This document shows positions 1 through 64,000 of a stretch of DNA of 64,000 bases, piece after piece; the first letter of the stretch is position 1; every line of letters begins with the position of its first letter. Origin of the DNA: Portibacter marinus (lineage in GTDB: Bacteria > Bacteroidota > Bacteroidia > Chitinophagales > Saprospiraceae); NCBI RefSeq assembly GCF_021533195.1, contig NZ_JAJNKB010000004.1, positions 310,001-374,000 on the forward strand. The letters run 5' to 3'. The notes under the pieces were generated by a model. That model was not told where the DNA came from and ran no database searches. It saw only the letters and a program-made list of their open reading frames with translations. The position numbers were made by a program, and so were the translations under genes.

Positions 1-958
1 TTTCGTTACCAAAATCCAATAATTGCTCGTAACGAATGCCCTCTAATTCTGAACCTTTAAAGGAAGTGGATTGCTCAATGATGGCAGGTTGATTGTTTCC
101 ACCAAACCATTTACCTACAAGATCTTTAGCAAGAATGACACTCACAGGCAAATCGGTATAAGGGCTTAGCGTCTTGACCTTGACATAATCTATTTTTGGT
201 CCCACGGTCAGGCCTGTGTTAGAAGGTAATGTCCAAGGTGTAGTGGTCCAGGCAATGATTCTGACATCTTCATCCTCTGTTTCGAAAAGAGACTGAGAAG
301 TTTCATTTTTAATGACCTTAAACATTGCAACTGCTGAAGTGTCTTTTACATTCTTGTAGCAGCCAGGCAAATTCAATTCATGTGTGCTCAGGCCTGTTCC
401 CGCGGCTGGAGAATAAGGTTGGATAGTATATCCCTTGTAAAGCAAGTCTTTATTGTAAAGCTGCTGAAGCAAATTCCAAACGGATTCGATATAGTCATTT
501 TCAAATGTGATATAAGGCTTGTCCAGATCTACCCAGTAGCCCATTTTTACGGTTAGATCATCCCAAAGATCCTTGAACTGCATGACGGTCTCCCGGCAAA
601 GCCTGTTGTATTCTTCTACACTAATTTTAGTGCCAATGTCTTCCTTGGTAATTCCTAAATTACTCTCCACTTTTAACTCTACAGGAAGTCCATGAGTATC
701 CCAGCCGCCTTTTCGGTCAACCCTTTTACCCTTCATGGTATGGAATCGACAGAATAAATCCTTTACAGCTCTGGCCATGACATGGTGAATGCCCGGTTTC
801 CCATTAGCCGAAGGAGGACCCTCGTAAAATACGAAGGTATTGTTTTCATCTTTCTCTTCGATACTTCTTCTAAAAATTTCCTCTTCTTCCCAAAACTTGA
901 GTATATCCTGGTCTATTTGCGGTAAATCGAGCCCCTTAAATTCTCTATATAATCCCAT
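1..958 (-). CDS. ileS: Isoleucyl-tRNA synthetase, N-terminal part (cut by window edge)
   Basis: This cytoplasmic class I aminoacyl-tRNA synthetase charges tRNA-Ile with isoleucine. The reverse frame is open from an ATG at 958 to the window edge and gives about 319 residues. It begins MGLYREFKGLDLPQ and contains the class I HIGH-type signature as GKPGIHHVMARAVKD, preceded by FYEGPPSANG. The zinc-binding and editing (CP1) region follows, with GWDTHGLPVELKVE, AWTTTPWTLPSN and an LSTHELN-type motif. The KMSKS motif and the anticodon-binding domain lie outside the window. A TAnnTTTG promoter element sits just upstream, and the gene diverges from the ROK kinase. Family assignment is very secure; only the 3' part is missing. 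Confidence 0.96.
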   Translation of the reverse strand, partial: MGLYREFKGLDLPQIDQDILKFWEEEEIFRRSIEEKDENNTFVFYEGPPSANGKPGIHHVMARAVKDLFCRFHTMKGKRVDRKGGWDTHGLPVELKVESNLGITKEDIGTKISVEEYNRLCRETVMQFKDLWDDLTVKMGYWVDLDKPYITFENDYIESVWNLLQQLYNKDLLYKGYTIQPYSPAAGTGLSTHELNLPGCYKNVKDTSAVAMFKVIKNETSQSLFETEDEDVRIIAWTTTPWTLPSNTGLTVGPKIDYVKVKTLSPYTDLPVSVILAKDLVGKWFGGNNQPAIIEQSTSFKGSELEGIRYEQLLDFGNE

Positions 959-978
959 GTCCAAATCAATTTGAGGCG

Positions 979-986
979 CAAAGATA
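979..986 (-). promoter_or_regulatory. Bacteroidota -7 promoter element for ileS
   Basis: On the minus strand this reads TATCTTTG, an exact TAnnTTTG match, 20 nt before the ileS ATG. An ATTG that could serve as the -33 element lies 22 nt further upstream, slightly longer than the usual spacing. The implied leader is very short. This is a motif match only. Confidence 0.5.
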
Positions 987-1118
987 ACAAAATGGGTAGT
1001 AGCATAGGCAATCACATTGATGCATTATTTATGCACTTCAAATTTATTTTGTAAAATTAGATCGATGACTTAAAGGTTAAATTGATTTTCAGTATTCTTG
1101 TAAGCTAAAGATTGGATT

Positions 1119-2021
1119 ATGGCTTATTTGCTAGGAATAGATCTTGGAGGCACCAAGATTGAAGGGGTAGTCATCAATGAAGGAAATGTGCTGGATGTCA
1201 TTGCGAGAAAAAGAGTTCCCACTGAAAAAGAGAAAGGATACGAACATATTAAAAATAATATCGCAGGTTTGGTGTCTGATCTTGAGGAGGAAGTGGACTA
1301 TACCTTTAATAAAATCGGGATAGGAACACCCGGTTCGATAGATGCTAAAACCGGCTTACTTAAAAATTCTAATACCACCTGCATCAATGGCCAACCCTTT
1401 CAAAAGGATTTGTCAAAACTTTTAGATAAAGAAGTCAATATGGCCAACGATGCCAATTGTTTTGCGGTGGCTGAAGCCAAGCTGGGAGCTGTCCTTGAAC
1501 ATGCTCCGGATGCCAATGTCATATTCGGTGTTATTATGGGCACCGGTGTCGGAGGCGGTATCGTGATCGATGGAAAGATTTTGAATGGATTGCATGGAAT
1601 TGGAGGAGAGTGGGGCCATATGCACTTGGACGACTCAGGTGGTCAATGTTATTGTGGTAATATTGGATGTACTGAAACTGTGATTAGCGGTCCATTTACG
1701 GAGAAATATTACACCGCCTTATCTGGAGAGAAGAGAAGTTTAAAAGACATTGTAAAGCGGTACAGAAGCGGAGATGATGTGCATGCCAAAATGACCATGG
1801 AACGCTTATTTGACAGATTTGGTCGGGGGATTGCCGATATTTTAAACATACTTGATCCTGATGTGGTTGTTATCGGAGGAGGTGTAGGTAACATCGATGA
1901 ATTATATACTTTGGGTGTGGATAAAGTCAAGGAATATGTTTTCAATGATTATTTGAACACCGTATTTCTCAAACCTAAATTAGGCGATAGTGCCGGTGTT
2001 TACGGAGCAGCGTTGTTATGA
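1119..2021 (+). CDS. ROK-family sugar kinase (glucokinase-like)
   Basis: This is an ATP-dependent sugar kinase of the ROK family, 300 aa, a normal length for a single-domain member without the N-terminal DNA-binding domain of ROK repressors. The N-terminus carries the phosphate-binding motif GIDLGGTKIEG. The middle has GTGVGGGIVIDGKILNG followed by the ROK sugar- and zinc-binding region GIGGEWGHM and CYCGNIGCTE (CxCGxxGCxE). A second glycine-rich nucleotide motif, VVVIGGGVGN, is near the C-terminus. Glucose is the commonest substrate of close relatives, but N-acetylmannosamine, N-acetylglucosamine or fructose cannot be excluded. The ABC transporter ATPase starts only 10 nt downstream of its stop, so the three genes are probably co-transcribed, without an obvious functional link. 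Confidence 0.9.
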   Translation: MAYLLGIDLGGTKIEGVVINEGNVLDVIARKRVPTEKEKGYEHIKNNIAGLVSDLEEEVDYTFNKIGIGTPGSIDAKTGLLKNSNTTCINGQPFQKDLSKLLDKEVNMANDANCFAVAEAKLGAVLEHAPDANVIFGVIMGTGVGGGIVIDGKILNGLHGIGGEWGHMHLDDSGGQCYCGNIGCTETVISGPFTEKYYTALSGEKRSLKDIVKRYRSGDDVHAKMTMERLFDRFGRGIADILNILDPDVVVIGGGVGNIDELYTLGVDKVKEYVFNDYLNTVFLKPKLGDSAGVYGAALL

Positions 2022-2031
2022 CAGAATAAAA

Positions 2032-2661
2032 ATGATAAAAGCCAGCAATATATCTTTCGCATACAATGAATCTACTCGTTTCGATTTTCCTGACATCGAA
2101 TGTCCTCCCAAAGCATCTTGTCTGATTATCGGTAAGTCCGGAGTTGGCAAAACCACCTTACTTCATATTCTGGGAGGAGTTTTGAAGCCAGACCAGGGAA
2201 GTGTTCTGATAGGAGATGCAGACCTCAGTAAACTTGATGGGACTAAATTAGACAAATATAGGGGTAAGAATATCGGTATCGTATTTCAAAAACCTCACTT
2301 TATTTCTTCACTTAACATATTGGAAAATTTACTTTTGACACAAAATCTGGCTGGTGTAAGGATGAGTAAATCCGATATATTGATGGTTTTGAAAAGTTTA
2401 GAAATCGAGGACAGAGCCTATTCTAAACCTTCAAAATTGAGTCAGGGAGAGCTGCAAAGGGCATCAGTGGCACGTGCAGTCATGAATCAACCCAAGCTTA
2501 TACTCGCTGATGAACCAACATCAGCTTTAGACGATGAGTCATGTGAACAGGTTTTGCATTTGCTCCAGAATACAGCCAGGGAAATGGGAGCTGCATTGGT
2601 GATCGTCACTCATGACGGTAGGCTAAAGGAATTAATTGACCATCAAATTGTGCTTTCATGA
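2032..2661 (+). CDS. ABC transporter ATP-binding protein (LolD/MacB type)
   Basis: This is the nucleotide-binding subunit of an ABC exporter of the LolCDE/MacB class. It has Walker A GKSGVGKTT, a Q-loop in VFQKPHF, the ABC signature LSQGELQR (with the Q/E variation usual in this class), Walker B LILADEP, a D-loop SALDD and an H-loop VTHD. I chose the ATG at 2032 because the protein then starts MIKASNISFAYNE, the conserved beginning of the domain. An upstream in-frame start at 1990 would overlap the ROK gene and add unrelated residues. The stop overlaps the next gene by 4 nt (ATGA), so it is translationally coupled to the FtsX-type permease that follows. The substrate is unknown. Confidence 0.88.
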   Translation: MIKASNISFAYNESTRFDFPDIECPPKASCLIIGKSGVGKTTLLHILGGVLKPDQGSVLIGDADLSKLDGTKLDKYRGKNIGIVFQKPHFISSLNILENLLLTQNLAGVRMSKSDILMVLKSLEIEDRAYSKPSKLSQGELQRASVARAVMNQPKLILADEPTSALDDESCEQVLHLLQNTAREMGAALVIVTHDGRLKELIDHQIVLS

Positions 2662-3893
2662 ACAATTTGATACTAACTTGGAAAAATCTGATTCACCGAC
2701 CCTTGAGCCTTTTGCTGAATGTGCTCTTATTTGCCTTAGGCGTCGGTCTGATCTCTCTTTTAATTCAGGTAAATACTCAACTGAAGGAACAATTTGATCG
2801 AAATCAGGCGGACATCAATATGGTTGTAGGGGCTAAAGGTAGTCCACTTCAAATGATCTTGAGTTCCATGTATCATATCGATAATCCAACGGGCAATATC
2901 AATATTGGCGAAGCCAAGCCCTTTTTAAACCCCCAACATCCCTATCTCAAGACCAGCATTCCTTTATCCCTGGGTGACAGTTATCAAAAATATAGAATCA
3001 TCGGAACCACTCCGGAGTTTGTGGAACTGTATTCAGCAGAGATAAGCGAAGGAAGATTGTGGGAACAGGCATTCGATGTAGTAATTGGAATGGCTGTAGC
3101 TGAATCTTCAGACCTGAAAATCGGTTCAGAATTTAACAGCTCGCATGGTTTTAATGACGATGAGGGTATGGAACATGAACATCACACCCAATTCAAAGTG
3201 GTAGGCATCCTGGAGCCAAGCGGGTCGGTGATAGATCAACTCATATTGACCAGCCCCAATACAATCTGGGCGGTTCATGAACACGATCATGCCACAGACA
3301 CCATATCTAATATTTTAGATAATCAAGAATTGATGAAGTATGAGGATAAGGATATAACCACTATACTCATTCAGTTTAAAAATGCTAAGAGTGTTCCTGC
3401 TCTTAATATGCCTCGCGCGATCAATGAAAATACAGATTTGCTCGCAGCCAATCCGGTGTATGAAATTAATCGATTGTATGCCATGGTAGGAGTAGGCGCT
3501 GAAACTTTACGATATTTGGCTTTTATTCTCATCGCAGTCTCCGCTTTCAGTGTATTTATCTCCCTTTATAACTCCTTGAAAGACCGTAAATACGAACTGG
3601 CGGTCATGCGAGTTCTAGGAGGAGGTAGAGGTAGACTTTTCAGCATGATCATTCTTGAAGGATTACTGATTGCCTTACTAGGAACATTACTGGGCCTTGT
3701 TCTTGCTCACGTGGGAATGTTTTTCGTAGCCAAGGGTATGGAGGGGGCCTATCGGTACAGTTTTACAGGTAGTAGATTCTTTATTGAAGAAGCTTATCTG
3801 GTATTGGGAGCAATGATCATCGGTATATTAGCTGCACTCATTCCGGCGATTATGGCAGCTAGAACGGAGATTCATAGTACGCTAAATCATTGA
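2658..3893 (+). CDS. ABC transporter permease, FtsX/MacB type
   Basis: This 411-aa inner-membrane permease pairs with the ATPase immediately upstream (4-nt overlap). It has one N-terminal membrane segment (around residues 15-38), a long periplasmic MacB-type core domain, and three C-terminal membrane helices. The conserved FtsX motif SLYNSLKDRKYELAVMRVLG lies just before the second of these helices. The final segment includes LIPAIMAARTEI, typical of the family C-terminus. A histidine-rich stretch, EGMEHEHHTQF, in the periplasmic domain could be a metal site, but that is speculation. The likely role is lipoprotein release, or export of a lipid or peptide. The sequence does not give the substrate. 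Confidence 0.85.
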   Translation: MNNLILTWKNLIHRPLSLLLNVLLFALGVGLISLLIQVNTQLKEQFDRNQADINMVVGAKGSPLQMILSSMYHIDNPTGNINIGEAKPFLNPQHPYLKTSIPLSLGDSYQKYRIIGTTPEFVELYSAEISEGRLWEQAFDVVIGMAVAESSDLKIGSEFNSSHGFNDDEGMEHEHHTQFKVVGILEPSGSVIDQLILTSPNTIWAVHEHDHATDTISNILDNQELMKYEDKDITTILIQFKNAKSVPALNMPRAINENTDLLAANPVYEINRLYAMVGVGAETLRYLAFILIAVSAFSVFISLYNSLKDRKYELAVMRVLGGGRGRLFSMIILEGLLIALLGTLLGLVLAHVGMFFVAKGMEGAYRYSFTGSRFFIEEAYLVLGAMIIGILAALIPAIMAARTEIHSTLNH

Positions 3894-3964
3894 TCACACT
3901 TGCATATGAATGAAACTTCCTTACTTAAGCTAGGGTTGTGGCTTAACTGGAGCACCATTTTAAA

Positions 3965-5149
3965 TTATATCACTCCTAATTCTTTTCCAACCTTAGTAAA
4001 TGCGTTTATCGCCTTATCAATGTCTTCTTTTTCGTGACCTGCGGAAATCTGAACACGGATACGCGCCTTTCCTTTCGGTACCACAGGATAAAAGAATCCA
4101 ATCACATAAATTCCCTCTTCCAGTAACCTTGCCGCGAAATCCTGGGATAGCTTAGCATCATATAGCATCACTGGCACAATGGGATGAACACCTGCAATAA
4201 TATCAAAGCCTGCTTCTGTCATTCCTTCTCTGAAATGCGCGGCATTAGTTTCTAACTTGTCTCTAAGCGCTGTCGAGCTGCTCAATACATCCAAAACTTT
4301 AATCGAAGCACCGACGATGGAAGGAGCCAGTGTATTACTAAATAAGTAAGGCCTTGATTTTTGCCTCAACATTTGAACGATCTCCTTTGAAGCCGCTGTA
4401 AAACCGCCTGATGCTCCTCCTAATGCCTTACCAAATGTTCCCGTAATGATATCGACTCTTCCCATTGCACCACAATATTCATGTGATCCGCGACCTGTTT
4501 TTCCTGTAAACCCGGTTGCATGGCAATCATCGACCATAACCAATGCACCGTATTTATCCGCTAAATCACAAATCTTGTCAATCTGCGCAATGACACCGTC
4601 CATTGAAAAAACACCATCTGTAGCAATCATGATTCTTCTGGCACCTTGAGCCTCTTTCAACTTCGCCTCCAGATCTTGCATGTTATTACTGTCATATCTA
4701 AAGCGCTGCGCCTTGCACAATCTAATTCCATCTATGATGGAAGCATGATTTAGTGAATCAGATATAATAGCATCTTCTTTACCCAATAATGGTTCGAAAA
4801 GACCTCCATTGGCATCAAAAGCAGCTGCGTATAAAATGGCATCTTCCAATCCCACAAAGTCTGCGATTTTTCGCTCAAGCTCCTTGTGAATGTCCTGAGT
4901 GCCACAAATAAATCGTACAGAAGACATTCCGAATCCGTGGCTGTCGATGGCTTCCTTTGCCGCTTTAATAACATCTGGATGAGAACTCAGACCCAAATAG
5001 TTATTGGCGCAAAAATTCAACACCTCTCCAGCTTGATCTGTCTCTATCTCCGCTGCCTGAGGAGTGGTGATGATTCTTTCTTCCTTGTAAAGCCCAGCTT
5101 CACGAATTTCTTCCAATTCTGATTGTAAAGCTTCATTTATTTTATTCAT
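3965..5149 (-). CDS. kbl: Glycine C-acetyltransferase (2-amino-3-ketobutyrate CoA ligase)
   Basis: This PLP enzyme cleaves 2-amino-3-ketobutyrate with CoA to glycine and acetyl-CoA, the second step of threonine degradation. It has 394 aa, full length for the alpha-oxoamine synthase family. Visible motifs are the early [38 protein letters not shown], the PLP-contact region [12 protein letters not shown], and the PLP lysine K241 in [14 protein letters not shown]. It lies 74 nt downstream of the epimerase-type threonine dehydrogenase on the same strand, which supports the 2-amino-3-ketobutyrate assignment over the paralogous BioF or serine palmitoyltransferase functions. It ends convergently with the ABC permease gene. 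Confidence 0.94.
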
Positions 5150-5223
5150 TGCTTCTTTTTTATTGTAAAGTTAAAAACACTTGACATACCACAACAATCC
5201 TTTGCAGCATCGACACATGGCCA

Positions 5224-6156
5224 TTAAGTCAGATTGTTAATCATATCTTCTGTCATCTTACTGATATCGTATTCGGGATCCCAATCCCAATCCGCTCTGG
5301 CACTGGAATCGTCGATACTTTCTGACCAACTGGAAGCAATTTCCTGCCGGTGATCTGGCTTGTAAGTCAATTCAAACCTGGGATAATGTTTCCTGATTTC
5401 ATCTACGAGTTCAGAAGGGCTGAATGACATCGCAGATAAATTGTAACTCGTCCTTACCCGAATGTTATCTTTCTCAGCTTCCATCAACTCTGTAGTAGCT
5501 CGGATGGCATCCGGCATGTACATCATGGGCAGCTTGGTATCTGCTTTTAAGAAACATTCATACTTTTCGCCATTGATCGCTGCGTGAAACATCTCTACAG
5601 CATAATCGGTTGTTCCTCCCTGAGGAATGCTTTGCCAACCAATAATGCCCGGATAGCGAACAGACCTGGAATCAAGACCGTACTTTTTAAAATAGTAGTT
5701 ACACCAAAGTTCACCTGCAACTTTACTAATGCCGTATACTGTCCCCGGCTCCAGAGAAACATGCTGAGGCGTATTCAATCGCAATGTGGTGGGACCATAT
5801 ACTGCGATTGTACTTGGAAAGAAAATCTTATCCAGTTTCAGTTCGACTGCGATATCCAAAATACTAAGAAACCCCGTCATGTTGACCTCCCAAGTCTTCT
5901 GTGGATTAAGTTCACCACTTGCTGACAATATCGCTGCCAGATGATATATCTGGGTAATTTTATAATCTCCAATATATTCTTTCAGTCTTACTTTATTGAG
6001 AATATCAATAAAATCAAAAGGCTCATTTTTATGCTTGGGCTCTGTAATATCTGTCGCTATCACATTTTCTGTCCCGTGAATCTCCCGCAATGCCTTGGTA
6101 AGAGCTGTACCAATTTGTCCATTGGCGCCCGTCAACAGTATTTTCTTCTCCTTCAT
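5224..6156 (-). CDS. L-threonine 3-dehydrogenase, SDR/UDP-galactose-epimerase type
   Basis: This 310-aa extended short-chain dehydrogenase oxidises L-threonine to 2-amino-3-ketobutyrate with NAD+. It has an N-terminal Rossmann motif GANGQIG (residues 10-16), the catalytic serine/threonine region FFPSTIAVYGP, and the YxxxK pair at Y141 and K145 (YGISK). The segment GIIGWQSIPQGGTTDYAVEMF and the substrate-loop sequence KLPMMYMPDAIRAT are characteristic of the epimerase-like threonine dehydrogenases of Bacteroidota and some archaea and animals, as opposed to the zinc-dependent Tdh. The neighbouring kbl encodes the next enzyme of the path, so the two form a threonine-to-glycine operon transcribed in pathway order. 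Confidence 0.9.
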   Translation of the reverse strand: MKEKKILLTGANGQIGTALTKALREIHGTENVIATDITEPKHKNEPFDFIDILNKVRLKEYIGDYKITQIYHLAAILSASGELNPQKTWEVNMTGFLSILDIAVELKLDKIFFPSTIAVYGPTTLRLNTPQHVSLEPGTVYGISKVAGELWCNYYFKKYGLDSRSVRYPGIIGWQSIPQGGTTDYAVEMFHAAINGEKYECFLKADTKLPMMYMPDAIRATTELMEAEKDNIRVRTSYNLSAMSFSPSELVDEIRKHYPRFELTYKPDHRQEIASSWSESIDDSSARADWDWDPEYDISKMTEDMINNLT

Positions 6157-6215
6157 GCACCCAAAACTAATTGGAAATAAATAATCTTCAATAATAATTA
6201 CATTATTTTTGATTC

Positions 6216-6593
6216 ATGGATCTAAATCAAGTTACTGTCCCCTCGAAGGACGTCGAAAAATCGATAAAGTTTTACCAAAAAATGGGCTTGAAACTTATCG
6301 TTTCAGCACTACCGCACTACGCAAGATTTTCCTGTCCGACAGGTTCGTCGACATTTTCTGTTCATTTAGTAGAAAATTTACCTCATGGTGATAGAATTTA
6401 TGTTTATTTCGAATGCGAAAACTTAGATGACCGTGTCCATGACCTAGAGGGAAAAGGTATAGCTTTTGACGAGAAGCCGAATGATAAGTCATGGTTGTGG
6501 CGCGAATCAAGGCTCAAGGATCCCGATCAAAATCAAATAATCCTTTATCATGCAGGTAAAAATCGACTTAACCCTCCATGGAGAATAAATTAA
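6216..6593 (+). CDS. VOC-family (glyoxalase/bleomycin resistance) protein
   Basis: This 125-aa protein has the vicinal-oxygen-chelate fold. It opens with DLNQVTVPSKDVEKSIKFYQ, the beta-alpha-beta start with the SxxFY helix, and ends with ESRLKDPDQNQIILYHA, where the DPD/N-x-I-x-L-Y strand carries the usual final metal-ligand position. The expected first histidine ligand at the start of the fold is replaced (QVTVP), so metal binding and activity are uncertain. The substrate is unknown. It overlaps the following membrane protein by 16 nt and is probably co-transcribed with that ABC exporter. An overlapping ORF starting at 6209 in another frame is a shadow. Confidence 0.8.
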   Translation: MDLNQVTVPSKDVEKSIKFYQKMGLKLIVSALPHYARFSCPTGSSTFSVHLVENLPHGDRIYVYFECENLDDRVHDLEGKGIAFDEKPNDKSWLWRESRLKDPDQNQIILYHAGKNRLNPPWRIN

Positions 6594-7522
6594 GATCAGT
6601 TAATATATATTACCTAAAATTGCAATTCAAAAGGTTTGAACGTTTTTGCAGTGAACTAGGAATGCCCTCATTGCTTGCACTCTTTATATCTCTACTTATT
6701 TTCGCGGCAGCTTCATTTTTACTTTTCGAGCGCATGGAGTCTGCAACAATCATTTATTTTGCATGCTCGATATTTGCCTTAATGTTTGTTGTAAATCGTT
6801 CTCCTCTAGATTTATTGAAATCAATCTTTACCAAGCGTCAGCTGATAATAATTAGGCTATTAGAGCACCTTTTGATCGCTGTACCATTCATGATCATTTT
6901 AATTATAAAATCTGGTTGGATGTGGATGGTTGCTCTGCTTATGACTGCTATAACTCTTGCTTTCACTCCGATACACTCCTTTAATACCCCGCGCATACCT
7001 ACTCCATTTAAAAAACTCCCATTCGAGGCAATTGTGGGATTTCGCAGATGGTTAGTATTAATCCTCATCAGTTATTTCCTTTTAGCGAAGGCAATACAAG
7101 TGGACAACAGCAACTTGGGAATAGCAATGCCAGTTTTCTTAATCTTACTATGTGTCACATTTTACCTTCGAATAGAGCCAATGATATATGTTTGGATATA
7201 CCGTTTTTCTCCAAGAAAATTTTTATGGTTAAAATTAAAGAGTGCGTATAAGTGTACCATGATTTTAATATTTCCCATGATCATACTAATAGGGATCTTC
7301 TTTCCAGAAAGTATGCTAGGTCTTCTTATAGCACTGATTTATGGGTTGATGATCCTAACACTTCTAATTTTAGCTAAATGGGCTTCGTACCCTGAAGAGA
7401 TCAATATTCCTCAAGCTGTACTAATGGGTATAGCTTTTCTTCTTCCACCTGTGCTGGTTTTCATAATGTTTATGTTCTATAAAAAGGCAGTAGGCAAACT
7501 AACACCAATTTTAGTATGCTAG
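6578..7522 (+). CDS. Polytopic membrane protein, probable ABC exporter permease
   Basis: This 314-aa protein has about eight hydrophobic segments, in pairs around residues 30-70, 85-125, 150-195, 215-250 and 275-305, with little soluble sequence between them. I do not recognise a named family. Its role is inferred from position: its end overlaps by 7 nt the start of a stand-alone ABC ATPase, the standard arrangement of ABC-2-like exporters with separate permease and ATPase genes. The upstream VOC gene overlaps its start by 16 nt. The substrate could be a lipid, an antibiotic-like compound or a peptide; nothing in the sequence decides this. Confidence 0.7.
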   Translation: MENKLRSVNIYYLKLQFKRFERFCSELGMPSLLALFISLLIFAAASFLLFERMESATIIYFACSIFALMFVVNRSPLDLLKSIFTKRQLIIIRLLEHLLIAVPFMIILIIKSGWMWMVALLMTAITLAFTPIHSFNTPRIPTPFKKLPFEAIVGFRRWLVLILISYFLLAKAIQVDNSNLGIAMPVFLILLCVTFYLRIEPMIYVWIYRFSPRKFLWLKLKSAYKCTMILIFPMIILIGIFFPESMLGLLIALIYGLMILTLLILAKWASYPEEINIPQAVLMGIAFLLPPVLVFIMFMFYKKAVGKLTPILVC

Positions 7523-8196
7523 AGATACAAGATATTAAAAAGTCATTCGGGAATAAAGATGTATTGAAGGGTATTTCACTTCAGTTCTTACCAGGATATA
7601 TTTATGGGATCGCTGGTGAAAATGGTGCAGGAAAGACCACTTTATTCAGGTGTATTTCAGGATTGGAAATCTCAGAAGGAGCTATTTACTCTCCATATGA
7701 TATTTTAAAAAACCATATAGGACTACTACCCACAAATCCTAAGATCATTAGTCGAATTACTGGCTGGGAATACTTAAAATTACTTGCACTTGCAAGAAGC
7801 GTCAAGGAAGATGATTTCGAAGATCAAAATATTTTCGATCTACCATTGAACGAGTTTGCTGAACATTATTCCACAGGAATGAAGAAAAAATTGGCACTTA
7901 TGGCTATTCTTTTGCAAAAAAATGACATCTATATCTTGGACGAACCCTTTAATGGTGTGGATATTCAGAGCAATATGGTGATCCAATCCATATTACAAAA
8001 ATTAAAGGCACTAGGTAAAACCGTTCTCATTTCATCACATATATTTTCCACTTTAAGAGAATCATGTGACTTTATACATTTGCTAAGAGAAGGAGAAATA
8101 AAAATGTCGTCAGACAAGAGCAATTTTACAACCATAGAGCGTGAAATGATCAAGGGATCTACAACCAATAAGTTAAACTTGCTTCGTTTGACTTAA
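7516..8196 (+). CDS. ABC transporter ATP-binding protein
   Basis: This 226-aa ATPase subunit starts MLEIQDIKKSFGNKDVLKG. It has Walker A GENGAGKTT, a Q-loop position replaced in GLLPTNPKI (no clear glutamine), a divergent signature YSTGMKKKLALM (STGMKKK instead of LSGGQ), Walker B IYILDEPFNGVD and an H-loop ISSHI. The STGMKKK-type signature is common in single-domain ABC-2 exporter ATPases of Bacteroidota. It is coupled by overlap with the multi-spanning protein upstream, which is its likely membrane partner. The substrate is unknown. Confidence 0.85.
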   Translation: MLEIQDIKKSFGNKDVLKGISLQFLPGYIYGIAGENGAGKTTLFRCISGLEISEGAIYSPYDILKNHIGLLPTNPKIISRITGWEYLKLLALARSVKEDDFEDQNIFDLPLNEFAEHYSTGMKKKLALMAILLQKNDIYILDEPFNGVDIQSNMVIQSILQKLKALGKTVLISSHIFSTLRESCDFIHLLREGEIKMSSDKSNFTTIEREMIKGSTTNKLNLLRLT

Positions 8197-8233
8197 TATC
8201 TTTTCCTAACTTTCTTTTTTCCAATTTTTTGAT

Positions 8234-9337
8234 ATGAAATATACTTATACTTTAGCACTACTTCTGCTACACGTTTCATGGACATTGGCTCAAAATCAAC
8301 CCTTAAAACTTGGAATCGCAGGTTTATCCCACACGCATGTACACTGGATATTAGGATATAATAAAAATGATGTGACACTGGTAGGAATAGTAGAGTCAGA
8401 TTCTATCTTGGTTCAGAAATACGCTGATCAATATGGATTTTCTAGGGAAATTGTTTACGGTAGCTTGGAAGATTTGTATGCCAATGTGGAAGTGGAAGCA
8501 ATTGCAGCATTTGGAACCATATTTGATCATTTAGAGGTCGTAGAAAAAAGTGCACCTAGAGGCATTGATGTGATGGTTGAAAAACCACTGGCTGTTAGCA
8601 ATGAGCACGCGAATCGAATGGCAGAATTAGCGGAAAAGTATAATATCCCCCTCATCACCAATTATGAAACCACATGGTATCCGACTAATCATAAAGCCAA
8701 AGAACTATTGGATGCCGAGGCAATAGGAGATTTGCAAAAAATAATTGTAAGTGACGGGCATCGTGGACCTAAAAAAATAGGAGTGAATAAAGAATTTTTA
8801 GATTGGCTGACAGATCCAGTGTTGAATGGTGGTGGAGCACTCTTTGACTTTGGTTGCTACGGGGCAAACCTTGCGACTTGGCTTCAAAAAGGAAAACGCC
8901 CTATATCTGTCACCGCTATAACGCAGCAATTACAACCCGGAAACAACCCAAAGGTAGACGACGAATGCATCATTATTTTAGAGTATGAAAACAGCAACGC
9001 AGTTCTTCAACCTTCATGGAACTGGCCTATGGGCAGGAAGGATATGGAGATTTATGGATTAACGGGAGCACTTTATGTTGATAATAAGAGGGACCTTCGA
9101 ATTAGAATGGCTGAAGGTTATGATGGGTTCACGGAGGAAAAAATGACTTTATCAGATCTACAGACACCCTATGATAACCCATTTTCTTACTTCGCTTATC
9201 TTATTAGGGGTGATCTAGAAATGCAACCATACGATTTGTCAAGTATCGAGAATAATCTTATCGTAGTAGAAATTCTGGAAGCGGCACGAAAAAGTGCAAT
9301 CGAGAAAAAAACCATTTATCTTACTAAAGATAGATGA
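8234..9337 (+). CDS. Gfo/Idh/MocA-family oxidoreductase with signal peptide
   Basis: This 367-aa NAD(P)-dependent dehydrogenase-like protein has an N-terminal Rossmann fold (LGIAGLSHTHVHWIL in place of a classical GxGxxG), the family motif VEKPLAVSN with the cofactor- and substrate-proximal lysine, and a C-terminal alpha/beta domain with GGGALFDFGCYG. Unusually, the first 19 or so residues (MKYTYTLALLLLHVSWTLAQ) form a Sec-type signal peptide ending in a typical AQ cleavage site, which would place the enzyme outside the cytoplasm. Related proteins in Bacteroidota share this property. It follows the ABC ATPase by 37 nt. The substrate is probably a sugar or cyclitol; none can be assigned. Confidence 0.85.
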   Translation: MKYTYTLALLLLHVSWTLAQNQPLKLGIAGLSHTHVHWILGYNKNDVTLVGIVESDSILVQKYADQYGFSREIVYGSLEDLYANVEVEAIAAFGTIFDHLEVVEKSAPRGIDVMVEKPLAVSNEHANRMAELAEKYNIPLITNYETTWYPTNHKAKELLDAEAIGDLQKIIVSDGHRGPKKIGVNKEFLDWLTDPVLNGGGALFDFGCYGANLATWLQKGKRPISVTAITQQLQPGNNPKVDDECIIILEYENSNAVLQPSWNWPMGRKDMEIYGLTGALYVDNKRDLRIRMAEGYDGFTEEKMTLSDLQTPYDNPFSYFAYLIRGDLEMQPYDLSSIENNLIVVEILEAARKSAIEKKTIYLTKDR

Positions 9338-9435
9338 TTTTACGCTGTTACATACAAATAAATAGTCTATTTTTCTATAAAAGTTTTGTATTCATTTACT
9401 GCAATCGCTATTCGAGAGCCTAGATTATAAGTACT

Positions 9436-10188
9436 TTACTCCACTTCCACTCCTACTAACTCCGGACCTACCAGGACCCTACCACAATGCTCGCAAGCTA
9501 TGATTTTCTTGGCATTTCCAATTTCGATGATCACCTGAGGTGGAATTCTGTTGAAACAACCACCACAAGCCTCTCTCGCTACAACTGCAACCGCAATACC
9601 ATTCTTATAGGTATCTCTTATTTTATCGTAAGATTTTAGTAATCTTGGCTCAATATTTTTTCTGATTTTTTCGGCCTCTTTTTGAAGTTTCGCTTCTTCC
9701 TTCTCCGTCTTAGCTATGATTTTCTCAAGCTCCACTTTTTTGGCTTCTAAATCCTTGTTCTTACCTTCTAATCTAAGCTTAGATGCATCCACCGTTTCCT
9801 GCTTAGCCTCCAACTTAACCGCAATTTCCTTGATCTTCTTTTGAGAAAGTAAAATCTCAAGTCGCTGAAGCTCAATTTCTTTGTTTAATGCATCGTACTC
9901 CCTATTGTTTTTTACATCCTCTAACTGCTTCTCGTATTTCTCGATCAATGCCTCACTATCCTTGATATTTCCATTATGCCTGGAAATTTCATTCTCATAC
10001 TCTTCTATCGCCTCCTCATTTCTCGAAATCCTTTTCTCTAAACCAGCAATATCGTCTTCAAGGTCACCAACTTCCATAGGTAGAGCGCCCTTTAATATTC
10101 CGATTTCATCCACCTTGGAGTCGATGGTTTGCAATTTATATAGGTCTTGCAATTTATCTGCAACCGTTTGTTCTTTAGTACTTGCCAT
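9436..10188 (-). CDS. Coiled-coil zinc-ribbon protein (DUF164/CT398 family)
   Basis: This 250-aa protein has a long charged coiled coil (roughly residues 10-180) followed by a C4-type zinc ribbon: CGGCFNRIPPQ and, 20 or so residues on, CEHCGRVLVG. Members of this family are often annotated as putative nucleic-acid-binding zinc-ribbon proteins and commonly sit next to the Nif3/YbgI gene, as here (9-nt gap). The molecular role is not established. It is the last gene of the minus-strand operon that begins near 15 kb. Confidence 0.88.
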   Translation of the reverse strand: MASTKEQTVADKLQDLYKLQTIDSKVDEIGILKGALPMEVGDLEDDIAGLEKRISRNEEAIEEYENEISRHNGNIKDSEALIEKYEKQLEDVKNNREYDALNKEIELQRLEILLSQKKIKEIAVKLEAKQETVDASKLRLEGKNKDLEAKKVELEKIIAKTEKEEAKLQKEAEKIRKNIEPRLLKSYDKIRDTYKNGIAVAVVAREACGGCFNRIPPQVIIEIGNAKKIIACEHCGRVLVGPELVGVEVE

Positions 10189-10197
10189 TTCTTATTT

Positions 10198-10992
10198 TTA
10201 ATAAAATTTAACCGGATTCGTGTTCACTTTTGTGCAACGGGGTGCAAATTTACGAAATTTTTCATTAAGTAGGTCATGCAAAAGATTGATTGTGAAGCGC
10301 TCACTTTCATAGTGCCCAATATCCATGATCACGATTTTTCTATCTGCATCAAAATATTCATGATACTTAAAGTCAGCGGTGATAAAAACGTCTGCATCCG
10401 CACCGATCGCTGCATTTAATAAGAACGATCCGGAACCTCCACAAATTGCCACGCGTTTTACTTCGCCGTCCAGGAGTTCAGTATGTTTGATCACTTGTAA
10501 CTCCATGGATTTTTTCAGATGATCCATAAAGCTATGGTAGGCCAATGGCTTTGCTAAACGTCCCAAAACACCGGAACCTACTCGACCATCATCACTCAAA
10601 TTCAAATTGGCATTCAAAACCTCCAAATCCTCCAGTCCTATTTTCTCAGCAATCTTCCCATTGACCCCATTATCCAGAACATTATCCAGATTGGTATGGA
10701 TCGCATAGATGGCAATATCATTCTTAATGGCTTTGGCGACCACCCTATCCACATAGTATCCAGTGAACTTTTTAATTCCACGAAAAATAATGGGATGGTG
10801 ACTGATGACGAGATTACAATTAATTTCGATGGCTTCCTCCAGTACCTCTTCCGTTAAATCCAAACTGATTAAAACCCCAGTCACTTCTGCGTTCTGATCT
10901 CCAAAGATCAGACCGGCATTGTCATAACTTTCCTGGTAATGCAAGGGAGCAATTTCTTCCAGAAAATCAGTAATCTCTTTAATTTTTGTCAT
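10198..10992 (-). CDS. Nif3-like dinuclear metal center protein
   Basis: This 264-aa member of the Nif3/YbgI (DUF34) family forms toroidal hexamers with a di-metal site. The ligand motifs are visible: LVISHHPIIF with the HH pair, AIHTNLD with the aspartate, and the C-terminal IGHYESE with histidine and glutamate. At 264 aa it lacks the central CutA-like insertion present in the ~365-aa forms common in Bacteroidota and Firmicutes. Its biochemical function is unsettled; annotations as GTP cyclohydrolase 1 type 2 homologue rest on weak evidence. The ATG overlaps the rfaE2 stop by 4 nt. Confidence 0.9.
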   Translation of the reverse strand: MTKIKEITDFLEEIAPLHYQESYDNAGLIFGDQNAEVTGVLISLDLTEEVLEEAIEINCNLVISHHPIIFRGIKKFTGYYVDRVVAKAIKNDIAIYAIHTNLDNVLDNGVNGKIAEKIGLEDLEVLNANLNLSDDGRVGSGVLGRLAKPLAYHSFMDHLKKSMELQVIKHTELLDGEVKRVAICGGSGSFLLNAAIGADADVFITADFKYHEYFDADRKIVIMDIGHYESERFTINLLHDLLNEKFRKFAPRCTKVNTNPVKFY

Positions 10993-11483
10993 TTGAATCG
11001 ATTGATAATCCTGTCAATAATTTGTGAAGTAGATATTCCATCTCTAAAACTCAATACCCTAACGTCACCGCCATTTTTGAGCACAAATTCGGCACCTACG
11101 ATGTTTTCCAACTGATAATCACCGCCCTTTACCAGAATATCAGGTTTCACTTGCCTGATCAGTGTTTCAGGCGTTTCTTCTTCAAATGGAATCACCAGGT
11201 CCACCATCTGTAAAGCCGCTAACATAATCATTCTTTCACGTAATGGCAGAATTGGTCTGTGGCTACCCTTCAACATCTGTACCGATGCATCATCATTCAC
11301 TCCGATCACTAGAGAGTCACCCAATTCCCGGGCTTCCTGGAGGTATTGCACATGTCCTGAGTGTAAAATATCGAAACAACCATTGGTAAAAACAATCTTT
11401 GCCTTTTCAGTCTTCCATTGACCTAAAACAGGCTCTGCCTCCCTAAAATGATCTTTAACTTTCTGTAGATAATGCTCCTTCAT
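10989..11483 (-). CDS. rfaE2: D-glycero-beta-D-manno-heptose 1-phosphate adenylyltransferase
   Basis: This 164-aa nucleotidyltransferase is equivalent to the C-terminal half of HldE. It makes ADP-heptose for lipopolysaccharide inner core. It shows FTNGCFDILHSGHVQYLQEA (with the HxGH motif), the central LKGSHRPILPLRERM, ILVKGGDYQ, and the C-terminal GISTSQIIDRI with the ISTS-type motif. I placed the start at the ATG at 11483 (MKEHYLQKVKDHF); a longer frame upstream to 11615 only adds hydrophobic residues that belong to the other reading frame of the preceding membrane-protein gene. It overlaps that gene by 29 nt and the Nif3 gene by 4 nt, so it sits inside an operon. Glycerol-3-phosphate cytidylyltransferase is the main alternative. 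Confidence 0.88.
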   Translation of the reverse strand: MKEHYLQKVKDHFREAEPVLGQWKTEKAKIVFTNGCFDILHSGHVQYLQEARELGDSLVIGVNDDASVQMLKGSHRPILPLRERMIMLAALQMVDLVIPFEEETPETLIRQVKPDILVKGGDYQLENIVGAEFVLKNGGDVRVLSFRDGISTSQIIDRIINRFK

Positions 11484-12525
11484 AATTCTTATTAACCAAA
11501 GGTAGCAATACATAGGCAAGCAGCCCAAAGAATACATTACAGAAAAGCTGGATCGTGAAGAAAATAATATTGGCAAATGAAAAACCATCGGCTTGCCCGA
11601 CCCCATAAATTGCAAGGCCTGCCATCAATAAAGCATGGTAACTACCCATTCCCCCCGGAGAAGGAAAAACAATGCCCAATGTACCAAAAACAAATACCAT
11701 CAAACCCGCAGTCAAGCTCAATGCCGACGTAGGTTCAAAAGCGTAAAAACAAACCCTCGTCATCATGAAATACATGATCCAGATAAATATGGTGTGTCCA
11801 ATGAATGCTAGTGGATGTCGCAAATTAAAAATGGACTTGATGCCTTCTAAAAATCCATTCACCAGATTGTAAATCTTCACTCCAAACTTACTTTTTCTAA
11901 ACCAACCAGATCGAAGAAAGTATATTGCGGCAACGAGGGATCCTATCATTAGAACGTAAAAATAAGGACTGCTTAAAATGGGCATCACCTTATCCATGAT
12001 GACCTGATTTTCCTGGATGAAGCTCCAGAGTGTGTCATATTCCAGTATAAGAGCTAAGCCGATAAATAATAAGAGCATCAATACATCTAAAGCTCTTTCC
12101 GCTACGATGGTTCCCACGACTTTCTCCACTCCTATTTTCTCATACCTGGATAGCGCAACAGGCCTTAGCACTTCTCCTAATCGTGGCAATCCGAGATTGG
12201 CAAAGTAGCCAATCATCAGTGTGGAGACTGCATTAATGAATTTTATTGAATATCCCAGTGGTCGAAACATCATCATCCACCTAGCGGCACGGCTTACGTT
12301 TGATGCCATATACATGACCACTACTAAAAGGACCCAACCGAGTTTAACACTCCTGAAGTCGCTAAAAATTTTACTCAGGTAATTGCATTCTTTTTCGGGC
12401 ACGCCATCAAGCGCACATTGTTCTGCGAATGCCTGAGCCTGGCTACGATATAGTAGGTACAGTATAATTCCACCAGCGGCGAAAAAGAAGAAGAACTTGA
12501 CAAGATTCTTGAACTTATCGCCCAA
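11455..12525 (-). CDS. Flippase-like membrane protein (lysylphosphatidylglycerol synthase TM region/UPF0104)
   Basis: This 356-aa integral membrane protein has about seven to eight hydrophobic segments. The family hallmark GYFANLGLPRLGEVLRPVAL, followed by GTIVAERALDVLML, is clear. The C-terminal FPSPGGMGSYHALLMAGL is the second conserved block. It lacks the cytosolic lysyl- or alanyl-transferase domain of MprF, so it is the stand-alone flippase-like form; its lipid substrate is unknown. In many Bacteroidota it is found directly after panD, as here (7-nt gap), and next to the ADP-heptose gene, which hints at a role in the envelope. Confidence 0.87.
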   Translation of the reverse strand: MGDKFKNLVKFFFFFAAGGIILYLLYRSQAQAFAEQCALDGVPEKECNYLSKIFSDFRSVKLGWVLLVVVMYMASNVSRAARWMMMFRPLGYSIKFINAVSTLMIGYFANLGLPRLGEVLRPVALSRYEKIGVEKVVGTIVAERALDVLMLLLFIGLALILEYDTLWSFIQENQVIMDKVMPILSSPYFYVLMIGSLVAAIYFLRSGWFRKSKFGVKIYNLVNGFLEGIKSIFNLRHPLAFIGHTIFIWIMYFMMTRVCFYAFEPTSALSLTAGLMVFVFGTLGIVFPSPGGMGSYHALLMAGLAIYGVGQADGFSFANIIFFTIQLFCNVFFGLLAYVLLPLVNKNYEGALSTES

Positions 12526-12532
12526 AGCTTTT

Positions 12533-12880
12533 TTAGTTTACGGAATTGTTCTCATCGGGGAATACGGTAATTGGGCTGTAGTTTTTAGCTTCTTCCGGCG
12601 TCATCAAGGCGTATGATATAATTATCACTATATCTCCGACCTCCGCTTTCCTCGCTGCTGCACCATTTAAGCACAAGACTCCTGAACCCCGCTCACCTTT
12701 GATGACATAGGTCTCCAGACGCTCGCCATTATTGTTGTTTACTATTTGCACCTTTTCACCTTCGACAAGGTTCGCTGCTTCCATCAATGACTCATCAATA
12801 GTGATACTACCCACATAATTGAGGTTAGCCTCCGTTATTCTGGCCCTGTGAATTTTAGATTTGTGTATGGTCAATAGCAT
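12533..12880 (-). CDS. panD: Aspartate 1-decarboxylase
   Basis: This pyruvoyl enzyme decarboxylates aspartate to beta-alanine for pantothenate synthesis. It has 115 aa, the usual length. The autocleavage site that produces the pyruvoyl group is the Gly-Ser bond in [10 protein letters not shown], near residue 25. Other conserved elements are [31 protein letters not shown] and [21 protein letters not shown]. It lies 110 nt downstream of panC on the same strand, so the two enzymes that make and use beta-alanine are produced together. Confidence 0.97.
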
Positions 12881-12990
12881 AATGCGCGCAAAATTATAAA
12901 ATTAGAATCAATTTAATGAATAAAATTTGGCAATGAAAAGTTCAATGCACATTGACACTAAGTCATCCAATCGCTCACCATTGCATTGGA

Positions 12991-13845
12991 TTACTGTTCT
13001 TTTTTCAAAATAATATTATCGATAAGCCTTATGTCACCCGCCCATACTGCTGCACAGGCAACTATGTAATCAGAGTCCTCATAGTCATTTACACTTTGCA
13101 AAGTCCTGCCATCTACTATTTCGAAATACTCCGGCTTAAAGTTTTCAATAGACAACTTATCCATAGCATATTCCTTTAATTGCTCGAAATCTTTGTCTTT
13201 AGCCTTTCGCTTTACAGCTTTCAATGTTTTATAAATGATGGCTGCCTTTTCCCTGTTTTCTTTCGTTAATCGCTCATTCCGGGAGCTCATCGCCAATCCG
13301 TTTGGCTCTCTTTTGATCTTGCAAACAATTAACTGAGTCGGGATCTCTAATTCATCAATCATATGTTGAATCAATGAGAATTGTTGAAAGTCTTTCTGAC
13401 CCATATATAGATGATCGGGACATACGATATCGAGGAGTCTTTTGACCACTTTGACCACACCATCAAAATGTCCGGGACGATGCTCACCTTCCATCACTGT
13501 AAATAGTGAACCGAAATCTACGTCGATTTCCAGTTGCAAGTCTGCAGGGTAAATTTCATCTTTAGATGGAATGAAAAGAATGTCTGTTTTAAGTTCTTCT
13601 AATAGATTTTTGTCCTCTTTAAGTGTTCTGGGATATTTTATCAGATCTTTTGGATCATTAAATTGAGCAGGGTTTACAAAAATAGAACAAACGGTTATAT
13701 CTGATAACCTTTTGGATCTCTCGACTAAAGAGGCGTGTCCTTCGTGTAGTGCACCCAAGGTAGGAACAAAACCTATGGTTTTTCCTTTGATCTTATACTT
13801 AAGTAAACTGGCCTGTAAATTCTTGTTGGTTTTAAAAACTTGCAC
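12991..13845 (-). CDS. panC: Pantothenate synthetase (pantoate-beta-alanine ligase)
   Basis: This ATP-dependent ligase condenses pantoate and beta-alanine through a pantoyl-adenylate. It has 284 aa, the full family length. Motifs are VPTLGALHEGHASLVERS (HxGH nucleotide-binding motif), FVNPAQFNDPKDLIKYPRT, VMEGEHRPGHFDGVVKVV, the QKDFQQF block, and a KMSKS-like MSSRNERL. It starts 3 nt after the GH113-like gene ends and precedes panD. No panB is present in the window. Confidence 0.97.
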   Translation of the reverse strand: MQVFKTNKNLQASLLKYKIKGKTIGFVPTLGALHEGHASLVERSKRLSDITVCSIFVNPAQFNDPKDLIKYPRTLKEDKNLLEELKTDILFIPSKDEIYPADLQLEIDVDFGSLFTVMEGEHRPGHFDGVVKVVKRLLDIVCPDHLYMGQKDFQQFSLIQHMIDELEIPTQLIVCKIKREPNGLAMSSRNERLTKENREKAAIIYKTLKAVKRKAKDKDFEQLKEYAMDKLSIENFKPEYFEIVDGRTLQSVNDYEDSDYIVACAAVWAGDIRLIDNIILKKEQ

Positions 13846-13848
13846 TTT

Positions 13849-15027
13849 TTAACTTTTTCCGTACCATTCTGTAATGGTTTTTTCTGCTAATTTACCTTGC
13901 GGTGAGTAATCCTTTTGGTAGAAATTCTCTCGATTAGGTCTCATTTCGGGATACCACTTCCAGAAAAATCCCCCGGCCCACCAATCTTCATTCCAGAAAG
14001 TTTTAAATAGGCATTGATAGGCATCTGCCTGTGCCTGCTGATTCATATCGTGTTGCTCACGCTCTTTCTCTAATATCCAAGTTTTACCTGCACAACCGTC
14101 CACACTCAAGTATCCAAACTCTGTAAAAATGATTCGCTTCCCCTGTTTTTTACTGAAATTTCGAAGATCTTTCACGATAGGTTGCCATTCTTTCTGCAAT
14201 TCCTTGTGAGTAGGGTGCTTTTTTTCTGTCAATGGAAAGTAGGCACTTATTCCTATATAATCTAATTTATCCCAAATCGGCACATCCTTGTATTCATCCC
14301 AATTGCTAGAATAGGTCAGAGGGCCACTATAAACAGCTCTTACTTGTTCAATTAGATCGTACCAATAGTCCGTATTGGACTGCATAGCTTTCTTGAATTC
14401 TGTGCCAATGCATAACATACTTACACCCGTTTCTTCTGCAATTCTTGCATATTGCAAAACATATTCAGAGTAAGTAGATTCCCATTCGTCCCATTTATGC
14501 TCCTGCTCCAAATCGAAGTCGCCTATCCAGGAACCATGCATCCATATTTGTGGCTTGAGCATCACCTTAAGGTTGCTATTCTGTGCCAATGCTATGGTTT
14601 CTTTAACACCCTCTTCCCTTTCTCCCCACCATTGTCGGTCACTTCCATGATACACTTTATGATCATCCCCGGGTATAAATCCATAAGGTATAACCGCAAT
14701 CCATTCTGCATTAATTGACTTGATATAAGGCATGGGATCACTGCTAAATGGTCTGGGAGGAGCAACAAAACTCAAACCTTTTATTCTTAAAGAATCCTGG
14801 GGGATGGAATATTTGTTTTGTTGCAAATCTTGTATGCTATCCGACTGTGAATCAATACCTTGGTTTGGTAGCATAAAGTTGGCAGCAATAGCCATAGATA
14901 AAATCGCTGCAAATAAGACGATATAAAAGACTTTTTTTCTCAGTGATTGAATGTTTTGAAGTGAATATAATGAATGATGTTTGATGTTCACGTTGAAAGT
15001 GAATGAAAAGCATTTAAAAAATAACAA
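13849..15027 (-). CDS. GH113-like TIM-barrel glycoside hydrolase, membrane-anchored
   Basis: This protein of up to 392 aa has an N-terminal hydrophobic anchor (about residues 32-52) and then a TIM-barrel domain resembling glycoside hydrolase family 113 (endo-beta-mannanase-like). Two glutamates fit the retaining pair: E210 in LCIGTEFKKA (acid/base position) and E303 in IIFTEFGYLS (nucleophile position). Substrate-site aromatics (WMHGSWIGDF, GGFFWKWYPEM) are also present. The first 30 or so residues are unusually rich in phenylalanine and histidine for a secreted protein, so the true start may lie somewhat downstream; no better ATG precedes the hydrophobic segment. It is the first gene of the pan operon. 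The substrate is unproven. Confidence 0.72.
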   Translation of the reverse strand: MLFFKCFSFTFNVNIKHHSLYSLQNIQSLRKKVFYIVLFAAILSMAIAANFMLPNQGIDSQSDSIQDLQQNKYSIPQDSLRIKGLSFVAPPRPFSSDPMPYIKSINAEWIAVIPYGFIPGDDHKVYHGSDRQWWGEREEGVKETIALAQNSNLKVMLKPQIWMHGSWIGDFDLEQEHKWDEWESTYSEYVLQYARIAEETGVSMLCIGTEFKKAMQSNTDYWYDLIEQVRAVYSGPLTYSSNWDEYKDVPIWDKLDYIGISAYFPLTEKKHPTHKELQKEWQPIVKDLRNFSKKQGKRIIFTEFGYLSVDGCAGKTWILEKEREQHDMNQQAQADAYQCLFKTFWNEDWWAGGFFWKWYPEMRPNRENFYQKDYSPQGKLAEKTITEWYGKS

Positions 15028-15124
15028 ACAGTTGGGAAAAATTTCCGTTTGTATTACAATAATTGCAATACTTTGCTATACTTTTTACATTATTAGTATT
15101 TATTTAATCTTTTTATTAAAAACA

Positions 15125-15157
15125 TTTGTGCAATAGGTAGCATTTGTTGTACATTTG
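15125..15157 (+). promoter_or_regulatory. Promoter in front of the repeat/tRNA-like locus A
   Basis: TTTG at 15125-15128 and TACATTTG at 15150-15157 form a Bacteroidota-type promoter with a 21-nt spacer. It is followed by ATATCGAAAGCGAT, which also follows the promoter of the second tRNA-like gene near 18.2 kb. The shared promoter-leader arrangement suggests that both loci descend from one transcribed unit. Motif-based. Confidence 0.6.
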
Positions 15158-15176
15158 ATATATCGAAAGCGATGAG

Positions 15177-15746
15177 GGGTGGCGGGATCTTCACCCTTAA
15201 ACATGCAATTTGATCCAATGAAATACTGTGAGGTGATGAAACAGGCAGAACAGACGCAGCCGCTTTCGCGGTCCATTCCTTTAAAGCGCTGTCGCACTTT
15301 ACTTCTCCTGATGTCGAAGATCAGTCTTGGATGTCTCGGGGGTAAGACTGAAAGTTCTGACCACAGGGAAGAAAAATGACGAAGGTCATTTTAGTGAAGG
15401 AACCAAGCGCAGAACCGCTCGGGTGGGTGGCGGGATCTCCACCCTTAAACATACAATTTGATCCAATGAAATACTGTGAGGTGATGAAACAGGCAGAACA
15501 GACGCAGCCGCTTTCGCGGCCCATTCCCTTAAAGCGTTGTCGCACTTTACTTCTCCTGACGTCGAAGATCAGTCTTGGATGTCTCGGGGGTAAGACTGAA
15601 CGTTCTGACCACAGGGAAGAAAAATGACGAAGGTCATTTTAGTGAAGGAACCGAGCGCATAACCGCTCGGGTGGGTGGCGGGATCTCCACCCTTAAACAT
15701 ACAATTTGATCCAATGAAATACTGTGAGGTGATGAAACAGGCAGAC
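15177..15746 (+). repeat. 248-bp direct tandem repeat containing tRNA-like 5' halves
   Basis: Two full units (15181-15428 and 15429-15676) and the beginning of a third (15677 to about 15744) repeat with a period of exactly 248 bp and few differences. Each unit carries GGCGGGATCTYCACCC, then the tRNA-like 5' half CTGTGAGGTGATGAAACAGG (at 15226, 15474 and 15722), a small hairpin CCGCTTTCGCGG, the string TGTCTCGGGGGT also found in the tRNA-like anticodon arm, and a hairpin AAAATGAC-GAAG-GTCATTTT. The third unit diverges after the D arm and runs into the complete tRNA-like gene. ORFs read through this region differ only in the repeat and are not credible genes. Confidence 0.9.
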
Positions 15747-15865
15747 ATGCCCTCCTGTCTCGGGGGTGGAGATCCCACAATAAACTGGTTTTAAAGTTTA
15801 GTTCTACTAAACTTTAAAGCTTAGCTAAGTGCTCCGTGGAGGTTCGAATCCTTCTCTCACAGCCA
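15723..15865 (+). ncRNA. tRNA-like RNA A with 60-nt insertion in the variable arm
   Basis: The sequence folds as a class II tRNA: acceptor TGTGAGG/TCTCACA, a leucine-type D arm (ATG...CAT around GAAACAGGCAGA), anticodon stem CCCTC/GGGGG with loop CTGTCTC (anticodon position GTC at 15757-15759), T arm GGAGG-TTCGAAT-CCTTC, discriminator G, and an encoded CCA at 15863-15865. C at 15722 can extend the acceptor by pairing with the discriminator G. The variable arm keeps the leucine layout TG-stem-loop-stem-CGT, but its loop (15772-15831) is 60 nt and contains a 10-bp hairpin AAAGTTTAGT/ACTAAACTTT. An intrinsic terminator follows directly. It could be a degenerate tRNA, but the second copy shares its core and shows compensatory changes. 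GUC does not fit leucine or serine. Confidence 0.6.
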
Positions 15866-16370
15866 AAACAAAAAGCGATGTTCATTTTCATGGGCATCGC
15901 TTTTTTTATTCTTCTCATTTTAAACTTTAAGTGGCTGTGAGAGCCAGCCGCAGCCACGCGGTTTGCGCGTGGTTCTCTCTCTACAATGCCTCCGGCATCG
16001 TTGCTACGCACCATTCGTTCCCAGCCAAAACAAAAAGCGATGTTCATTTTCATGGGCATCGCTTTTTTTATTCTTCTCATTTTAAACTTTAAGTGGCTGT
16101 GAGAGCCCGCCGCAGCCACGCGGTTTGCGCGTGGTTCTCTCTCTACAATGCCTCCGGCATCGTTGCTACGCACCATTCGTTCCCAGCCAAAACAAAAAGC
16201 GATGTTCATTTTCATGGGCATCGCTTTTTTTATTCTTCTCATTTTAAACTTTAAGTGGCTGTGAGAGCCCGCCGCAGCCACGCGGTTTGCGCGTGGTTCT
16301 CTCTCTACAATGCCTCCGGCATCGTTGCTACGCACCATTCGTTCCCAGCCAAAACAAATAGCGATGTTCA
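15861..16370 (+). repeat. 162-bp direct tandem repeat (three units plus a fragment)
   Basis: Units begin AGCCAAAACAAAAAGCGATG at 15861, 16023, 16185 and (truncated, one change) 16347, a period of exactly 162 bp. Each full unit holds a terminator-like hairpin (AGCGATG...CATCGCT plus T run), the string GGCTGTGAGAG, which is the reverse complement of the tRNA-like 3' end CTCTCACAGCC, a strong hairpin CCACGCG/CGCGTGG, and ATGCC-TCC-GGCAT. The array thus looks like amplification of the sequence just downstream of tRNA-like RNA A. Because 162 is a multiple of three, the minus strand stays open across the array, but I do not regard that reading as a gene. Confidence 0.92.
15869..15907 (+). terminator. 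Intrinsic terminator of tRNA-like RNA A
   Basis: Hairpin AGCGATG...CATCGCT with an inner AT-rich loop, preceded by a run of A and followed by seven T. It begins a few bases after the CCA end of tRNA-like RNA A. It is also the first of the terminators carried by the 162-bp repeat that starts here. Confidence 0.8.
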
Positions 16371-16375
16371 AGGAC

Positions 16376-16858
16376 CTACCTCAAATACCCTGTGTTTTTT
16401 GACACATACATCAACCTACTAATTTTCCACTGATCTCCATCCATTTTCAACAATGTTGTAAAATCAGATATCGAAGTCATGGTATCTCTTCCCACACCAT
16501 TTTCTACAGTACACCATGTTAGTCTTGAGATCCCCTGATAATATGCATGCTGATCACCTCCACCAATTTCGGTCTCTAAAGCTTCGTAATTCAGTATCGG
16601 ATAAGATAAGTCGGTCTTGGGAAACCAAAATTCTCTTACAGCTTCCTTTCCTTGAATCGGCTTACCTTCCCTGTCAGGCATGAACAAGATGATGTCATCA
16701 CTTATCATTCCCAGAACTCTGGATGAATCACCATCCATCCATGCTTGCCTATAATCTCTCATCGTTTGTTCTATATCTTCTGCTTCAAATTTTTTGCTTT
16801 TCGTTGGATAACAGGAAAAAACAATGAGAATCAGTAGGAATGGAGCTATACTTTTCAT
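16376..16858 (-). CDS. DUF4440/SnoaL-like lipoprotein
   Basis: This 160-aa protein has an N-terminal lipoprotein signal (LLILIVFSC, cysteine at about residue 16) and an NTF2-like fold: EQTMRDYRQAWMDGDSSRVLGMISDDIILFMPD is the typical DUF4440 start, and DFTTLLKMDGDQWKISRLMY the typical final strands. The family covers small ligand-binding or isomerase-like proteins; no activity can be assigned. Its stop lies 6 bp from the end of the 162-bp repeat array, so the array has grown right up to this gene. Confidence 0.8.
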   Translation of the reverse strand: MKSIAPFLLILIVFSCYPTKSKKFEAEDIEQTMRDYRQAWMDGDSSRVLGMISDDIILFMPDREGKPIQGKEAVREFWFPKTDLSYPILNYEALETEIGGGDQHAYYQGISRLTWCTVENGVGRDTMTSISDFTTLLKMDGDQWKISRLMYVSKNTGYLR

Positions 16859-16999
16859 CTATCTTATTTTACTTCAAAATAGCAAGTAAACAAGATAGTT
16901 ATGTTAAAAATATCTTAAAATTTCAGCTATGTCTCTGGACATCATTCACATCAAGCAAAAAGAAGTAATTTAGCGGGCTAACAAAATCAAATTTAAAGT

Positions 17000-17533
17000 A
17001 TGAAAAAATTATTAACCGCGGTGCTTGCATTCGCTTTTTTTGCATTCTCTTTGACCCTAAATGCACAAGATGAAAAAGCTGCTCCTTCTCCTTTTTCAAA
17101 AGTAGAACAAAAAGTAGGAACTACTGACTTTACAGTTGAATACTCAAGACCTGGAGTAAAGGATCGGAAGGTATTTGGAGAGTTAGTACCATATGATAAG
17201 AGATGGAGAACAGGAGCTAACGCAGTAACGAAATTGACTATTAACAAAGACATTAAAGTAGAAGGCAAAGAATTGCCTGCAGGTACCTACGCTTTATTCA
17301 CAACACCGGGTACATCTAAGTGGGATGTGCACTTTTTCGAATATGGTGAAGGCTCACCTAATGCATACAATGAAGCGAAACCCAAATTGACCGTTTCAGT
17401 TATGCCTATGAATCTAGGTGATGTTTCTGTAGAAACTTTCTTAATCTTTTTTGATCAATTGAGAGATGAAAGTGGAACTATGATGTTAGCATGGGACAAT
17501 GTAGCAGTTCCAGTTAACCTGATGGTTAAGTAA
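17000..17533 (+). CDS. DUF2911 domain secreted protein
   Basis: This 177-aa protein has a Sec signal peptide (LTAVLAFAFFAFSLTLNAQ) and one DUF2911 domain: VEQKVGTTDFTVEYSRPGVK, then RTGANAVTKLTINKDI and LPAGTYALFTTPGTSKWDV. The family is widespread in Bacteroidota and has no known function; it is predicted to be periplasmic or secreted. A strong intrinsic terminator lies just downstream. It stands between the two tRNA-like loci without obvious connection to them. Confidence 0.88.
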   Translation: MKKLLTAVLAFAFFAFSLTLNAQDEKAAPSPFSKVEQKVGTTDFTVEYSRPGVKDRKVFGELVPYDKRWRTGANAVTKLTINKDIKVEGKELPAGTYALFTTPGTSKWDVHFFEYGEGSPNAYNEAKPKLTVSVMPMNLGDVSVETFLIFFDQLRDESGTMMLAWDNVAVPVNLMVK

Positions 17534-17556
17534 TTCAACAGGAATAAAGATTTTAG

Positions 17557-17582
17557 AAGGCCACCATATGGTGGCCTTTTTA
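17557..17582 (+). terminator. Intrinsic terminator after the DUF2911 gene
   Basis: Perfect 9-bp hairpin AAGGCCACC-ATAT-GGTGGCCTT followed by TTTTTA, 23 nt after the stop codon. Confidence 0.9.
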
Positions 17583-17626
17583 GTTGATGAAACTATTTTA
17601 TTTTAAATTTCATTCATCTTTTCAGA

Positions 17627-18052
17627 ATGGAAAAAGAAGCGAATTATATAATAGAATCCTGTCAGGATGAACTTAGATTTAAGACATCTCGATCTAGTGG
17701 TGCTGGAGGTCAGCATGTCAATAAAGTAGAAACTAAAGTTACCCTTAGGTGGGATATAAAAGCTTCTGCTCAAGTCACAACCGATCAGAAGGCCCAACTC
17801 GTTGATAAAATAGGAAATTACATCAATAAGGAAGGGGTATTAACCATCTCTGATGAATCTACCAGATCACAATTAAAAAATAAAGAAAAGGTCGTTGCTA
17901 AGTGGAGAAATTTAATCAATAAGGCATTTCAGAAAAAGAAGAAAAGAAAAAAGACCAATATCCCAAAATCTGTAAAGAAAGCCAGGTTAAAAGCGAAAAG
18001 AAATAGATCTGAAGTAAAGAAATTGAGACAAAAGCCAGGTTTTGATGGCTGA
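17627..18052 (+). CDS. arfB: Alternative ribosome-rescue factor ArfB (peptidyl-tRNA hydrolase)
   Basis: This 141-aa protein is of the ArfB/YaeJ/ICT1 type. It releases peptides from stalled ribosomes lacking a usable stop codon. The catalytic GGQ motif is in RSSGAGGQHVNKVETKVTL. The C-terminus is a lysine/arginine-rich tail (KKKKRKKTNIPKSVKKARLK onwards) that in this family enters the empty mRNA channel. Length is as expected. It lies 180 nt upstream of the second tRNA-like RNA gene, on the same strand; the adjacency is suggestive but not evidence of a shared function. Confidence 0.92.
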   Translation: MEKEANYIIESCQDELRFKTSRSSGAGGQHVNKVETKVTLRWDIKASAQVTTDQKAQLVDKIGNYINKEGVLTISDESTRSQLKNKEKVVAKWRNLINKAFQKKKKRKKTNIPKSVKKARLKAKRNRSEVKKLRQKPGFDG

Positions 18053-18171
18053 ATGTGATTAGAAATCTTTCAAAACCTCCTTTATTTCATAAATCACTTT
18101 TATAAATTTATCATCAAATCATCTTATTTATTGAAGTATTTGTATATTTTAATCTCTTTTATTGAAATTAC

Positions 18172-18203
18172 TTGCATGTATTGTTAATTTGATTGTATAT
18201 TTG
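18172..18203 (+). promoter_or_regulatory. Promoter of tRNA-like RNA B
   Basis: TTG at 18172-18174 and TATATTTG at 18196-18203, spacer 21 nt. It is followed by CATATCGAAAGCGAT, matching the leader of locus A (ATATCGAAAGCGAT). The RNA body starts about 30 nt downstream. Motif-based. Confidence 0.65.
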
Positions 18204-18232
18204 TCATATCGAAAGCGATCAATCATTAATAC

Positions 18233-18393
18233 TGTGAGGTGATGAAACAGGCAGACATGCCCTCCTGTCTCGGGGGTGAGGAACAAGCCATAAACTTGGT
18301 ATAGTTTTCAGTTTATTCTGAAATGGGATTGACCACCGAAAGTTGTACCGTAGCTAAGCGCCTCGTGGAGGTTCGAATCCTTCTCTCACAGCA
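18233..18393 (+). ncRNA. tRNA-like RNA B with 79-nt insertion in the variable arm
   Basis: This second copy is identical to RNA A from the acceptor through the anticodon arm (anticodon position GTC at 18267-18269) and through the T arm and acceptor 3' strand. The discriminator G is at 18391, followed by CA instead of CCA. The variable-arm stem is AGG (18279-18281) with CCT (18361-18363), where RNA A has GAG with CTC: two of the three pairs changed on both sides. The 79-nt loop shares ATAAACTTGG and TAGCTAAG boxes with RNA A but has a different central hairpin (TTTCAG/CTGAAA). It has its own promoter and an excellent terminator. It is probably transcribed; function is unknown. Confidence 0.62.
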
Positions 18394-18395
18394 AA

Positions 18396-18429
18396 AAAGC
18401 GATGTCCATGAATTTGGACATCGCTTTTT
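18396..18429 (+). terminator. Intrinsic terminator of tRNA-like RNA B
   Basis: Perfect 11-bp stem AGCGATGTCCA/TGGACATCGCT with a 6-nt loop; flanking A and T runs can extend it. It starts a few bases after the RNA 3' end. The lower stem matches that of terminator A while the upper part differs. Confidence 0.9.
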
Positions 18430-18540
18430 ACATATATAATAGTCAACGGACTCCATACTTTGGAAGGGAATCACAAAACAAAATTATAAAGCATGGCTCT
18501 CATTTCTATGCTTTTGGTAGTATTCATACCCTACCCCAAA

Positions 18541-18601
18541 TCAGCCGCAGACGCTTTCGCGGTCCATTCCTCTAAAGTACTGTCGTACTTCACTTCTCCT
18601 G
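18541..18601 (+). repeat. Degenerate remnant of the 248-bp repeat
   Basis: The stretch containing GACGCTTTCGCGGTCCATTC, then an AAAGTACTG and CTTCACTTCTCCTG string, aligns with the central part of the 248-bp unit at about 15252-15315, with several substitutions and a small rearrangement at its start. It shows that the repeat also accompanies locus B. The rest of 18430-18750 holds nothing else I recognise. Confidence 0.6.
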
Positions 18602-18751
18602 CCCAAAAATTGGTTCCAAATCCAAGGGGCCGTCAATAATCAATGATACTTAATAGTCATTTCAATCTATAAAAACCTGTAGATAATCAAAAAATGCAGT
18701 ATCGTAAAGTATCACAAAGTTTCGTATAATAGCATATAACATCTTCTATCA

Positions 18752-19411
18752 GTGATCCATAAAATCTTTTCTACCAAAAAATCAGCCAGATATGCAACCT
18801 GGGGTAACCTAAGTGAGAAAACAACCTATTTCTGGTTTGTACTTCACGGCTCCAAAATGACTTGCGAACAAATGCTTTACAAGTTTTCAGATTTTGATCC
18901 TGAAACTCACTTTGTAGTTGCTCCAGAGGCCTTAAACAGGTTTTATGCCAATGGGTTTTCCGGAGAAGTCGTTGCATCTTGGATGACCAAAAGAGACAGA
19001 CTTCATGAAATTACAGATTTTTCCTACTATCTCTCTAAACTTTACCATGTCTACTCCAATCAATTGCCTAATGGTACTCGTAAAGTATTATTAGGCTTTT
19101 CGCAAGGAGGCACCACTATGTACAGGTGGCTTCATGCCCGCAAAATATCCGCAGATATGCTTATTCCTTATTCTTGCTGGATTCCAGAAGACATTGACCT
19201 GAAAGTTTCTAAAACCAAGCTAAATGAAATGACCACCATATATACATATGGGGCAAAAGATCAATTCTTTAAGGAAGACACGCACGATAAAATCATAGAG
19301 GTTATCAAGAAAAATGAGCTAGACATAACCTTTGAAGAGTATGATGGCAACCACAGAGTAGATCGTACTCAACTCCATAAAATTTTCAAGAAATATATTG
19401 AAATAAAATAA
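18752..19411 (+). CDS. Alpha/beta hydrolase (phospholipase/carboxylesterase type)
   Basis: This 219-aa cytoplasmic serine hydrolase starts at a GTG. The nucleophile elbow is GFSQGG in KVLLGFSQGGTTMYRW, the aspartate is in YGAKDQFF and the histidine in YDGNHRVDR near the C-terminus. The early VLHGSKMTCEQML resembles the oxyanion-hole region HGxG but lacks the glycine. It fits the YpfH/carboxylesterase-2 group that hydrolyses small esters; the substrate is unknown. Its low-G+C upstream region carries no clear promoter. Confidence 0.82.
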   Translation: MIHKIFSTKKSARYATWGNLSEKTTYFWFVLHGSKMTCEQMLYKFSDFDPETHFVVAPEALNRFYANGFSGEVVASWMTKRDRLHEITDFSYYLSKLYHVYSNQLPNGTRKVLLGFSQGGTTMYRWLHARKISADMLIPYSCWIPEDIDLKVSKTKLNEMTTIYTYGAKDQFFKEDTHDKIIEVIKKNELDITFEEYDGNHRVDRTQLHKIFKKYIEIK

Positions 19412-19427
19412 CCTCGGATTATCGCTT

Positions 19428-20438
19428 TCACTTATACTTCTCTACAAACTCCATCATTTCTTCCCCAAATTTTATTGGCTCGGAATCAAATGGATGATGC
19501 AACGATCTTTCAAAAATTACAAAGTTTTTCTCATGATGAGGAATGGAAGAAAATGATTCCAAACCATTGGAAAGTGGAGCACTTCCATCGTATTTGCCAT
19601 AAATGAATAAGACTGGTATTTGAATCTCATCCGCTCTCTGCTCAATGGATAAACCTCGTTCTATCGCCTCCTCGACTGGTCGGAAAAAGTGATTATTAGT
19701 CCACCAATGTAATGGATTGTTGTGGACCAATGTATTCATGATTTTCGCTGATGAACTTACATTGGAAACCAGTTCATCCTTTCGCACCAGTTCAAAAAAT
19801 GAGCTCAGCAATCCTAAGATTTCATCATATGTTTCAGAGACTTCCGTTTTCTCCAGCAACAATTGCCATTCATCCTGAAAGAAACTGATATCCAATTGTT
19901 GTTCAGCAATGTCTAAAATCAATTTTTTACGGTCAGCTGCAATGGAAGTCAGGTTCAGAACACCATCTATATTGATCCAACCTTTCAAGTCGATATTGTC
20001 GCGAAGAACCACAAGCCCACTTTGCAAACCTCCCCAGCTATGGCCTGCCAGAAAAACTTTCAAATCACTACCATATTTATGCTTAAGCACACTATATACA
20101 GCTTCGATGTCCTCCAACATAACTTTGATGATTTCTTCCGGCTTTTGGGAATTCTGTTGAGCCATACCAGCGCCGCGCTGATCGAAATAGGCTACGGCAT
20201 ATCTGGACTCCAGTTCACTTACAAATGATTTATCGCGAAACGACAATCCAAAACTACCTGCTCCATGAAGCATCAATATTAAAACATTTGCTCCTGCATT
20301 ACCTCTTACATGAACAGGCAAATCAGCCCCTGCATGTTGAACATGAAAATCATCATTTATATACTCGTCCGATGATTTTTCACAAGCCAAAGCCAAGATG
20401 ACGGACATTATAAATATACAGTACCTCATCGTTCCCAA
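19428..20438 (-). CDS. Alpha/beta-fold hydrolase lipoprotein
   Basis: This 336-aa protein has a lipoprotein signal (MSVILALACEKSSDE, cysteine near residue 19) and an alpha/beta hydrolase domain. The oxyanion region is LMLHGAGSFGLSF, then AYFDQRGAGMAQ, the nucleophile elbow is GHSWGG, the acid is in IYGKYDGSAP, and the histidine is in RSLHHPFDSEP. The family resembles proline iminopeptidases and epoxide hydrolases, but the specificity is open. The start may be the fourth residue (MRYCIF). It overlaps the upstream gene by 13 nt, so the two are probably co-transcribed. Confidence 0.82.
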   Translation of the reverse strand: MGTMRYCIFIMSVILALACEKSSDEYINDDFHVQHAGADLPVHVRGNAGANVLILMLHGAGSFGLSFRDKSFVSELESRYAVAYFDQRGAGMAQQNSQKPEEIIKVMLEDIEAVYSVLKHKYGSDLKVFLAGHSWGGLQSGLVVLRDNIDLKGWINIDGVLNLTSIAADRKKLILDIAEQQLDISFFQDEWQLLLEKTEVSETYDEILGLLSSFFELVRKDELVSNVSSSAKIMNTLVHNNPLHWWTNNHFFRPVEEAIERGLSIEQRADEIQIPVLFIYGKYDGSAPLSNGLESFSSIPHHEKNFVIFERSLHHPFDSEPIKFGEEMMEFVEKYK

Positions 20439-20914
20439 ATTTTATATCCAATTGTAACGTTTACATGGGGCATAACCCCAAAATTATAAGGCGATAGAAC
20501 AAGGAGTTGGAGTTTCGTTTTTAATCTTCCGGCGGAAAGCCATGTTCTTCCTATCGACAATCCCGGACTGTAATACCAATGACCTTGCAAAACAGAGGCT
20601 TCTTTCACCGACCCATTAGCATTTACCGTATAAGTCCGATTAAGTATGGTTCTAAAAACTCCTAAAGGTAGAACTGATGCCTGCCATTTGCCTTTTTGTA
20701 GTCCTACTCCTATTTCAACAAAACTTGCAGAATGGGTGTTTGGATCAATGTAAAATCCAATCTCAGACACCTGGTGATATGATCCCAGCGCTAATTCTAA
20801 ATCTAAATACGCTCCCGGATTCAAGAGATTATTTCCGAGATATCCTGCACTGATCGATTGAGCCTGACAGCCAACATTGGCATAAAAAAGTAAAACTAGT
20901 ACGGTTCGAATCAT
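20426..20914 (-). CDS. Hypothetical exported protein
   Basis: This 162-aa protein has a signal peptide (MIRTVLVLLFYANVGCQAQS). The mature part has alternating hydrophobic/polar strands, for example KWQASVLPLGVFRTILN and KTKLQLLVLSPYNFGVMP, and ends NVTIGYKIWER, compatible with a small outer-membrane beta-barrel. I do not recognise the family. The 3' end overlaps the alpha/beta hydrolase lipoprotein gene. The 288 nt between this gene and 21203 show nothing I can support. Confidence 0.6.
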   Translation of the reverse strand: MIRTVLVLLFYANVGCQAQSISAGYLGNNLLNPGAYLDLELALGSYHQVSEIGFYIDPNTHSASFVEIGVGLQKGKWQASVLPLGVFRTILNRTYTVNANGSVKEASVLQGHWYYSPGLSIGRTWLSAGRLKTKLQLLVLSPYNFGVMPHVNVTIGYKIWER

Positions 20915-21202
20915 AGCTCACGTTTAAAACACATAGCATTTCTCTTCGAAAAGTTACCTGAAGAACCCCAATTTTTAACCTTTTCTCTTCTCAACATTGT
21001 AAAATTTATGATGATTAGATTTAACACGATCTGACTACTTCCACTCTAAACTACTGTCAACGTCAGCTTAGAGATTAACAGGATCATTTTAAAATTTGGA
21101 TTGAAGATCAAAGGTATCAAAGAAGTGATTGGCCAAATACCAGGATTGTTGGTGGGTTTCCGGTTTCGAAGGAGTTGCAGGAAACTCTAGCCTTGAGCGA
21201 TT

Positions 21203-22798
21203 TTATACTTTAATAAACTTTAGGGTAGTGGGAGGTCTTTGGTTCCCGTTGATTCCTAGAAGATATATTCCGGGATTTAAGTTTTGTATGTCAATAGTCT
21301 TTCCATTCATCTTTCCATCGAGCAAAAATCTACCATTGATGGAAAATATTTGATAATCATCAAAATCATGAATGTCTCCTTCTAAAATCAATATATCTTC
21401 AACAGGATTTTGAAGCAAATTGATTTTAGGAATGGTGAGGCTACCTGGTGAAGTCGAAGACACCAAATCAAAACAATTGGCATCATCAGGATTGCTTGGA
21501 ATTGAAGAGTCTAAGCTGCCCTCATAACTGCAAAAATCCCCTTGTCCTTCACAGTCGCAAAAAAAACAAGACATATCCATCTCAGGGATCAAGAATTGAC
21601 CTGGTAACCAACTATCATTGACTTTATGGCGTCTACGAACGATTCCAATTGACTCGTAGATTTCAACAAACTGGAAAGATCCCCAAAATTCACTTACTAT
21701 TCGTCCCATCTGGACTTGAATCGGAGGATAATGTTTTCTATCTATTCTAACACTATCCAAAACAAAATAACTTCGGCAATTCTCCGGGTCTGGAAATTCA
21801 TCAAGGACCAAGGGATGATATTCTAATGTATCTCCAATCCTCATGTCGAAATCATACACAAGATGTGAAGTATCTCCTGTCCAATAATATAATTTCCGAC
21901 CCTTCTGTCGTAAAAGGTAAGGCTGTTTTTTGGCATAAACCAATTCACTTTCACCTTTTAAAGATACCACGGTATTAGACAGCTTATAAAATGGTGTCTC
22001 ATTGATGATCGTATCGCTAGGATATATCCATTCTAGCACTCTTGCATGGGTAGTAGGACTGAGACCGCCTCCAAATGTGTATACCCATTTTCCGCCTGAC
22101 GAAATCCATTGATGATTAGAAGCTGAAATTTCATAGCATAGATCAGCCTCTTTTAAATTGATGCTATCCCTTACAAAGTTGCACAGATAAGGAGGTGAGT
22201 AATCCAGTAAACAGGTGATGCCTTGACTTGGTAATAGAAAACCAAAGACATTCCATGAAGCACCTTCATAATTAAACTTTGACTGAACAACTCCTATTCC
22301 TTTGTATATTCTCAAACCTCTTGGTGCATAGGCATATTCTTTTCTCACGACACCTTGTTGCACCATGACCTCAATGCCATCAACCATTGTAGTGAAAATT
22401 GAATCTATCTTAAATATCGCTGGACAATTGGGGTCTATTTCATCACCAAACCATTTGATAGAGTCTCCTACTTCCATGGTAAAATCATAGATCAAATGTT
22501 CTTTACCTTTATAAAAGTGAAAAACACTGTCTTTACTTTCTCTCAAAAAGTATTTCGGCGATTTTTCAAATAAAGTATCACCTGCAATGACATACAGAGC
22601 TTTGACCCCTTCTAAAATTTTATAATTCTCTCCGCTTAAGACGGTGTCGCCATTGACTGTAATGGATTCAAATCCACTTACACCACCGAAATAGCCATAC
22701 GGAATTTGATGTATCCATTGATCTCCTTCCTCAAACCATTCCTGGCTCAACAATAAGACCGGAAATGAAAGTAGGCAAAGTACAATTAGCTTTTTCAT
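21203..22798 (-). CDS. Secreted protein with type IX secretion C-terminal domain
   Basis: This 531-aa protein has a signal peptide (MKKLIVLCLLSFPVLLLSQ) and a Por-type sorting domain at the end: LLQNPVEDILILEG, YQIFSINGRFLLDGK and LNPGIYLLGI are its standard three blocks. The rest consists of two similar halves, each with a YKILEGVKAL or YKLSNTVVSL-like strand, a YYWTGD/FHFYKGKEHLIYDF-like hairpin and IYDFTMEVGDSIKW or VYDFDMRIGDTLEY, so it is an internal duplication. A cysteine-rich segment (SCFFCDCEGQGDFC) precedes the sorting domain. Function unknown; it follows the metalloprotease on the same strand by 14 nt. Confidence 0.8.
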   Translation of the reverse strand: MKKLIVLCLLSFPVLLLSQEWFEEGDQWIHQIPYGYFGGVSGFESITVNGDTVLSGENYKILEGVKALYVIAGDTLFEKSPKYFLRESKDSVFHFYKGKEHLIYDFTMEVGDSIKWFGDEIDPNCPAIFKIDSIFTTMVDGIEVMVQQGVVRKEYAYAPRGLRIYKGIGVVQSKFNYEGASWNVFGFLLPSQGITCLLDYSPPYLCNFVRDSINLKEADLCYEISASNHQWISSGGKWVYTFGGGLSPTTHARVLEWIYPSDTIINETPFYKLSNTVVSLKGESELVYAKKQPYLLRQKGRKLYYWTGDTSHLVYDFDMRIGDTLEYHPLVLDEFPDPENCRSYFVLDSVRIDRKHYPPIQVQMGRIVSEFWGSFQFVEIYESIGIVRRRHKVNDSWLPGQFLIPEMDMSCFFCDCEGQGDFCSYEGSLDSSIPSNPDDANCFDLVSSTSPGSLTIPKINLLQNPVEDILILEGDIHDFDDYQIFSINGRFLLDGKMNGKTIDIQNLNPGIYLLGINGNQRPPTTLKFIKV

Positions 22799-22812
22799 GG
22801 TTGTTTGTTTGT

Positions 22813-25182
22813 TTAGTCACACCCTATCGGTGATCCCGGAGGCATGTCTGGCATGCTAGGTAATTTCAATTCTTTAGATAAATCAAGTCCATCATCAATC
22901 ATTTTCCTGATCAACTTCCCATTTGCCGAATTGACATCAAGATTCCTGGTATTAACTTTTTCGAGTGCTACCAATGCCTCAGCAGTCACCTGACCAAACC
23001 CACCGGTATTCCTGGCATGCTGCAATAAATGCATCACATACAATCGCTGAACAGTGTTGGCAATCTGCTCTTGTACTCCATTCGCAGCACTCATATTGAA
23101 AATACTATTGGACAAACTTTCCAAATAACCACTGAGGGAAATTTGATCAGCATTTCTTGCATGATGATGCACAATTCTCGTCAGTCTGTCCTCATTGAGC
23201 ATAAATGCCAGCGTGTGATTCGCACTTCCTTCAGCAGCCGCAATAGGATCAAATGTCGTAGATGTATATCGATCAAAGGTCTCGCGATTTCGGCGATATC
23301 CAAATGCTGGCGGAGGTAATTTTTCTAATATACGCTCGGGTATCTCCAAAAACGATGGCTCCAGCGTCGATAACAACGTTTCCATAGCCTCTTTTTGGAT
23401 AGCAGGATCTACCATTTCGTTGATAATTGACTGAGCATCTCCTTTTACAGCGTAGGTATAATTAACACCACCGATCAACTTGGCAACTGCTTCCACTTGA
23501 TATCGATGTGCTAAATACAACGGTACCAAAACATTTTCTAAATAAGAATACGGTGTTCCTGTAGTGATAGAAGCTTGGCCAAAGTTTTGCATCGCTTTGC
23601 TTCTCAACATCGACAATCTGGAAAGTTCGTCAATAGGAGAATCTCCATTGTCCCAAAGATGTCCATATGGATGTGCTCCTCCAGCTGGTCTGGCATCGGA
23701 ATCTGAAATAAAGAGAAAGCCTTCATCGATGCTTTCTTTAATGATCTCATTCAATGCGTTTTCTTCATTGATTTCCTCAGAAAAATCCTGGTAACCATAT
23801 AGAATGGTTCTTTTATCCCAATCTCCGATTCCAACCGCATACGAGTCGCTGAGATCCATCTCTCCATTTTCGCCGATAGAAACCACCGGATGTGGATAGT
23901 CCATGACTGACGCGCGATCATTATAAGATGCTGCAAAGTTATGTGCAAGTCCGATGGTATGTCCCACTTCATGTGCAGATAATTGACGTAGTCTTGCCAA
24001 TGCCAATTCCATCATCGGTGAGTGATTACCGTCATCACTCCCATAAGGCGATAGCAATCCTTGTGCGATTAAAAAATCCTGCCTGACCCGCAAGGATCCA
24101 AGCGACACATGTCCTTTAATGATTTCACCTGTGCGAGGATCTGACACAGAAGCTCCATAAGACCAACCCCGTGTGGAGCGATGAACCCATTGGATAACAT
24201 TATAACGAACATCGAGGGGATCTGCATCGTCAGGTAACATCTTTACTTGAAAAGCGTCAATATAACCAGCTTCCTCGAAGGCCTGGTTCCACCATCTGGC
24301 GCCATCCAGCAAAGCAGATCTTATGGGTTCCGGTGTTCCTGGGTCTAGATAGTATACAATAGGTTCGACGGCCTCGCTTTTATCCGCTCCGGGATTCTTT
24401 TTCTCTAATCGATGTCGATAGATATATTTCTTTTCCTTGCTTTCGTAGATAGGTACTGCATAATCAGCGTAGGTCAGAACATTAAAGCCTGAAAAAGGAT
24501 GAAATTTTCTAGGTTCATAATTGTCGTCCGGCAATTCGATGAATGAATGATGCATTCGAACGGTGACTGCTTCAGATGATGGTGTAACTGATCGAATATA
24601 ACCACCTTCAGCCTTCCCCGTAAAAGTAATCATCGCTTCAAATTCTGAATTCTTCGGGAAGGACTTGGTCCTTGGTAAATAAACGGCAGAACGCGAGGCA
24701 TCTATTTTATAACTTCCTTGCTTACTGGATTTCAAACGATCAGCTACATTGTGAGCGTCACTTAGTAACATAGGAGTTAAATCAATCATTAATTTCCCCT
24801 CTTTCTGAGACTCCACCTTAAATCCCCACAATACAGATTGTGCAAAGGCTTCTTCTATTGCTCTCCTTTCGGATGGATTGTCACTTTCTGCTCGGTAAGA
24901 ATAGTTGGGCTGAACCAGCAAAACTTTATTTCCGGATTTAATAAATTTGACTATTCGCTCATTGCCTAATTGACCTCTGTCTAAACCAATGTCATTGGAA
25001 CCAACGCCCGCAGCCAAGGCATTGACATACAAAAATTCCTGATCCAATTTATCTACCTCAAGTAGTATTTTACCCGTGGAATCTTTCCACTCAAAGTTAA
25101 AAAATCCGGAGTAGGACTGATCTTGTGCTTGCAGGAGACCCACACTGAACAATAGTGTTAAAAGTAGCGTTTTCTTCATCAT
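22813..25182 (-). CDS. Zinc-dependent metalloprotease (DUF5117/DUF4953 type)
   Basis: This 789-aa exported protein has a signal peptide ending LLQAQDQ. It belongs to the large gluzincin/metzincin-like family found in Bacteroidota as DUF5117-DUF4953 proteins. The catalytic motif is HEVGHTIGLAHNFAAS (HExxHxxGxxH), followed about 15 residues later by the Met-turn-like SVMDYPHP. The N-terminal region FFNFEWKDSTGKILLEVD and VYLPRTKSFPKNSEF matches the DUF5117 part. It is predicted to act outside the cytoplasm, presumably on peptides. It shares its strand with the downstream T9SS protein. Confidence 0.9.
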   Translation of the reverse strand: MMKKTLLLTLLFSVGLLQAQDQSYSGFFNFEWKDSTGKILLEVDKLDQEFLYVNALAAGVGSNDIGLDRGQLGNERIVKFIKSGNKVLLVQPNYSYRAESDNPSERRAIEEAFAQSVLWGFKVESQKEGKLMIDLTPMLLSDAHNVADRLKSSKQGSYKIDASRSAVYLPRTKSFPKNSEFEAMITFTGKAEGGYIRSVTPSSEAVTVRMHHSFIELPDDNYEPRKFHPFSGFNVLTYADYAVPIYESKEKKYIYRHRLEKKNPGADKSEAVEPIVYYLDPGTPEPIRSALLDGARWWNQAFEEAGYIDAFQVKMLPDDADPLDVRYNVIQWVHRSTRGWSYGASVSDPRTGEIIKGHVSLGSLRVRQDFLIAQGLLSPYGSDDGNHSPMMELALARLRQLSAHEVGHTIGLAHNFAASYNDRASVMDYPHPVVSIGENGEMDLSDSYAVGIGDWDKRTILYGYQDFSEEINEENALNEIIKESIDEGFLFISDSDARPAGGAHPYGHLWDNGDSPIDELSRLSMLRSKAMQNFGQASITTGTPYSYLENVLVPLYLAHRYQVEAVAKLIGGVNYTYAVKGDAQSIINEMVDPAIQKEAMETLLSTLEPSFLEIPERILEKLPPPAFGYRRNRETFDRYTSTTFDPIAAAEGSANHTLAFMLNEDRLTRIVHHHARNADQISLSGYLESLSNSIFNMSAANGVQEQIANTVQRLYVMHLLQHARNTGGFGQVTAEALVALEKVNTRNLDVNSANGKLIRKMIDDGLDLSKELKLPSMPDMPPGSPIGCD

Positions 25183-25244
25183 AAATTTTTAGAGACAATA
25201 AATATATGCAGCTTTGCGCTAATTCGAACATGGAAAACCAAGTA

Positions 25245-25276
25245 TTGAATGAAATTGAAAAATTAAATTAGTTTTG
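25245..25276 (+). promoter_or_regulatory. Promoter of the GAF histidine kinase gene
   Basis: TTG at 25245-25247 and TAGTTTTG (TAnnTTTG) at 25269-25276 with a 21-nt spacer, 26 nt before the ATG. Motif-based. Confidence 0.55.
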
Positions 25277-25302
25277 TGTTTAAATTTCACAATCGAGAGT
25301 AG

Positions 25303-26502
25303 ATGAAACCACCGATACCGGAAAACGAGAACGATAGAAATGCTGAACTGAGGACATTCCATATACTGGACAGTTTACCGGAACAGGATTATGACGACAT
25401 TACCAAACTCGCATCAAAGATATGTGAAACACCAATTTCACTTATTACCCTTATAGATAAAGATCGTCAATGGGTCAAATCAAAGTATGGAGCAGATGTA
25501 AATGAAACCCCCAGGCAGGATGCATTCTGCTCTTATACCATTCTTGAGCCCAATCAGCCTCTGATCGTCTCTAATATGCGTGAAGATGCCCGATTTAAAG
25601 ATAATCCGTTTGTTAAAGGCGAACCCAACATTGATTTTTATGCCGGTGTGCCTCTAGTGACAGACAATGGATATCCCCTGGGCTCGCTCTGTGTGATGGA
25701 TGTAAAACCACATTCATTATCGTCCGAAAAAGTGGAAGCGCTGAAGATACTTGGACGTCAGGTCATGAACCTTTTAAAATTACATAAAAAGGTTAAGGAG
25801 CTTAGCATTTCTAAAATGAGAATGGAAAGAACAGTGGATAATCTTCGAGAGTTCTCAAAAATTGTTGCACATGACATCAAGGCTCCAGTTAGAAACATGC
25901 GAATGTTTGCCCAGATCATATTGGAAGATTTCGGTGACGATCTGAATGATGAAATAAAAGAACATGTTAATCATATTATCAAAAGTGCTTATAAGTCACA
26001 CCAATATATAGATGGCGTATTAAGCTATAGTAAAACGGTGCATTTTCTAAAACATGATGTCGGAAGAGTAGATCTTAATCAACTCATGGAAGATATCGCT
26101 TTCCAATTAACTCCTCCTGAAGGAATTAAAATAAATTTCCCTAAGAATCTGCCAGTCATCAATGCTTCCAAGACTGCCCTACAGATAGTGCTCAGCAACT
26201 TAATCGGGAATGCTGTGAAATACAATGATAAGGAAGAAGGTAAAATTGATATTGATCTTGAAGTAAAAGATGATTTTGCGACCTTCACAGTGAAGGATAA
26301 CGGAAGAGGTATTCCTCAATCTGAGTTGGAAAAGATTTTTTCCTTGTTTTACACCGTCACTCCTGACAAAGAAGCTGATTATAGTAGTACAGGTGTAGGA
26401 CTTTCTATAGTGCAAAAGATTGTGACAGATCTGGGTGGACACATTTCAGTTGAATCCAAAGAAAATGAAGGTTCGACATTTACTTTTACCATTACTTTAT
26501 AA
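25303..26502 (+). CDS. GAF-domain sensor histidine kinase
   Basis: This 399-aa protein is probably soluble, since it lacks membrane segments. It has an N-terminal GAF domain (about residues 25-160: FCSYTI, then IDFYAGVPLVTDNGYPLGSLCVMD), a short coiled coil, a HisKA dimerisation domain with the phospho-acceptor H190 in SKIVAHDIKAPVRNM, and an HATPase_c domain with N-box LIGNAVKYN, G1 KDNGRGIP and G2 STGVGLSIV. No receiver domain and no adjacent response regulator gene exist, so it is an orphan kinase whose partner must lie elsewhere. The GAF ligand is unknown. Confidence 0.92.
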   Translation: MKPPIPENENDRNAELRTFHILDSLPEQDYDDITKLASKICETPISLITLIDKDRQWVKSKYGADVNETPRQDAFCSYTILEPNQPLIVSNMREDARFKDNPFVKGEPNIDFYAGVPLVTDNGYPLGSLCVMDVKPHSLSSEKVEALKILGRQVMNLLKLHKKVKELSISKMRMERTVDNLREFSKIVAHDIKAPVRNMRMFAQIILEDFGDDLNDEIKEHVNHIIKSAYKSHQYIDGVLSYSKTVHFLKHDVGRVDLNQLMEDIAFQLTPPEGIKINFPKNLPVINASKTALQIVLSNLIGNAVKYNDKEEGKIDIDLEVKDDFATFTVKDNGRGIPQSELEKIFSLFYTVTPDKEADYSSTGVGLSIVQKIVTDLGGHISVESKENEGSTFTFTITL

Positions 26503-26510
26503 AAGATCTA

Positions 26511-29500
26511 CTAACGGTCTTCATCTTCGAAGTCTTCTAGTGTACTTCCTAACTTAAAGTTATCTTTCACAAAATTACACCATTTACAATCCTCCTTTTC
26601 ACAACCGGGTGTAAATTCCTTATTCAAGATTTTGATATAAGAGGATTTTAATTGTTCGCCTACCATTTCTATTTCCCAATCACTTACGTCAAAACGTACT
26701 TTTTTAAATTGGTGGTTATACTCTTCCAAGTAATCCATGGTGCCAGATTTCATTGGCTTGGGAAGCTTCGCATCCGCATTTAAAAGTATCTTATAAAACA
26801 CTATTTGCCTCCAGTAATCTCCTCCCAGGTCTTCGTCACCCACAGGAGGCTTCAACTTATCCCTGGAATTGCCATAACTCCCCGTTTTGTAATCGGTGAC
26901 TTCCAGATGGTTTTGAAAAATATCCACTCTGTCTAAAACCCCTTTGATAGGTACTCCTTCGTGCGTAGTCAAGTCAATGTTGTATTCAACTTTATAGTGG
27001 AGCGGTTTGGTCCACTCAACTTGATACTCCTTGTAATAACCCTCTAAAGTACTTCGTCCGTGAATCAATAGATCCTCATATTCTTTCTTTGTATAGTGTG
27101 ATCGTGTTCTTTCCAGTCCCTTCTCGAAGAACTTTAATAATTCTTCTATTGCTGGAATTTTTCGATCCGGATCCTCATCAATTTTTATAAAAAATTGCTC
27201 CAGTGCATAATGCATGGCTTTACCAAATCCCATATTGGCATTTCTAGCTTGCGGAACTCTAAGAATCCCTTCAAAGTAAAATTCGAGCGGACATCTCAAG
27301 TATTTATTCAGATTCGTCACACTAAGACTAAAGCTCTCCAGGATTCTATCTACCAGATCTATAACGATCAGGTCTATTTCATTTTCATGGTATCTCATCA
27401 GGTCAGCCTTATACTGTAGCACTTTTTCATTGTCAATGGTCACTTTTTCAAACTCATCCACATGTTGAATTTCAGTCAAAAATTTAGAGGGCTCCAATGC
27501 TTTCCCTTCGTCATCAGCCTCCGCAAAACTAATGGATAAATAATCTTTTGCCCTTGTCATTGCCACAAAGAAAAGTCTCCTGTCATCCTGCTCATCGTTC
27601 TCTTCCGAGTCGGGTATCCAGTCTTTAGGAAACTTGAACTTAGTCGTGCTCGGACGTTTAGCCTCCCAATTCTTACTCTCAGATTTTATGATATAGACTC
27701 TCTCAAATTCTAGTCCCTTAGAACCATGAGCGGTCATAAAATTGACCCCATTTTCATTAGACACAATTTTTTCGAAAGGTAGCCGAATATCATTATCGTG
27801 CATGATGTTGATGAACTCCAGAAACTCCGATAAAGTCAAATCTGGTTTTTTAGCACTTTCAAGCTTGAGAAAATCAAAAAAAGTATTGATCAATTGCAGT
27901 CGCCATGTTCGATCAGGAGAATTCATTACGGTATCTAAAATATTACCAGATGTCAGTACTTTCTCGAGCAAAACCTGGAGTGTCATGTTTTTAGACATGC
28001 CTATCCAAGACTGGAGTAACGCATAGGTTTGTTGTAACTTCTCCTGTTCTTTCAGATGAAGACTTTCTAAAATTTTAGGAGAAGATAACACCGTATCCCA
28101 GGACCGATCATCTTCGTCATCGTCGGATCTGCATGAACAATATACCGCCACTTTTCCAATATCTCTGGGCACAAGTCCGAAGTATTCGTAGTGCAATATT
28201 TCGAAAAGTAGATGGTTCGCCGTATCCAGAAATTGGCCTTCTTGCTCAACATAACGTAGAATATTCAGAATCCTATGAATTTCAGGCGTATCCAAAACAT
28301 TCAATTTCCGCTTGATATTCATCGGTACGTTCTTGAGTTCAAGATACTTCGCAATATTCTCAGCGTGTTTATGTCGGGTATAAATGATGGCTATCTCAGA
28401 TAGATCATAATCATCTTCGCGAAGCTTTAAAATCTCATCAGCGATAAATATTTCTTCTTGAGTATGGTTCTGAAAAACCTGGATGTGTGGTTTAACTTGA
28501 ATCTCCTGATCGCCCCTACTTTCTGTCAATGTTTTAGAGATCTTTCCATCAAACTCATGAACCAATCGCTTTTCATTTCTGGAGATCAGACGAGTTGCAC
28601 TATCCAGTATAGCCTGTGATGATCGGTAATTGTTTTCCAGAACAATGATATCCGGATTATACTTCTGCGCAAATTGAGTAATGTTTTCCATGTTAGCTCC
28701 TTGAAAGCGGTAAATGGATTGATCATCGTCTCCCACCACAAATAAGTTGGGGTCTTCCCAGTAAGAAGCCAGGAGATCTACCAATTGATTTTGAGCACCA
28801 TTGGTATCCTGGTATTCATCTACCAAAATGAATTGATAACGTTCCTGGTACTCCAGTAGCAGTTCAGGTTTTTCCTGGAACTTCTCAATCACCCATAGAA
28901 TCATATCGTTGTAGTCAAATCTTTCTCGAGCTGCGAGTAATTTTTGGTATTTAGGAAATTCCTGAAGACCGGCTATCAGTTTTTGCAAAGGGGCCGTATC
29001 TTTACGAATGGCATTTAATTTAGGCTCACCCTTCTTGTAACCCCTACCTGATTTTTTGTAGATATAATCTTCATTCGTTGGATCCTCTATGACTGCAATC
29101 TTCTCTTCACAATGACTGATTAATTGATTGATATCCCAACCTTCCTGCTTGATAACTGAAAATAAATCCATCAATGGCTTTCGTTCATAATATTTATTAC
29201 CCTTGAATCTTTTCAGAGTGTGATCCGGTGGAAATTCATCGATGATCTTTTTGATAATCTCTGTTTGTTCCAATTCTGAGACTGCTTGCAGGTCGTAGTA
29301 TCCTCCAAAATGCTCAATATTTTCCTGTATGATTTTAGAACAAAAAGCATGAAAGGTGTAAATGGAAACATTGTAAGCTTCAGGACCAATAAACTTAAGC
29401 AACCTTTTCCTCATGGCAACAGCTCCGGCATCGGTGAATGTCAATGCCAGAATATTAGATGCCTGCGCATCGGTTTGTTGAAGAATGTGTCCTATTCTTG

Positions 29501-29654
29501 CTGCCAGTAGTTGTGTCTTTCCAGTTCCAGGTCCGGCAACAACCAGCACAGCGCCATCGGTTTTTTCTACAGCAACCCTTTGCATGGGATTAAGCGAGGC
29601 CATGGCTTTCTCAAATTCTTGCTGATAAGCTTGAATATCTTCATCTTTTCTCAT
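26511..29654 (-). CDS. UvrD/Rep-type helicase fused to an Fe-S PD-(D/E)XK nuclease
   Basis: This is a superfamily-1A DNA helicase, 1047 aa from the ATG at 29654 (an upstream in-frame start adds only 11 unlikely residues). The N-terminal LNPMQRVAVEKTDG and Walker A AGPGTGKTQ are followed by LALTFTDAGAVAMRKRL (motif Ia), LVDEYQDTN (motif II), VVGDDDQSIYRFQGA (motif III), MTAHGSKGLEFERVYI (motif V) and FFVAMTRAKDYLSI (motif VI). The C-terminus is a RecB-like nuclease: FGKAMHYALEQF, GVLDRVDIF and TDYKTGS. Its cysteines, LRCPLEFYF and CEKEDCKWC, match the four-cysteine iron-sulphur arrangement of AddB and Cas4. A role in double-strand-break or stalled-fork processing is likely. Confidence 0.9.
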   Translation of the reverse strand: MRKDEDIQAYQQEFEKAMASLNPMQRVAVEKTDGAVLVVAGPGTGKTQLLAARIGHILQQTDAQASNILALTFTDAGAVAMRKRLLKFIGPEAYNVSIYTFHAFCSKIIQENIEHFGGYYDLQAVSELEQTEIIKKIIDEFPPDHTLKRFKGNKYYERKPLMDLFSVIKQEGWDINQLISHCEEKIAVIEDPTNEDYIYKKSGRGYKKGEPKLNAIRKDTAPLQKLIAGLQEFPKYQKLLAARERFDYNDMILWVIEKFQEKPELLLEYQERYQFILVDEYQDTNGAQNQLVDLLASYWEDPNLFVVGDDDQSIYRFQGANMENITQFAQKYNPDIIVLENNYRSSQAILDSATRLISRNEKRLVHEFDGKISKTLTESRGDQEIQVKPHIQVFQNHTQEEIFIADEILKLREDDYDLSEIAIIYTRHKHAENIAKYLELKNVPMNIKRKLNVLDTPEIHRILNILRYVEQEGQFLDTANHLLFEILHYEYFGLVPRDIGKVAVYCSCRSDDDEDDRSWDTVLSSPKILESLHLKEQEKLQQTYALLQSWIGMSKNMTLQVLLEKVLTSGNILDTVMNSPDRTWRLQLINTFFDFLKLESAKKPDLTLSEFLEFINIMHDNDIRLPFEKIVSNENGVNFMTAHGSKGLEFERVYIIKSESKNWEAKRPSTTKFKFPKDWIPDSEENDEQDDRRLFFVAMTRAKDYLSISFAEADDEGKALEPSKFLTEIQHVDEFEKVTIDNEKVLQYKADLMRYHENEIDLIVIDLVDRILESFSLSVTNLNKYLRCPLEFYFEGILRVPQARNANMGFGKAMHYALEQFFIKIDEDPDRKIPAIEELLKFFEKGLERTRSHYTKKEYEDLLIHGRSTLEGYYKEYQVEWTKPLHYKVEYNIDLTTHEGVPIKGVLDRVDIFQNHLEVTDYKTGSYGNSRDKLKPPVGDEDLGGDYWRQIVFYKILLNADAKLPKPMKSGTMDYLEEYNHQFKKVRFDVSDWEIEMVGEQLKSSYIKILNKEFTPGCEKEDCKWCNFVKDNFKLGSTLEDFEDEDR

Positions 29655-29708
29655 GATGCAATGTATAAATAGGGCGTGGATAAACAAAATTACCCGATGT
29701 GCCTTATG

Positions 29709-30134
29709 TTAATTTTTAATCACTGATCTAAGTTCCCGCAACTTTTCTGGTAATACTAGCGAAAGTTCGTTTTCCTCAAAAGGATCTTCGATAACATTAT
29801 ACAATTGAATTTCTTCTCCAGACTTATTGATTGAATCTGGTAAGATTAATTTATAAGGTTGCGCATAAACGATCTGGTAGTTTAAGCTTTCATTGATTTC
29901 ATTAAAATCGTGCTGATAGATTTCGCCCGTGAAATGCATTCGTTTTTGCCTGATCTCTTCGTCCAGAATATTAATGCCATCTATGGAGTCAGGTACTGGT
30001 ATGCCGACCAATTCCAGTAATGTCGGAATGATATCAAGACTGCTTGTAAATGTTTCTTCATCCATTTTTGGATCAATCTTTCCTTCCCACTTATACATGA
30101 TGGGAGTACGCATTCCATCTTCCTTCAGAATCAC
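29709..30134 (-). pseudogene. Sulfatase C-terminal fragment (5' truncated)
   Basis: The reading frame gives 141 residues from a GTG at 30134. These match only the C-terminal third of a sulfatase: LKEDGMRTPIMYKWEGKID, then SSLDIIPTLLELVGIPVPDSIDGINI, and YKLILPDSINKSGEEIQLYNV. The catalytic CxPSR/SxPSR formylglycine motif and metal-binding aspartates, which lie in the missing N-terminal part, are absent. The frame continues upstream for only three sense codons before a TAA. It is therefore a decayed remnant, not a functional enzyme. Confidence 0.8.
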
Positions 30135-30242
30135 ATTGAATGATTAGCAGGGCAAAAAATAAATAAGGATCGCTCTAAGCATAATAACAAGTTAAAACAT
30201 ACTGAAATACTCTCTCTATTTAACCAATTGAGGATGTTTAAT

Positions 30243-30437
30243 TTAAGTTAATGACTTTATATTGCCAAACTGTTCTGGGCGGTTATGATGACCATATTTT
30301 ACATTCTCAATATAGATGTTTAGATCAATGGGGTCACTTTTATATGTTTACCATCCTCCTTATGACGGGAAATCATTATTTTAGGTGCGGCATCATCCCT
30401 AAGCTGCACTGTTAACCTTTTAAAACAAAACGAAATG
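30243..30437 (-). pseudogene. Possible decayed coding fragment
   Basis: On the minus strand two adjacent frames give protein-like text that joins across a frame change near 30335: LTVQLRDDAAPKIMISRHKE and so on in one frame, then NIYIENVKYGHHNRPEQFGN ending at a TAA in the other. I do not recognise the family. It lies beside the sulfatase remnant on the same strand, so both could be pieces of one eroded locus. This is weak evidence. The rest of 30135-30434 contains nothing else I can name. Confidence 0.25.
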
Positions 30438-31154
30438 ACCATCATTGCATTTATCATTGGACTCATCATTGGAATTATTGCTGGATATTTCATAGGAAAT
30501 AGAAACACAGTGGATGGCACAGAAACATCCACTGATCCAGATTTTGACTACAGCGATCCTGAAATTGAAAACATCAATGAGAATTTATTAGATGAAAAAG
30601 GCGAATACCGATTTATTAATAAAATGAACGGAGAGAACTTGAGATACATCAGTTTTATGGATTCTTTGCTTATGGATCTGAATGACGCCAATAAAGACCT
30701 TATCAACAACTATTGTAGAAATCAGGAAACAGCACTATCATTGCTCCAGGCCAAACAGATTGCCGAGACAAATACAGGATTTACTTATGCTCAAAGACAA
30801 CAGTATTTAAGTGAATTCGAAGAAGGGATTAGCCGTAAACATGAAGAATTCTACAAAACTTGCCCACCTTCCAAGGATGAGGATCAACCACGAGATTGGT
30901 GGAGTGGTGAAGCAGCATTCATTGTTATGAACCTCGTTCCCTCATTGAAAGTTTCTGTCACCCTTATTGGTCCAAATGGTAATGTTTCACGTGAAGTCAA
31001 GTCAAAAGGACCATTGTTTGACATGAATCCAGCACTAGAGGAAATAAATACTCCAGGAATTTATACGATCCATTATAAAATTGATGATCTTGAGTTAAAT
31101 ACAACATTTAACTTTAAGCAAAAATTTTGGGGTAACCAGGCAACTTCTAACTAG
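30435..31154 (+). CDS. Membrane-anchored hypothetical protein upstream of the CHAT gene
   Basis: This 239-aa protein has an N-terminal membrane anchor (IIAFIIGLIIGIIAGYFIGN), an acidic linker, an alpha-helical region (about residues 55-150, probable coiled coil) and a C-terminal beta domain with LKVSVTLIGPNGNVSREV and PGIYTIHYKIDDLELNTTF, reminiscent of an Ig-like or carboxypeptidase-regulatory fold. I do not recognise the family. The 3' end overlaps the upstream, signal-peptide-encoding extension of the CHAT gene frame. That arrangement suggests translational coupling and a shared role, perhaps as a membrane partner or substrate of the CHAT protein (inference). Confidence 0.7.
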   Translation: MTIIAFIIGLIIGIIAGYFIGNRNTVDGTETSTDPDFDYSDPEIENINENLLDEKGEYRFINKMNGENLRYISFMDSLLMDLNDANKDLINNYCRNQETALSLLQAKQIAETNTGFTYAQRQQYLSEFEEGISRKHEEFYKTCPPSKDEDQPRDWWSGEAAFIVMNLVPSLKVSVTLIGPNGNVSREVKSKGPLFDMNPALEEINTPGIYTIHYKIDDLELNTTFNFKQKFWGNQATSN

Positions 31155-31281
31155 CTTCTATCTTTTATTCTTTATCTCAAGTAGTACTGTTCTACTTGCT
31201 GGTCAAGACTGCAATACAATAAGACAACGAGCAGAACAGTATATTTATTCAAAGGGTGAGGACCGCAATATTCAAGTTTAT

Positions 31282-33807
31282 TTGCGCAACAGCGGCTGTC
31301 TTGAATATCTTGATACTCTGTACGCTCATTGGTCCAGAAGATATGACTTAGCAGTCAAGGAATTTGACTTTCGTGAACAAGAGCAGACTTTGAAAGTCTT
31401 AGAAAAGCTACTCGACTTTTCATATACCAATCCTGATGATTCTACCTATCAACAATTAGACTATAAATTAAAACAAGGTGTCTTCAGAAAAAATATTGGC
31501 GACCTCACACTGGCTAAAAAAACGCTAGAAGAATTACTGGTTGAAATTGAAAGTCCAGTGGATCGACCTCTAAAAATATTCCAAATCTATTTCTATGCAT
31601 TGTATATCCTTTCTGACATAGAGAAACTAAAATCTAATTACAACAAAGCTATAGAATACTTAGATCAGGCCATAAGACTAGAAATTCAAAGAGCATTGCA
31701 ACAAAAATTGCCTCCTCATATCGCAACTCCTCTTGCAAGAAAAGCCGAATTATGGGAATATTTAGAAAATAAAGAAGACGCGCTTAGACTTTACCGAAAT
31801 TCAAGCGATAATTTTATAGAAACACTAAGAAATCAAACACCAGATTGGGTAGCAAAATACAACTATCACAACATCTCTTATTTACGAAAAGAATTAGACT
31901 TTGCCATTCAGCACGGGCTCATGGAAAGATCTGAATATTTAATTGATGTTATACGTCAGCTGCAAGAAGCAGATCATATTCAAAACAACAAAACTTATTT
32001 ACTGCTTGCTGAATATTTCTTAAAGTCAGAGCAATTGGACTCTTCTGATTATTATTATCAGAAAGCCAAGGAAGGCATATTCTCTATTTCTGCCAACTAT
32101 GATGAAAAATTAAGGTATCATCTTTCCATAGCGAGTAATCGTTTTTCTCAAGACACATCTGTGATTTTACATGCTATCCAACAGGCAGAGACTTATTCTG
32201 ACTCCATACGAAATACAAGTCCGATTTGGTCAAGAGATATGATTTTAGTTACAAAGATAAAAGTGGCCTATCTGAAAAGCATCGGCAAGGACAATGAGGT
32301 TCTAAATACAGTAGCCAAATTGGTTAGCGAGCTGAAAGGTAGACTTTCAGACGCTATCATTCTTAAAGACCACATCAATTTTGTCCAAGAATTCTATCCA
32401 ATCCTTGAGCTGGGCCTTGAAGTAGTTAAAGACAACAAGTACCAAAATGATGACTTAACCTTCCAGATCTTAGAATGTACCAAAGCATTAAGCCTTTATA
32501 AAGCTTCCGCCTTTTCACGTCAAAATCTAGCCCAAAATAATGAAGAGGAAGTTCAACGATACAAATATCTTACCGCACTAAGAAGCCAGTATAGATTAGA
32601 GATCGCAGAAGGAAAAGAGACGATCATCAATCAAAATCGTTTGTTTGAACTAAACAATCAGATTGAAAAACTGCACCAGAACATTACTTCCTTGCGAAAC
32701 GATATCAATCTCGATGTCTTTGAATACCAAAGCATTCTTGAAGCACATGAACATATACAATGTTTCGCAGGATCCAGAAATTATTATTTCAACCTTATCA
32801 ATAAGCACAGAACAAAGTTGATCTCTCTTCCCACATCTGAAGTTGAGAAAAAAGCCAAAACATTGATCAATGACATTGACAATTATAATAGCACTAAGTA
32901 TAAATCATCCTCGCAGCAACTTTTGATATTATTGAACCCGGTTTTACAAGAGCTTAGGAGGAAGAACATACTAATTTCTTCGGATGGCATTTTAAATCTG
33001 GTGCCACTTGATGCTTTACAAAACAATGATGAAATTCCTTTACTGGAAACCTTTGCTTTCTCCAGAGTTCCTTCTGCAAAAATCTACCATTATCTAAAAA
33101 GCCATACCACGCCAAAAGAAATCAGACCTGTCATTTTTCGACCTTCTGAAGATCCTAGCGAGCTACCACTCGATTATGCAGAACAAGAGTGTGAAGCAGT
33201 CAGCGACCTTCTGGAAAGCCTTTATTTCGCAAATGGCGATGCTACAAAAGATCAATTCATTGCCAATAGTAGTCATTACAATCTGTTGCATTTAGCAACA
33301 CATGCCCGTGGCATCAATGAAGATCCAAGCTTATCTTATATCCGATTCACGAATGGCAAACTTAGTTTTGACGAAATTGAATCGCTGATATTAGACGCAG
33401 AGCTGGTATACCTTTCTGCTTGCGAAACCAATACAGGACAAAACTACACCGGAGAAGGTATCCTCAGTCTTTCCCGAAACTTCCTTGCTTCCGGAGCAAA
33501 TGCTGTCGTATCCAGTCTTTGGTCCATACCAGATCAATCAACCTCGGAAATCACTGTTAACTTTTATCGTTATCTAAAAAAAGGTGAAAGCAAGTCAGAG
33601 TCGCTCAGAAAAGCAAAATTGGATTTTATTGATGCTCATCCCATTGAAGGAAAGCATCCTTATTATTGGGCTGGATTGATCATTACAGGTAACGATAGAC
33701 CTTTATATATGGACCATAATTGGCTGTATTGGATAGCCGGCATTGCGGTCTTACTTTTAATTCTTTTGCTGCTCAAGAAAGTCTTCAATCCATCGCACCC
33801 GGTCTGA
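31282..33807 (+). CDS. TPR-CHAT caspase-like protease, predicted exported and membrane-anchored
   Basis: At least 841 aa. The N-terminal two thirds are helical repeats (TPR-like; for example NKAIEYLDQAIRLEIQ and TLKVLEKLL). The C-terminal third is a CHAT domain with the caspase-type dyad H674 in LLHLATHARG and C714 in VYLSACETNTGQ, plus SRNFLASGANAVVSSLWSIP. A single membrane helix (WIAGIAVLLLILLLL) ends the protein. 31282 is only the first standard start codon (TTG). The frame is open back to 31099 and encodes what looks like a signal peptide, LLTSFYLLFFISSSTVLLAG, but without ATG, GTG or TTG. The real start is therefore unresolved. The 3' end overlaps the convergent anti-sigma gene by 51 nt. 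Confidence 0.85.
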   Translation: MRNSGCLEYLDTLYAHWSRRYDLAVKEFDFREQEQTLKVLEKLLDFSYTNPDDSTYQQLDYKLKQGVFRKNIGDLTLAKKTLEELLVEIESPVDRPLKIFQIYFYALYILSDIEKLKSNYNKAIEYLDQAIRLEIQRALQQKLPPHIATPLARKAELWEYLENKEDALRLYRNSSDNFIETLRNQTPDWVAKYNYHNISYLRKELDFAIQHGLMERSEYLIDVIRQLQEADHIQNNKTYLLLAEYFLKSEQLDSSDYYYQKAKEGIFSISANYDEKLRYHLSIASNRFSQDTSVILHAIQQAETYSDSIRNTSPIWSRDMILVTKIKVAYLKSIGKDNEVLNTVAKLVSELKGRLSDAIILKDHINFVQEFYPILELGLEVVKDNKYQNDDLTFQILECTKALSLYKASAFSRQNLAQNNEEEVQRYKYLTALRSQYRLEIAEGKETIINQNRLFELNNQIEKLHQNITSLRNDINLDVFEYQSILEAHEHIQCFAGSRNYYFNLINKHRTKLISLPTSEVEKKAKTLINDIDNYNSTKYKSSSQQLLILLNPVLQELRRKNILISSDGILNLVPLDALQNNDEIPLLETFAFSRVPSAKIYHYLKSHTTPKEIRPVIFRPSEDPSELPLDYAEQECEAVSDLLESLYFANGDATKDQFIANSSHYNLLHLATHARGINEDPSLSYIRFTNGKLSFDEIESLILDAELVYLSACETNTGQNYTGEGILSLSRNFLASGANAVVSSLWSIPDQSTSEITVNFYRYLKKGESKSESLRKAKLDFIDAHPIEGKHPYYWAGLIITGNDRPLYMDHNWLYWIAGIAVLLLILLLLKKVFNPSHPV

Positions 33808-34344
33808 CTTGATATGATCTGAAGGAAACTCCGGCAGATATAGCGATACACTATCATAAACTCCTCTCTTTAGAAACATTTCCGCGATCCAAAGGTCTTT
33901 CTCATTCTCTGGCAGATCAGCAATGTTTTCAATATCCAGCTTATGGTCCTGAATATCACCTCCCTTCCTGAATTCTGATAATATGCTTGCCAATTCATTA
34001 GCACCACCTCTCGTTCCCGGCCACATCGGCTCCCGATATTCCATCGCATAGATCGAAGGCGTCTCGTCTATCATTGACCAAACAAGAATAGTACCTAAAA
34101 AAATTAAAAGAAACGCCGCAATACCCAACCAAATCCACTGCCGACTCATCCCCCCTTTTTGCTGCTCCAATACTTCTCTCATCTCCATTTCTAGTAATCC
34201 TTTCGAGATTTTTTGTGCCAACAGCGCCTTTTGATATTGATCTTTTAAAATGGCATCTTTCTTCATATCGTTCTGAAACTTTACCTTATCTGATTCAGAT
34301 AGTTCATCATCCAGATAGGCTTGTATTCTGTCGACCTTATCCAT
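33757..34344 (-). CDS. Anti-sigma-factor-like membrane protein
   Basis: This 195-aa protein has a cytoplasmic N-terminal segment typical of anti-sigma-like proteins in Bacteroidota (IQAYLDDELSESDKVKFQND), one membrane helix (WIWLGIAAFLLIFLGTILVW, around residues 70-90) and a periplasmic C-terminal domain of about 100 residues. No HxxxCxxC zinc motif is present. The start overlaps the end of the sigma factor gene by 8 nt, so the two are translationally coupled. The role as inhibitor of that sigma factor is inferred from this order and topology. The convergent overlap with the CHAT gene is unusual and puts a candidate protease next to a candidate substrate. Confidence 0.72.
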   Translation of the reverse strand: MDKVDRIQAYLDDELSESDKVKFQNDMKKDAILKDQYQKALLAQKISKGLLEMEMREVLEQQKGGMSRQWIWLGIAAFLLIFLGTILVWSMIDETPSIYAMEYREPMWPGTRGGANELASILSEFRKGGDIQDHKLDIENIADLPENEKDLWIAEMFLKRGVYDSVSLYLPEFPSDHIKSDRVRWIEDFLEQQKN

Positions 34345-34936
34345 GATTCTTCAGTATTTTTTCCAGATGGGGATGTTCATTCACCAACTGCAGCAATTCT
34401 TGAAAACACTTATATTTCTTTTTTCTTGCCATCATATCACTTTTATAACCTAACAATTCAGCAATCTCTTTCATACTGTAGTTGCTCGCCCAATAGGTCA
34501 GTACCTCACGACAATTTCTACCCAAGCGAGATAAAACCAGATTGATCAACGACTGTTGTTCTTTATCTATGATCAATTCGAGTGCATGATCCTCTGATTC
34601 AGGGGTCTCCATTACATCATCTAAAGGATCATGGTTTAAGCCTTTTGAGATCTGCTTTCTATATGCCCTTTTGCCAATGACAACAATGTAGTTGAAAAGG
34701 TCAGAGTTCAATTCAAACTCTTTTCTTCGAATAACAGAATGGGCAAATGCAATGATTGAATCAGTATAAATCGCATTAAAAACAGACTTGGGCCAACCCT
34801 CATTTCTAATCATCTTTTTAAAACTATTGCGAAGCTTTGGATTTTTATAAAGCATAATAATCACCTCGTCTCGTCCTTCCTTTCCTGACCTGATTAGATC
34901 CAGTAATGCGTTGGCTTCATTGAGGCTCTTATTCAT
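34337..34936 (-). CDS. RNA polymerase sigma factor, ECF-like (sigma-70 family)
   Basis: This 199-aa protein has region 2-like helices (SDLFNYIVVIGKRAYRKQI) and a C-terminal sigma region 4 helix-turn-helix: LGRNCREVLTYWASNYSMKE, then IAELLGYKSDMMARKKKYKC. The N-terminal helices (residues 1-60) are typical of a divergent ECF-like group frequent in Saprospiria. It is followed by an anti-sigma-like gene in an overlapping arrangement. Its target promoters are unknown; the 139 nt upstream of it are the natural place to look for autoregulation, but I see no clear recognition motif there. Confidence 0.82.
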   Translation of the reverse strand: MNKSLNEANALLDLIRSGKEGRDEVIIMLYKNPKLRNSFKKMIRNEGWPKSVFNAIYTDSIIAFAHSVIRRKEFELNSDLFNYIVVIGKRAYRKQISKGLNHDPLDDVMETPESEDHALELIIDKEQQSLINLVLSRLGRNCREVLTYWASNYSMKEIAELLGYKSDMMARKKKYKCFQELLQLVNEHPHLEKILKNHG

Positions 34937-35075
34937 TAAGAGTGGTTTAGTGTTGCTTTTATGACCTTTAAAATAGGAAAAGTTTAAAAATGTAGTTTTT
35001 CTTGTGTTCGCTAATTGTCAGGAGGGTATAAAACCAGGACCTATGGTGTTTGACAATCGTAGTTGGAAATTTCTT

Positions 35076-36356
35076 TTATTGAGACACCCTACGGCTTAAT
35101 TCATACTGGTAAAAAACATCTCCAAGTCTATCTAAAAATGGCAGTCCGATTTTATCATATTCATAAATCCCGTCGTTATAAATCCCATTTTCATTGACAT
35201 GCAACGTAGCCGCCAGAAAAAATTCCACATCATTTTTTGCATCTACTATATAAGCACAATCCGTCAGGTAACCGTAGGCAAAACCCACTTTGTTATAAAT
35301 TTTAATATGATCTGGAATATCTTCTTTGGTATTGCCGAACATAAAAAATTTCACATAACCATCATAGTAGTAAGGCTCTGACCTACCTCCTGAAACTTCA
35401 ACTTGCGTATCGTATATAGGTGCCTCAGAATCTCCCGGATACATGGACATGCTTTTATATAGTAAGTCATAATCTTCTTCCCTCAGATTAAATCGTCCAT
35501 CCTTAGTCATTACTGATATCAAACTTTGCTGAAGGTCCCTAAGTGACACAAAATTTTTCTCACTAAAGTCAAATGGCTGATTGATCAAGATACCTTCGCT
35601 ATTGATATACCCTTTCCCTTTCAAGGTGTTATCTAAAGGCTCGAAGTCTTGTCGCTCCATATATTTGGCAGGCTGTTCATAAACCAATTCTTCATCCCTA
35701 TAAAATCTAAAAGGATTGGTATGCCGGTTTTCTTCGGGAGAAAATCCCGAAACGCCTACTCTGTGGATAATTCTGGAATTGGTAAAAATGCCCTTACTTC
35801 GAAGATCCTGATTGATTTCTTGTGGTCCCACAAATTCAAAGAGTCGATTATAGGCATCATTATCGCTCACTACGAATAATTTATGTATGTAATGGCCAAT
35901 ACTCGCTGCATTGTCGAAAGCTGATGAGTCTGCTACTACAGGGGTCTGCGGGGGACTTCTGGGCGCATCAATTTGAAGTGCTGTATGATAGTTTACATCA
36001 TAACCTTGCTGGTAGAGTTCGTTTAATTTTTCCAATGCAAGGAAAGCCACTGGCATTTTAACGGTGGATGCCGGATAGAAATATTGATCTTCATCTATCC
36101 TATATTCATAGGGTTTTAGGTCAATGGATCCGTCTGCAGCCCGATCTATTTGCACATATCGAATTTGCAACTCATACTTCTCAGCTTGGTCAAACACATG
36201 ATTCAAGATGGAATCCTCACCAATGTCAAGAAAGGACAATTGACCAAGTCTGTGCTCCTTTTCACAGGAAAATACTCCTAATAGCATTACTATTCCACAT
36301 AATAGTAGAACTATTACGTTTAAGGTTCTTATTAATTTTAGCCTCAACTTGATCAC
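35076..36356 (-). CDS. Serine hydrolase of the class A beta-lactamase fold
   Basis: This 426-aa protein has an N-terminal lipoprotein-like signal (VMLLGVFSC, C31). The catalytic SxxK tetrad is S97-T-V-K100 in YPASTVKMPVAF and the SDN loop is S164-D-N in FVVSDNDAYNRL. A KVG triad in KIYNKVGFAYGYLTD stands in the place of KTG. No obvious omega-loop ExxLN glutamate is seen, so it may be a peptidase or esterase rather than an antibiotic-hydrolysing enzyme. Such beta-lactamase-2-type lipoproteins are common in Bacteroidota. It is a single gene with no linked partner. Confidence 0.8.
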   Translation of the reverse strand: MIKLRLKLIRTLNVIVLLLCGIVMLLGVFSCEKEHRLGQLSFLDIGEDSILNHVFDQAEKYELQIRYVQIDRAADGSIDLKPYEYRIDEDQYFYPASTVKMPVAFLALEKLNELYQQGYDVNYHTALQIDAPRSPPQTPVVADSSAFDNAASIGHYIHKLFVVSDNDAYNRLFEFVGPQEINQDLRSKGIFTNSRIIHRVGVSGFSPEENRHTNPFRFYRDEELVYEQPAKYMERQDFEPLDNTLKGKGYINSEGILINQPFDFSEKNFVSLRDLQQSLISVMTKDGRFNLREEDYDLLYKSMSMYPGDSEAPIYDTQVEVSGGRSEPYYYDGYVKFFMFGNTKEDIPDHIKIYNKVGFAYGYLTDCAYIVDAKNDVEFFLAATLHVNENGIYNDGIYEYDKIGLPFLDRLGDVFYQYELSRRVSQ

Positions 36357-36385
36357 TTTATTACTTCATTGGATAATCCGTTCCA

Positions 36386-39300
36386 TTATTTTTCAAACTT
36401 TAGATGAGAAAGTACCATCGCCGGTTTTGCTGGATCCTTGCTTACAAACTTGACATAAAGATCGTGTATGCCATCAATATTTTCAACATTCATGGTATTC
36501 TCCGACGGTCTTAAACTTCTGATGGCTTCCGGTTCAGCACTTCCTATCGCTTCATTATCGATATCATCTAAAATCAATTCTAGCGTACCCCCAGCCATGT
36601 AATCTGGATTTACCGTGGCATAGCTGGTCACCTGCTTGATTTGATTAAAATCAATGTTGCGATACATGATATACGAATTGTGATTTCCAATGAGGATGCT
36701 TGTTTTCTCCTCTATCCCTGGTATGGTTCCGGGTTCCAGATCCATTTTCATGGCATCTTTAATTTCATCATAATCAATGGCAAGAAGTTCTGAACTCCGC
36801 AACATCTTCGTTTCTGTAGTAGAAATCGGTGCGACCTTAGGTGTTCCCTTATCGACATAGGTTGCATTCATAATAAACACACCACCTGGTTCCTTGTTGG
36901 ATGGAACTTCAGGAATCACCTGACCTTCAGGAGGCAGCACATCCTCGTCCATTTTCTCTTCTAAATCCAAAATATATTCCACCATGATGGCTACCTCGTT
37001 TCCTGACAACTGTGGATGGGCAGCCATGGCTTGATCTCCCCAAACTCCTCCTCCACCTTTGATGATTCGCTCAGATAGGTAGGCCATAGCATCATCCTGT
37101 TCGCGATACTTATTGGCAATTTCAATAAAAGTCGGCCCAACTGATTGGTCTCCCTTTTTATGACAAGTGTAGCAATCAGAATTTTTCATGGCTTTCATTC
37201 CGGGATGGGATGCCACCTGACTCATATGACCCAGGGCAATTTCATTCCGATCAAAACCAGTCTCCAGATAATCAAAACTAACCGCTACTGCTGAAGGATC
37301 GATTCCATTTCCAATGCTACCATCCTCAGTGTCATTGACTCTTACTACATAATTTATGGGCTCCTGACCGAAGTAAAAACTACTATTTCCTTCGATCTCA
37401 ATAGCCACTTCAGGTTTATCATTACCAACCATCATTTGGACTTCGTGGAAATCCATACCTCCATCATCATCGCTGGCCTCAAGCCTCACGACATAGATCC
37501 CAGGATTCTCGAAGGTGTATTTCAGGATCGGGCCTGAGCCGACCTTCTTATTATTGATTTTCCAGGTATATTCTATCTCATCTCCATCGAAGTCAATGGT
37601 GCTGCTTGCGTCGAATTCAGCTACCATTGGCGCAGCCCCAATCGTCTTCTCAAATTTCACCTCAGGAACTGGAGGCCGATTGCCGCCACTAAACTTTATT
37701 TCTACCAGTCTTGCATCTACATTCTTTGAAAACCACGCTGTTCCATACTCCAGCATATAGATGCGACCATCATCATCCACAACTATATCAGTAGGGTTAG
37801 AAAACTTGTGATTGGGCAAGAATCTTTCCATGGAAACATAGTTGCCCTCATCATCCATGGTTACCGCCATAAACCAACCTCTCATCCAGTCGTATATAAA
37901 CAATTTGCCGTCGTAATATCTGGGAAGCTTGTGATCAGATGCAGGATAATCATCATAGTGGTAGACAAAGCCAGCCATTGCATTTCGTCCACCTGTTCCT
38001 ACCAAAGGAAAAACCTCTGATTCTCCATACGGGTAATAGATGAAGGCATTGTTAGCAGGTGGCAGTACCAACTTACCATCATTGTTGGGAGAACGATTGA
38101 CAGGCATCATTGGATTGTATTCGTCACCGGATAGATCTTTTTCAAAGTCATATTGGTGGTAGGCTTTGTTGTCAGCGACAAACAATGGCCATCCAAAATA
38201 TCCCGCTTTTCGGGCCTGGTTGACCTCATCATGACCTTTGGGACCTCTGCGCTCTCTGTCTTCACCGGCATCAGGACCAACATCTCCCCAATACAGAAAG
38301 TCCGTTTTGGGATCGACAAAAAATCTGTAGGGATTTCGACAACCCATCACATATATTTCTGCCTTTGTGCTGTCAGATGCTGGAAACAAATTGCCCTCAG
38401 GGATGGTATAGGTACCGTCATCCTGAGGTGTAATCCGAAGAATGCCGCCTCTCAGGTCATTGGTATTAGAGGAAGATCTTCGTGCGTCAAATGGTTGACG
38501 TCCTAACCTACCATCGATGGGTGCATAGCCAGATGACTCGTGAGGATTCGTGTCATCGCCCACTCCTATTAGCAAATTACCCTTACTGTCAAACTCCAAA
38601 GCACCTCCTGAATGGCAACATTCCTCCCTTTGTACCGGAATCTTGATTATAATCTGCTCTGTCTCGAGATTGAGTTTACCCTCTTCGAATTTAAAGCGAG
38701 AAACATGTTGGACAGCTTCTTCAATGTTAGGGCTGTAAAAGAGATAGACCCACGCATTTTGTTCAAATTTAGGATCCAGTGCAATTCCAAGTAAACCATC
38801 TTCGAATTCTGTGTGAACATTGATCTCATTGATGGTCTTGGTAATCCTATCTTCCTTGCTGTAATATTTGATGTCTCCTTTTCTTTGAATGAAAATAATA
38901 TCATCATTGGGCAGGACCACCAGCTCCATCGGTTCGTTGAGATTCTGCTCATAAACCACTTTTTGAAACCTATTTAATGAGGGTGCGACGCCATCAGCGG
39001 TGTAATCAGGTCCATCACCCATGACTGATTGAATACCACCGAGTAAATGCTTGAGAAAGTTTTCCTCCATAAAGGTTTCTTCGGTATGCCCCAAGCCTGT
39101 ATAGAACATATGGTCTCTGGTCCAGGCAATGGGGTGGCTATCTCCATTGGTTCCGCCCTCATAACTGGATTCATCCAGATTCAGCAACACTTTCATATCC
39201 GGATGTAAATTCTTGTAATTATACCATTCATCGTCTCTGTTCCAGGTTTCAGGTAAGTGTTGACACGAAGGATGCCCAGCATCGACCACCTGAATATCTG

Positions 39301-39724
39301 CGTTGCGAACATTGGGGTTGTTAGGGTGCCCATTGAAATAACCTCCGATCAATTCACCGTACCATGGCCAATCATATTCTGTATCTGCTGCTGCATGTAT
39401 GCCCACAAAACCTCCACCTGCCTGATAGAATCGTTTGAATTCGTATTGCTGCTCCTCGTTTAAAATATCTTGAGTTGTGTTTAGAAATACAATGACATCG
39501 TAACGAATCAAACTGTCTTCTGTCATGATAGCGGCATCTTCTGAGTGGTCTACCTTAAAACCATTCTCTGCGCCTAATTTTTTGATGGCATCCACTCCAG
39601 CTTCGATGCTTTCATGTCGAAATCCTTCTGTTTTAGAAAACACCAGAATAGTGGGATCTGATTTTTGCTCTGAACAAGAAATCGTCAGAATCAATGCTGC
39701 AAATGCAGCGATTAAATACTTCAT
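36386..39724 (-). CDS. ThuA / sugar dehydrogenase / PKD / cytochrome c multidomain lipoprotein
   Basis: This 1112-aa lipoprotein has a lipobox LILTISC, C17. Domains in order: ThuA-like (about 25-240; VFSKTEGFRHESIEAGVDAI, FVGIHAAADTEYDWPWYGEL); a glucose/sorbosone-dehydrogenase-like beta-propeller (about 270-650; EECCHSGGALEFDSKGNLLI, YVMGCRNPYRFFVDPKT); a PKD domain (about 680-770; VAEFDASSTIDFDGDEIEYT); a c-type cytochrome with haem motif CYTCH and a distal methionine candidate in MVEYIL; and a CBM6-like C-terminal domain. Proteins with this architecture are known in Bacteroidota; they probably oxidise a sugar in the periplasm and pass electrons to the haem. The substrate is unknown. Confidence 0.88.
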   Translation of the reverse strand: MKYLIAAFAALILTISCSEQKSDPTILVFSKTEGFRHESIEAGVDAIKKLGAENGFKVDHSEDAAIMTEDSLIRYDVIVFLNTTQDILNEEQQYEFKRFYQAGGGFVGIHAAADTEYDWPWYGELIGGYFNGHPNNPNVRNADIQVVDAGHPSCQHLPETWNRDDEWYNYKNLHPDMKVLLNLDESSYEGGTNGDSHPIAWTRDHMFYTGLGHTEETFMEENFLKHLLGGIQSVMGDGPDYTADGVAPSLNRFQKVVYEQNLNEPMELVVLPNDDIIFIQRKGDIKYYSKEDRITKTINEINVHTEFEDGLLGIALDPKFEQNAWVYLFYSPNIEEAVQHVSRFKFEEGKLNLETEQIIIKIPVQREECCHSGGALEFDSKGNLLIGVGDDTNPHESSGYAPIDGRLGRQPFDARRSSSNTNDLRGGILRITPQDDGTYTIPEGNLFPASDSTKAEIYVMGCRNPYRFFVDPKTDFLYWGDVGPDAGEDRERRGPKGHDEVNQARKAGYFGWPLFVADNKAYHQYDFEKDLSGDEYNPMMPVNRSPNNDGKLVLPPANNAFIYYPYGESEVFPLVGTGGRNAMAGFVYHYDDYPASDHKLPRYYDGKLFIYDWMRGWFMAVTMDDEGNYVSMERFLPNHKFSNPTDIVVDDDGRIYMLEYGTAWFSKNVDARLVEIKFSGGNRPPVPEVKFEKTIGAAPMVAEFDASSTIDFDGDEIEYTWKINNKKVGSGPILKYTFENPGIYVVRLEASDDDGGMDFHEVQMMVGNDKPEVAIEIEGNSSFYFGQEPINYVVRVNDTEDGSIGNGIDPSAVAVSFDYLETGFDRNEIALGHMSQVASHPGMKAMKNSDCYTCHKKGDQSVGPTFIEIANKYREQDDAMAYLSERIIKGGGGVWGDQAMAAHPQLSGNEVAIMVEYILDLEEKMDEDVLPPEGQVIPEVPSNKEPGGVFIMNATYVDKGTPKVAPISTTETKMLRSSELLAIDYDEIKDAMKMDLEPGTIPGIEEKTSILIGNHNSYIMYRNIDFNQIKQVTSYATVNPDYMAGGTLELILDDIDNEAIGSAEPEAIRSLRPSENTMNVENIDGIHDLYVKFVSKDPAKPAMVLSHLKFEK

Positions 39725-39908
39725 TGATTAAAATCTAAATTTTTCCATTAAAGAGAGAGTGAATATAATTAAAAGCCACTAAAACACTCTATAGCAGTAT
39801 GTTTTGTTTGAATATAAGGTGGTGTAAATGGAACTTGTATACTTCTCATTTATCGAGCGTGCAGAGTGATCAAAAAGATTCTTTTACTCATTGTTCAAAC
39901 TTAAAATC

Positions 39909-40970
39909 TTACAGCTTAATAAAATAATTGATATATGTCCAATCTTTGTGCTTGACCGATACCAGGTAGTGTCCAGATTGCCAATTTCCGATTTCCATGT
40001 GAAAATCAACCTGACCTTCGGGCCAATAATCGTCTAATATCAATCGATAGCTCATATCGTAGATCTGAATTCTCTTTGGTCCTTTGGATGTCGAATTGTT
40101 GAGGCTCAGGAAATCACTGGCAGGGTTAGGGTAAATGACGACTGCATCCGGAGTTCCAGTACCCTGGATTTCTATACTCTTTATGACTGAAAAGGTGATC
40201 GTCCCATCTAGATCCACTTGCTTCAGCCGATAATAATTAACTCCGGGTATGGTCTGAAGATCTGAAAACTGATAAACTGAGCCCTGTGGCCCTCTACTCT
40301 TTACAAAACCTAGATCAATCCAGGTCTGACCATCAGGGCTTCTTTGTATATAAAAGCCTTCATTATTGATTTCTGAAGCAGTTTCCCAATGTATTTCTGC
40401 ATAATATCCCTCTCTTGTCAGTTTGAAAGATGACCAAGTTACAGGTACCACCTGAGAAAATTCTAAATCATTGATACCGCCCTGTGGCCCCTGCAAATAA
40501 TCAGTATGGAAACCTAGTGATCCACCAAAACCAGTTGCGCTAATGATGGAAACTGCTTGAGGTGAAGACGGAAAATTGAAATAGGGTTCACTGCCTGTCA
40601 TGGGAAGTGACAATACAATCGTTCTAGAATTGTCATTGACGGTTTCTGAGATTAAACTGAACCTTCCTTCCAGTGCTGTACCTTCATTGTGATTGCCCAA
40701 GTGTCGTTCCGTAACCACCGTTTCACCATTTAATTTTTCCATGATAATGGCATAGGTCCCGGCCATATTGCTTCCCCCAAAACCGTATGCAAACCAGGAT
40801 TGATCAGGTCCAGTTAGTGTCAACACTACTTCATCCTTTTCCGTGTCTACAAATACATCAACAGCTAATGTACCATTGTCACTGACCCATGCATGACTTG
40901 CACTTAAGTTTTGACCTGACACTCCCAAGGAGAAATAAAATAGGAAACCTAATAGCACTAATTTTTTCAT
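39909..40970 (-). CDS. DOMON-like protein with T9SS sorting domain
   Basis: This 353-aa secreted protein has a signal peptide ending LGVSGQN, a DOMON-like N-terminal domain (VVLTLTGPDQSWFAYGFGG and YAIIMEKLNGETVVTERHLG, features of haem- or sugar-binding DOMON domains), a middle fibronectin-like strand set (NNEGFYIQRSPDGQTWIDLG) and a Por-type sorting domain (VVIYPNPASDFLSLNN, IQIYDMSYRLILDDY). Cell-surface delivery by type IX secretion is expected. Haem binding is plausible but not shown by the sequence. Confidence 0.82.
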   Translation of the reverse strand: MKKLVLLGFLFYFSLGVSGQNLSASHAWVSDNGTLAVDVFVDTEKDEVVLTLTGPDQSWFAYGFGGSNMAGTYAIIMEKLNGETVVTERHLGNHNEGTALEGRFSLISETVNDNSRTIVLSLPMTGSEPYFNFPSSPQAVSIISATGFGGSLGFHTDYLQGPQGGINDLEFSQVVPVTWSSFKLTREGYYAEIHWETASEINNEGFYIQRSPDGQTWIDLGFVKSRGPQGSVYQFSDLQTIPGVNYYRLKQVDLDGTITFSVIKSIEIQGTGTPDAVVIYPNPASDFLSLNNSTSKGPKRIQIYDMSYRLILDDYWPEGQVDFHMEIGNWQSGHYLVSVKHKDWTYINYFIKL

Positions 40971-41113
40971 ACGACCATTGACTTAAACAGAAAGAGGGAA
41001 AGGCACTACCATCTTGAACATTAAGCGCTATATAGTAAAAACGCTGAACTGAATGGGAAAATAGGCTGCTCACTGTCGGTCCTAGCACTTATAAGGAAGG
41101 TCGATAGAACAAA

Positions 41114-41392
41114 ATGTCCACTGAATGTCTTGTAAAAACAAAAACTATGTGGAAAGAAAATAACAATAAGTTAGAGGCCAGTTTAGAATTTAAAGATTTC
41201 AAGCAGGCTTTTGCTTTTATGACAGAGGTCGCTCTGCATGTAGAATCCATGAACCACCATCCTGAGTGGGATAATGTTTACAATAAAGTGAATATCACCC
41301 TGACTACACACGATGAAGGAAATACCGTTACTGAAAAAGACAGAAAACTTTCTAAGAAGATAGAAGAAGCTTATCAAAAGTACAGCTCATAA
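41114..41392 (+). CDS. Pterin-4a-carbinolamine dehydratase
   Basis: This 92-aa cytoplasmic enzyme dehydrates 4a-hydroxytetrahydropterin, recycling the cofactor of aromatic amino acid hydroxylases. The signature [18 protein letters not shown] carries the catalytic histidines, and the C-terminal [20 protein letters not shown] matches the family end. The N-terminal [18 protein letters not shown] is the usual helix. No phenylalanine hydroxylase gene is in the window. It converges on the ornithine cyclodeaminase-like gene with a 19-nt overlap of the 3' ends. Confidence 0.93.
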
Positions 41393-42234
41393 AAATATAT
41401 TGCTGCAACCAGATCTTCCAGTGCGTGTCCAACGGATTTGAACAAGGTCAAACCGTGGTTAGTGGGTGTGGCACTTCCTTTACATAAGTCAAATAGTGTT
41501 CCCATGATCTCCTCTTTCTTTAAAATGTCTTTTTGGATCGGAATGGCTAGATCTCCAGTCTCTTTAAGAGCAGACCAATCGTCTATGTAGACTGCACACT
41601 TCACTACAGCATCATCGTCTACTTCCCGCATAGAAGGCTTGAAGGAACCCACAAGGTCAAGATGGGTCTTTTGATTCAACCATACTCCTTTTAATATAGG
41701 ATCCTCGGCGAGTGTGGCACAAGACACTATATCTGAATGGTATACTGCTTCCTTCAAATCAAATTCTCCATCCAATGAACGGCTCCAAATCATAGAGGTT
41801 TCAATGCCATAGAAGGAACGATAAGTTTGAATTAAGTGATGGCCTATGACCCCACTGCCCATGACCAGATGCTGCCTGGGATTACTGCAAAAAAAACTAC
41901 TGGCAAGAAGAGAGGTCGCAGCAGTTCTAATGGCAGTGAGTGCACCGGCGTCTATTTCAGCGAGGTGAATGCCATTTTTAATATCGAATAAATCAAACTT
42001 GCCCTGAATGGTATGCAGGTCCGTTTCTTTATTTCCGGGACAGGCAATAATTTGCTTTAAACCAAAATACTTATGGTTCCAGGCGGGCATGATCAGAGAA
42101 GTATTTTCCTGGGGCAAATCAAAATGTAATCGTTGCGGAATCTGATAATCATCGCTTGCAAATGCAGACTTCAAACGGGCGACCAGGTCCGTATAATTCA
42201 ATTTCTCATATAATTGATCTGCTGTAATTTTCAC
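41374..42234 (-). CDS. Ornithine cyclodeaminase/mu-crystallin family protein
   Basis: This 286-aa NAD(P)-dependent enzyme is of the OCD/mu-crystallin family. It has [21 protein letters not shown] with the conserved lysine, [20 protein letters not shown] (the TxxRTxAxS family motif), and a Rossmann-type segment [16 protein letters not shown] in place of the usual GxGxQA. Nxx[19 protein letters not shown] matches the substrate-end motif. It is somewhat short for the family (about 310-350 aa). Possible activities include delta-1-pyrroline-2-carboxylate reductase, ornithine cyclodeaminase, or opine/alanine dehydrogenase; the sequence does not decide. Confidence 0.85.
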
Positions 42235-42275
42235 TCGTAGCTTCTAATATTTACAATAACGCCTTTCCTCAGTGA

Positions 42276-43193
42276 TTACAGTCGAACCACTTTATACAGT
42301 GATTTCTTGTAATCTGAAGGGCTCTTACCTGTGATTTTCTTGAATGACTTTGTAAAATGCGAAAAATTATTGAAGCCGCTAGAGAAACACACCTCTGCTA
42401 CAGACAATTGATCTTCCGCCAACAATTTCGAGGCATGCACAATTCTGTAATTCATTAGGAATTCAGAAAATGTTTTTCCTGCCATTTTCTTAAAATATCG
42501 GCTAAAGGAGGGAACAGTCATGGCCACTGTTTCCGCTACATCCTCTACATAAATCTTTTCCTCGAAGTGCCCCCTTATGTAATCATAGATGATGTCCATC
42601 CGATCATTATCCTGGGGGTTCATCACCATGGTAACAGAATCATTGGCATTCAGTACATGATACTCATCGGACAGTGCGAGATTTTGTAGAATCCTCAAGA
42701 GTTGGAGTAATTGGTCAAACTTAATCTTCACCCAATTGAAATCTTTAAGCAATATTCCCACCTCATGTTTTGTCTTACCGTAAAATGAAATACCAGACTT
42801 ACTTAATTCCAACAGCGCTCTAATTTCTTGCATTTCGACATTATCAAAAAAATCTGCACCGAGAAAGTCCATACGAAATTGAACAACAATTTCTGACTCG
42901 TCTCCCGTGAGCCTATCTGTAAATCCTACATGAGGCAGATTAGGACCAATCATGATCAGATCTCCATCATTAAAGTAAGATAGGTGATTACCAATGTGTC
43001 TTTTACCAGATCCACTTTCTAAGTAGACCAGCTCTATTTCCGGATGATAGTGCCAAAAGGGTTGAGAATTAGGTTTTCTTTCTTCAAAGAGTTTATAGGT
43101 CCAAGAATTACCAAAATTGGGCTCCACCTTCTCTAGTATGGGTGAATGATAATCTTGCTGAACTTTGTTCGTGTGTTTTTTCATAACGTCCAA
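42276..43193 (-). CDS. AraC-family transcriptional regulator with cupin sensor domain
   Basis: This 305-aa regulator has an N-terminal cupin domain (about residues 25-110; FWHYHPEIELVYLESGSGKR and GDLIMIGPNLPHVGF), a linker, and a C-terminal AraC DNA-binding domain with two helix-turn-helix units: VEDVAETVAMTVPSFSRYFK, and LSVAEVCFSSGFNNFSHFTK followed by KKITGKSPSDYKK. The ligand is unknown. It sits 41 nt upstream of, and on the same strand as, the OCD-family gene, so that gene may belong to its regulon. Confidence 0.92.
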   Translation of the reverse strand: MDVMKKHTNKVQQDYHSPILEKVEPNFGNSWTYKLFEERKPNSQPFWHYHPEIELVYLESGSGKRHIGNHLSYFNDGDLIMIGPNLPHVGFTDRLTGDESEIVVQFRMDFLGADFFDNVEMQEIRALLELSKSGISFYGKTKHEVGILLKDFNWVKIKFDQLLQLLRILQNLALSDEYHVLNANDSVTMVMNPQDNDRMDIIYDYIRGHFEEKIYVEDVAETVAMTVPSFSRYFKKMAGKTFSEFLMNYRIVHASKLLAEDQLSVAEVCFSSGFNNFSHFTKSFKKITGKSPSDYKKSLYKVVRL

Positions 43194-43359
43194 ATTATAT
43201 ACTGTGCATTATATTTACAATGTTCTTTTATTATACTTAATAATAGTAAGATATTAATATTTTGATAAAATACCACACATATATGCTAAAAATAGCAAAG
43301 ACTTAGGCCTTTATTGCCCTTATATTTGTATCAGATATTTAATCATTAAAATTATAATC

Positions 43360-43945
43360 ATGAAAAGTATTATTAAAAGTTTAATCGTTTTATTGGTGGT
43401 GTTTAGTGCATCAAATGATTCATTTGCAAGCATTTATCCGACCATCAAATTAGTAGAAAAGAAAACATTGGCCGTCAATCTTAATGATTGGGCAAATACC
43501 AATGTTAATATTACCATCAAAGATACCTATGGTAATATCTTACATATGGACAAAATTCAATAGTAAAGATCTGGAAGGGAGAAAATACAATCTAAAGTAT
43601 CTTCCGAACGGAACTTACAATATGGTCATCGAAAGTGACACTAAAAAGGCCATTCACAAACTAGTGGTGACTAACCAGTCCATTTCTATTTCAAAAGACA
43701 AAAATGGGGTGGTTTTTAAACCTACCATTAAGAAAACTGAGAATGGAATTGACTTGAATCAATTAGCTCTAGGTAGGGCAGTAGAAGTTACCATCAGTGA
43801 TAGTAATGGCGTTTTCTTTACTCAGAATTATAAGGGCATTACCAGTATTAACAGAAGGTTTGATATTTCTAAACTACCAGCTGGTATTTATACTGTAGCC
43901 GTTTCTGGTGAAAATCAATACGATACCTATTCTTTCGTGAAATAA
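43360..43945 (+). pseudogene. Secreted repeat-strand protein interrupted by a frameshift
   Basis: Two frames together make one protein of about 194 residues. The first gives a signal peptide (IIKSLIVLLVVFSASNDSFA) and VNITIKDTYGNILHMDKI, then stops at TAG TAA (43561). The second, one base out of step, continues NSKDLEGRKYNLKYLPNGTY, the expected next strand, and runs to 43945 with a second, similar module (VEVTISDSNGVFFTQ ... LPAGIYTVAVSG). The shift needed is +1 near 43555-43562, within ACAAAATTCAATAG. The two modules resemble T9SS-associated or DUF3244-like beta domains. It may be a true mutation, a sequencing error or a recoding event. Confidence 0.75.
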
Positions 43946-44003
43946 GACCAATTGGTCTTAATTGCGCAAGAGACATATCCATACAGTTTATTTTTCTAGT
44001 GAA

Positions 44004-44036
44004 AAGGTCTGCATCGTTTGATGCGGGCCTTTTTTC
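44004..44036 (+). terminator. Intrinsic terminator between the frameshifted gene and GGGP synthase
   Basis: A 12-bp stem AAGGTCTGCATC/GATGCGGGCCTT with a short GTTT loop (two G-U pairs), followed by a T-rich run. An upstream ATG-like start for the next gene would fall inside it, which is one reason to place that gene's start at 44053. Confidence 0.85.
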
Positions 44037-44037
44037 T

Positions 44038-44045
44038 TATATTTG
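44038..44045 (+). promoter_or_regulatory. -7 promoter element for the GGGP synthase-rsgA operon
   Basis: TATATTTG, an exact TAnnTTTG match, ending 7 nt before the ATG at 44053, so the transcript would be leaderless or nearly so. A TTTG at 44017-44020 is the only -33 candidate, with a short 17-nt spacer. Confidence 0.5.
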
Positions 44046-44052
44046 CTCTTTT

Positions 44053-44799
44053 ATGATTTATAACAATCTTGTAGAGGCGAAATCGAAGGGACTTAAGAAA
44101 TTAGCGGTCCTCATTGATCCGGATAAGTTAAGGATCACATCTATGGAGCATATTGTGAAAAATGCCATGGATCATAACATTGATTATTTTTTCATAGGTG
44201 GAAGTCTGATTGTAAATGATCAACTGGATGCTGTCTTAGCTCGACTTAAAAAAGAGTGCGATATTCCTCTTATATTATTTCCCGGCAATTCCATGCAGCT
44301 GAGCTACAAAGCAGATGCGATTTTATTTTTATCCCTGATTTCCGGAAGAAATCCCGAGCTGCTTATAGGCACACATGTGATTTCAGCTCCATATCTAAAG
44401 CTTAGCCCTCTTGAGATCATCTCCACAGGATATATGAATATTGATGGCGGAGTAAGCACAACTGTGAGTTATATGAGCAACACTAACCCTATTCCAAAGG
44501 ATAAAGTGGACATCGCCGTTTGCACAGCAATTGCAGGCGAAATGCTGGGCATGAAAACGATTTACCTGGACGCTGGTTCAGGGGCAAAATATCCAGTTTC
44601 CAAGGACATGATCGAGTCTGTTCGTGGTTCTGTCGAGATTCCCATTATTACAGGGGGAGGGATCCGGAATCCGGAAAAAGCCTTTGAAAATGTTTCAGCT
44701 GGTGCAGATGTCGTTGTCATAGGAAATGCTATAGAGCAAGATCCGGGTCTGGTTGCTGAAATGGCAGCTGCTGTTCATTCTAAAAATATAAAGGTTTGA
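44053..44799 (+). CDS. Geranylgeranylglyceryl/heptaprenylglyceryl phosphate synthase-like protein
   Basis: This 248-aa TIM-barrel prenyltransferase of the GGGP/PcrB family joins a polyprenyl diphosphate to glycerol-1-phosphate, the first step to ether lipids. It has KLAVLIDPDKL at the N-terminus, FFIGGSLIVNDQLD, LILFPGNSMQLSYKADAILFLSLISGRNPELLIG, IYLDAGSGAKYPVS and the phosphate-binding TGGGIRNPEKA and ADVVVIGNAIEQ. I chose 44053 (MIYNNLVEAK) because the longer frame begins inside a terminator. Several Bacteroidota have such enzymes with GGGP synthase activity; their lipid product in vivo is poorly known. It overlaps rsgA by 4 nt. Confidence 0.9.
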   Translation: MIYNNLVEAKSKGLKKLAVLIDPDKLRITSMEHIVKNAMDHNIDYFFIGGSLIVNDQLDAVLARLKKECDIPLILFPGNSMQLSYKADAILFLSLISGRNPELLIGTHVISAPYLKLSPLEIISTGYMNIDGGVSTTVSYMSNTNPIPKDKVDIAVCTAIAGEMLGMKTIYLDAGSGAKYPVSKDMIESVRGSVEIPIITGGGIRNPEKAFENVSAGADVVVIGNAIEQDPGLVAEMAAAVHSKNIKV

Positions 44800-45761
44800 C
44801 AAAAGGGACCCTGGAAGGTGTCGTCTATCGTTCCACAGGCAGTTGGTACGATGTAAAAACGGAACTAGGCGAAAGGGTTCAATGCAGAATTGTCGGTAAG
44901 TTTCGATTGGGAGACCTTAAGATTACCAATCCTGTTGCGGTAGGCGATGAAGTCCTGATCACTCTTGAACAAGGTGATGATGAAGGCAAGGGTAATATTA
45001 TTGAGATAAAAGATCGTGAAAATTACGTGCTTCGTCAAAGTCCCAGAAAAAAGCATCAGCTGCATCTGATTGCCAGCAACGTCGACCAGGCCATTTGTGT
45101 GATGACCATCAGCCAACCCAAACTTAAACAAGGCTTTATTGATCGCTATTTAATGATGATGGAACCTTATAACATTCCGACTATTCTCGTTTTCAATAAG
45201 AAGGATATCTATACTGAAGGAGATTTAAATGTCTATGAATATTTGAAGGAAATCTATGAAGATATCGGATATCAATGTTTCCTTGTCTCCGCTGAAAAAA
45301 ATGATGGTATAGATGAATTACGTGACAGTCTGAAAGACAAAACAACACTTATAGGAGGTCAGTCAGGTGTAGGAAAATCTACATTAATTAATGCCTTAGA
45401 TCCGGATCTTGATTTACGAACTGAGGAAATATCAGACTATACGGGTAAGGGGCAGCACACTACTACTTTTGCTGAAATGTTTGAGTTGTCCAATGGTGCG
45501 CGAATTATTGATACTCCCGGAATTAAAACGCTTGCATTTTCTCATTTTGAGCCGTTAGATGTTGCGCACAATTTTAAAGAAATTTTTGAGGTTTCTGAAG
45601 GATGTAAATTTTCAAACTGCATGCATCTCAATGAGCCTAAGTGTGCAGTTAAAGAGGCCGTTCAGTCCGGTGAAATAAGTGAGCTCAGATATTTCAATTA
45701 TCTCAAAATAGTAGAAGAAATAGAGGAGCAAAATTACTGGGAGCGACATTCAGACATGTAA
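44796..45761 (+). CDS. rsgA: Small-subunit ribosome biogenesis GTPase RsgA
   Basis: This 321-aa circularly permuted GTPase helps 30S maturation. The N-terminal OB fold starts TLEGVVYRSTGSWYDV. The permuted G motifs are LVFNKKDIY (G4), LVSAEKNDG (G5), GGQSGVGKSTLINAL (G1), GKGQHTTTF (G2) and DTPGIKTLAF (G3). The zinc finger is CKFSNCMHLNEPKCAV. The start codon is TTG, overlapping the stop of the GGGP synthase gene (TTGA), so it is translationally coupled to it. Confidence 0.95.
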   Translation: MTKGTLEGVVYRSTGSWYDVKTELGERVQCRIVGKFRLGDLKITNPVAVGDEVLITLEQGDDEGKGNIIEIKDRENYVLRQSPRKKHQLHLIASNVDQAICVMTISQPKLKQGFIDRYLMMMEPYNIPTILVFNKKDIYTEGDLNVYEYLKEIYEDIGYQCFLVSAEKNDGIDELRDSLKDKTTLIGGQSGVGKSTLINALDPDLDLRTEEISDYTGKGQHTTTFAEMFELSNGARIIDTPGIKTLAFSHFEPLDVAHNFKEIFEVSEGCKFSNCMHLNEPKCAVKEAVQSGEISELRYFNYLKIVEEIEEQNYWERHSDM

Positions 45762-45776
45762 TTTAAAACTTCACAC

Positions 45777-45784
45777 TATATTTG
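45777..45784 (+). promoter_or_regulatory. -7 promoter element of a small membrane-protein gene
   Basis: TATATTTG (TAnnTTTG) ends only 4 nt before the ATG at 45789, which would give a leaderless mRNA. No convincing -33 element at the ideal distance is seen. Motif-based. Confidence 0.5.
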
Positions 45785-45788
45785 CACC

Positions 45789-45953
45789 ATGCCTTTTGTA
45801 TCCAGAAAAAAATATAAAAGTAGGAGGGAAAAAAGTCAGTCTTCTACTAGAATCATCAAGATCGTAATTGCTACTATACTGGTTCTAGCATTGGTTTTGG
45901 TTATCATGAACTGGACCTATCTAAGAGATTATGTCATTACCTCTTTTTATTGA
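45789..45953 (+). CDS. Small single-pass membrane protein (54 aa)
   Basis: This short gene encodes MPFVSRKKYKSRREKSQ, a strongly basic N-terminus, followed by one membrane helix (IVIATILVLALVLVIM) and NWTYLRDYVITSFY. Codon usage and the clean charge-then-helix pattern look like a real protein. It lies 27 nt after rsgA and ahead of the DUF3078 gene. I do not recognise a family. The basic tail is predicted to be cytoplasmic. Confidence 0.6.
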   Translation: MPFVSRKKYKSRREKSQSSTRIIKIVIATILVLALVLVIMNWTYLRDYVITSFY

Positions 45954-46040
45954 AGTTAATTAACAAAATTTCATTTTTTATATTGGCCGAATCCATTATT
46001 TTAAGCCATCTATTACCATTACAAAGTTAAACACAAAGCA

Positions 46041-46976
46041 ATGAAACATTTATTTACAATGACATTACTAGCAACTTTTCTCCTTTTTAATGCCCAACTT
46101 TCTGCGCAAACAGAGGAGGAAGTTGCAGAAATGATTGTTGAAAAGGAAGCCAAGGAAGCAGAAGCAGCCATTAAAAAGGCGGAATTAGACGCCATTAATG
46201 CTGAAATAGCCAGCCTAAAAGCGAAAATTGATAAAACCATTAAGTGGAGATTTGGCTCCGGAGGCATTTTGGGCGTCGATCTGAATAACTTCAACAATTG
46301 GGCACCTAAGCCTGATTTGAATTCAGCGGCTCAATCTATCTCATTTACCTACAGTGGTTTTGCCAATTTAATTGAAGATAAATACTTCTGGAGGAATAAC
46401 GGCGGAGTGAATCTTGGCTGGTTGCGATACGATGAAGATACCAATGTTAATGAAGGTGATGAAGATGATTTCAAACAAGTGGCAGATGTGTTCAATGTTC
46501 AGTCCTTATTTGGATATAAGCTCACTAAGAATCTGGCAGCTTCTGCTCTAGGAGAATATAGAACCACGCTGCTTAGCAATTTTAACAATCCTGGATTCCT
46601 AGATTTAGGTGTTGGATTTACCTATACTCCGATACCTGAATTCGTTTTGGTCGTTCATCCACTGAATTATAATTTCATTTTTGCTGAAAATGATACGGAC
46701 TTCACCTCATCACTTGGAGCAAAAATAGTGGCAGACTACAATAAAAACTTATGGGAGTTGGTCACATGGAGGTCCAACTTGTCTGCTTTCTATAGTTATC
46801 AGGGCACGGAATTGTCCAATTATACATGGATTAATGGATTAAATTTCACCGCATTTAAAAATGTAGGCGTAGGTGTTGAATTTGGATTGAGATGGAATCC
46901 ACAAGAGACTACAGCTCGGGAATTAAACAATACCTTCCAATCTTACTACCAGGTAGGTCTGTCCTACTCCTTATAA
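46041..46976 (+). CDS. DUF3078 outer-membrane protein
   Basis: This 311-aa exported protein has a signal peptide ending FNAQLSAQ, a short charged coiled coil (residues 25-65, rich in K, E and A) and then a beta-rich DUF3078 domain: WRFGSGGILGVDLNNFNNWA, FWRNNGGVNLGWLRYDED and SLFGYKLTKNLAASALGEYR. It probably forms an outer-membrane beta-barrel; the C-terminal YYQVGLSYSL is a typical last strand ending near an aromatic or leucine. Function unknown. A strong terminator follows. Confidence 0.87.
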   Translation: MKHLFTMTLLATFLLFNAQLSAQTEEEVAEMIVEKEAKEAEAAIKKAELDAINAEIASLKAKIDKTIKWRFGSGGILGVDLNNFNNWAPKPDLNSAAQSISFTYSGFANLIEDKYFWRNNGGVNLGWLRYDEDTNVNEGDEDDFKQVADVFNVQSLFGYKLTKNLAASALGEYRTTLLSNFNNPGFLDLGVGFTYTPIPEFVLVVHPLNYNFIFAENDTDFTSSLGAKIVADYNKNLWELVTWRSNLSAFYSYQGTELSNYTWINGLNFTAFKNVGVGVEFGLRWNPQETTARELNNTFQSYYQVGLSYSL

Positions 46977-46985
46977 AATATAGAA

Positions 46986-47013
46986 GGGCCTCAGTTTGAG
47001 GCTCTTTTTTTCT
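46986..47013 (+). terminator. Intrinsic terminator after the DUF3078 gene
   Basis: An 8-bp hairpin GGGCCTCA-GTT-TGAGGCTC followed by a long T run, 9 nt after the stop codon. Confidence 0.9.
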
Positions 47014-47039
47014 ATTTTAGCCTTTCTAAACCAATCTTC

Positions 47040-49829
47040 ATGAGTGAAAAGAAATTATTTCTACTGGATGGCCATGCACTAGTATATCGAGCGCATTACG
47101 CATTCATTAATAGACCTCTAATCAATTCAAAGGGTGTCAACACATCTGCAATAACTGGATTTGTCCGGACTTTATGGGACTTGTTGAATTCACAGAACCC
47201 AACGCATATCGCTGTTGCGTTTGACCCCAGTGGAGACACTTTTCGAAATGAAAGATATCCGGAATACAAGGCCAATCGGGAAGAACAACCGAAAGACATC
47301 ACCATCGCCTTTCCTTACATTCGATCAATTGTTGAAGGGTTCAATATTCCGATTATAGAAGTACCCGGATTTGAGGCAGACGACACCATTGGCACCATAG
47401 CCAAACAAGCTGAAAAAGAAGGCTATACCGTTTATATGGTCACTCCGGACAAAGATTACGCTCAACTAGTATCAGAAAATATCTTCATGTACAAACCGTC
47501 CCGGCAGGGCAATGGGGTAGAAATCATTGGAGTTCCGGAAGTGTTGGATAAATGGGACATAGAAAATGTGGATCAAGTCATCGATGTATTGGGTCTACAG
47601 GGAGATAGCGTGGATAACATTCCTGGAATTCCTGGAATCGGGGCCAAGACAGCGTCAAAATTATTGAAGCAGTTTGGCTCAGTAGAAAACCTGGTGGCCA
47701 ATACAGATCAACTCAAGGGTAAGCAGAAAGAAAATGTAGAGAACTTTGCCGAGCAAGGATTGCTATCCAAAGAATTGGCAACCATAAAATTGGATGTTCC
47801 CATCGAATTTGACGAAAAATCGTACACAAAAGATCCGATGAACAAAGAGGCGTTGGCCGAAATTTTTAAGGAACTTGAATTTAGAACATTGGCAGATGCA
47901 GTTCTGGGGACCAATACCAAATCGCCGGTCCAAACTTCCTTATTCGGCAAGTCTTCTGAAGAAAAAACAGATCAAAAGGTGGATAGTGTGGTGGCCAACT
48001 ATCAGGTTGCCGATAAGAATATAACAGATGTAAAGCATAACTACATATTGGTCAACAGTGAAAAGGACATGGTGGACCTAGCTAATAAACTGGCCAGTCA
48101 AAAAGAAATTAGCTTTGATACAGAAACCACAGGAATCGATGTTCATCAAGCTGAGTTGGTAGGTCTGGCCTTTTCGATAGCGCCTAAAGAAGCTTATTAC
48201 GTTCCTGTTCCGGAAAACAGAGAGGAGGCCATGAAAATTGTAGAAATTTTTCGACCGGTGCTTGAAGATCCCAAAATCAAGAAAATAGGACAAAACATCA
48301 AGTATGATATTCTGATGATGAAGTGGTACGATGTAGAAGTTAAAGGTCCATATTTTGACACCATGATTGCTCACTATCTGAGTGAACCAGATAAGCGCCA
48401 CAAACTAGATTATTTGTCAGAAGCCTACCTGAATTACAAAATGGTTCCGATTGAGGCACTGATCGGCAAGCGAGGTAAAAATCAATTGAGTATGCGTGAC
48501 ATTGATCCTGAAAAAGTTTCTGAATATGCGGGAGAAGATGCGGACATCACTTACCAACTAAGGGATCCATTAAAGGAATTGCTTAAAGAGAATGAGCTAT
48601 TAGAGTTATACGAAACCCTGGAATATCCGCTGATTGATGTCTTGGCGGCTATGGAATTTGAAGGAGTGAGGATCAATCCTGATTTTCTGTCTGACTACTC
48701 TAAAGTTTTGGGTGATTTGATTAAAACGAAAGAAAAGGAAATCTATGAAAAAGCAGGTTCTAGGTTCAACATTTCCTCTCCGTCACAAGTGGGAGCGGTG
48801 CTTTTCGACAAAATGGGCATCCCATACCGATGGCGAAAAACCTCTTCCGGAAAGTACAGTACCGATGTGGATAAATTGACAGAATTAGCAGAAGAGCATG
48901 ATATTGTCAATGATATTCTGGAGTACAGGAAATACAGTAAGCTCAAATCGACTTACGTAGATGCCTTGCCGTTACTGATTAATCCTAAAACAAAGCGGGT
49001 ACACAGCAGCTTCAATCAGGCGAGGGCGGCAACTGGCAGATTAAGCTCTGAAAATCCCAATTTGCAAAATATTCCCATTAAAGATGACGCAGGTAGAGAG
49101 ATCAGAAAAGCTTTCGAACCCAGAGATAAAGATCACATCTTATTGGCGGCGGATTATTCACAAATAGAGCTTCGACTTATTGCCGAAATTAGTGAAGATG
49201 AAGGCATGATGGAAGCGTTTTTGCAAGGATTAGATTTCCACACTGCCACGGCGGCGAAAATATTTGAGGTTTCACTGGAAGAGGTGACTTCTGATCAACG
49301 AAGAACTGCTAAAACGGTAAACTTTAGTATTACCTATGGAGCTGGTGCGACCAATTTATCCAGACAGTTAGGCATTAAAAGATCAGAGGCCAAAGATATT
49401 ATTGATCAGTACTTCAAGCAGTTTCCCGGCTTACAAAATTACATGGTAGAGACGGTGGAAGAGGCTAAGAAAAAGGGATATGTTTCTACGCTGATGGGAA
49501 GAAGGCGATATTTGCGCGACATCAATTCGAATAGTGGACTTGCCCGAAGCAATGCAGAGCGCATGGCCATCAATACACCTATACAAGGAACGGCTGCTGA
49601 TATGATTAAGGTTGCGATGATCAATGTTCATCAAGCTTTAAAGGAGGCTGATATGAAGTCTAAAATGATATTGCAGGTCCACGATGAATTGGTTTTCGAT
49701 GTTTACAGACCTGAGTTTGAAAAAGTGAAAGAAATCGTAGAGGATAAGATGAAGAACGCTTTGCCGGGATTGAAAGTTCCGATATTGGTGGGAATGGGAA
49801 GTGGAGAAAATTGGTTGGAAGCGCATTAG
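47040..49829 (+). CDS. polA: DNA polymerase I
   Basis: This 929-aa replication and repair polymerase has all three domains. The 5'-3' exonuclease domain (about 1-300) shows FEADDTIGTIAKQAE, TPDKDYAQLV and LQGDSVDNIPGIPGIGAKTA. The proofreading 3'-5' exonuclease (about 345-530) is intact, with exo motifs SFDTETTG, IGQNIKYDILMM and YAGEDADITYQL. The polymerase domain has LLAADYSQIELR (motif A), RRTAKTVNFSITYGAG (motif B) and ILQVHDELVF (motif C). Length matches Bacteroidota PolA. It is monocistronic, between a terminator and a tandem repeat. Confidence 0.98.
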   Translation: MSEKKLFLLDGHALVYRAHYAFINRPLINSKGVNTSAITGFVRTLWDLLNSQNPTHIAVAFDPSGDTFRNERYPEYKANREEQPKDITIAFPYIRSIVEGFNIPIIEVPGFEADDTIGTIAKQAEKEGYTVYMVTPDKDYAQLVSENIFMYKPSRQGNGVEIIGVPEVLDKWDIENVDQVIDVLGLQGDSVDNIPGIPGIGAKTASKLLKQFGSVENLVANTDQLKGKQKENVENFAEQGLLSKELATIKLDVPIEFDEKSYTKDPMNKEALAEIFKELEFRTLADAVLGTNTKSPVQTSLFGKSSEEKTDQKVDSVVANYQVADKNITDVKHNYILVNSEKDMVDLANKLASQKEISFDTETTGIDVHQAELVGLAFSIAPKEAYYVPVPENREEAMKIVEIFRPVLEDPKIKKIGQNIKYDILMMKWYDVEVKGPYFDTMIAHYLSEPDKRHKLDYLSEAYLNYKMVPIEALIGKRGKNQLSMRDIDPEKVSEYAGEDADITYQLRDPLKELLKENELLELYETLEYPLIDVLAAMEFEGVRINPDFLSDYSKVLGDLIKTKEKEIYEKAGSRFNISSPSQVGAVLFDKMGIPYRWRKTSSGKYSTDVDKLTELAEEHDIVNDILEYRKYSKLKSTYVDALPLLINPKTKRVHSSFNQARAATGRLSSENPNLQNIPIKDDAGREIRKAFEPRDKDHILLAADYSQIELRLIAEISEDEGMMEAFLQGLDFHTATAAKIFEVSLEEVTSDQRRTAKTVNFSITYGAGATNLSRQLGIKRSEAKDIIDQYFKQFPGLQNYMVETVEEAKKKGYVSTLMGRRRYLRDINSNSGLARSNAERMAINTPIQGTAADMIKVAMINVHQALKEADMKSKMILQVHDELVFDVYRPEFEKVKEIVEDKMKNALPGLKVPILVGMGSGENWLEAH

Positions 49830-49852
49830 GGGATAAGGGGGGGGCGCTGCTC

Positions 49853-50060
49853 CCTTTAAGAGCTGCCGCAAAGCCTTTAAGCTAGGGATGCTCTTTAAGG
49901 GATAAGAAAGTGCGATTCGCTGTTCTCTTAAAGAGCTGCCGCAAAGCCTTGCAGCGCAGGAGGCTCTCAAAGGGATAAGAAAGTGCGATTCGCTGTTCTC
50001 TTTAAGAGCTGCCGCAAAGCCTTGCAGCGCAGGATGCTCTTTAAGAGATAATAAAGTGGG
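49853..50060 (+). repeat. 73-bp direct tandem repeat downstream of polA
   Basis: Three units begin with AGCTGCCGCAAAGCCTT-like sequence at 49861, 49934 and 50007, period exactly 73 bp; the first unit is the most divergent. Each contains AAGAGC...GCTCTT, which pairs to a long hairpin (CCCTTTAAGAGC with GCTCTTTAAGGG, one T-T mismatch), and GTGCGATTCGCTG. A run of eight G precedes the array. No gene is apparent in 49830-50205. The remaining 50060-50205 is AT-rich and presumably holds the promoter of the next gene. Confidence 0.9.
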
Positions 50061-50205
50061 ATTCGCTGCTCGATGTTAGGATTTGGAATTTCACGAATGT
50101 AGATTTGCTATTCATAAATCCCTTGCTCATAAAAATATTGACCTAAAACTCTATTTTCACATTGCAAACACTAATTTTCTTAAAGTTAATCACCTAAATT
50201 TATAA

Positions 50206-50922
50206 ATGATTCAAAGTGGAACATTACATCTATTTCCTTGTCCCATCATAGATGGAGAAATCTCTACGATACCCGAATCGGTCATCAAAGCGATTAGAAA
50301 AATTGACTTTTTTATCGCCGAAAGAGCAAAAACCGCCCGACGTTTTCTTAAACAAATTGAGCATCCACTCAGTTTTGACCAAATAGAAATCTTTGAATTA
50401 GATAAGAAAAATCCCCTGGAAGATAAAGATGACTGGCTAACACCGTTAATGTCAGGCAAGGAAATAGGATTGCTCTCAGAGGCTGGAACTCCCTGTATTG
50501 CCGATCCCGGCGAAAAAATAACTTCATGGGCTCATCAAATTGGAGCCAAAGTGAAACCATACGTAGGTCCAAATTCTATATTACTGGCGCTCATTGCTTC
50601 AGGTTTAAATGGTGAGCAGTTTCACTTTCATACTTATCTGCCTATACACCAAAACGAAATCAATAAGGCATTGAAATCCATTGGAACAGACATACAAAAA
50701 AATGGGACATCTCATATTTTCATAGAGACGCCCTATCGAAATCTAAAAACCTTTGATACCATTTTAAAGTCTCTGCCTTCGAGTATATATCTGTGTATTG
50801 CTACCGATATTACGGGTGCTTATGAAATCATAAAGACCCAAACTTTAAAGGACTGGAAGGCATCGCGTAAACCAGATCTTCACAAAAGACCAACAGTCTT
50901 TATATTAGGAGTAATGCAGTAA
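50206..50922 (+). CDS. RsmI-like SAM-dependent methyltransferase (tetrapyrrole methylase fold)
   Basis: This 238-aa protein has the tetrapyrrole (corrin/porphyrin) methylase fold: GTLHLFPCPIIDGEI replaces the usual RsmI start, followed by FFIAERAKTARRFLK, LLSEAGTPCIADPGEKI (the SAM-binding SEAGxPxxxDPG block), YVGPNSILLALIASGLNGEQ and FIETPYRNLKTFDTIL. It belongs to a shorter paralogous group found beside true RsmI in Bacteroidota. RsmI itself methylates the ribose of C1402 in 16S rRNA; whether this paralogue does so is not known. Confidence 0.85.
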   Translation: MIQSGTLHLFPCPIIDGEISTIPESVIKAIRKIDFFIAERAKTARRFLKQIEHPLSFDQIEIFELDKKNPLEDKDDWLTPLMSGKEIGLLSEAGTPCIADPGEKITSWAHQIGAKVKPYVGPNSILLALIASGLNGEQFHFHTYLPIHQNEINKALKSIGTDIQKNGTSHIFIETPYRNLKTFDTILKSLPSSIYLCIATDITGAYEIIKTQTLKDWKASRKPDLHKRPTVFILGVMQ

Positions 50923-51489
50923 TTAATCCTTGTAAAATCCGCTGATGGAAACGGCATCTATTTCATTCCATCCACTGACTTGTCTGCTGGCGATATTAAT
51001 TTTAACCGCATCGACCAAGAAGCTTGTTTTCGGGAAGCTTATTTCTTTAATTCTGGCCATACGAGGCACTCTTCGCTCTGCAGCTCCCGTGTATACGGGA
51101 ACCCAGCTGCCGTTATCAGTATTTCTCACAGAAACACCTGTGACAGCTCCGGGATTAAAAGTTTCATAAATAGAGACATTATTGACATACTGTGCCGTAT
51201 CAAAAGCGAGTGTCAAAAATTCATCCTGTCCATCTGCTGTTTTGGAAGCCCAGGCTGTAAGCTTATCGCCATAATCAGGATAAGTGTCAGGAGCTCCTAA
51301 TACTACAAAAGTAGACCATGGCCCTGGTGCAGCACTATATTCTGAACTAAAGTCGATGATGCCATCCGCAAATTGAGTCAGTGATTTTTCTTCTTCGATA
51401 TTAAATCCTGGAAGATTAGTGCACGAATAAAAGAAAAGGGTACTTAAAAGAATGGATAAAAAAGAAATCGTTTTCATATATCGTTGCAT
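50923..51489 (-). CDS. Lipoprotein with discoidin-like domain
   Basis: This 188-aa lipoprotein (LLSTLFFYSCTNLPGF, cysteine near residue 23) has a mature part resembling a galactose-binding/F5-8 type C fold: ITAWASKT-like LTAWASKTADGQDEFLTLAF, VNNVSIYETFNPGAVTGVSV, and VDAVKINIASRQVSGWNEID. The WNEIDAVSISG ending is typical of discoidin-like domains. The function may be glycan or surface binding, but this is not supported beyond the fold. Its stop touches the end of the convergent methyltransferase gene. Confidence 0.7.
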   Translation of the reverse strand: MQRYMKTISFLSILLSTLFFYSCTNLPGFNIEEEKSLTQFADGIIDFSSEYSAAPGPWSTFVVLGAPDTYPDYGDKLTAWASKTADGQDEFLTLAFDTAQYVNNVSIYETFNPGAVTGVSVRNTDNGSWVPVYTGAAERRVPRMARIKEISFPKTSFLVDAVKINIASRQVSGWNEIDAVSISGFYKD

Positions 51490-51620
51490 TTAAAAGTTAA
51501 TCAATAAGTCTTACGATTACATATTGACCTTAACCCAAAAAGGTTACCCTTTTAAATAATTTATTAATTTCGCGGATCTTTTCAACATTGCGAACGTTAG
51601 ACAAAGACAAATAAATAGAA

Positions 51621-52067
51621 ATGAGATTTTCGTTGATAATTTGGGCCATAGGCATAGTTTTGATGTCTTCTTGTAACAAAGACAGAAGAAGTGAAGATGA
51701 AATCATTCAGGACTTTATCTCAGAAAACAATCTTGTAGGAGAATTTATGCAAGATGGGATATTTGTGGCCATTGAAAACCCAACGAATGGTGCGCATCCC
51801 AATGACGATGATACCGTGGAAGTATTCTATGAGGGTAGATATGCTTCAGATGGAGAAGTTTTTGATGGAAATCTTGATGAGGAAACCATAAAATTTCCTT
51901 TAAATCGAGTTATTCCGGGTTGGAGAAAAGGCATACCCTACTTCGGGGTTGGAGACAAAGGGTGGTTGGTTTTACCCGCTGATCAAGCTTACGGTAGTTC
52001 TCCACCGGGGAACATTCGGTCTGATGCGGCCATGGCATTCTACGTTGAGCTGGTGAGCATAGATTAG
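51621..52067 (+). CDS. FKBP-type peptidyl-prolyl isomerase lipoprotein
   Basis: This 148-aa lipoprotein (AIGIVLMSSCNKD) has one FKBP domain: VEVFYEGRYASDGEVFDGN, IKFPLNRVIPGWRKGIPYFGVGDKGWLVLP and QAYGSSPPGNIRSDAAMAF are the standard active-site blocks (VIPGW and AYGxxxP). It would catalyse proline isomerisation during periplasmic protein folding. It precedes the SusC/SusD pair by 218 nt but has no evident tie to it. That gap contains no recognisable gene. Confidence 0.9.
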   Translation: MRFSLIIWAIGIVLMSSCNKDRRSEDEIIQDFISENNLVGEFMQDGIFVAIENPTNGAHPNDDDTVEVFYEGRYASDGEVFDGNLDEETIKFPLNRVIPGWRKGIPYFGVGDKGWLVLPADQAYGSSPPGNIRSDAAMAFYVELVSID

Positions 52068-52285
52068 TTCACCTTCGTTTTTGAATTCATCTGAATAATA
52101 GGTCACTTTGTAGATTATTTAAGACTCCAGGTCATTTAACTTCACAAAATTTACTTTTCATTCGATTATAGTAATATAGAATAGTGCTAACAGCATAGCT
52201 GTAATACTATTTTCCTGTTCATGAATATTGAAAATGAAAGCGAACTGACTGACTTAATTATTTTCTAATTTCAAACTACTATCTT

Positions 52286-55200
52286 ATGAATTCAAAACTA
52301 CTCACTACATTAATCTGTATGTGCCTATCTGTTTTCAGCTACTCTCAGAAAACAGTTTCAGGAATCGTAACAGATGTTGACGGTACCACTTTGATCGGGG
52401 TCAACATTATTATTAAGGGTACCTCACAGGGTACTACTACAGAACTCGACGGAAACTATGAATTAACCGTACCAGACGATGATGTCATTCTTGTGTATCA
52501 ATACACTGGCTTTGAAACAGTCGAAGTATTGGTAGGCAATCGAAGTGTCATTGACGTTTCGATGAATGAAGCGGCAACTACCTTGGATGAGGTGGTAATT
52601 ACCGGATATGGTGCCCAGCGAAAAGGTGCCATAACAGGAGCTGTCAGTCAACTGGAATCAAAGGCTATTGAACAAGTTCCGGTAGCCTCATTTGAAGGAA
52701 CACTACAAGGTAACATAGCAGGTCTCCAGGCGTCAGGCGCCGATGGTACACCAGGAGGAAACACACAAGTAAGAATCCGTGGGATAGGTTCCATAACCGC
52801 CTCGAGTGAACCACTTTATGTTGTGGATGGAATGATCGTTCAAAGTGGAAATCTCCTGGAATTGAACGATAATGGAGGTCGAAGCGGTAATGTAATGGCG
52901 GGTCTTAACCCTAATGACATTGAATCCATTACCGTACTCAAAGATGCCTCATCAATGGCTATTTATGGTTCCAGAGGGGCCAATGGAGTCATCCTCATTA
53001 CCACGAAATCAGGACAGTCCGGTCAACCAAAGATTTCGCTTAAAACACAAGTTGGAAGAAATACCATTGCTTCTAGTAACTTGCTTCAGCCACTGAATGC
53101 TGAACAATATACCCAACTCTTTCTAGAGGGTTATACTAATGGAGGAGCCACGCTTGAGGAAGCTCAGGCAAATTTGGAAAACAGATTTCAGCAATTGGTC
53201 GATCCGGCAACTGGTCAGGCCACGGATACAGACTGGCTAGAATCCATCACGAGAACTGGATTCAATCAAAGTTATGATCTAAGTGCAAGCGGCGGTACGG
53301 ATTTGGTGAAATACTATTTTTCGGGTTCCTATTTTGATCAGGAGAGCCATATCATCGGTTCGGATTTCAACAGACTTTCCGCTCGAATGAATCTGAATGT
53401 GAAAGTGAATGATTTTATCAGCATTTCCAACAGACTTACGGCATCCAATACCACTCAGAACGGTTTCGTAGATGGTTCTGCATGGGCCAATCCATTGTAC
53501 AATGCCTATCTACTGTCCCCTCTCATCCCTATCTATGACGAGACCGGATTGTTTAATTCCGATCATAAGAATTACTTTCCGATGGGTGGAAATAATCCTG
53601 TTGGCGCATTAAGTGGTGATGATCTTCGCCGTAATACGCAACTCAGAATCATCAATAATTTTGCGTTGGACGTGAATATTCTGGAAAACTTAGTCTTTAG
53701 ATCAGCCTGGAATGTGGATGGCATCCAGATTGACGAAAGCGAATACAAGAACAGACGTTATGGAGACGGTCGAAACAGCGGCGGATACATACAGGAAAAC
53801 ACCTTGCTAGATAAAAATTGGATGGGTACCCAGTCTTTGAACTACAATACAACCATTGGCAACAGCCATAATTTAGGTTTATTTGCAGCTTACGAAGCAC
53901 AGAAGGACTCCAGAAAGACTACCTATGGTTATGGTGAAAGTTTTCCGAACGATAAGTTAAGAACATTAGCCAGTGCGGCCGCAGCTTATGATGCTTCAGC
54001 TACAAGAACGGAATATACTTTTGCATCTGTCTTTTCTAAAATTAATTATTCTTATGCAGGTAAGTATTTTGTGGATGCAACGTTTAGAAGAGACGGATCA
54101 TCGAGATTCGGAGCAGACCAAAGGTGGGGTAACTTTTATTCCGTCGGTGCTGCATGGTCAATTGGAGACGAGAAGTTCATCCAGGATCTAAATTTCATAG
54201 ATTACTTGAAATTGCGATCATCTTTTGGTGTCACGGGAAATGCTGGCATTGGAAACTTTCCTTCCAGAGGATTGTACGGATATGGACGCGATTATGACGG
54301 ACTTCCGGGAGGAGAACCAGTTCAGATTGCTAACCCTCTGCTGACATGGGAGGCTCAAGAAAACTTTAATGTTGGTGTGGACTTCAACATCTTTAAAAGG
54401 ATCGGCGGAACATTCGAATATTTTAATCGTCTTTCCTCAGAATTGATTCTTGATGTGCCTATTTCATTCACTACAGGGTTTGACGTACTGACTCAAAACT
54501 TCGGTTCAATGCAAAATTCCGGATATGAGATTAGCTTGAATTTCAATATAGTCAGAACTTCTGATTTCAATTTTGACATCGGTTTTAATACAACCTTACT
54601 CGAAAATAAGATCACTCAGCTTGATGAGGACTATGTAGACGGTACGAAGAGGAGACAAGAAGGTCTAGATTTCCAATCTTACTACCTTTACGGATGGGCT
54701 GGCGTAGATCAGTCTAATGGAGACCCACTATGGTATACAAATGACAGTGAAAATGTGACGACCAATAATATCGATGAAGCTGAGCGCTATATCATTGGAA
54801 AAAGTGCAACACCCGATCATTTTGGTGGAGCTAATCTTAATTTAACCTTTAAGAATCTCACTTTATCTTCAAACTTATCCTATAGCTGGGGCAATTATCT
54901 CTATGAGCCAAATTTGCGATTCATCCACGGAGATGGTCGTTTGACCCCAAGAAGTACATCAGTTTGGGCATTTGAGAACAGATGGGTACCCGGGAAGACT
55001 GATGCATTGCTTCCACAACATGTTTGGGGAGATCGAAAGGGAGGACAAACGGCAAATTCTTCCAGGTACTTATATGACGGTTCGTTCATCAGGTTGAGAA
55101 ATGTAACATTGGCCTATCAACTGCCTGAAACTGTTGTATCCAGAGTAAATTTATCCTCAGTGCGTGCTTACGTCAGAGGCACAAATTTATTGACATGGAC

Positions 55201-55309
55201 CAGAGACAGGGACCTATTTATAGATCCTGAGCAGGCCATCAATGGTATTGCTAATTCTCTTACTCCAGCCATCAAGTCATTTACACTTGGTGTTGATTTC
55301 GGATTTTAA
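52286..55309 (+). CDS. SusC/RagA-family TonB-dependent outer-membrane transporter
   Basis: This 1007-aa outer-membrane importer has a signal peptide ending FSYSQ, an N-terminal carboxypeptidase-regulatory-like domain (VSGIVTDVDGTTLIGVNIII), a TonB box/plug start (LDEVVITGYGAQRKGAITGA), a plug domain with VRIRGIGSITASSEPLYVVDG and VLKDASSMAIYGSRGANGVI, and a 22-strand barrel ending TLGVDFGF. It is paired with the SusD gene 40 nt downstream. Together they form a pedal-bin transporter for a glycan or oligopeptide. No hydrolase, sigma or anti-sigma gene accompanies the pair, so the substrate cannot be inferred. Confidence 0.95.
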   Translation: MNSKLLTTLICMCLSVFSYSQKTVSGIVTDVDGTTLIGVNIIIKGTSQGTTTELDGNYELTVPDDDVILVYQYTGFETVEVLVGNRSVIDVSMNEAATTLDEVVITGYGAQRKGAITGAVSQLESKAIEQVPVASFEGTLQGNIAGLQASGADGTPGGNTQVRIRGIGSITASSEPLYVVDGMIVQSGNLLELNDNGGRSGNVMAGLNPNDIESITVLKDASSMAIYGSRGANGVILITTKSGQSGQPKISLKTQVGRNTIASSNLLQPLNAEQYTQLFLEGYTNGGATLEEAQANLENRFQQLVDPATGQATDTDWLESITRTGFNQSYDLSASGGTDLVKYYFSGSYFDQESHIIGSDFNRLSARMNLNVKVNDFISISNRLTASNTTQNGFVDGSAWANPLYNAYLLSPLIPIYDETGLFNSDHKNYFPMGGNNPVGALSGDDLRRNTQLRIINNFALDVNILENLVFRSAWNVDGIQIDESEYKNRRYGDGRNSGGYIQENTLLDKNWMGTQSLNYNTTIGNSHNLGLFAAYEAQKDSRKTTYGYGESFPNDKLRTLASAAAAYDASATRTEYTFASVFSKINYSYAGKYFVDATFRRDGSSRFGADQRWGNFYSVGAAWSIGDEKFIQDLNFIDYLKLRSSFGVTGNAGIGNFPSRGLYGYGRDYDGLPGGEPVQIANPLLTWEAQENFNVGVDFNIFKRIGGTFEYFNRLSSELILDVPISFTTGFDVLTQNFGSMQNSGYEISLNFNIVRTSDFNFDIGFNTTLLENKITQLDEDYVDGTKRRQEGLDFQSYYLYGWAGVDQSNGDPLWYTNDSENVTTNNIDEAERYIIGKSATPDHFGGANLNLTFKNLTLSSNLSYSWGNYLYEPNLRFIHGDGRLTPRSTSVWAFENRWVPGKTDALLPQHVWGDRKGGQTANSSRYLYDGSFIRLRNVTLAYQLPETVVSRVNLSSVRAYVRGTNLLTWTRDRDLFIDPEQAINGIANSLTPAIKSFTLGVDFGF

Positions 55310-55349
55310 AAGATGTCCATTTAATTATAGAACATTAAAAAAGTAAAAA

Positions 55350-56756
55350 ATGAAATACAATCATATAAAATTTTTAGGACTAACAATGGCTCTTCTAGTA
55401 ATGGGGTCATGTTCAGAAGGATTTCTCGATCTGGCACCACAGCAATCGGTTGCGAACGAAGAAGCTCTTGAACTTATAGACGATTTTGCCTCTTCTCTCA
55501 ATGCTGTTTATAGCGGCTTATCGGATGCTGACTATTATGGCAGATATTTCGTATTGGTACCAGATGTGATGTCTGATGACGTAAAGCAACACCCTAGTGC
55601 CAACAGAGCCAAGGACTATGCTGAGTATTCGGCCGTTGTAGGTGACGGAATCGCGGAAGAAATGTGGCAAGAAATGTGGGAAGAAGTCAATAACTTAAAT
55701 TCCGTGATTAATGCAGACCCGGATCTTCCCGAGGTAGTGCAGGACGAATACAATCACATGATAGGTGAAGCACATGCCCTAAGAGGTCTGGTTTATTTTG
55801 ATTTGGTAAGAGCCTTTGCTCAACACTACACTTATACCTCAGATGCATCACATCCGGGTGTACCTATCGTTCTTGAATTCGATCAACTATCAGAACCATC
55901 GCGAAATACAGTGAATGAAGTTTATGATCAAATCATCAGTGACTTAAAAATAGGGGCAGAAAGAATGGATGCTGAATCCAGAACGGGAACGACTTCTACC
56001 TTAAACAGTATGGCGGCAAAGGCCTTGTTATCGAGAGTCTATTTGTATAAGGAAGATTGGGCCAATGCCGAGGCGATGGCTACTGAAGTGATCAATAGCG
56101 GCAGATACAGTCTGACTCCTACAGAAAACTATGCAGCATCCTGGACCATGGATTTTTCATCAGAATCTATTTTTGAAATATCAATGACGGAAGCCGATAA
56201 CCGAGGTAGCGATGCCTTAGGCAGAATGTATATTGTAGAAGGTTATGGAGATTATTTGCCATCAAACGACCTCGTATCCTTAATTCCTGAAGATGATGTA
56301 AGATTTAGTTGGTTTGCAACGGATGAATTTTTAGATGGAATTTATGCTCCATATCGATTGGTCAAATATCCAAGCATTACGGGTGAAGACAATACCATTG
56401 TCATCAGACTTTCTGAAGTTTACCTTAATCGCGCTGAAGCGCGAGCACAACAGGGGAAAACGGAAGGTGCGCAGGAAGACGTTAATACTGTAAGAATCAG
56501 GGCGTTGCCTACTGCAGATCCCATTACCTCGTCCGGCGACGAATTGATAGAAGACATTCTACTGGAAAGAAGAAAAGAATTGGCTTTTGAAGGTCATCGA
56601 CTCTGGGATTTAATGCGATATAAAAAATCTGTAATTCGTGATCAATGTACTTCCTCAGTTTGCGTGATTGAGTATCCAAATGACAAGTTTATATTACCAA
56701 TACCTGAAGCAGAATTGAATGCTAATCCTAACATGGAGCCTAATCCTGGGTATTAA
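55350..56756 (+). CDS. SusD/RagB-family surface lipoprotein
   Basis: This 468-aa lipoprotein (LLVMGSCSEGFLDL, cysteine near residue 21) is the substrate-capturing lid of the SusCD complex. It shows SusD hallmarks: FLDLAPQQSVANEEA, TPR-like helices with EAHALRGLVYFDLVRAFA and AAKALLSRVYLYKEDWANAE, and a C-terminal LSEVYLNRAEARAQQ followed by ILLERRKELAFEGHRLWDLM. The last residues PNPGY are the usual end of the family. It is coupled to the SusC gene and followed by a strong terminator. Confidence 0.95.
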   Translation: MKYNHIKFLGLTMALLVMGSCSEGFLDLAPQQSVANEEALELIDDFASSLNAVYSGLSDADYYGRYFVLVPDVMSDDVKQHPSANRAKDYAEYSAVVGDGIAEEMWQEMWEEVNNLNSVINADPDLPEVVQDEYNHMIGEAHALRGLVYFDLVRAFAQHYTYTSDASHPGVPIVLEFDQLSEPSRNTVNEVYDQIISDLKIGAERMDAESRTGTTSTLNSMAAKALLSRVYLYKEDWANAEAMATEVINSGRYSLTPTENYAASWTMDFSSESIFEISMTEADNRGSDALGRMYIVEGYGDYLPSNDLVSLIPEDDVRFSWFATDEFLDGIYAPYRLVKYPSITGEDNTIVIRLSEVYLNRAEARAQQGKTEGAQEDVNTVRIRALPTADPITSSGDELIEDILLERRKELAFEGHRLWDLMRYKKSVIRDQCTSSVCVIEYPNDKFILPIPEAELNANPNMEPNPGY

Positions 56757-56778
56757 AAATTAAAGCAATAGTCGTATC

Positions 56779-56817
56779 TTGGCCGTTCCTACAGCAGTGG
56801 AACGGCCAATTTTATTT
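56779..56817 (+). terminator. Intrinsic terminator after susD-like gene
   Basis: A perfect 11-bp hairpin TTGGCCGTTCC/GGAACGGCCAA with a 9-nt loop followed by TTTTATTT, 22 nt after the SusD stop. The apparent TTG start of the next ORF lies in this hairpin and is therefore unlikely to be used. Confidence 0.9.
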
Positions 56818-56823
56818 AACAAC

Positions 56824-57627
56824 ATGTTGAAACATTTCAATTTCCAATATTTCCTTAATCATTTTTTGAATGCAGTAAGGGTTGTAGTCGAAACTCCTAA
56901 ATTCATTCAAACTCATAAGCTGTGGAAAGGTTTTTTCGACTACCGCTGGCTGACATTGATGAGTATATTGATATCATTGCTATTTACCTATATCGTCTAC
57001 GAAAATTTGACAGAAAACTACTTTCCGCTTTTTCCTGAAGAGCCTATGGTCGATCCGGAATCGGTAAAGAGCGAAAAATTATCTGATTTGAAGGATGAGG
57101 GAAGAAAAGGAGTTGTTACAAGTGGAACTAAGTATTTATTGGTGATACTACTGGAGATGGTTGTATATTATTTTTCATTCAAGACCTTATTTACTTTGGG
57201 TGCAAAATCTGATTCTCCCTCTTTCAAAGATTTTATCAATGCCGAAAAAAGGATGATCCGGATCATGATTTCTAATTTTGTAAAGGGTGTCATTGTCAAT
57301 ATTGTTGTAAGTATTGTAACCGGATTACTAAATATTGACTTCTTAAATCCTTTTCTCATGTTTTTTGTCTACGCCTACTTCATGGGCTATGCTTTCTTAG
57401 ATAATTATAATGAACAATATCGGATGGAGATAAAAGAAAGTCAGGTGATCATCAGGAAAAATGTTGGCGCGGCACTGGCCATTGGACTGATCGTAAGTAT
57501 GTTGATTTACGTACCTCTAATAGGGCCACTTTTAGGACCAATTTTTGGGGCAGTAGCTGCTGCAATTTATGGTCATCGATATCAAATTGAAGGTCAAACA
57601 GCTGTCTTAGAACTTGAAAGCGAATAA
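56824..57627 (+). CDS. Polytopic membrane protein (EI24-like)
   Basis: 267 aa from the ATG at 56824; a longer frame starts inside the upstream terminator. It has about four to five hydrophobic segments (for example WLTLMSILISLLFTYIVYEN, LLVILLEMVVYYF, GLLNIDFLNPFLMFFVYAYF and LAIGLIVSMLIYVPLIGPLL). The YFMGYAFLDNYNEQYRM segment and the glycine-rich VPLIGPLLGPIFGAVAA resemble the EI24/CysZ superfamily, in which some members transport sulfate. That assignment is tentative. Although next to SusCD, it is separated from them by the terminator. Confidence 0.6.
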   Translation: MLKHFNFQYFLNHFLNAVRVVVETPKFIQTHKLWKGFFDYRWLTLMSILISLLFTYIVYENLTENYFPLFPEEPMVDPESVKSEKLSDLKDEGRKGVVTSGTKYLLVILLEMVVYYFSFKTLFTLGAKSDSPSFKDFINAEKRMIRIMISNFVKGVIVNIVVSIVTGLLNIDFLNPFLMFFVYAYFMGYAFLDNYNEQYRMEIKESQVIIRKNVGAALAIGLIVSMLIYVPLIGPLLGPIFGAVAAAIYGHRYQIEGQTAVLELESE

Positions 57628-57782
57628 AAATTGGCCGTAATTTCAACTGGTGAAATGAATGAACCATTGTTCCCCAAAAAGGGCATTCCGTTGTTACTCA
57701 CTGGCGAATCGCATTAGATACCCCCCAATTCCTTTTTAGAAACTGTAAAAATCAATTGGTTCTACTGTTTCTGTACATTATT

Positions 57783-60700
57783 TCAATGTCCCAAAACTCT
57801 ACCCGGGGTATAAGGTGCACCTATCCTTTTCAACGTTTCTTCCATTTCCACGATATCTTCAGTATATAATTTCTTTACCTTTTCCTGGATCGGTTTAAAT
57901 TCTGCTTTTGCAATTTCGTATGAATCGATGTGAGTTCTGGTCGGCTCTGCAGTCGAGCTCCCCTGTTCCCATGCTATTGAACCAATTCTCTGTGCAGGCG
58001 TCACTGGTTGATCTATATCTAAACTTCTCTTCAATCTATCGCCATACATCTCCTGACTCACTGAACGCAAGGCTTCCTCCAGATCAAGTAGTGGTTCCTG
58101 CAATTCGCCTATTGGGACATCTGCCACCTTAATGGCTTCTTTCATGTAGCGAACTTTTTTATTCATTTCCGAAATCATCTGACCTACTGTTTCTATTTCT
58201 GCCCTTAATACATTGACCTTTTCTTGGAATGCCAATTTCTCACCTCTGTCCTTAGCTGGCATTACATGTCCTTCAAGCGCCTTTACTTCGAACGAGACTG
58301 GACCATTTAATTCACTGATCTGACCATCCTTGTTTAAATACATGGTCACACTATAGGTGCCAGGTTCTGCTAATGCTCCTTGACTTTCTCCTGCGAAAGG
58401 ATTGTAAAAAGAGGGGCTTGAAAGGTCAATGGCATCTCTGGCAGGTAATCGTAAATCCCAGCTCAAGCTACCCACACCTTTAGAAGGCTTCTTCTCTATT
58501 TGTCTGATAAGATTACCATCGGCATCTTTGATAACAAACAACAAATGAGTAGGCAACTCCTCATTTTCAGCTTTATATTCTTCATAAGTGGGATATCGAA
58601 CATCTTGTCCAGCTTTAATCAGTTCTTTTTCCCTTTCTTTTCTTTTATCTTCCAAAGACTTCTCTTCTTCACTGTAATAATATCTGATCAATGCTTCCGG
58701 TCCAAGATTATCAGCGGTATAAAAGCCATCTCCCTGAAAAGATTTACCTGGCAAACCCAGAGGTGAAGACGGAACCCATTGCAGTGCATCTCTCACAGGA
58801 AAAATAGTGGCCAATTCTGAAGGCTCATCATTTTCAATTTCTCTCAAGGCAGAATAATCATCGAGCACATAAAATCCCCGACCAAAAGTTCCCAAAACAA
58901 GGTCGTTCTCTCTTCTTTGGATAGCAATATCCCTTACTGCGATGGTAGGTAAGCCTGAGCCAAGCTTTTTCCATACACCTCCGGCATCCGGTGAAAAGTA
59001 AACGCCAAATTCAGTACCACAGAATATCAAATCAGCATCCTCATGATCTTCTTCAATGGCGTAAACACTGCCTCTTTCAGGCAGGTCAGATCCAATATTC
59101 TTCCACGTTTTTCCTTTATCTGAGGAACGGAAAAGATAGGGTTTGAAATCTCCATACTTGTGGTGATTGTAAGCTGCATATATCACATTTTCATCATGAT
59201 TGGATAGATAAATAGCATTTACATAAGATTGCTTTGGAGCGCCTGAAATACCATCGATCTTATTCCAACTTGATCCTCCATCTTCTGTGACGTGGATTAG
59301 ACCATCGTCCGTACCCACCGCCAACAAGTTTTCATTTAAGGTGGATTCAGCCATGGCTACAATGGTACCATATTGAGATGTCGATCCATTTTTCATTACA
59401 GCATCTATACTTAATACTCTATCGTATACTTTCAATTCATTTCTATTCAGACCTCGACTTAAATCATCACTGATGACCTCCCAGGAATTTCCGTAATCGT
59501 CGGATTTAAAAACTTTATTGGCAGCAAAATATACCCGGCCTTCAGAATGTGGGCTGGCAATCAGGGGGGCATCCCAGTTCCACTTATACTCATTCTCTCC
59601 TTTCCTCTCTTTAGGTTGAATTCCCACACTTTCCCCACTCTTCCGATCATACCTCACAAGATTTCCATATTGTGATTGAGCATAGACGATGTCCGGATTT
59701 TGTGGATCCACCTGGGACTCAAAACCGTCACCACCATTGGTAATAAACCAATCAGAATTCATAATTCCATGGTTGGTAAGTGTTCTGGAAGGTCCGCCAA
59801 GACTGAAATTATCCTGTGTTCCTCCATATACGTTATAGAAAGGCTCATCATTATCGACCGCTACTTTATAGAACTGAGTAACCGGAAGATTGGGCTTGAA
59901 ATCCCAGGTTTTGGCAGCATCGAACGTTTCATAGATACCACCATCGCAGCCCAGAAGCCAATGATCCGTATTGTTAGGGTCAATCCACATACAATGATTG
60001 TCTACATGCTTGGTATCTTCGCCGGCGTTATTCCATGTTTTACCTCCATCTCTACTGACCTGAAACCAGGTGTTCATTGAAAATAATGTATTTACATCAT
60101 GAGGATCAGCAATAATTTCCTGGTAGTAATTCCCACTTGAAGTGTATCCGCTTCGTTTTTCCCAGCTGGCTCCTCTGTTCATGGATCTGAATACACCTCC
60201 TTTCCCATCTGCAGCCTCCACAATGGCATAAATCACTTCTGGATCAGCTGGTGAAATTTCAAGTCCGATTCTACCCAATTCCACAGAAGGCAAACCTTTA
60301 TTAATCTCTGACCAATTATCTCCTCCATCAGTGGTTTTGTACAAACCAGAACCCGGACCACCGCCCACATAAGTGTAAACATGTCGTCTTCTCTGAAGTG
60401 CTGAGGCGTAAAGGACATCAGGATTTCTAGGGTCTATAACAATATCGCTCACTCCGGTGTGCTCATCTATTTCCAAAACCAGTTCCCAGGTCTCTCCACC
60501 ATCCAAAGTTTTATAGACTCCTCTTTCACCGCCTTTTGACCACAGAGGTCCTATTGCAGCCACATATACGATATCGGAATTTTCAGGATGTACGATGATT
60601 TTTCCGATGTGCTCAGAGGTTTTTAAACCCATATTCTTCCAGGATTCACCACCATCTGTAGACTTATATACTCCATCACCGTAAGCCACCGACCTTTGGT

Positions 60701-61070
60701 TGTTGTTCTCACCAGTTCCAACCCAGATGACATTATGATTGCCGGGATCCATGGTAATACAGCCTATCGAATAAGAACCCTCACCATCAAAAAGTGGCGT
60801 AAAGGTAGTTCCATTATTAATGGTTTTCCACACCCCTCCAGATGATACAGCAATATAATATTCGAATGGATTGTCCGGATTTACAGCAAAATCTGAGATA
60901 CGACCCGAAGTCAAAGCCGGGCCGATACAGCGCCACTTTAGCCCGCTGAGATTCATAGTATCAATGGCTTCCTTCTTCTCTTTTTCTACCTCTTCTTTTT
61001 TCTTGTTCTTCTGCGCGTTTAAATTGAATGTTAATGCCAATACCAGCATTATAGTCAGTAATTCTTTCAT
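57783..61070 (-). CDS. VPS10/BNR-repeat sortilin-like exported protein
   Basis: This 1095-aa protein has a signal peptide (IMLVLALTFNLNAQ) and a large ten-bladed VPS10/BNR-type beta-propeller. The Asp-box repeats are numerous, for example VYKSTDGGESWKNMG, VYKTLDGGETWELV, LYKTTDGGDNWSEI and LFRSSDKGKTWKNIG. After about residue 750 come a SPGLPG-type linker, a beta domain (HLLFVIKDADGNLIRQIEKK) and a coiled-coil helical tail. Such proteins are common in marine Bacteroidota, annotated as glycosyl hydrolase or VPS10 domain proteins, with no demonstrated activity. It is monocistronic and lacks a T9SS domain. Confidence 0.87.
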   Translation of the reverse strand: MKELLTIMLVLALTFNLNAQKNKKKEEVEKEKKEAIDTMNLSGLKWRCIGPALTSGRISDFAVNPDNPFEYYIAVSSGGVWKTINNGTTFTPLFDGEGSYSIGCITMDPGNHNVIWVGTGENNNQRSVAYGDGVYKSTDGGESWKNMGLKTSEHIGKIIVHPENSDIVYVAAIGPLWSKGGERGVYKTLDGGETWELVLEIDEHTGVSDIVIDPRNPDVLYASALQRRRHVYTYVGGGPGSGLYKTTDGGDNWSEINKGLPSVELGRIGLEISPADPEVIYAIVEAADGKGGVFRSMNRGASWEKRSGYTSSGNYYQEIIADPHDVNTLFSMNTWFQVSRDGGKTWNNAGEDTKHVDNHCMWIDPNNTDHWLLGCDGGIYETFDAAKTWDFKPNLPVTQFYKVAVDNDEPFYNVYGGTQDNFSLGGPSRTLTNHGIMNSDWFITNGGDGFESQVDPQNPDIVYAQSQYGNLVRYDRKSGESVGIQPKERKGENEYKWNWDAPLIASPHSEGRVYFAANKVFKSDDYGNSWEVISDDLSRGLNRNELKVYDRVLSIDAVMKNGSTSQYGTIVAMAESTLNENLLAVGTDDGLIHVTEDGGSSWNKIDGISGAPKQSYVNAIYLSNHDENVIYAAYNHHKYGDFKPYLFRSSDKGKTWKNIGSDLPERGSVYAIEEDHEDADLIFCGTEFGVYFSPDAGGVWKKLGSGLPTIAVRDIAIQRRENDLVLGTFGRGFYVLDDYSALREIENDEPSELATIFPVRDALQWVPSSPLGLPGKSFQGDGFYTADNLGPEALIRYYYSEEEKSLEDKRKEREKELIKAGQDVRYPTYEEYKAENEELPTHLLFVIKDADGNLIRQIEKKPSKGVGSLSWDLRLPARDAIDLSSPSFYNPFAGESQGALAEPGTYSVTMYLNKDGQISELNGPVSFEVKALEGHVMPAKDRGEKLAFQEKVNVLRAEIETVGQMISEMNKKVRYMKEAIKVADVPIGELQEPLLDLEEALRSVSQEMYGDRLKRSLDIDQPVTPAQRIGSIAWEQGSSTAEPTRTHIDSYEIAKAEFKPIQEKVKKLYTEDIVEMEETLKRIGAPYTPGRVLGH

Positions 61071-61258
61071 CTAATTTTAATGTTTAGGTTGAAAATTCTT
61101 TGGGTCAATAACGTGAAATTCACACTTGTTCCTAAAAGTATGAAAATATTTTGAACTGCAACATTGGCCTAAAAACTGAAGTCAGCCATATCTGTACTGA
61201 ATTACTTTCCAATTTTTAATATATTAGATCACTATTAAATGATTAAAATCAAACGAAA

Positions 61259-62926
61259 ATGGCTGATGAAAGACCGTGGATAAAGAACTATCCTAGTGGC
61301 GTACCTGCAAATATTGACCCAAACCAATACAAAACCTTATTGGATTTCGCAGCGGATTGCTTCAAGAAATTCAAAGATAGAAAGGCATTTGAGTGCATGG
61401 GTAAATCTATAACTTATGGAGAGTTAGACAAGATGTCCAATAATTTTGCTGCCTATTTACATAGTCGCGGTCTTGAGCCTGGTGAGAAGATTGCCATCAT
61501 GATGCCTAATCTACTCCAATATCCAATTGCTATTTTTGGTGCATTAAAGGCAGGGCTAATTGTAGTCAATACGAATCCTTTATATACTCCCCGTGAAATG
61601 AAACATCAATTCACAGATTCTAAGGTTTCAGCGATTGTGATTGTCGAGAACTTTGCTTCTAATCTTGAAAAGATTATTGGAGATACCAATATCAAAACCA
61701 TCATTACCACTACCATTGGAGAATTACTGGGTCTCAAAGGCCATGTGGTCAATTTTGTAGTCAGAAATGTGAAAAAGATGGTTCCCAAATTTGAATTGAC
61801 CAATACTGTTAAATTTAAAGAGGCGCTATCACAGGGTAAGAAATTCACCATCAAGGACTTCACCAACGAACCTGATACTGTAATCATACATCAATATACC
61901 GGAGGAACAACCGGAGTTGCGAAGGGCGCCATGCTGACCAATAAAAATCTGGTGGCCAATATGTTACAAATAAAAGCCTGGTTAGGATCCAATGTGGAGG
62001 ATGGTAAAACCGTACTTTGTCCTCTGCCGATGTATCACATTTTCGCATTTACGGTGAATGGATTGGCCATGATGTCTTTTGGTTCACATACAGTGTTAGT
62101 CACCAATGCCAGGGATTTACCTTCAGTGATCAAGGAGTTTAAAAACCACAAGGTGTCTATGTTTACCGGATTAAATACCTTGTTTAATGCTTTGTTAAAT
62201 CATTCAGATTTTTCATCGGCTGATTTTTCAGAGTTGAAAATAACCGTAGGTGGAGGCATGGCTGTTCAAAAGGCGGTCGCTGAGAAATGGGAGAAAGTAA
62301 CCGGTTGCCGGTTGAGTGAAGGCTATGGTATGACGGAGTGTTCACCAGTTGCCACCATTAATCCGATCGATGGAACGGCCCGACTAGGTTCAATAGGAAT
62401 GCCTATTCCATCGACCGATATGCGAGTTGTTGCGGAAGATGGAACAGTCCAGGGAATAGATGGTATAGGAGAATTGCAGATCAAAGGTCCCCAGGTAATG
62501 AAAGGCTATTATAACCGACCTGAAGAAACATCAAATACCATTAAAGACGGATGGTTATGTACGGGAGATATCGGCAGCATGGATGAGGACGGTTTCTTTA
62601 AAATTGTAGATCGTAAAAAAGATATGATTCTGGTTTCTGGTTTCAATGTTTATCCTAATGAAATCGAAGATGTTTTGGCCGGACATCCCAAAGTACTGGA
62701 GTCAGCAGCGATAGGCATTCCTAGCGACAAGTCTGGAGAAGTGGTCAAGGCATATGTTGTTAAAAAAGATAAATCGTTGACTGCTGATGAGGTTATTGCC
62801 TACTGTCGTGAAAATATGACTGGGTACAAGGTTCCTAAAGAAGTGGAGTTTAAGGACGAATTACCCAAATCAAATGTCGGGAAGATCATCAGAAGGAAGC
62901 TTAGAGAGGAAGAAAAGGTGGAATAG
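61259..62926 (+). CDS. Long-chain-fatty-acid-CoA ligase
   Basis: This 555-aa AMP-forming acyl-CoA synthetase of the FadD type activates fatty acids for beta-oxidation. The AMP-binding motif is YTGGTTGVAKGAMLTN; the second block is GYGMTECSPVATINP; the third is WLCTGDIGSMDEDGFFKIVDRKKDMILVSGFNVYP; the C-terminal catalytic lysine is in KSNVGKIIRRKLREEE. The N-terminus RPWIKNYPSGVPANIDPNQY is the one typical of bacterial FadD. Length agrees with the family. It is a single transcription unit; no other beta-oxidation gene is nearby. Confidence 0.93.
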   Translation: MADERPWIKNYPSGVPANIDPNQYKTLLDFAADCFKKFKDRKAFECMGKSITYGELDKMSNNFAAYLHSRGLEPGEKIAIMMPNLLQYPIAIFGALKAGLIVVNTNPLYTPREMKHQFTDSKVSAIVIVENFASNLEKIIGDTNIKTIITTTIGELLGLKGHVVNFVVRNVKKMVPKFELTNTVKFKEALSQGKKFTIKDFTNEPDTVIIHQYTGGTTGVAKGAMLTNKNLVANMLQIKAWLGSNVEDGKTVLCPLPMYHIFAFTVNGLAMMSFGSHTVLVTNARDLPSVIKEFKNHKVSMFTGLNTLFNALLNHSDFSSADFSELKITVGGGMAVQKAVAEKWEKVTGCRLSEGYGMTECSPVATINPIDGTARLGSIGMPIPSTDMRVVAEDGTVQGIDGIGELQIKGPQVMKGYYNRPEETSNTIKDGWLCTGDIGSMDEDGFFKIVDRKKDMILVSGFNVYPNEIEDVLAGHPKVLESAAIGIPSDKSGEVVKAYVVKKDKSLTADEVIAYCRENMTGYKVPKEVEFKDELPKSNVGKIIRRKLREEEKVE

Positions 62927-62991
62927 CTTACAAACCATAAAATACATTCATCTTTCTTTTTTTTACTTAACCCTTCTTAGCATTTTAAGCT

Positions 62992-63026
62992 TAGCCCTTT
63001 AAGGGCTTAAAGCCCTTAAAGGGCTA
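62992..63026. repeat. Near-perfect 35-bp palindrome after the acyl-CoA ligase gene
   Basis: TAGCCCTTTAAGGGCTT and its near-exact inverse, ending AAAGGGCTA, with one central asymmetry, forming a long hairpin made of repeated AGCCCTT/AAGGGCT units. Further AAGCTT and GGCT-type strings flank it. It could end transcription from both sides, but no T run follows. The rest of 62927-63199 shows no gene. Confidence 0.75.
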
Positions 63027-63199
63027 GGCTGGGGCCAAGGCTTTTAAGCTTTAATATTTCTAGTAAAATATTATTAACACGTCAGTCTATCTTATTTTAT
63101 GAATATTGAAATCTAAAGGTCATGATACCGTAAAACCATGCCTATTCTTCTCATCTGTAACCAGAAAAAGAATTGATATACATCAAAGGTCTCTACACT

Positions 63200-64000
63200 T
63201 TATCCATTTCCAAAAGACAATTTAAATCCACCTGCAATTAATCTCGGATTCGTATAGTATACCTGGACTTTAATATTATTCGAATATTTTTCTCCATAAA
63301 GATAGGTTCTACCTAAAATGTTTTTGTTATTTAATAGATTCCATCCTTCCATGAATGATGTTAAATGCCACTTTTGTGAAAATTTAAGACTCCATTCCAC
63401 TCTGAGGTTCATATTGATGTAATCCCGATTACGTTCGGATAAGCTTGCGCCATAACGCCTTGTCCACGAGCCATTTACCTTTTCGGCTCCCAATACCGGG
63501 GTATATGGTGTTCCATCTGCATATCTGAAATTGACCTGCACCATACTAGGTATAAAGGAGTATATGTCAGGTCTGGATATATGATATTCAGCAACTGCAT
63601 TGAAAATAAATCGTTGATCGAATTCGAAATCTTGCACTTCGTTCTGCAAAGGAATTAATCGCTCGCTTTTCGCCAATGTGTACGAAAGCCAACCTTTAAG
63701 TTTACCTCTATCTTTTCTCAGAAACAGTTCGATGCCTCTAGCTAAACCATATCCATTGTTGGAATAAGAAAGTTGCTCATCAAATATAAGTAATCGGTCA
63801 TAATCTTTTATATAGGCCTCTATCCATACATACACTCCTGGTACAAACAGATGTTCATATCCAAGAATAAAGTGAGTTGCTCGTTGCGATTTTAACGAAG
63901 TCCCACCTTCTATATCTGGAAATTGATTAAATATCCCAGTAGAAAATCGTAATTGATTTTTCGTATTGAACTTATAGGTTAAAGCTAATCTTGGAGATAA
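63200..64000 (-). CDS. TonB-dependent receptor, C-terminal part (cut by window edge)
   Basis: The reverse frame is open from the window edge to a stop at 63200 and gives 267 residues of outer-membrane barrel: LSPRLALTYKFNTKNQLRFS, ELFLRKDRGKLKGWLSYTLA (the YTLAKSE block), FDQRFIFNAVAEYHIS, LRVEWSLKFSQKWHLTSFME and the terminal strand GGFKLSFGNG. The pattern is that of a TonB-dependent receptor with a large barrel, not clearly of the SusC subfamily. Plug and TonB box are outside the window, so the substrate is not deducible. An internal GTG at 63835 is not its start. Confidence 0.88.
   Translation of the reverse strand, partial: LSPRLALTYKFNTKNQLRFSTGIFNQFPDIEGGTSLKSQRATHFILGYEHLFVPGVYVWIEAYIKDYDRLLIFDEQLSYSNNGYGLARGIELFLRKDRGKLKGWLSYTLAKSERLIPLQNEVQDFEFDQRFIFNAVAEYHISRPDIYSFIPSMVQVNFRYADGTPYTPVLGAEKVNGSWTRRYGASLSERNRDYINMNLRVEWSLKFSQKWHLTSFMEGWNLLNNKNILGRTYLYGEKYSNNIKVQVYYTNPRLIAGGFKLSFGNG

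Follow-up and report, generated by a model that had tools for sequence, protein, structure and literature searches.

An apparently undescribed family of tRNA-like RNAs with a giant folded variable arm in Bacteroidota and phages

We identified two tRNA-like RNA genes in a 64,000-nucleotide stretch of Portibacter marinus DNA (the window) that are members of a widespread, apparently undescribed family of small RNAs. Comparison of homologues shows a leucine-type class II tRNA body into whose variable arm another folded RNA domain has been grafted, and the same comparison shows the whole RNA to be under selection in bacteria and phages. We give about even weight, for and against, to the reading that it is an aspartylated, non-decoding tRNA under Lrp control, carrying this grafted domain and present also in phages; its charging, its regulation and what it does downstream are all inferred.

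Both copies lie on the forward strand, where the original prediction had placed tRNA-like genes: copy 1 at positions 15723–15863 and copy 2 at 18233–18392, with the ends of both bodies counted to C74. The class II fold proposed for them is confirmed in its acceptor, leucine-type D, anticodon, variable and T arms. Both copies have the acceptor TGTGAGG/TCTCACA, followed by G73-C74, and the D arm ATG/CAT with a leucine-type D loop. The anticodon arm reads CCCTC-CTGTCTC-GGGGG and the T arm GGAGG-TTCGAAT-CCTTC, and the variable stem is GGAG/CTCC in copy 1 and GAGG/CCTC in copy 2. The cloverleaf criterion (four arms, TTCGA in the T arm and a 7-bp acceptor) is met, and the body is of class II and 7/5 type, its variable arm carrying the extra folded domain.

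In copy 2 (forward strand throughout) the anticodon arm occupies 18260–18276, with the loop CTGTCTC at 18265–18271 and GTC in the anticodon position at 18267–18269. The giant variable-arm domain (18278–18364) consists of the variable stem, a 4-nt bulge, P0, an ATAAA / CTAA internal loop, P1, P2 and P3. Copy 2 represents a long form marked by the conserved core GGRTNGACCAC, here GGGATTGACCAC at 18325–18336. In place of this core the short form, represented by copy 1, has a single hairpin, which is of 16 bp in the giant arm of that copy. The two inserts had been predicted to differ centrally; they do, and the difference can now be restated as one between long and short forms. Thermodynamic folding, with z at -3.0 in copy 1 and no lower than -0.65 in copy 2, is weaker evidence than the comparison. 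Upstream of copy 1 is a tandem repeat of two 248-nt units (15177–15672, forward strand), each including the first 23 or so nucleotides of the RNA (15227–15249 and 15475–15497).

The family extends through much of one bacterial class, into another class of the same phylum, and to many uncultivated phages. With blastn, 31 of 60 genomes yielded homologues, and a covariance model found them in 73 of 396 genomes of the class and 41 of 392 of the phylum, P. marinus itself being included in each count. The phylum scan used a cut of 85 bits that we set ourselves; lower matches were taken as ordinary tRNAs from their length of about 85 nt, and G125 alone among them was checked individually. In another search, 3 of the 76 entries were ordinary or spurious tRNAs. 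Counts of copies from one scan that forced TGTCTCG, and from one other scan, can be read only as "at least".

Many genomes hold full-length homologues, and the stems of these covary, upholding the earlier view that this is a selected, structured RNA and not a chance fold. An alignment of 53 long-form copies (A1, hand-picked from the 76 left after thinning 101) shows pairing in 97.1% of cells and changes on both sides in 21 of 37 pairs, and none of 500 shuffles reached any of the five measures. The short forms covary as well. Alignment A3 (41 sequences) was likewise hand-picked, and A2 includes blastn finds made with copy 2. The V and P0 helices covary across 101 long host copies, 70 short host copies and 125 phage copies; the host set retains 171 distinct copies of 185 and leaves out the overlapping loci L003 and L004. 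Because this last analysis selects the best-pairing box, its P0 percentages are biased upwards.

The suggestion that no described family has this layout has so far held. No family of Rfam 15 matches the 64-kb window at its gathering score, and ARAGORN makes no call there. No tRNA or tmRNA family of Rfam appears within 15600–18500 even at E ≤ 10, RF00005 has 34 matches in the P. marinus genome at E ≤ 0.1 with none inside the window, and RF00023 has no match in the window. The copy 2 region is without a match in INPHARED and PLSDB, as were two phage copies queried against INPHARED. We found no description of such an RNA in the literature searched, which included PMC9976931, PMC6523644, PMC7609411 and PMC2864571.

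We infer strongly, in the absence of transcript data, that the chromosomal genes are transcribed from Bacteroidota promoters of their own. An upstream box, TTGAAATTACTTGCA (family consensus TTGAAAWATTTGCA), lies at 18162–18176 on the forward strand and overlaps the -33 TTG of copy 2, whose -7 element, read from the sequence as TATATTTG, is at 18196–18203. A similar reading places a promoter before the copy 1 array, with a -33 TTTG at 15125–15128 and a -7 element TACATTTG at 15150–15157, which today precedes copy 1 by 566 nt. Intrinsic terminators are predicted by eye, without a terminator scan, at 15870–15907 for copy 1 and 18394–18429 for copy 2 (all on the forward strand). Across the family, TAnnTTTG precedes the RNA in 126 of 170 cases, and the -33 box (three or fewer mismatches) was present in 76 of 135 RNA promoters versus none of 137 controls. 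Among promoters of ordinary host tRNAs, 6 of 27 also resemble this box.

A divergently oriented gene for an Lrp/AsnC regulator (PF01037 and PF13404) lies 121–262 bp from the RNA in 111 of 195 host loci, and one is present likewise at all three loci from the other class; a homologue was never placed otherwise among the 195 loci. There is no Lrp gene beside the RNA in 72 of the 195, where the flank is present; the window is one of these. The loci are partly redundant, and distinct junctions number 103 with Lrp and 70 without. The -33 box is equally frequent with the neighbour (69/106) and without it (42/64), and the link between box and regulator therefore rests on neighbourhood alone. This neighbour at other loci, the aspartate-type anticodon loop with G73, the two forms, and the phage copies with their palindromes all lie beyond what was originally noted.

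A decoding anticodon loop has U33 and a purine at position 37, and by this criterion the RNA fails. Among 110 distinct host copies (from 113 found by covariance model), only 90 have U33 and only 6 a purine at 37. The remainder of the loop is nearly fixed, with U35 and C36 each in 109, C38 in 107 and G34 in 103; the seven copies lacking G34 have U, C or A, and one of them has lost most of the loop. G73 is present in 109 and G2-C71 in all 110. The host set leaves out 2 of 92 matches, which covered the insert alone, and two scans forcing TGTCTCG were excluded from anticodon counts. The 100 distinct phage copies come from scans that did not use the anticodon, and in every one GTCYC lies in a loop of 7 nt whose stem forms four or all of its five pairs; the figure is 6.5% for shuffled windows holding GTCYC. 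These copies have U33 in 87, a purine at 37 in none, G2-C71 in 100 and G73-C74 in 99. A loop parser favouring NGTC missed 4 of the 100, and the counts given are from its replacement.

PMC9976931 and PMC6523644 list G73, G34, U35, C36 and C38 as determinants of aspartate tRNAs, with G2-C71, G1-C72 and G10 as further bacterial determinants. Of these further elements G1-C72 is absent, all 110 host copies having U1-A72 (three phage copies of the 100 have A1-U72), and no more than 19 host copies have G at position 10, the others having A (76) or U (15). The retention of G73, U35, C36, C38 and, mostly, G34 suggests, as far as sequence can, the core identity set of AspRS without the decoding set. The host's real tRNA-Asp is a separate gene with the loop CTGTCAC, G2-C71 and G73.

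Viral copies were found in 196 loci, and the three viral contigs tested all hold phage proteins. One loop is palindromic in 108 of 125 phage copies versus a shuffle maximum of 51, and after thinning in 23 of 30 versus 16; the other 17 of 125 have no palindrome. Host copies show no palindrome excess (35 of 101; shuffle mean 30.1). The varied palindromes suggest, on sequence grounds, that the phage RNAs form dimers. The RNA lies upstream of a terminase large subunit gene in 39 of 125 RNA-distinct viral loci, at a median of 416 nt. By PHROGs, eight proteins beside phage copies comprised one terminase, four of unknown function and three with no family. Some phage contigs with the RNA hold tRNA arrays; two (L277 and L285) have an ordinary tRNA-Asp, and L285 also carries a tmRNA.

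From these observations we infer that a regulator of the Lrp/AsnC family, responsive to amino acids, would control the genes through the palindrome-like -33 box. AspRS would recognise and charge the RNA through G73, G34, U35, C36, C38 and G2-C71, an inference for which there are no charging data, and the loss of U33 and purine 37 with a conserved A-U first pair may keep it from decoding. More speculatively, the Asp-RNA, its arm acting as effector, could be a non-ribosomal aspartate donor, for which no partner enzyme was identified, or a charge-sensing regulator of aspartate supply. Phages are inferred to carry it in the same way as tRNAs and tmRNA, their versions presumably homodimerising through self-complementary loops. 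Taken together, a dedicated Asp-tRNA that does not decode, controlled by Lrp/AsnC and charged by AspRS, whose arm is a functional domain, whose aspartate serves or signals off the ribosome, and which in phages homodimerises through fast-changing palindromes, is a tentative proposal that we think less likely than not.

The same identity elements, and the adjoining gene for an amino-acid-type regulator, would also fit an uncharged regulatory sponge that merely binds and titrates AspRS or a tRNA-modifying enzyme, with the arm anchoring another protein or a ligand. This is unlikely, if still to be reckoned with: were the anticodon alone used, G73-C74, as in host tRNA-Asp, would be needless, and G73 is almost invariant. 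Somewhat less likely again is a serine-accepting RNA akin to the allo-tRNAs, which would misread or feed a serine pathway, SerRS ignoring the anticodon. SerRS reads the long variable arm and G73, which the RNA keeps, and GUC ranks with the most frequent anticodons of the 8/4 allo-tRNAs, which are thought to take serine (PMC7609411). However, serine acceptance leaves unexplained the retention of U35, C36, C38 and, for the most part, G34 alongside a freer position 33, and the D arm and variable-arm flanks are leucine-type and the acceptor 7/5, not 8/4 or 9/3.

An unusual decoding isoacceptor of tRNA-Asp with an oversized arm seems more doubtful still. Its anticodon would be GUC, U33 does remain in most host and phage copies, and phages often carry tRNAs, including the arrays seen on some contigs here; however, U33 is absent from 20 of 110 host copies, a purine at 37 is rare or missing, an ordinary tRNA-Asp exists in the host genome and on both phage contigs named above, and the Lrp linkage does not fit. 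That the RNA is a phage packaging RNA like the pRNA of phi29, borrowed by hosts and forming loop-paired multimers beside the terminase gene, is very improbable despite the terminase neighbours and palindromic loops, since in the stretch examined 86 of 125 viral loci have no such neighbour, the copies on chromosomes lie beside Lrp, and a packaging role would account for neither the tRNA body nor the aspartate identity set.

Several other candidates were rejected. For a ribozyme or intron in the giant arm, scans of two stretches with Rfam gave no support. A remnant of an attachment site of integrative elements is ruled out by the RNA's own promoters, its overall covariation, the frequent Lrp neighbour and the position of phage copies within gene blocks. 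A short reading frame ending in TAR, seen by eye in the long form, was dropped because one phage subtype breaks it (24 of 177 matches were unparsed in the subtype analysis). Self-kissing through the GGUNGACC loop is unsupported, as changes at N are not matched in its partner. A pairing between GAC of the long form and GUC of the same RNA would involve three bases, and both triplets are nearly invariant, which puts it beyond the reach of covariation.

Among known RNAs, the bacterial Y RNA YrlA, which is characterised by a Ro-binding stem and a neighbouring Rsr (Ro60) gene, is likewise non-coding and contains a tRNA-like module; in contrast, the cloverleaf here is complete, and the all-Rfam scan of the window gave no match. 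tRNA-Sec has a 13-bp acceptor branch and a UCA anticodon, criteria not met by an RNA with 12 bp and a NUC anticodon. Like tmRNA (RF00023), the RNA is tRNA-like with a large extra RNA part; unlike tmRNA, it has an anticodon arm and no recognised tag reading frame, and the host's normal tmRNA is on another contig. The D arm and variable-arm flanks resemble those of host tRNA-Leu(UAG) and the anticodon loop and G73 those of host tRNA-Asp, yet the RNA is a chimera of both, does not keep U33 and purine 37, and has a giant structured arm. Allo-tRNAs (Mukai 2017, as cited in PMC7609411) have been reported from Clostridia, Proteobacteria and Acidobacteria and have a 12-bp acceptor domain of 8/4 or 9/3 type, and some cannot be used in E. 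coli translation. According to the same source they too are bacterial class II RNAs whose anticodon does not fit the body, GUC being among the commonest; however, the RNA described here is 7/5, is found in Bacteroidota and phages, and combines a large, structured arm with an almost fixed NUC anticodon loop.

The family is apparently a new one, unmatched by Rfam 15 in the window, and it demonstrates that the variable arm of a class II tRNA is able to accommodate an entire RNA domain. The prediction of aspartate identity is a sharp one. If the RNA is charged without decoding, it would be a natural aminoacyl-tRNA for a task other than reading codons, tied to an amino-acid-responsive regulator.

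The two genes (copy 1, window 15723-15863; copy 2, window 18233-18392) both fold as a cloverleaf. Their acceptor, D, anticodon and T stems measure 7, 3, 5 and 5 bp; the anticodon loop has 7 nt, the T loop reads TTCGAAT, and both carry G73-C74. Their variable arms start like that of a leucine tRNA (TG, a stem, then GT or CGT) and continue into a second domain. ARAGORN made no tRNA call anywhere in the window, Rfam gave no match in it at gathering thresholds, and tRNA or tmRNA family matches were absent from window 15600-18500 at E<=10. None of the 34 tRNA-model matches in the Portibacter marinus genome falls inside the window. An ordinary tRNA-Asp(GUC) and three tRNA-Leu are among the 30 such loci fetched, and the tmRNA is on a separate contig.

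Repeats surround copy 1. Two tandem 248-nt units (window 15177-15672, 96% alike) each hold a leader and the RNA's first ~23 nt, after which comes a sequence (CAGCCGCTTTCGCGGTCCATTCC...) with a relative, seen by eye, near window 18544 as well; these units put 566 nt between copy 1 and its promoter. Three overlapping copies of a 202-nt repeat, spaced 162 nt apart (window 15845-16370), hold the copy 1 terminator and an inverted end of the RNA acceptor. An RF-1-domain gene at window 17627-18052, between copy 1 and copy 2, looks ArfB-like by eye.

A blastn search with copy 2 gave full or partial matches in 31 of 60 genomes, its own included. Scanning genomes for the anticodon-arm pattern yielded at least 119 loci, and the 80 titles listed include Chitinophaga, Ferruginibacter, Cyclobacterium, Dyadobacter, Spirosoma and Saprospiraceae. 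From 134 loci we extracted 171 distinct copies, 101 of the long form (like copy 2) and 70 of the short form (like copy 1); 31 loci carry at least two distinct copies and 11 mix the forms. The long-form covariance model found 41 of 392 phylum genomes at >=85 bits (counted by hand from the search listing), three of them from another class (family f67). The short-form model found 73 of 396 class genomes at E<=1e-15, spanning 19 families; one of these, G125, has a 77-nt copy (L461 1038-1114) that lacks the giant arm and whose anticodon is AUC, perhaps a reduced form. Insert-only repeats lacking the tRNA body (model positions 58-124) occur in a same-genus genome (L005 977-1044 and 1295-1362), and a long-form-like copy missing most of its anticodon loop (L464 1057-1203) is possibly decaying.

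The giant arm, read from the body, consists of a 4-bp variable stem, usually a 4-nt 5' bulge, a 3-bp P0, an internal loop (RAYAAA / CTAA) and a closing pair. Beyond this pair the short form carries a variable hairpin, and the long form carries P1 (6 bp), TA, an optional hairpin P2, P3 with the loop GRTNGACCA, a variable stretch, TG and P1'. The total variable region is ~40 to 125 nt. Long forms have 97.1% of cells paired and double changes at 21 of 37 pairs, with covariation of 0.426 versus 0.214 when shuffled and at most 0.141 when slid; the short-form values are 96.9%, 18 of 28 pairs, and 0.407 versus 0.183 and at most 0.122. At the second pair of the variable stem, phage copies have U-A (49), G-C (35), A-U (19), C-G (11), G-U (10) or U-G (1). 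The internal-loop boxes change jointly in one phage subtype, with TGAA replacing CTAA alongside an AATAGA-like 5' box (55 of 120 parsed phage copies). Some phage copies (viral loci L342, L344 and similar) have a further D-loop insert, probably a hairpin. Bacteria and phages are shown to carry a family of RNA genes that is conserved and structured and that Rfam 15 does not match in the window, as the original prediction of a selected, undescribed RNA had held.

The anticodon-arm pattern occurs in 76 viral contigs, and two further scans brought the parsed viral loci to at least 196 and the distinct RNAs to at least 125. Ten proteins encoded in L244, L255 and L285 were tested, and nine match phage families of named function, including terminase, PhoH, endolysin, thymidylate synthase, exonuclease and RNA ligase. 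Among the matches listed, the RNA lies downstream of a 170-aa gene in 41 of 125 RNA-distinct viral loci and upstream of the terminase large subunit gene in 39. Scanning 39 viral loci revealed an ordinary tRNA-Asp in L277 and L285 as well, and a tmRNA in L285.

A perfect palindrome of at least 6 nt follows GACCAC on its 3' side in 108 of 125 phage copies among the matches listed (shuffles: mean 32.5, maximum 51), with 26 distinct palindromes in total. After thinning at 85% similarity it remains in 23 of 30 (shuffle maximum 16), and 19 of the 23 begin 2 or 3 nt past GACCAC. Host copies have no palindrome excess (35 of 101 versus a shuffle mean of 30.1). Because the sequence varies while self-complementarity is kept, the palindromes point to homodimers, which we infer, from sequence alone, that the phage RNAs form.

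The Bacteroidota -7 element TAnnTTTG is present at -110 to -25 of 126 of the 170 first-in-array copies, and we strongly infer that the RNA genes are transcribed. Of 135 RNA promoters, 76 carry the box TTGAAAWATTTGCA over their -33 element, against none of 137 promoter-like sites belonging to other genes at the same loci (<=3 mismatches in each case); 6 of 27 ordinary host tRNA genes match it. In 111 of the 195 copy-bearing loci, a gene of the Lrp/AsnC family (PF01037, PF13404) lies 121-262 bp from the RNA in divergent orientation; another 72 have flank but lack this gene, and in 12 the flank is too short. These loci are partly redundant, and the distinct junctions number 103 with the gene and 70 without. 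The gene is present at all three other-class loci and in 13 of 20 further regions, and is absent from all 76 viral stretches. Its closest homologue in the window genome (61% identity) is on a different contig. The box resembles Lrp-family operators; that it is the operator of the Lrp/AsnC neighbour, and that Lrp controls the RNA, are inferences.

G73, G34, U35, C36 and C38 form the core of the aspartate determinants, and the additional bacterial ones include G2-C71 and G10 (PMC9976931 and PMC6523644). Among 110 distinct host copies found with the covariance models, U35 and C36 are each kept in 109, C38 in 107, G34 in 103, G73 in 109 and G2-C71 in all. In all 100 distinct phage copies among the matches listed, from scans that did not use the anticodon, a 7-nt loop closed by a stem of 4 or more pairs contains GTCYC. 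Against aspartate identity, U1-A72 replaces G1-C72 in all 110 host copies, and only 19 have G10. Because SerRS recognises a long arm and G73 (PMC7609411), serine charging cannot be excluded. Recognition by AspRS is the reading that we infer. Position 37 is the only difference between the loop of the host tRNA-Asp and that of copy 2.

Decoding needs U33 and a purine at position 37, and it is these positions that vary in the family. U33 is found in 90 of the 110 host copies, and only 6 of them have a purine at 37; in the 100 distinct phage copies among the matches listed, position 33 is U in 87, A in 7 and C in 6, and none has a purine at 37. We infer that the RNA does not decode, and think a role as aspartate donor or in charge sensing more likely than one in decoding.
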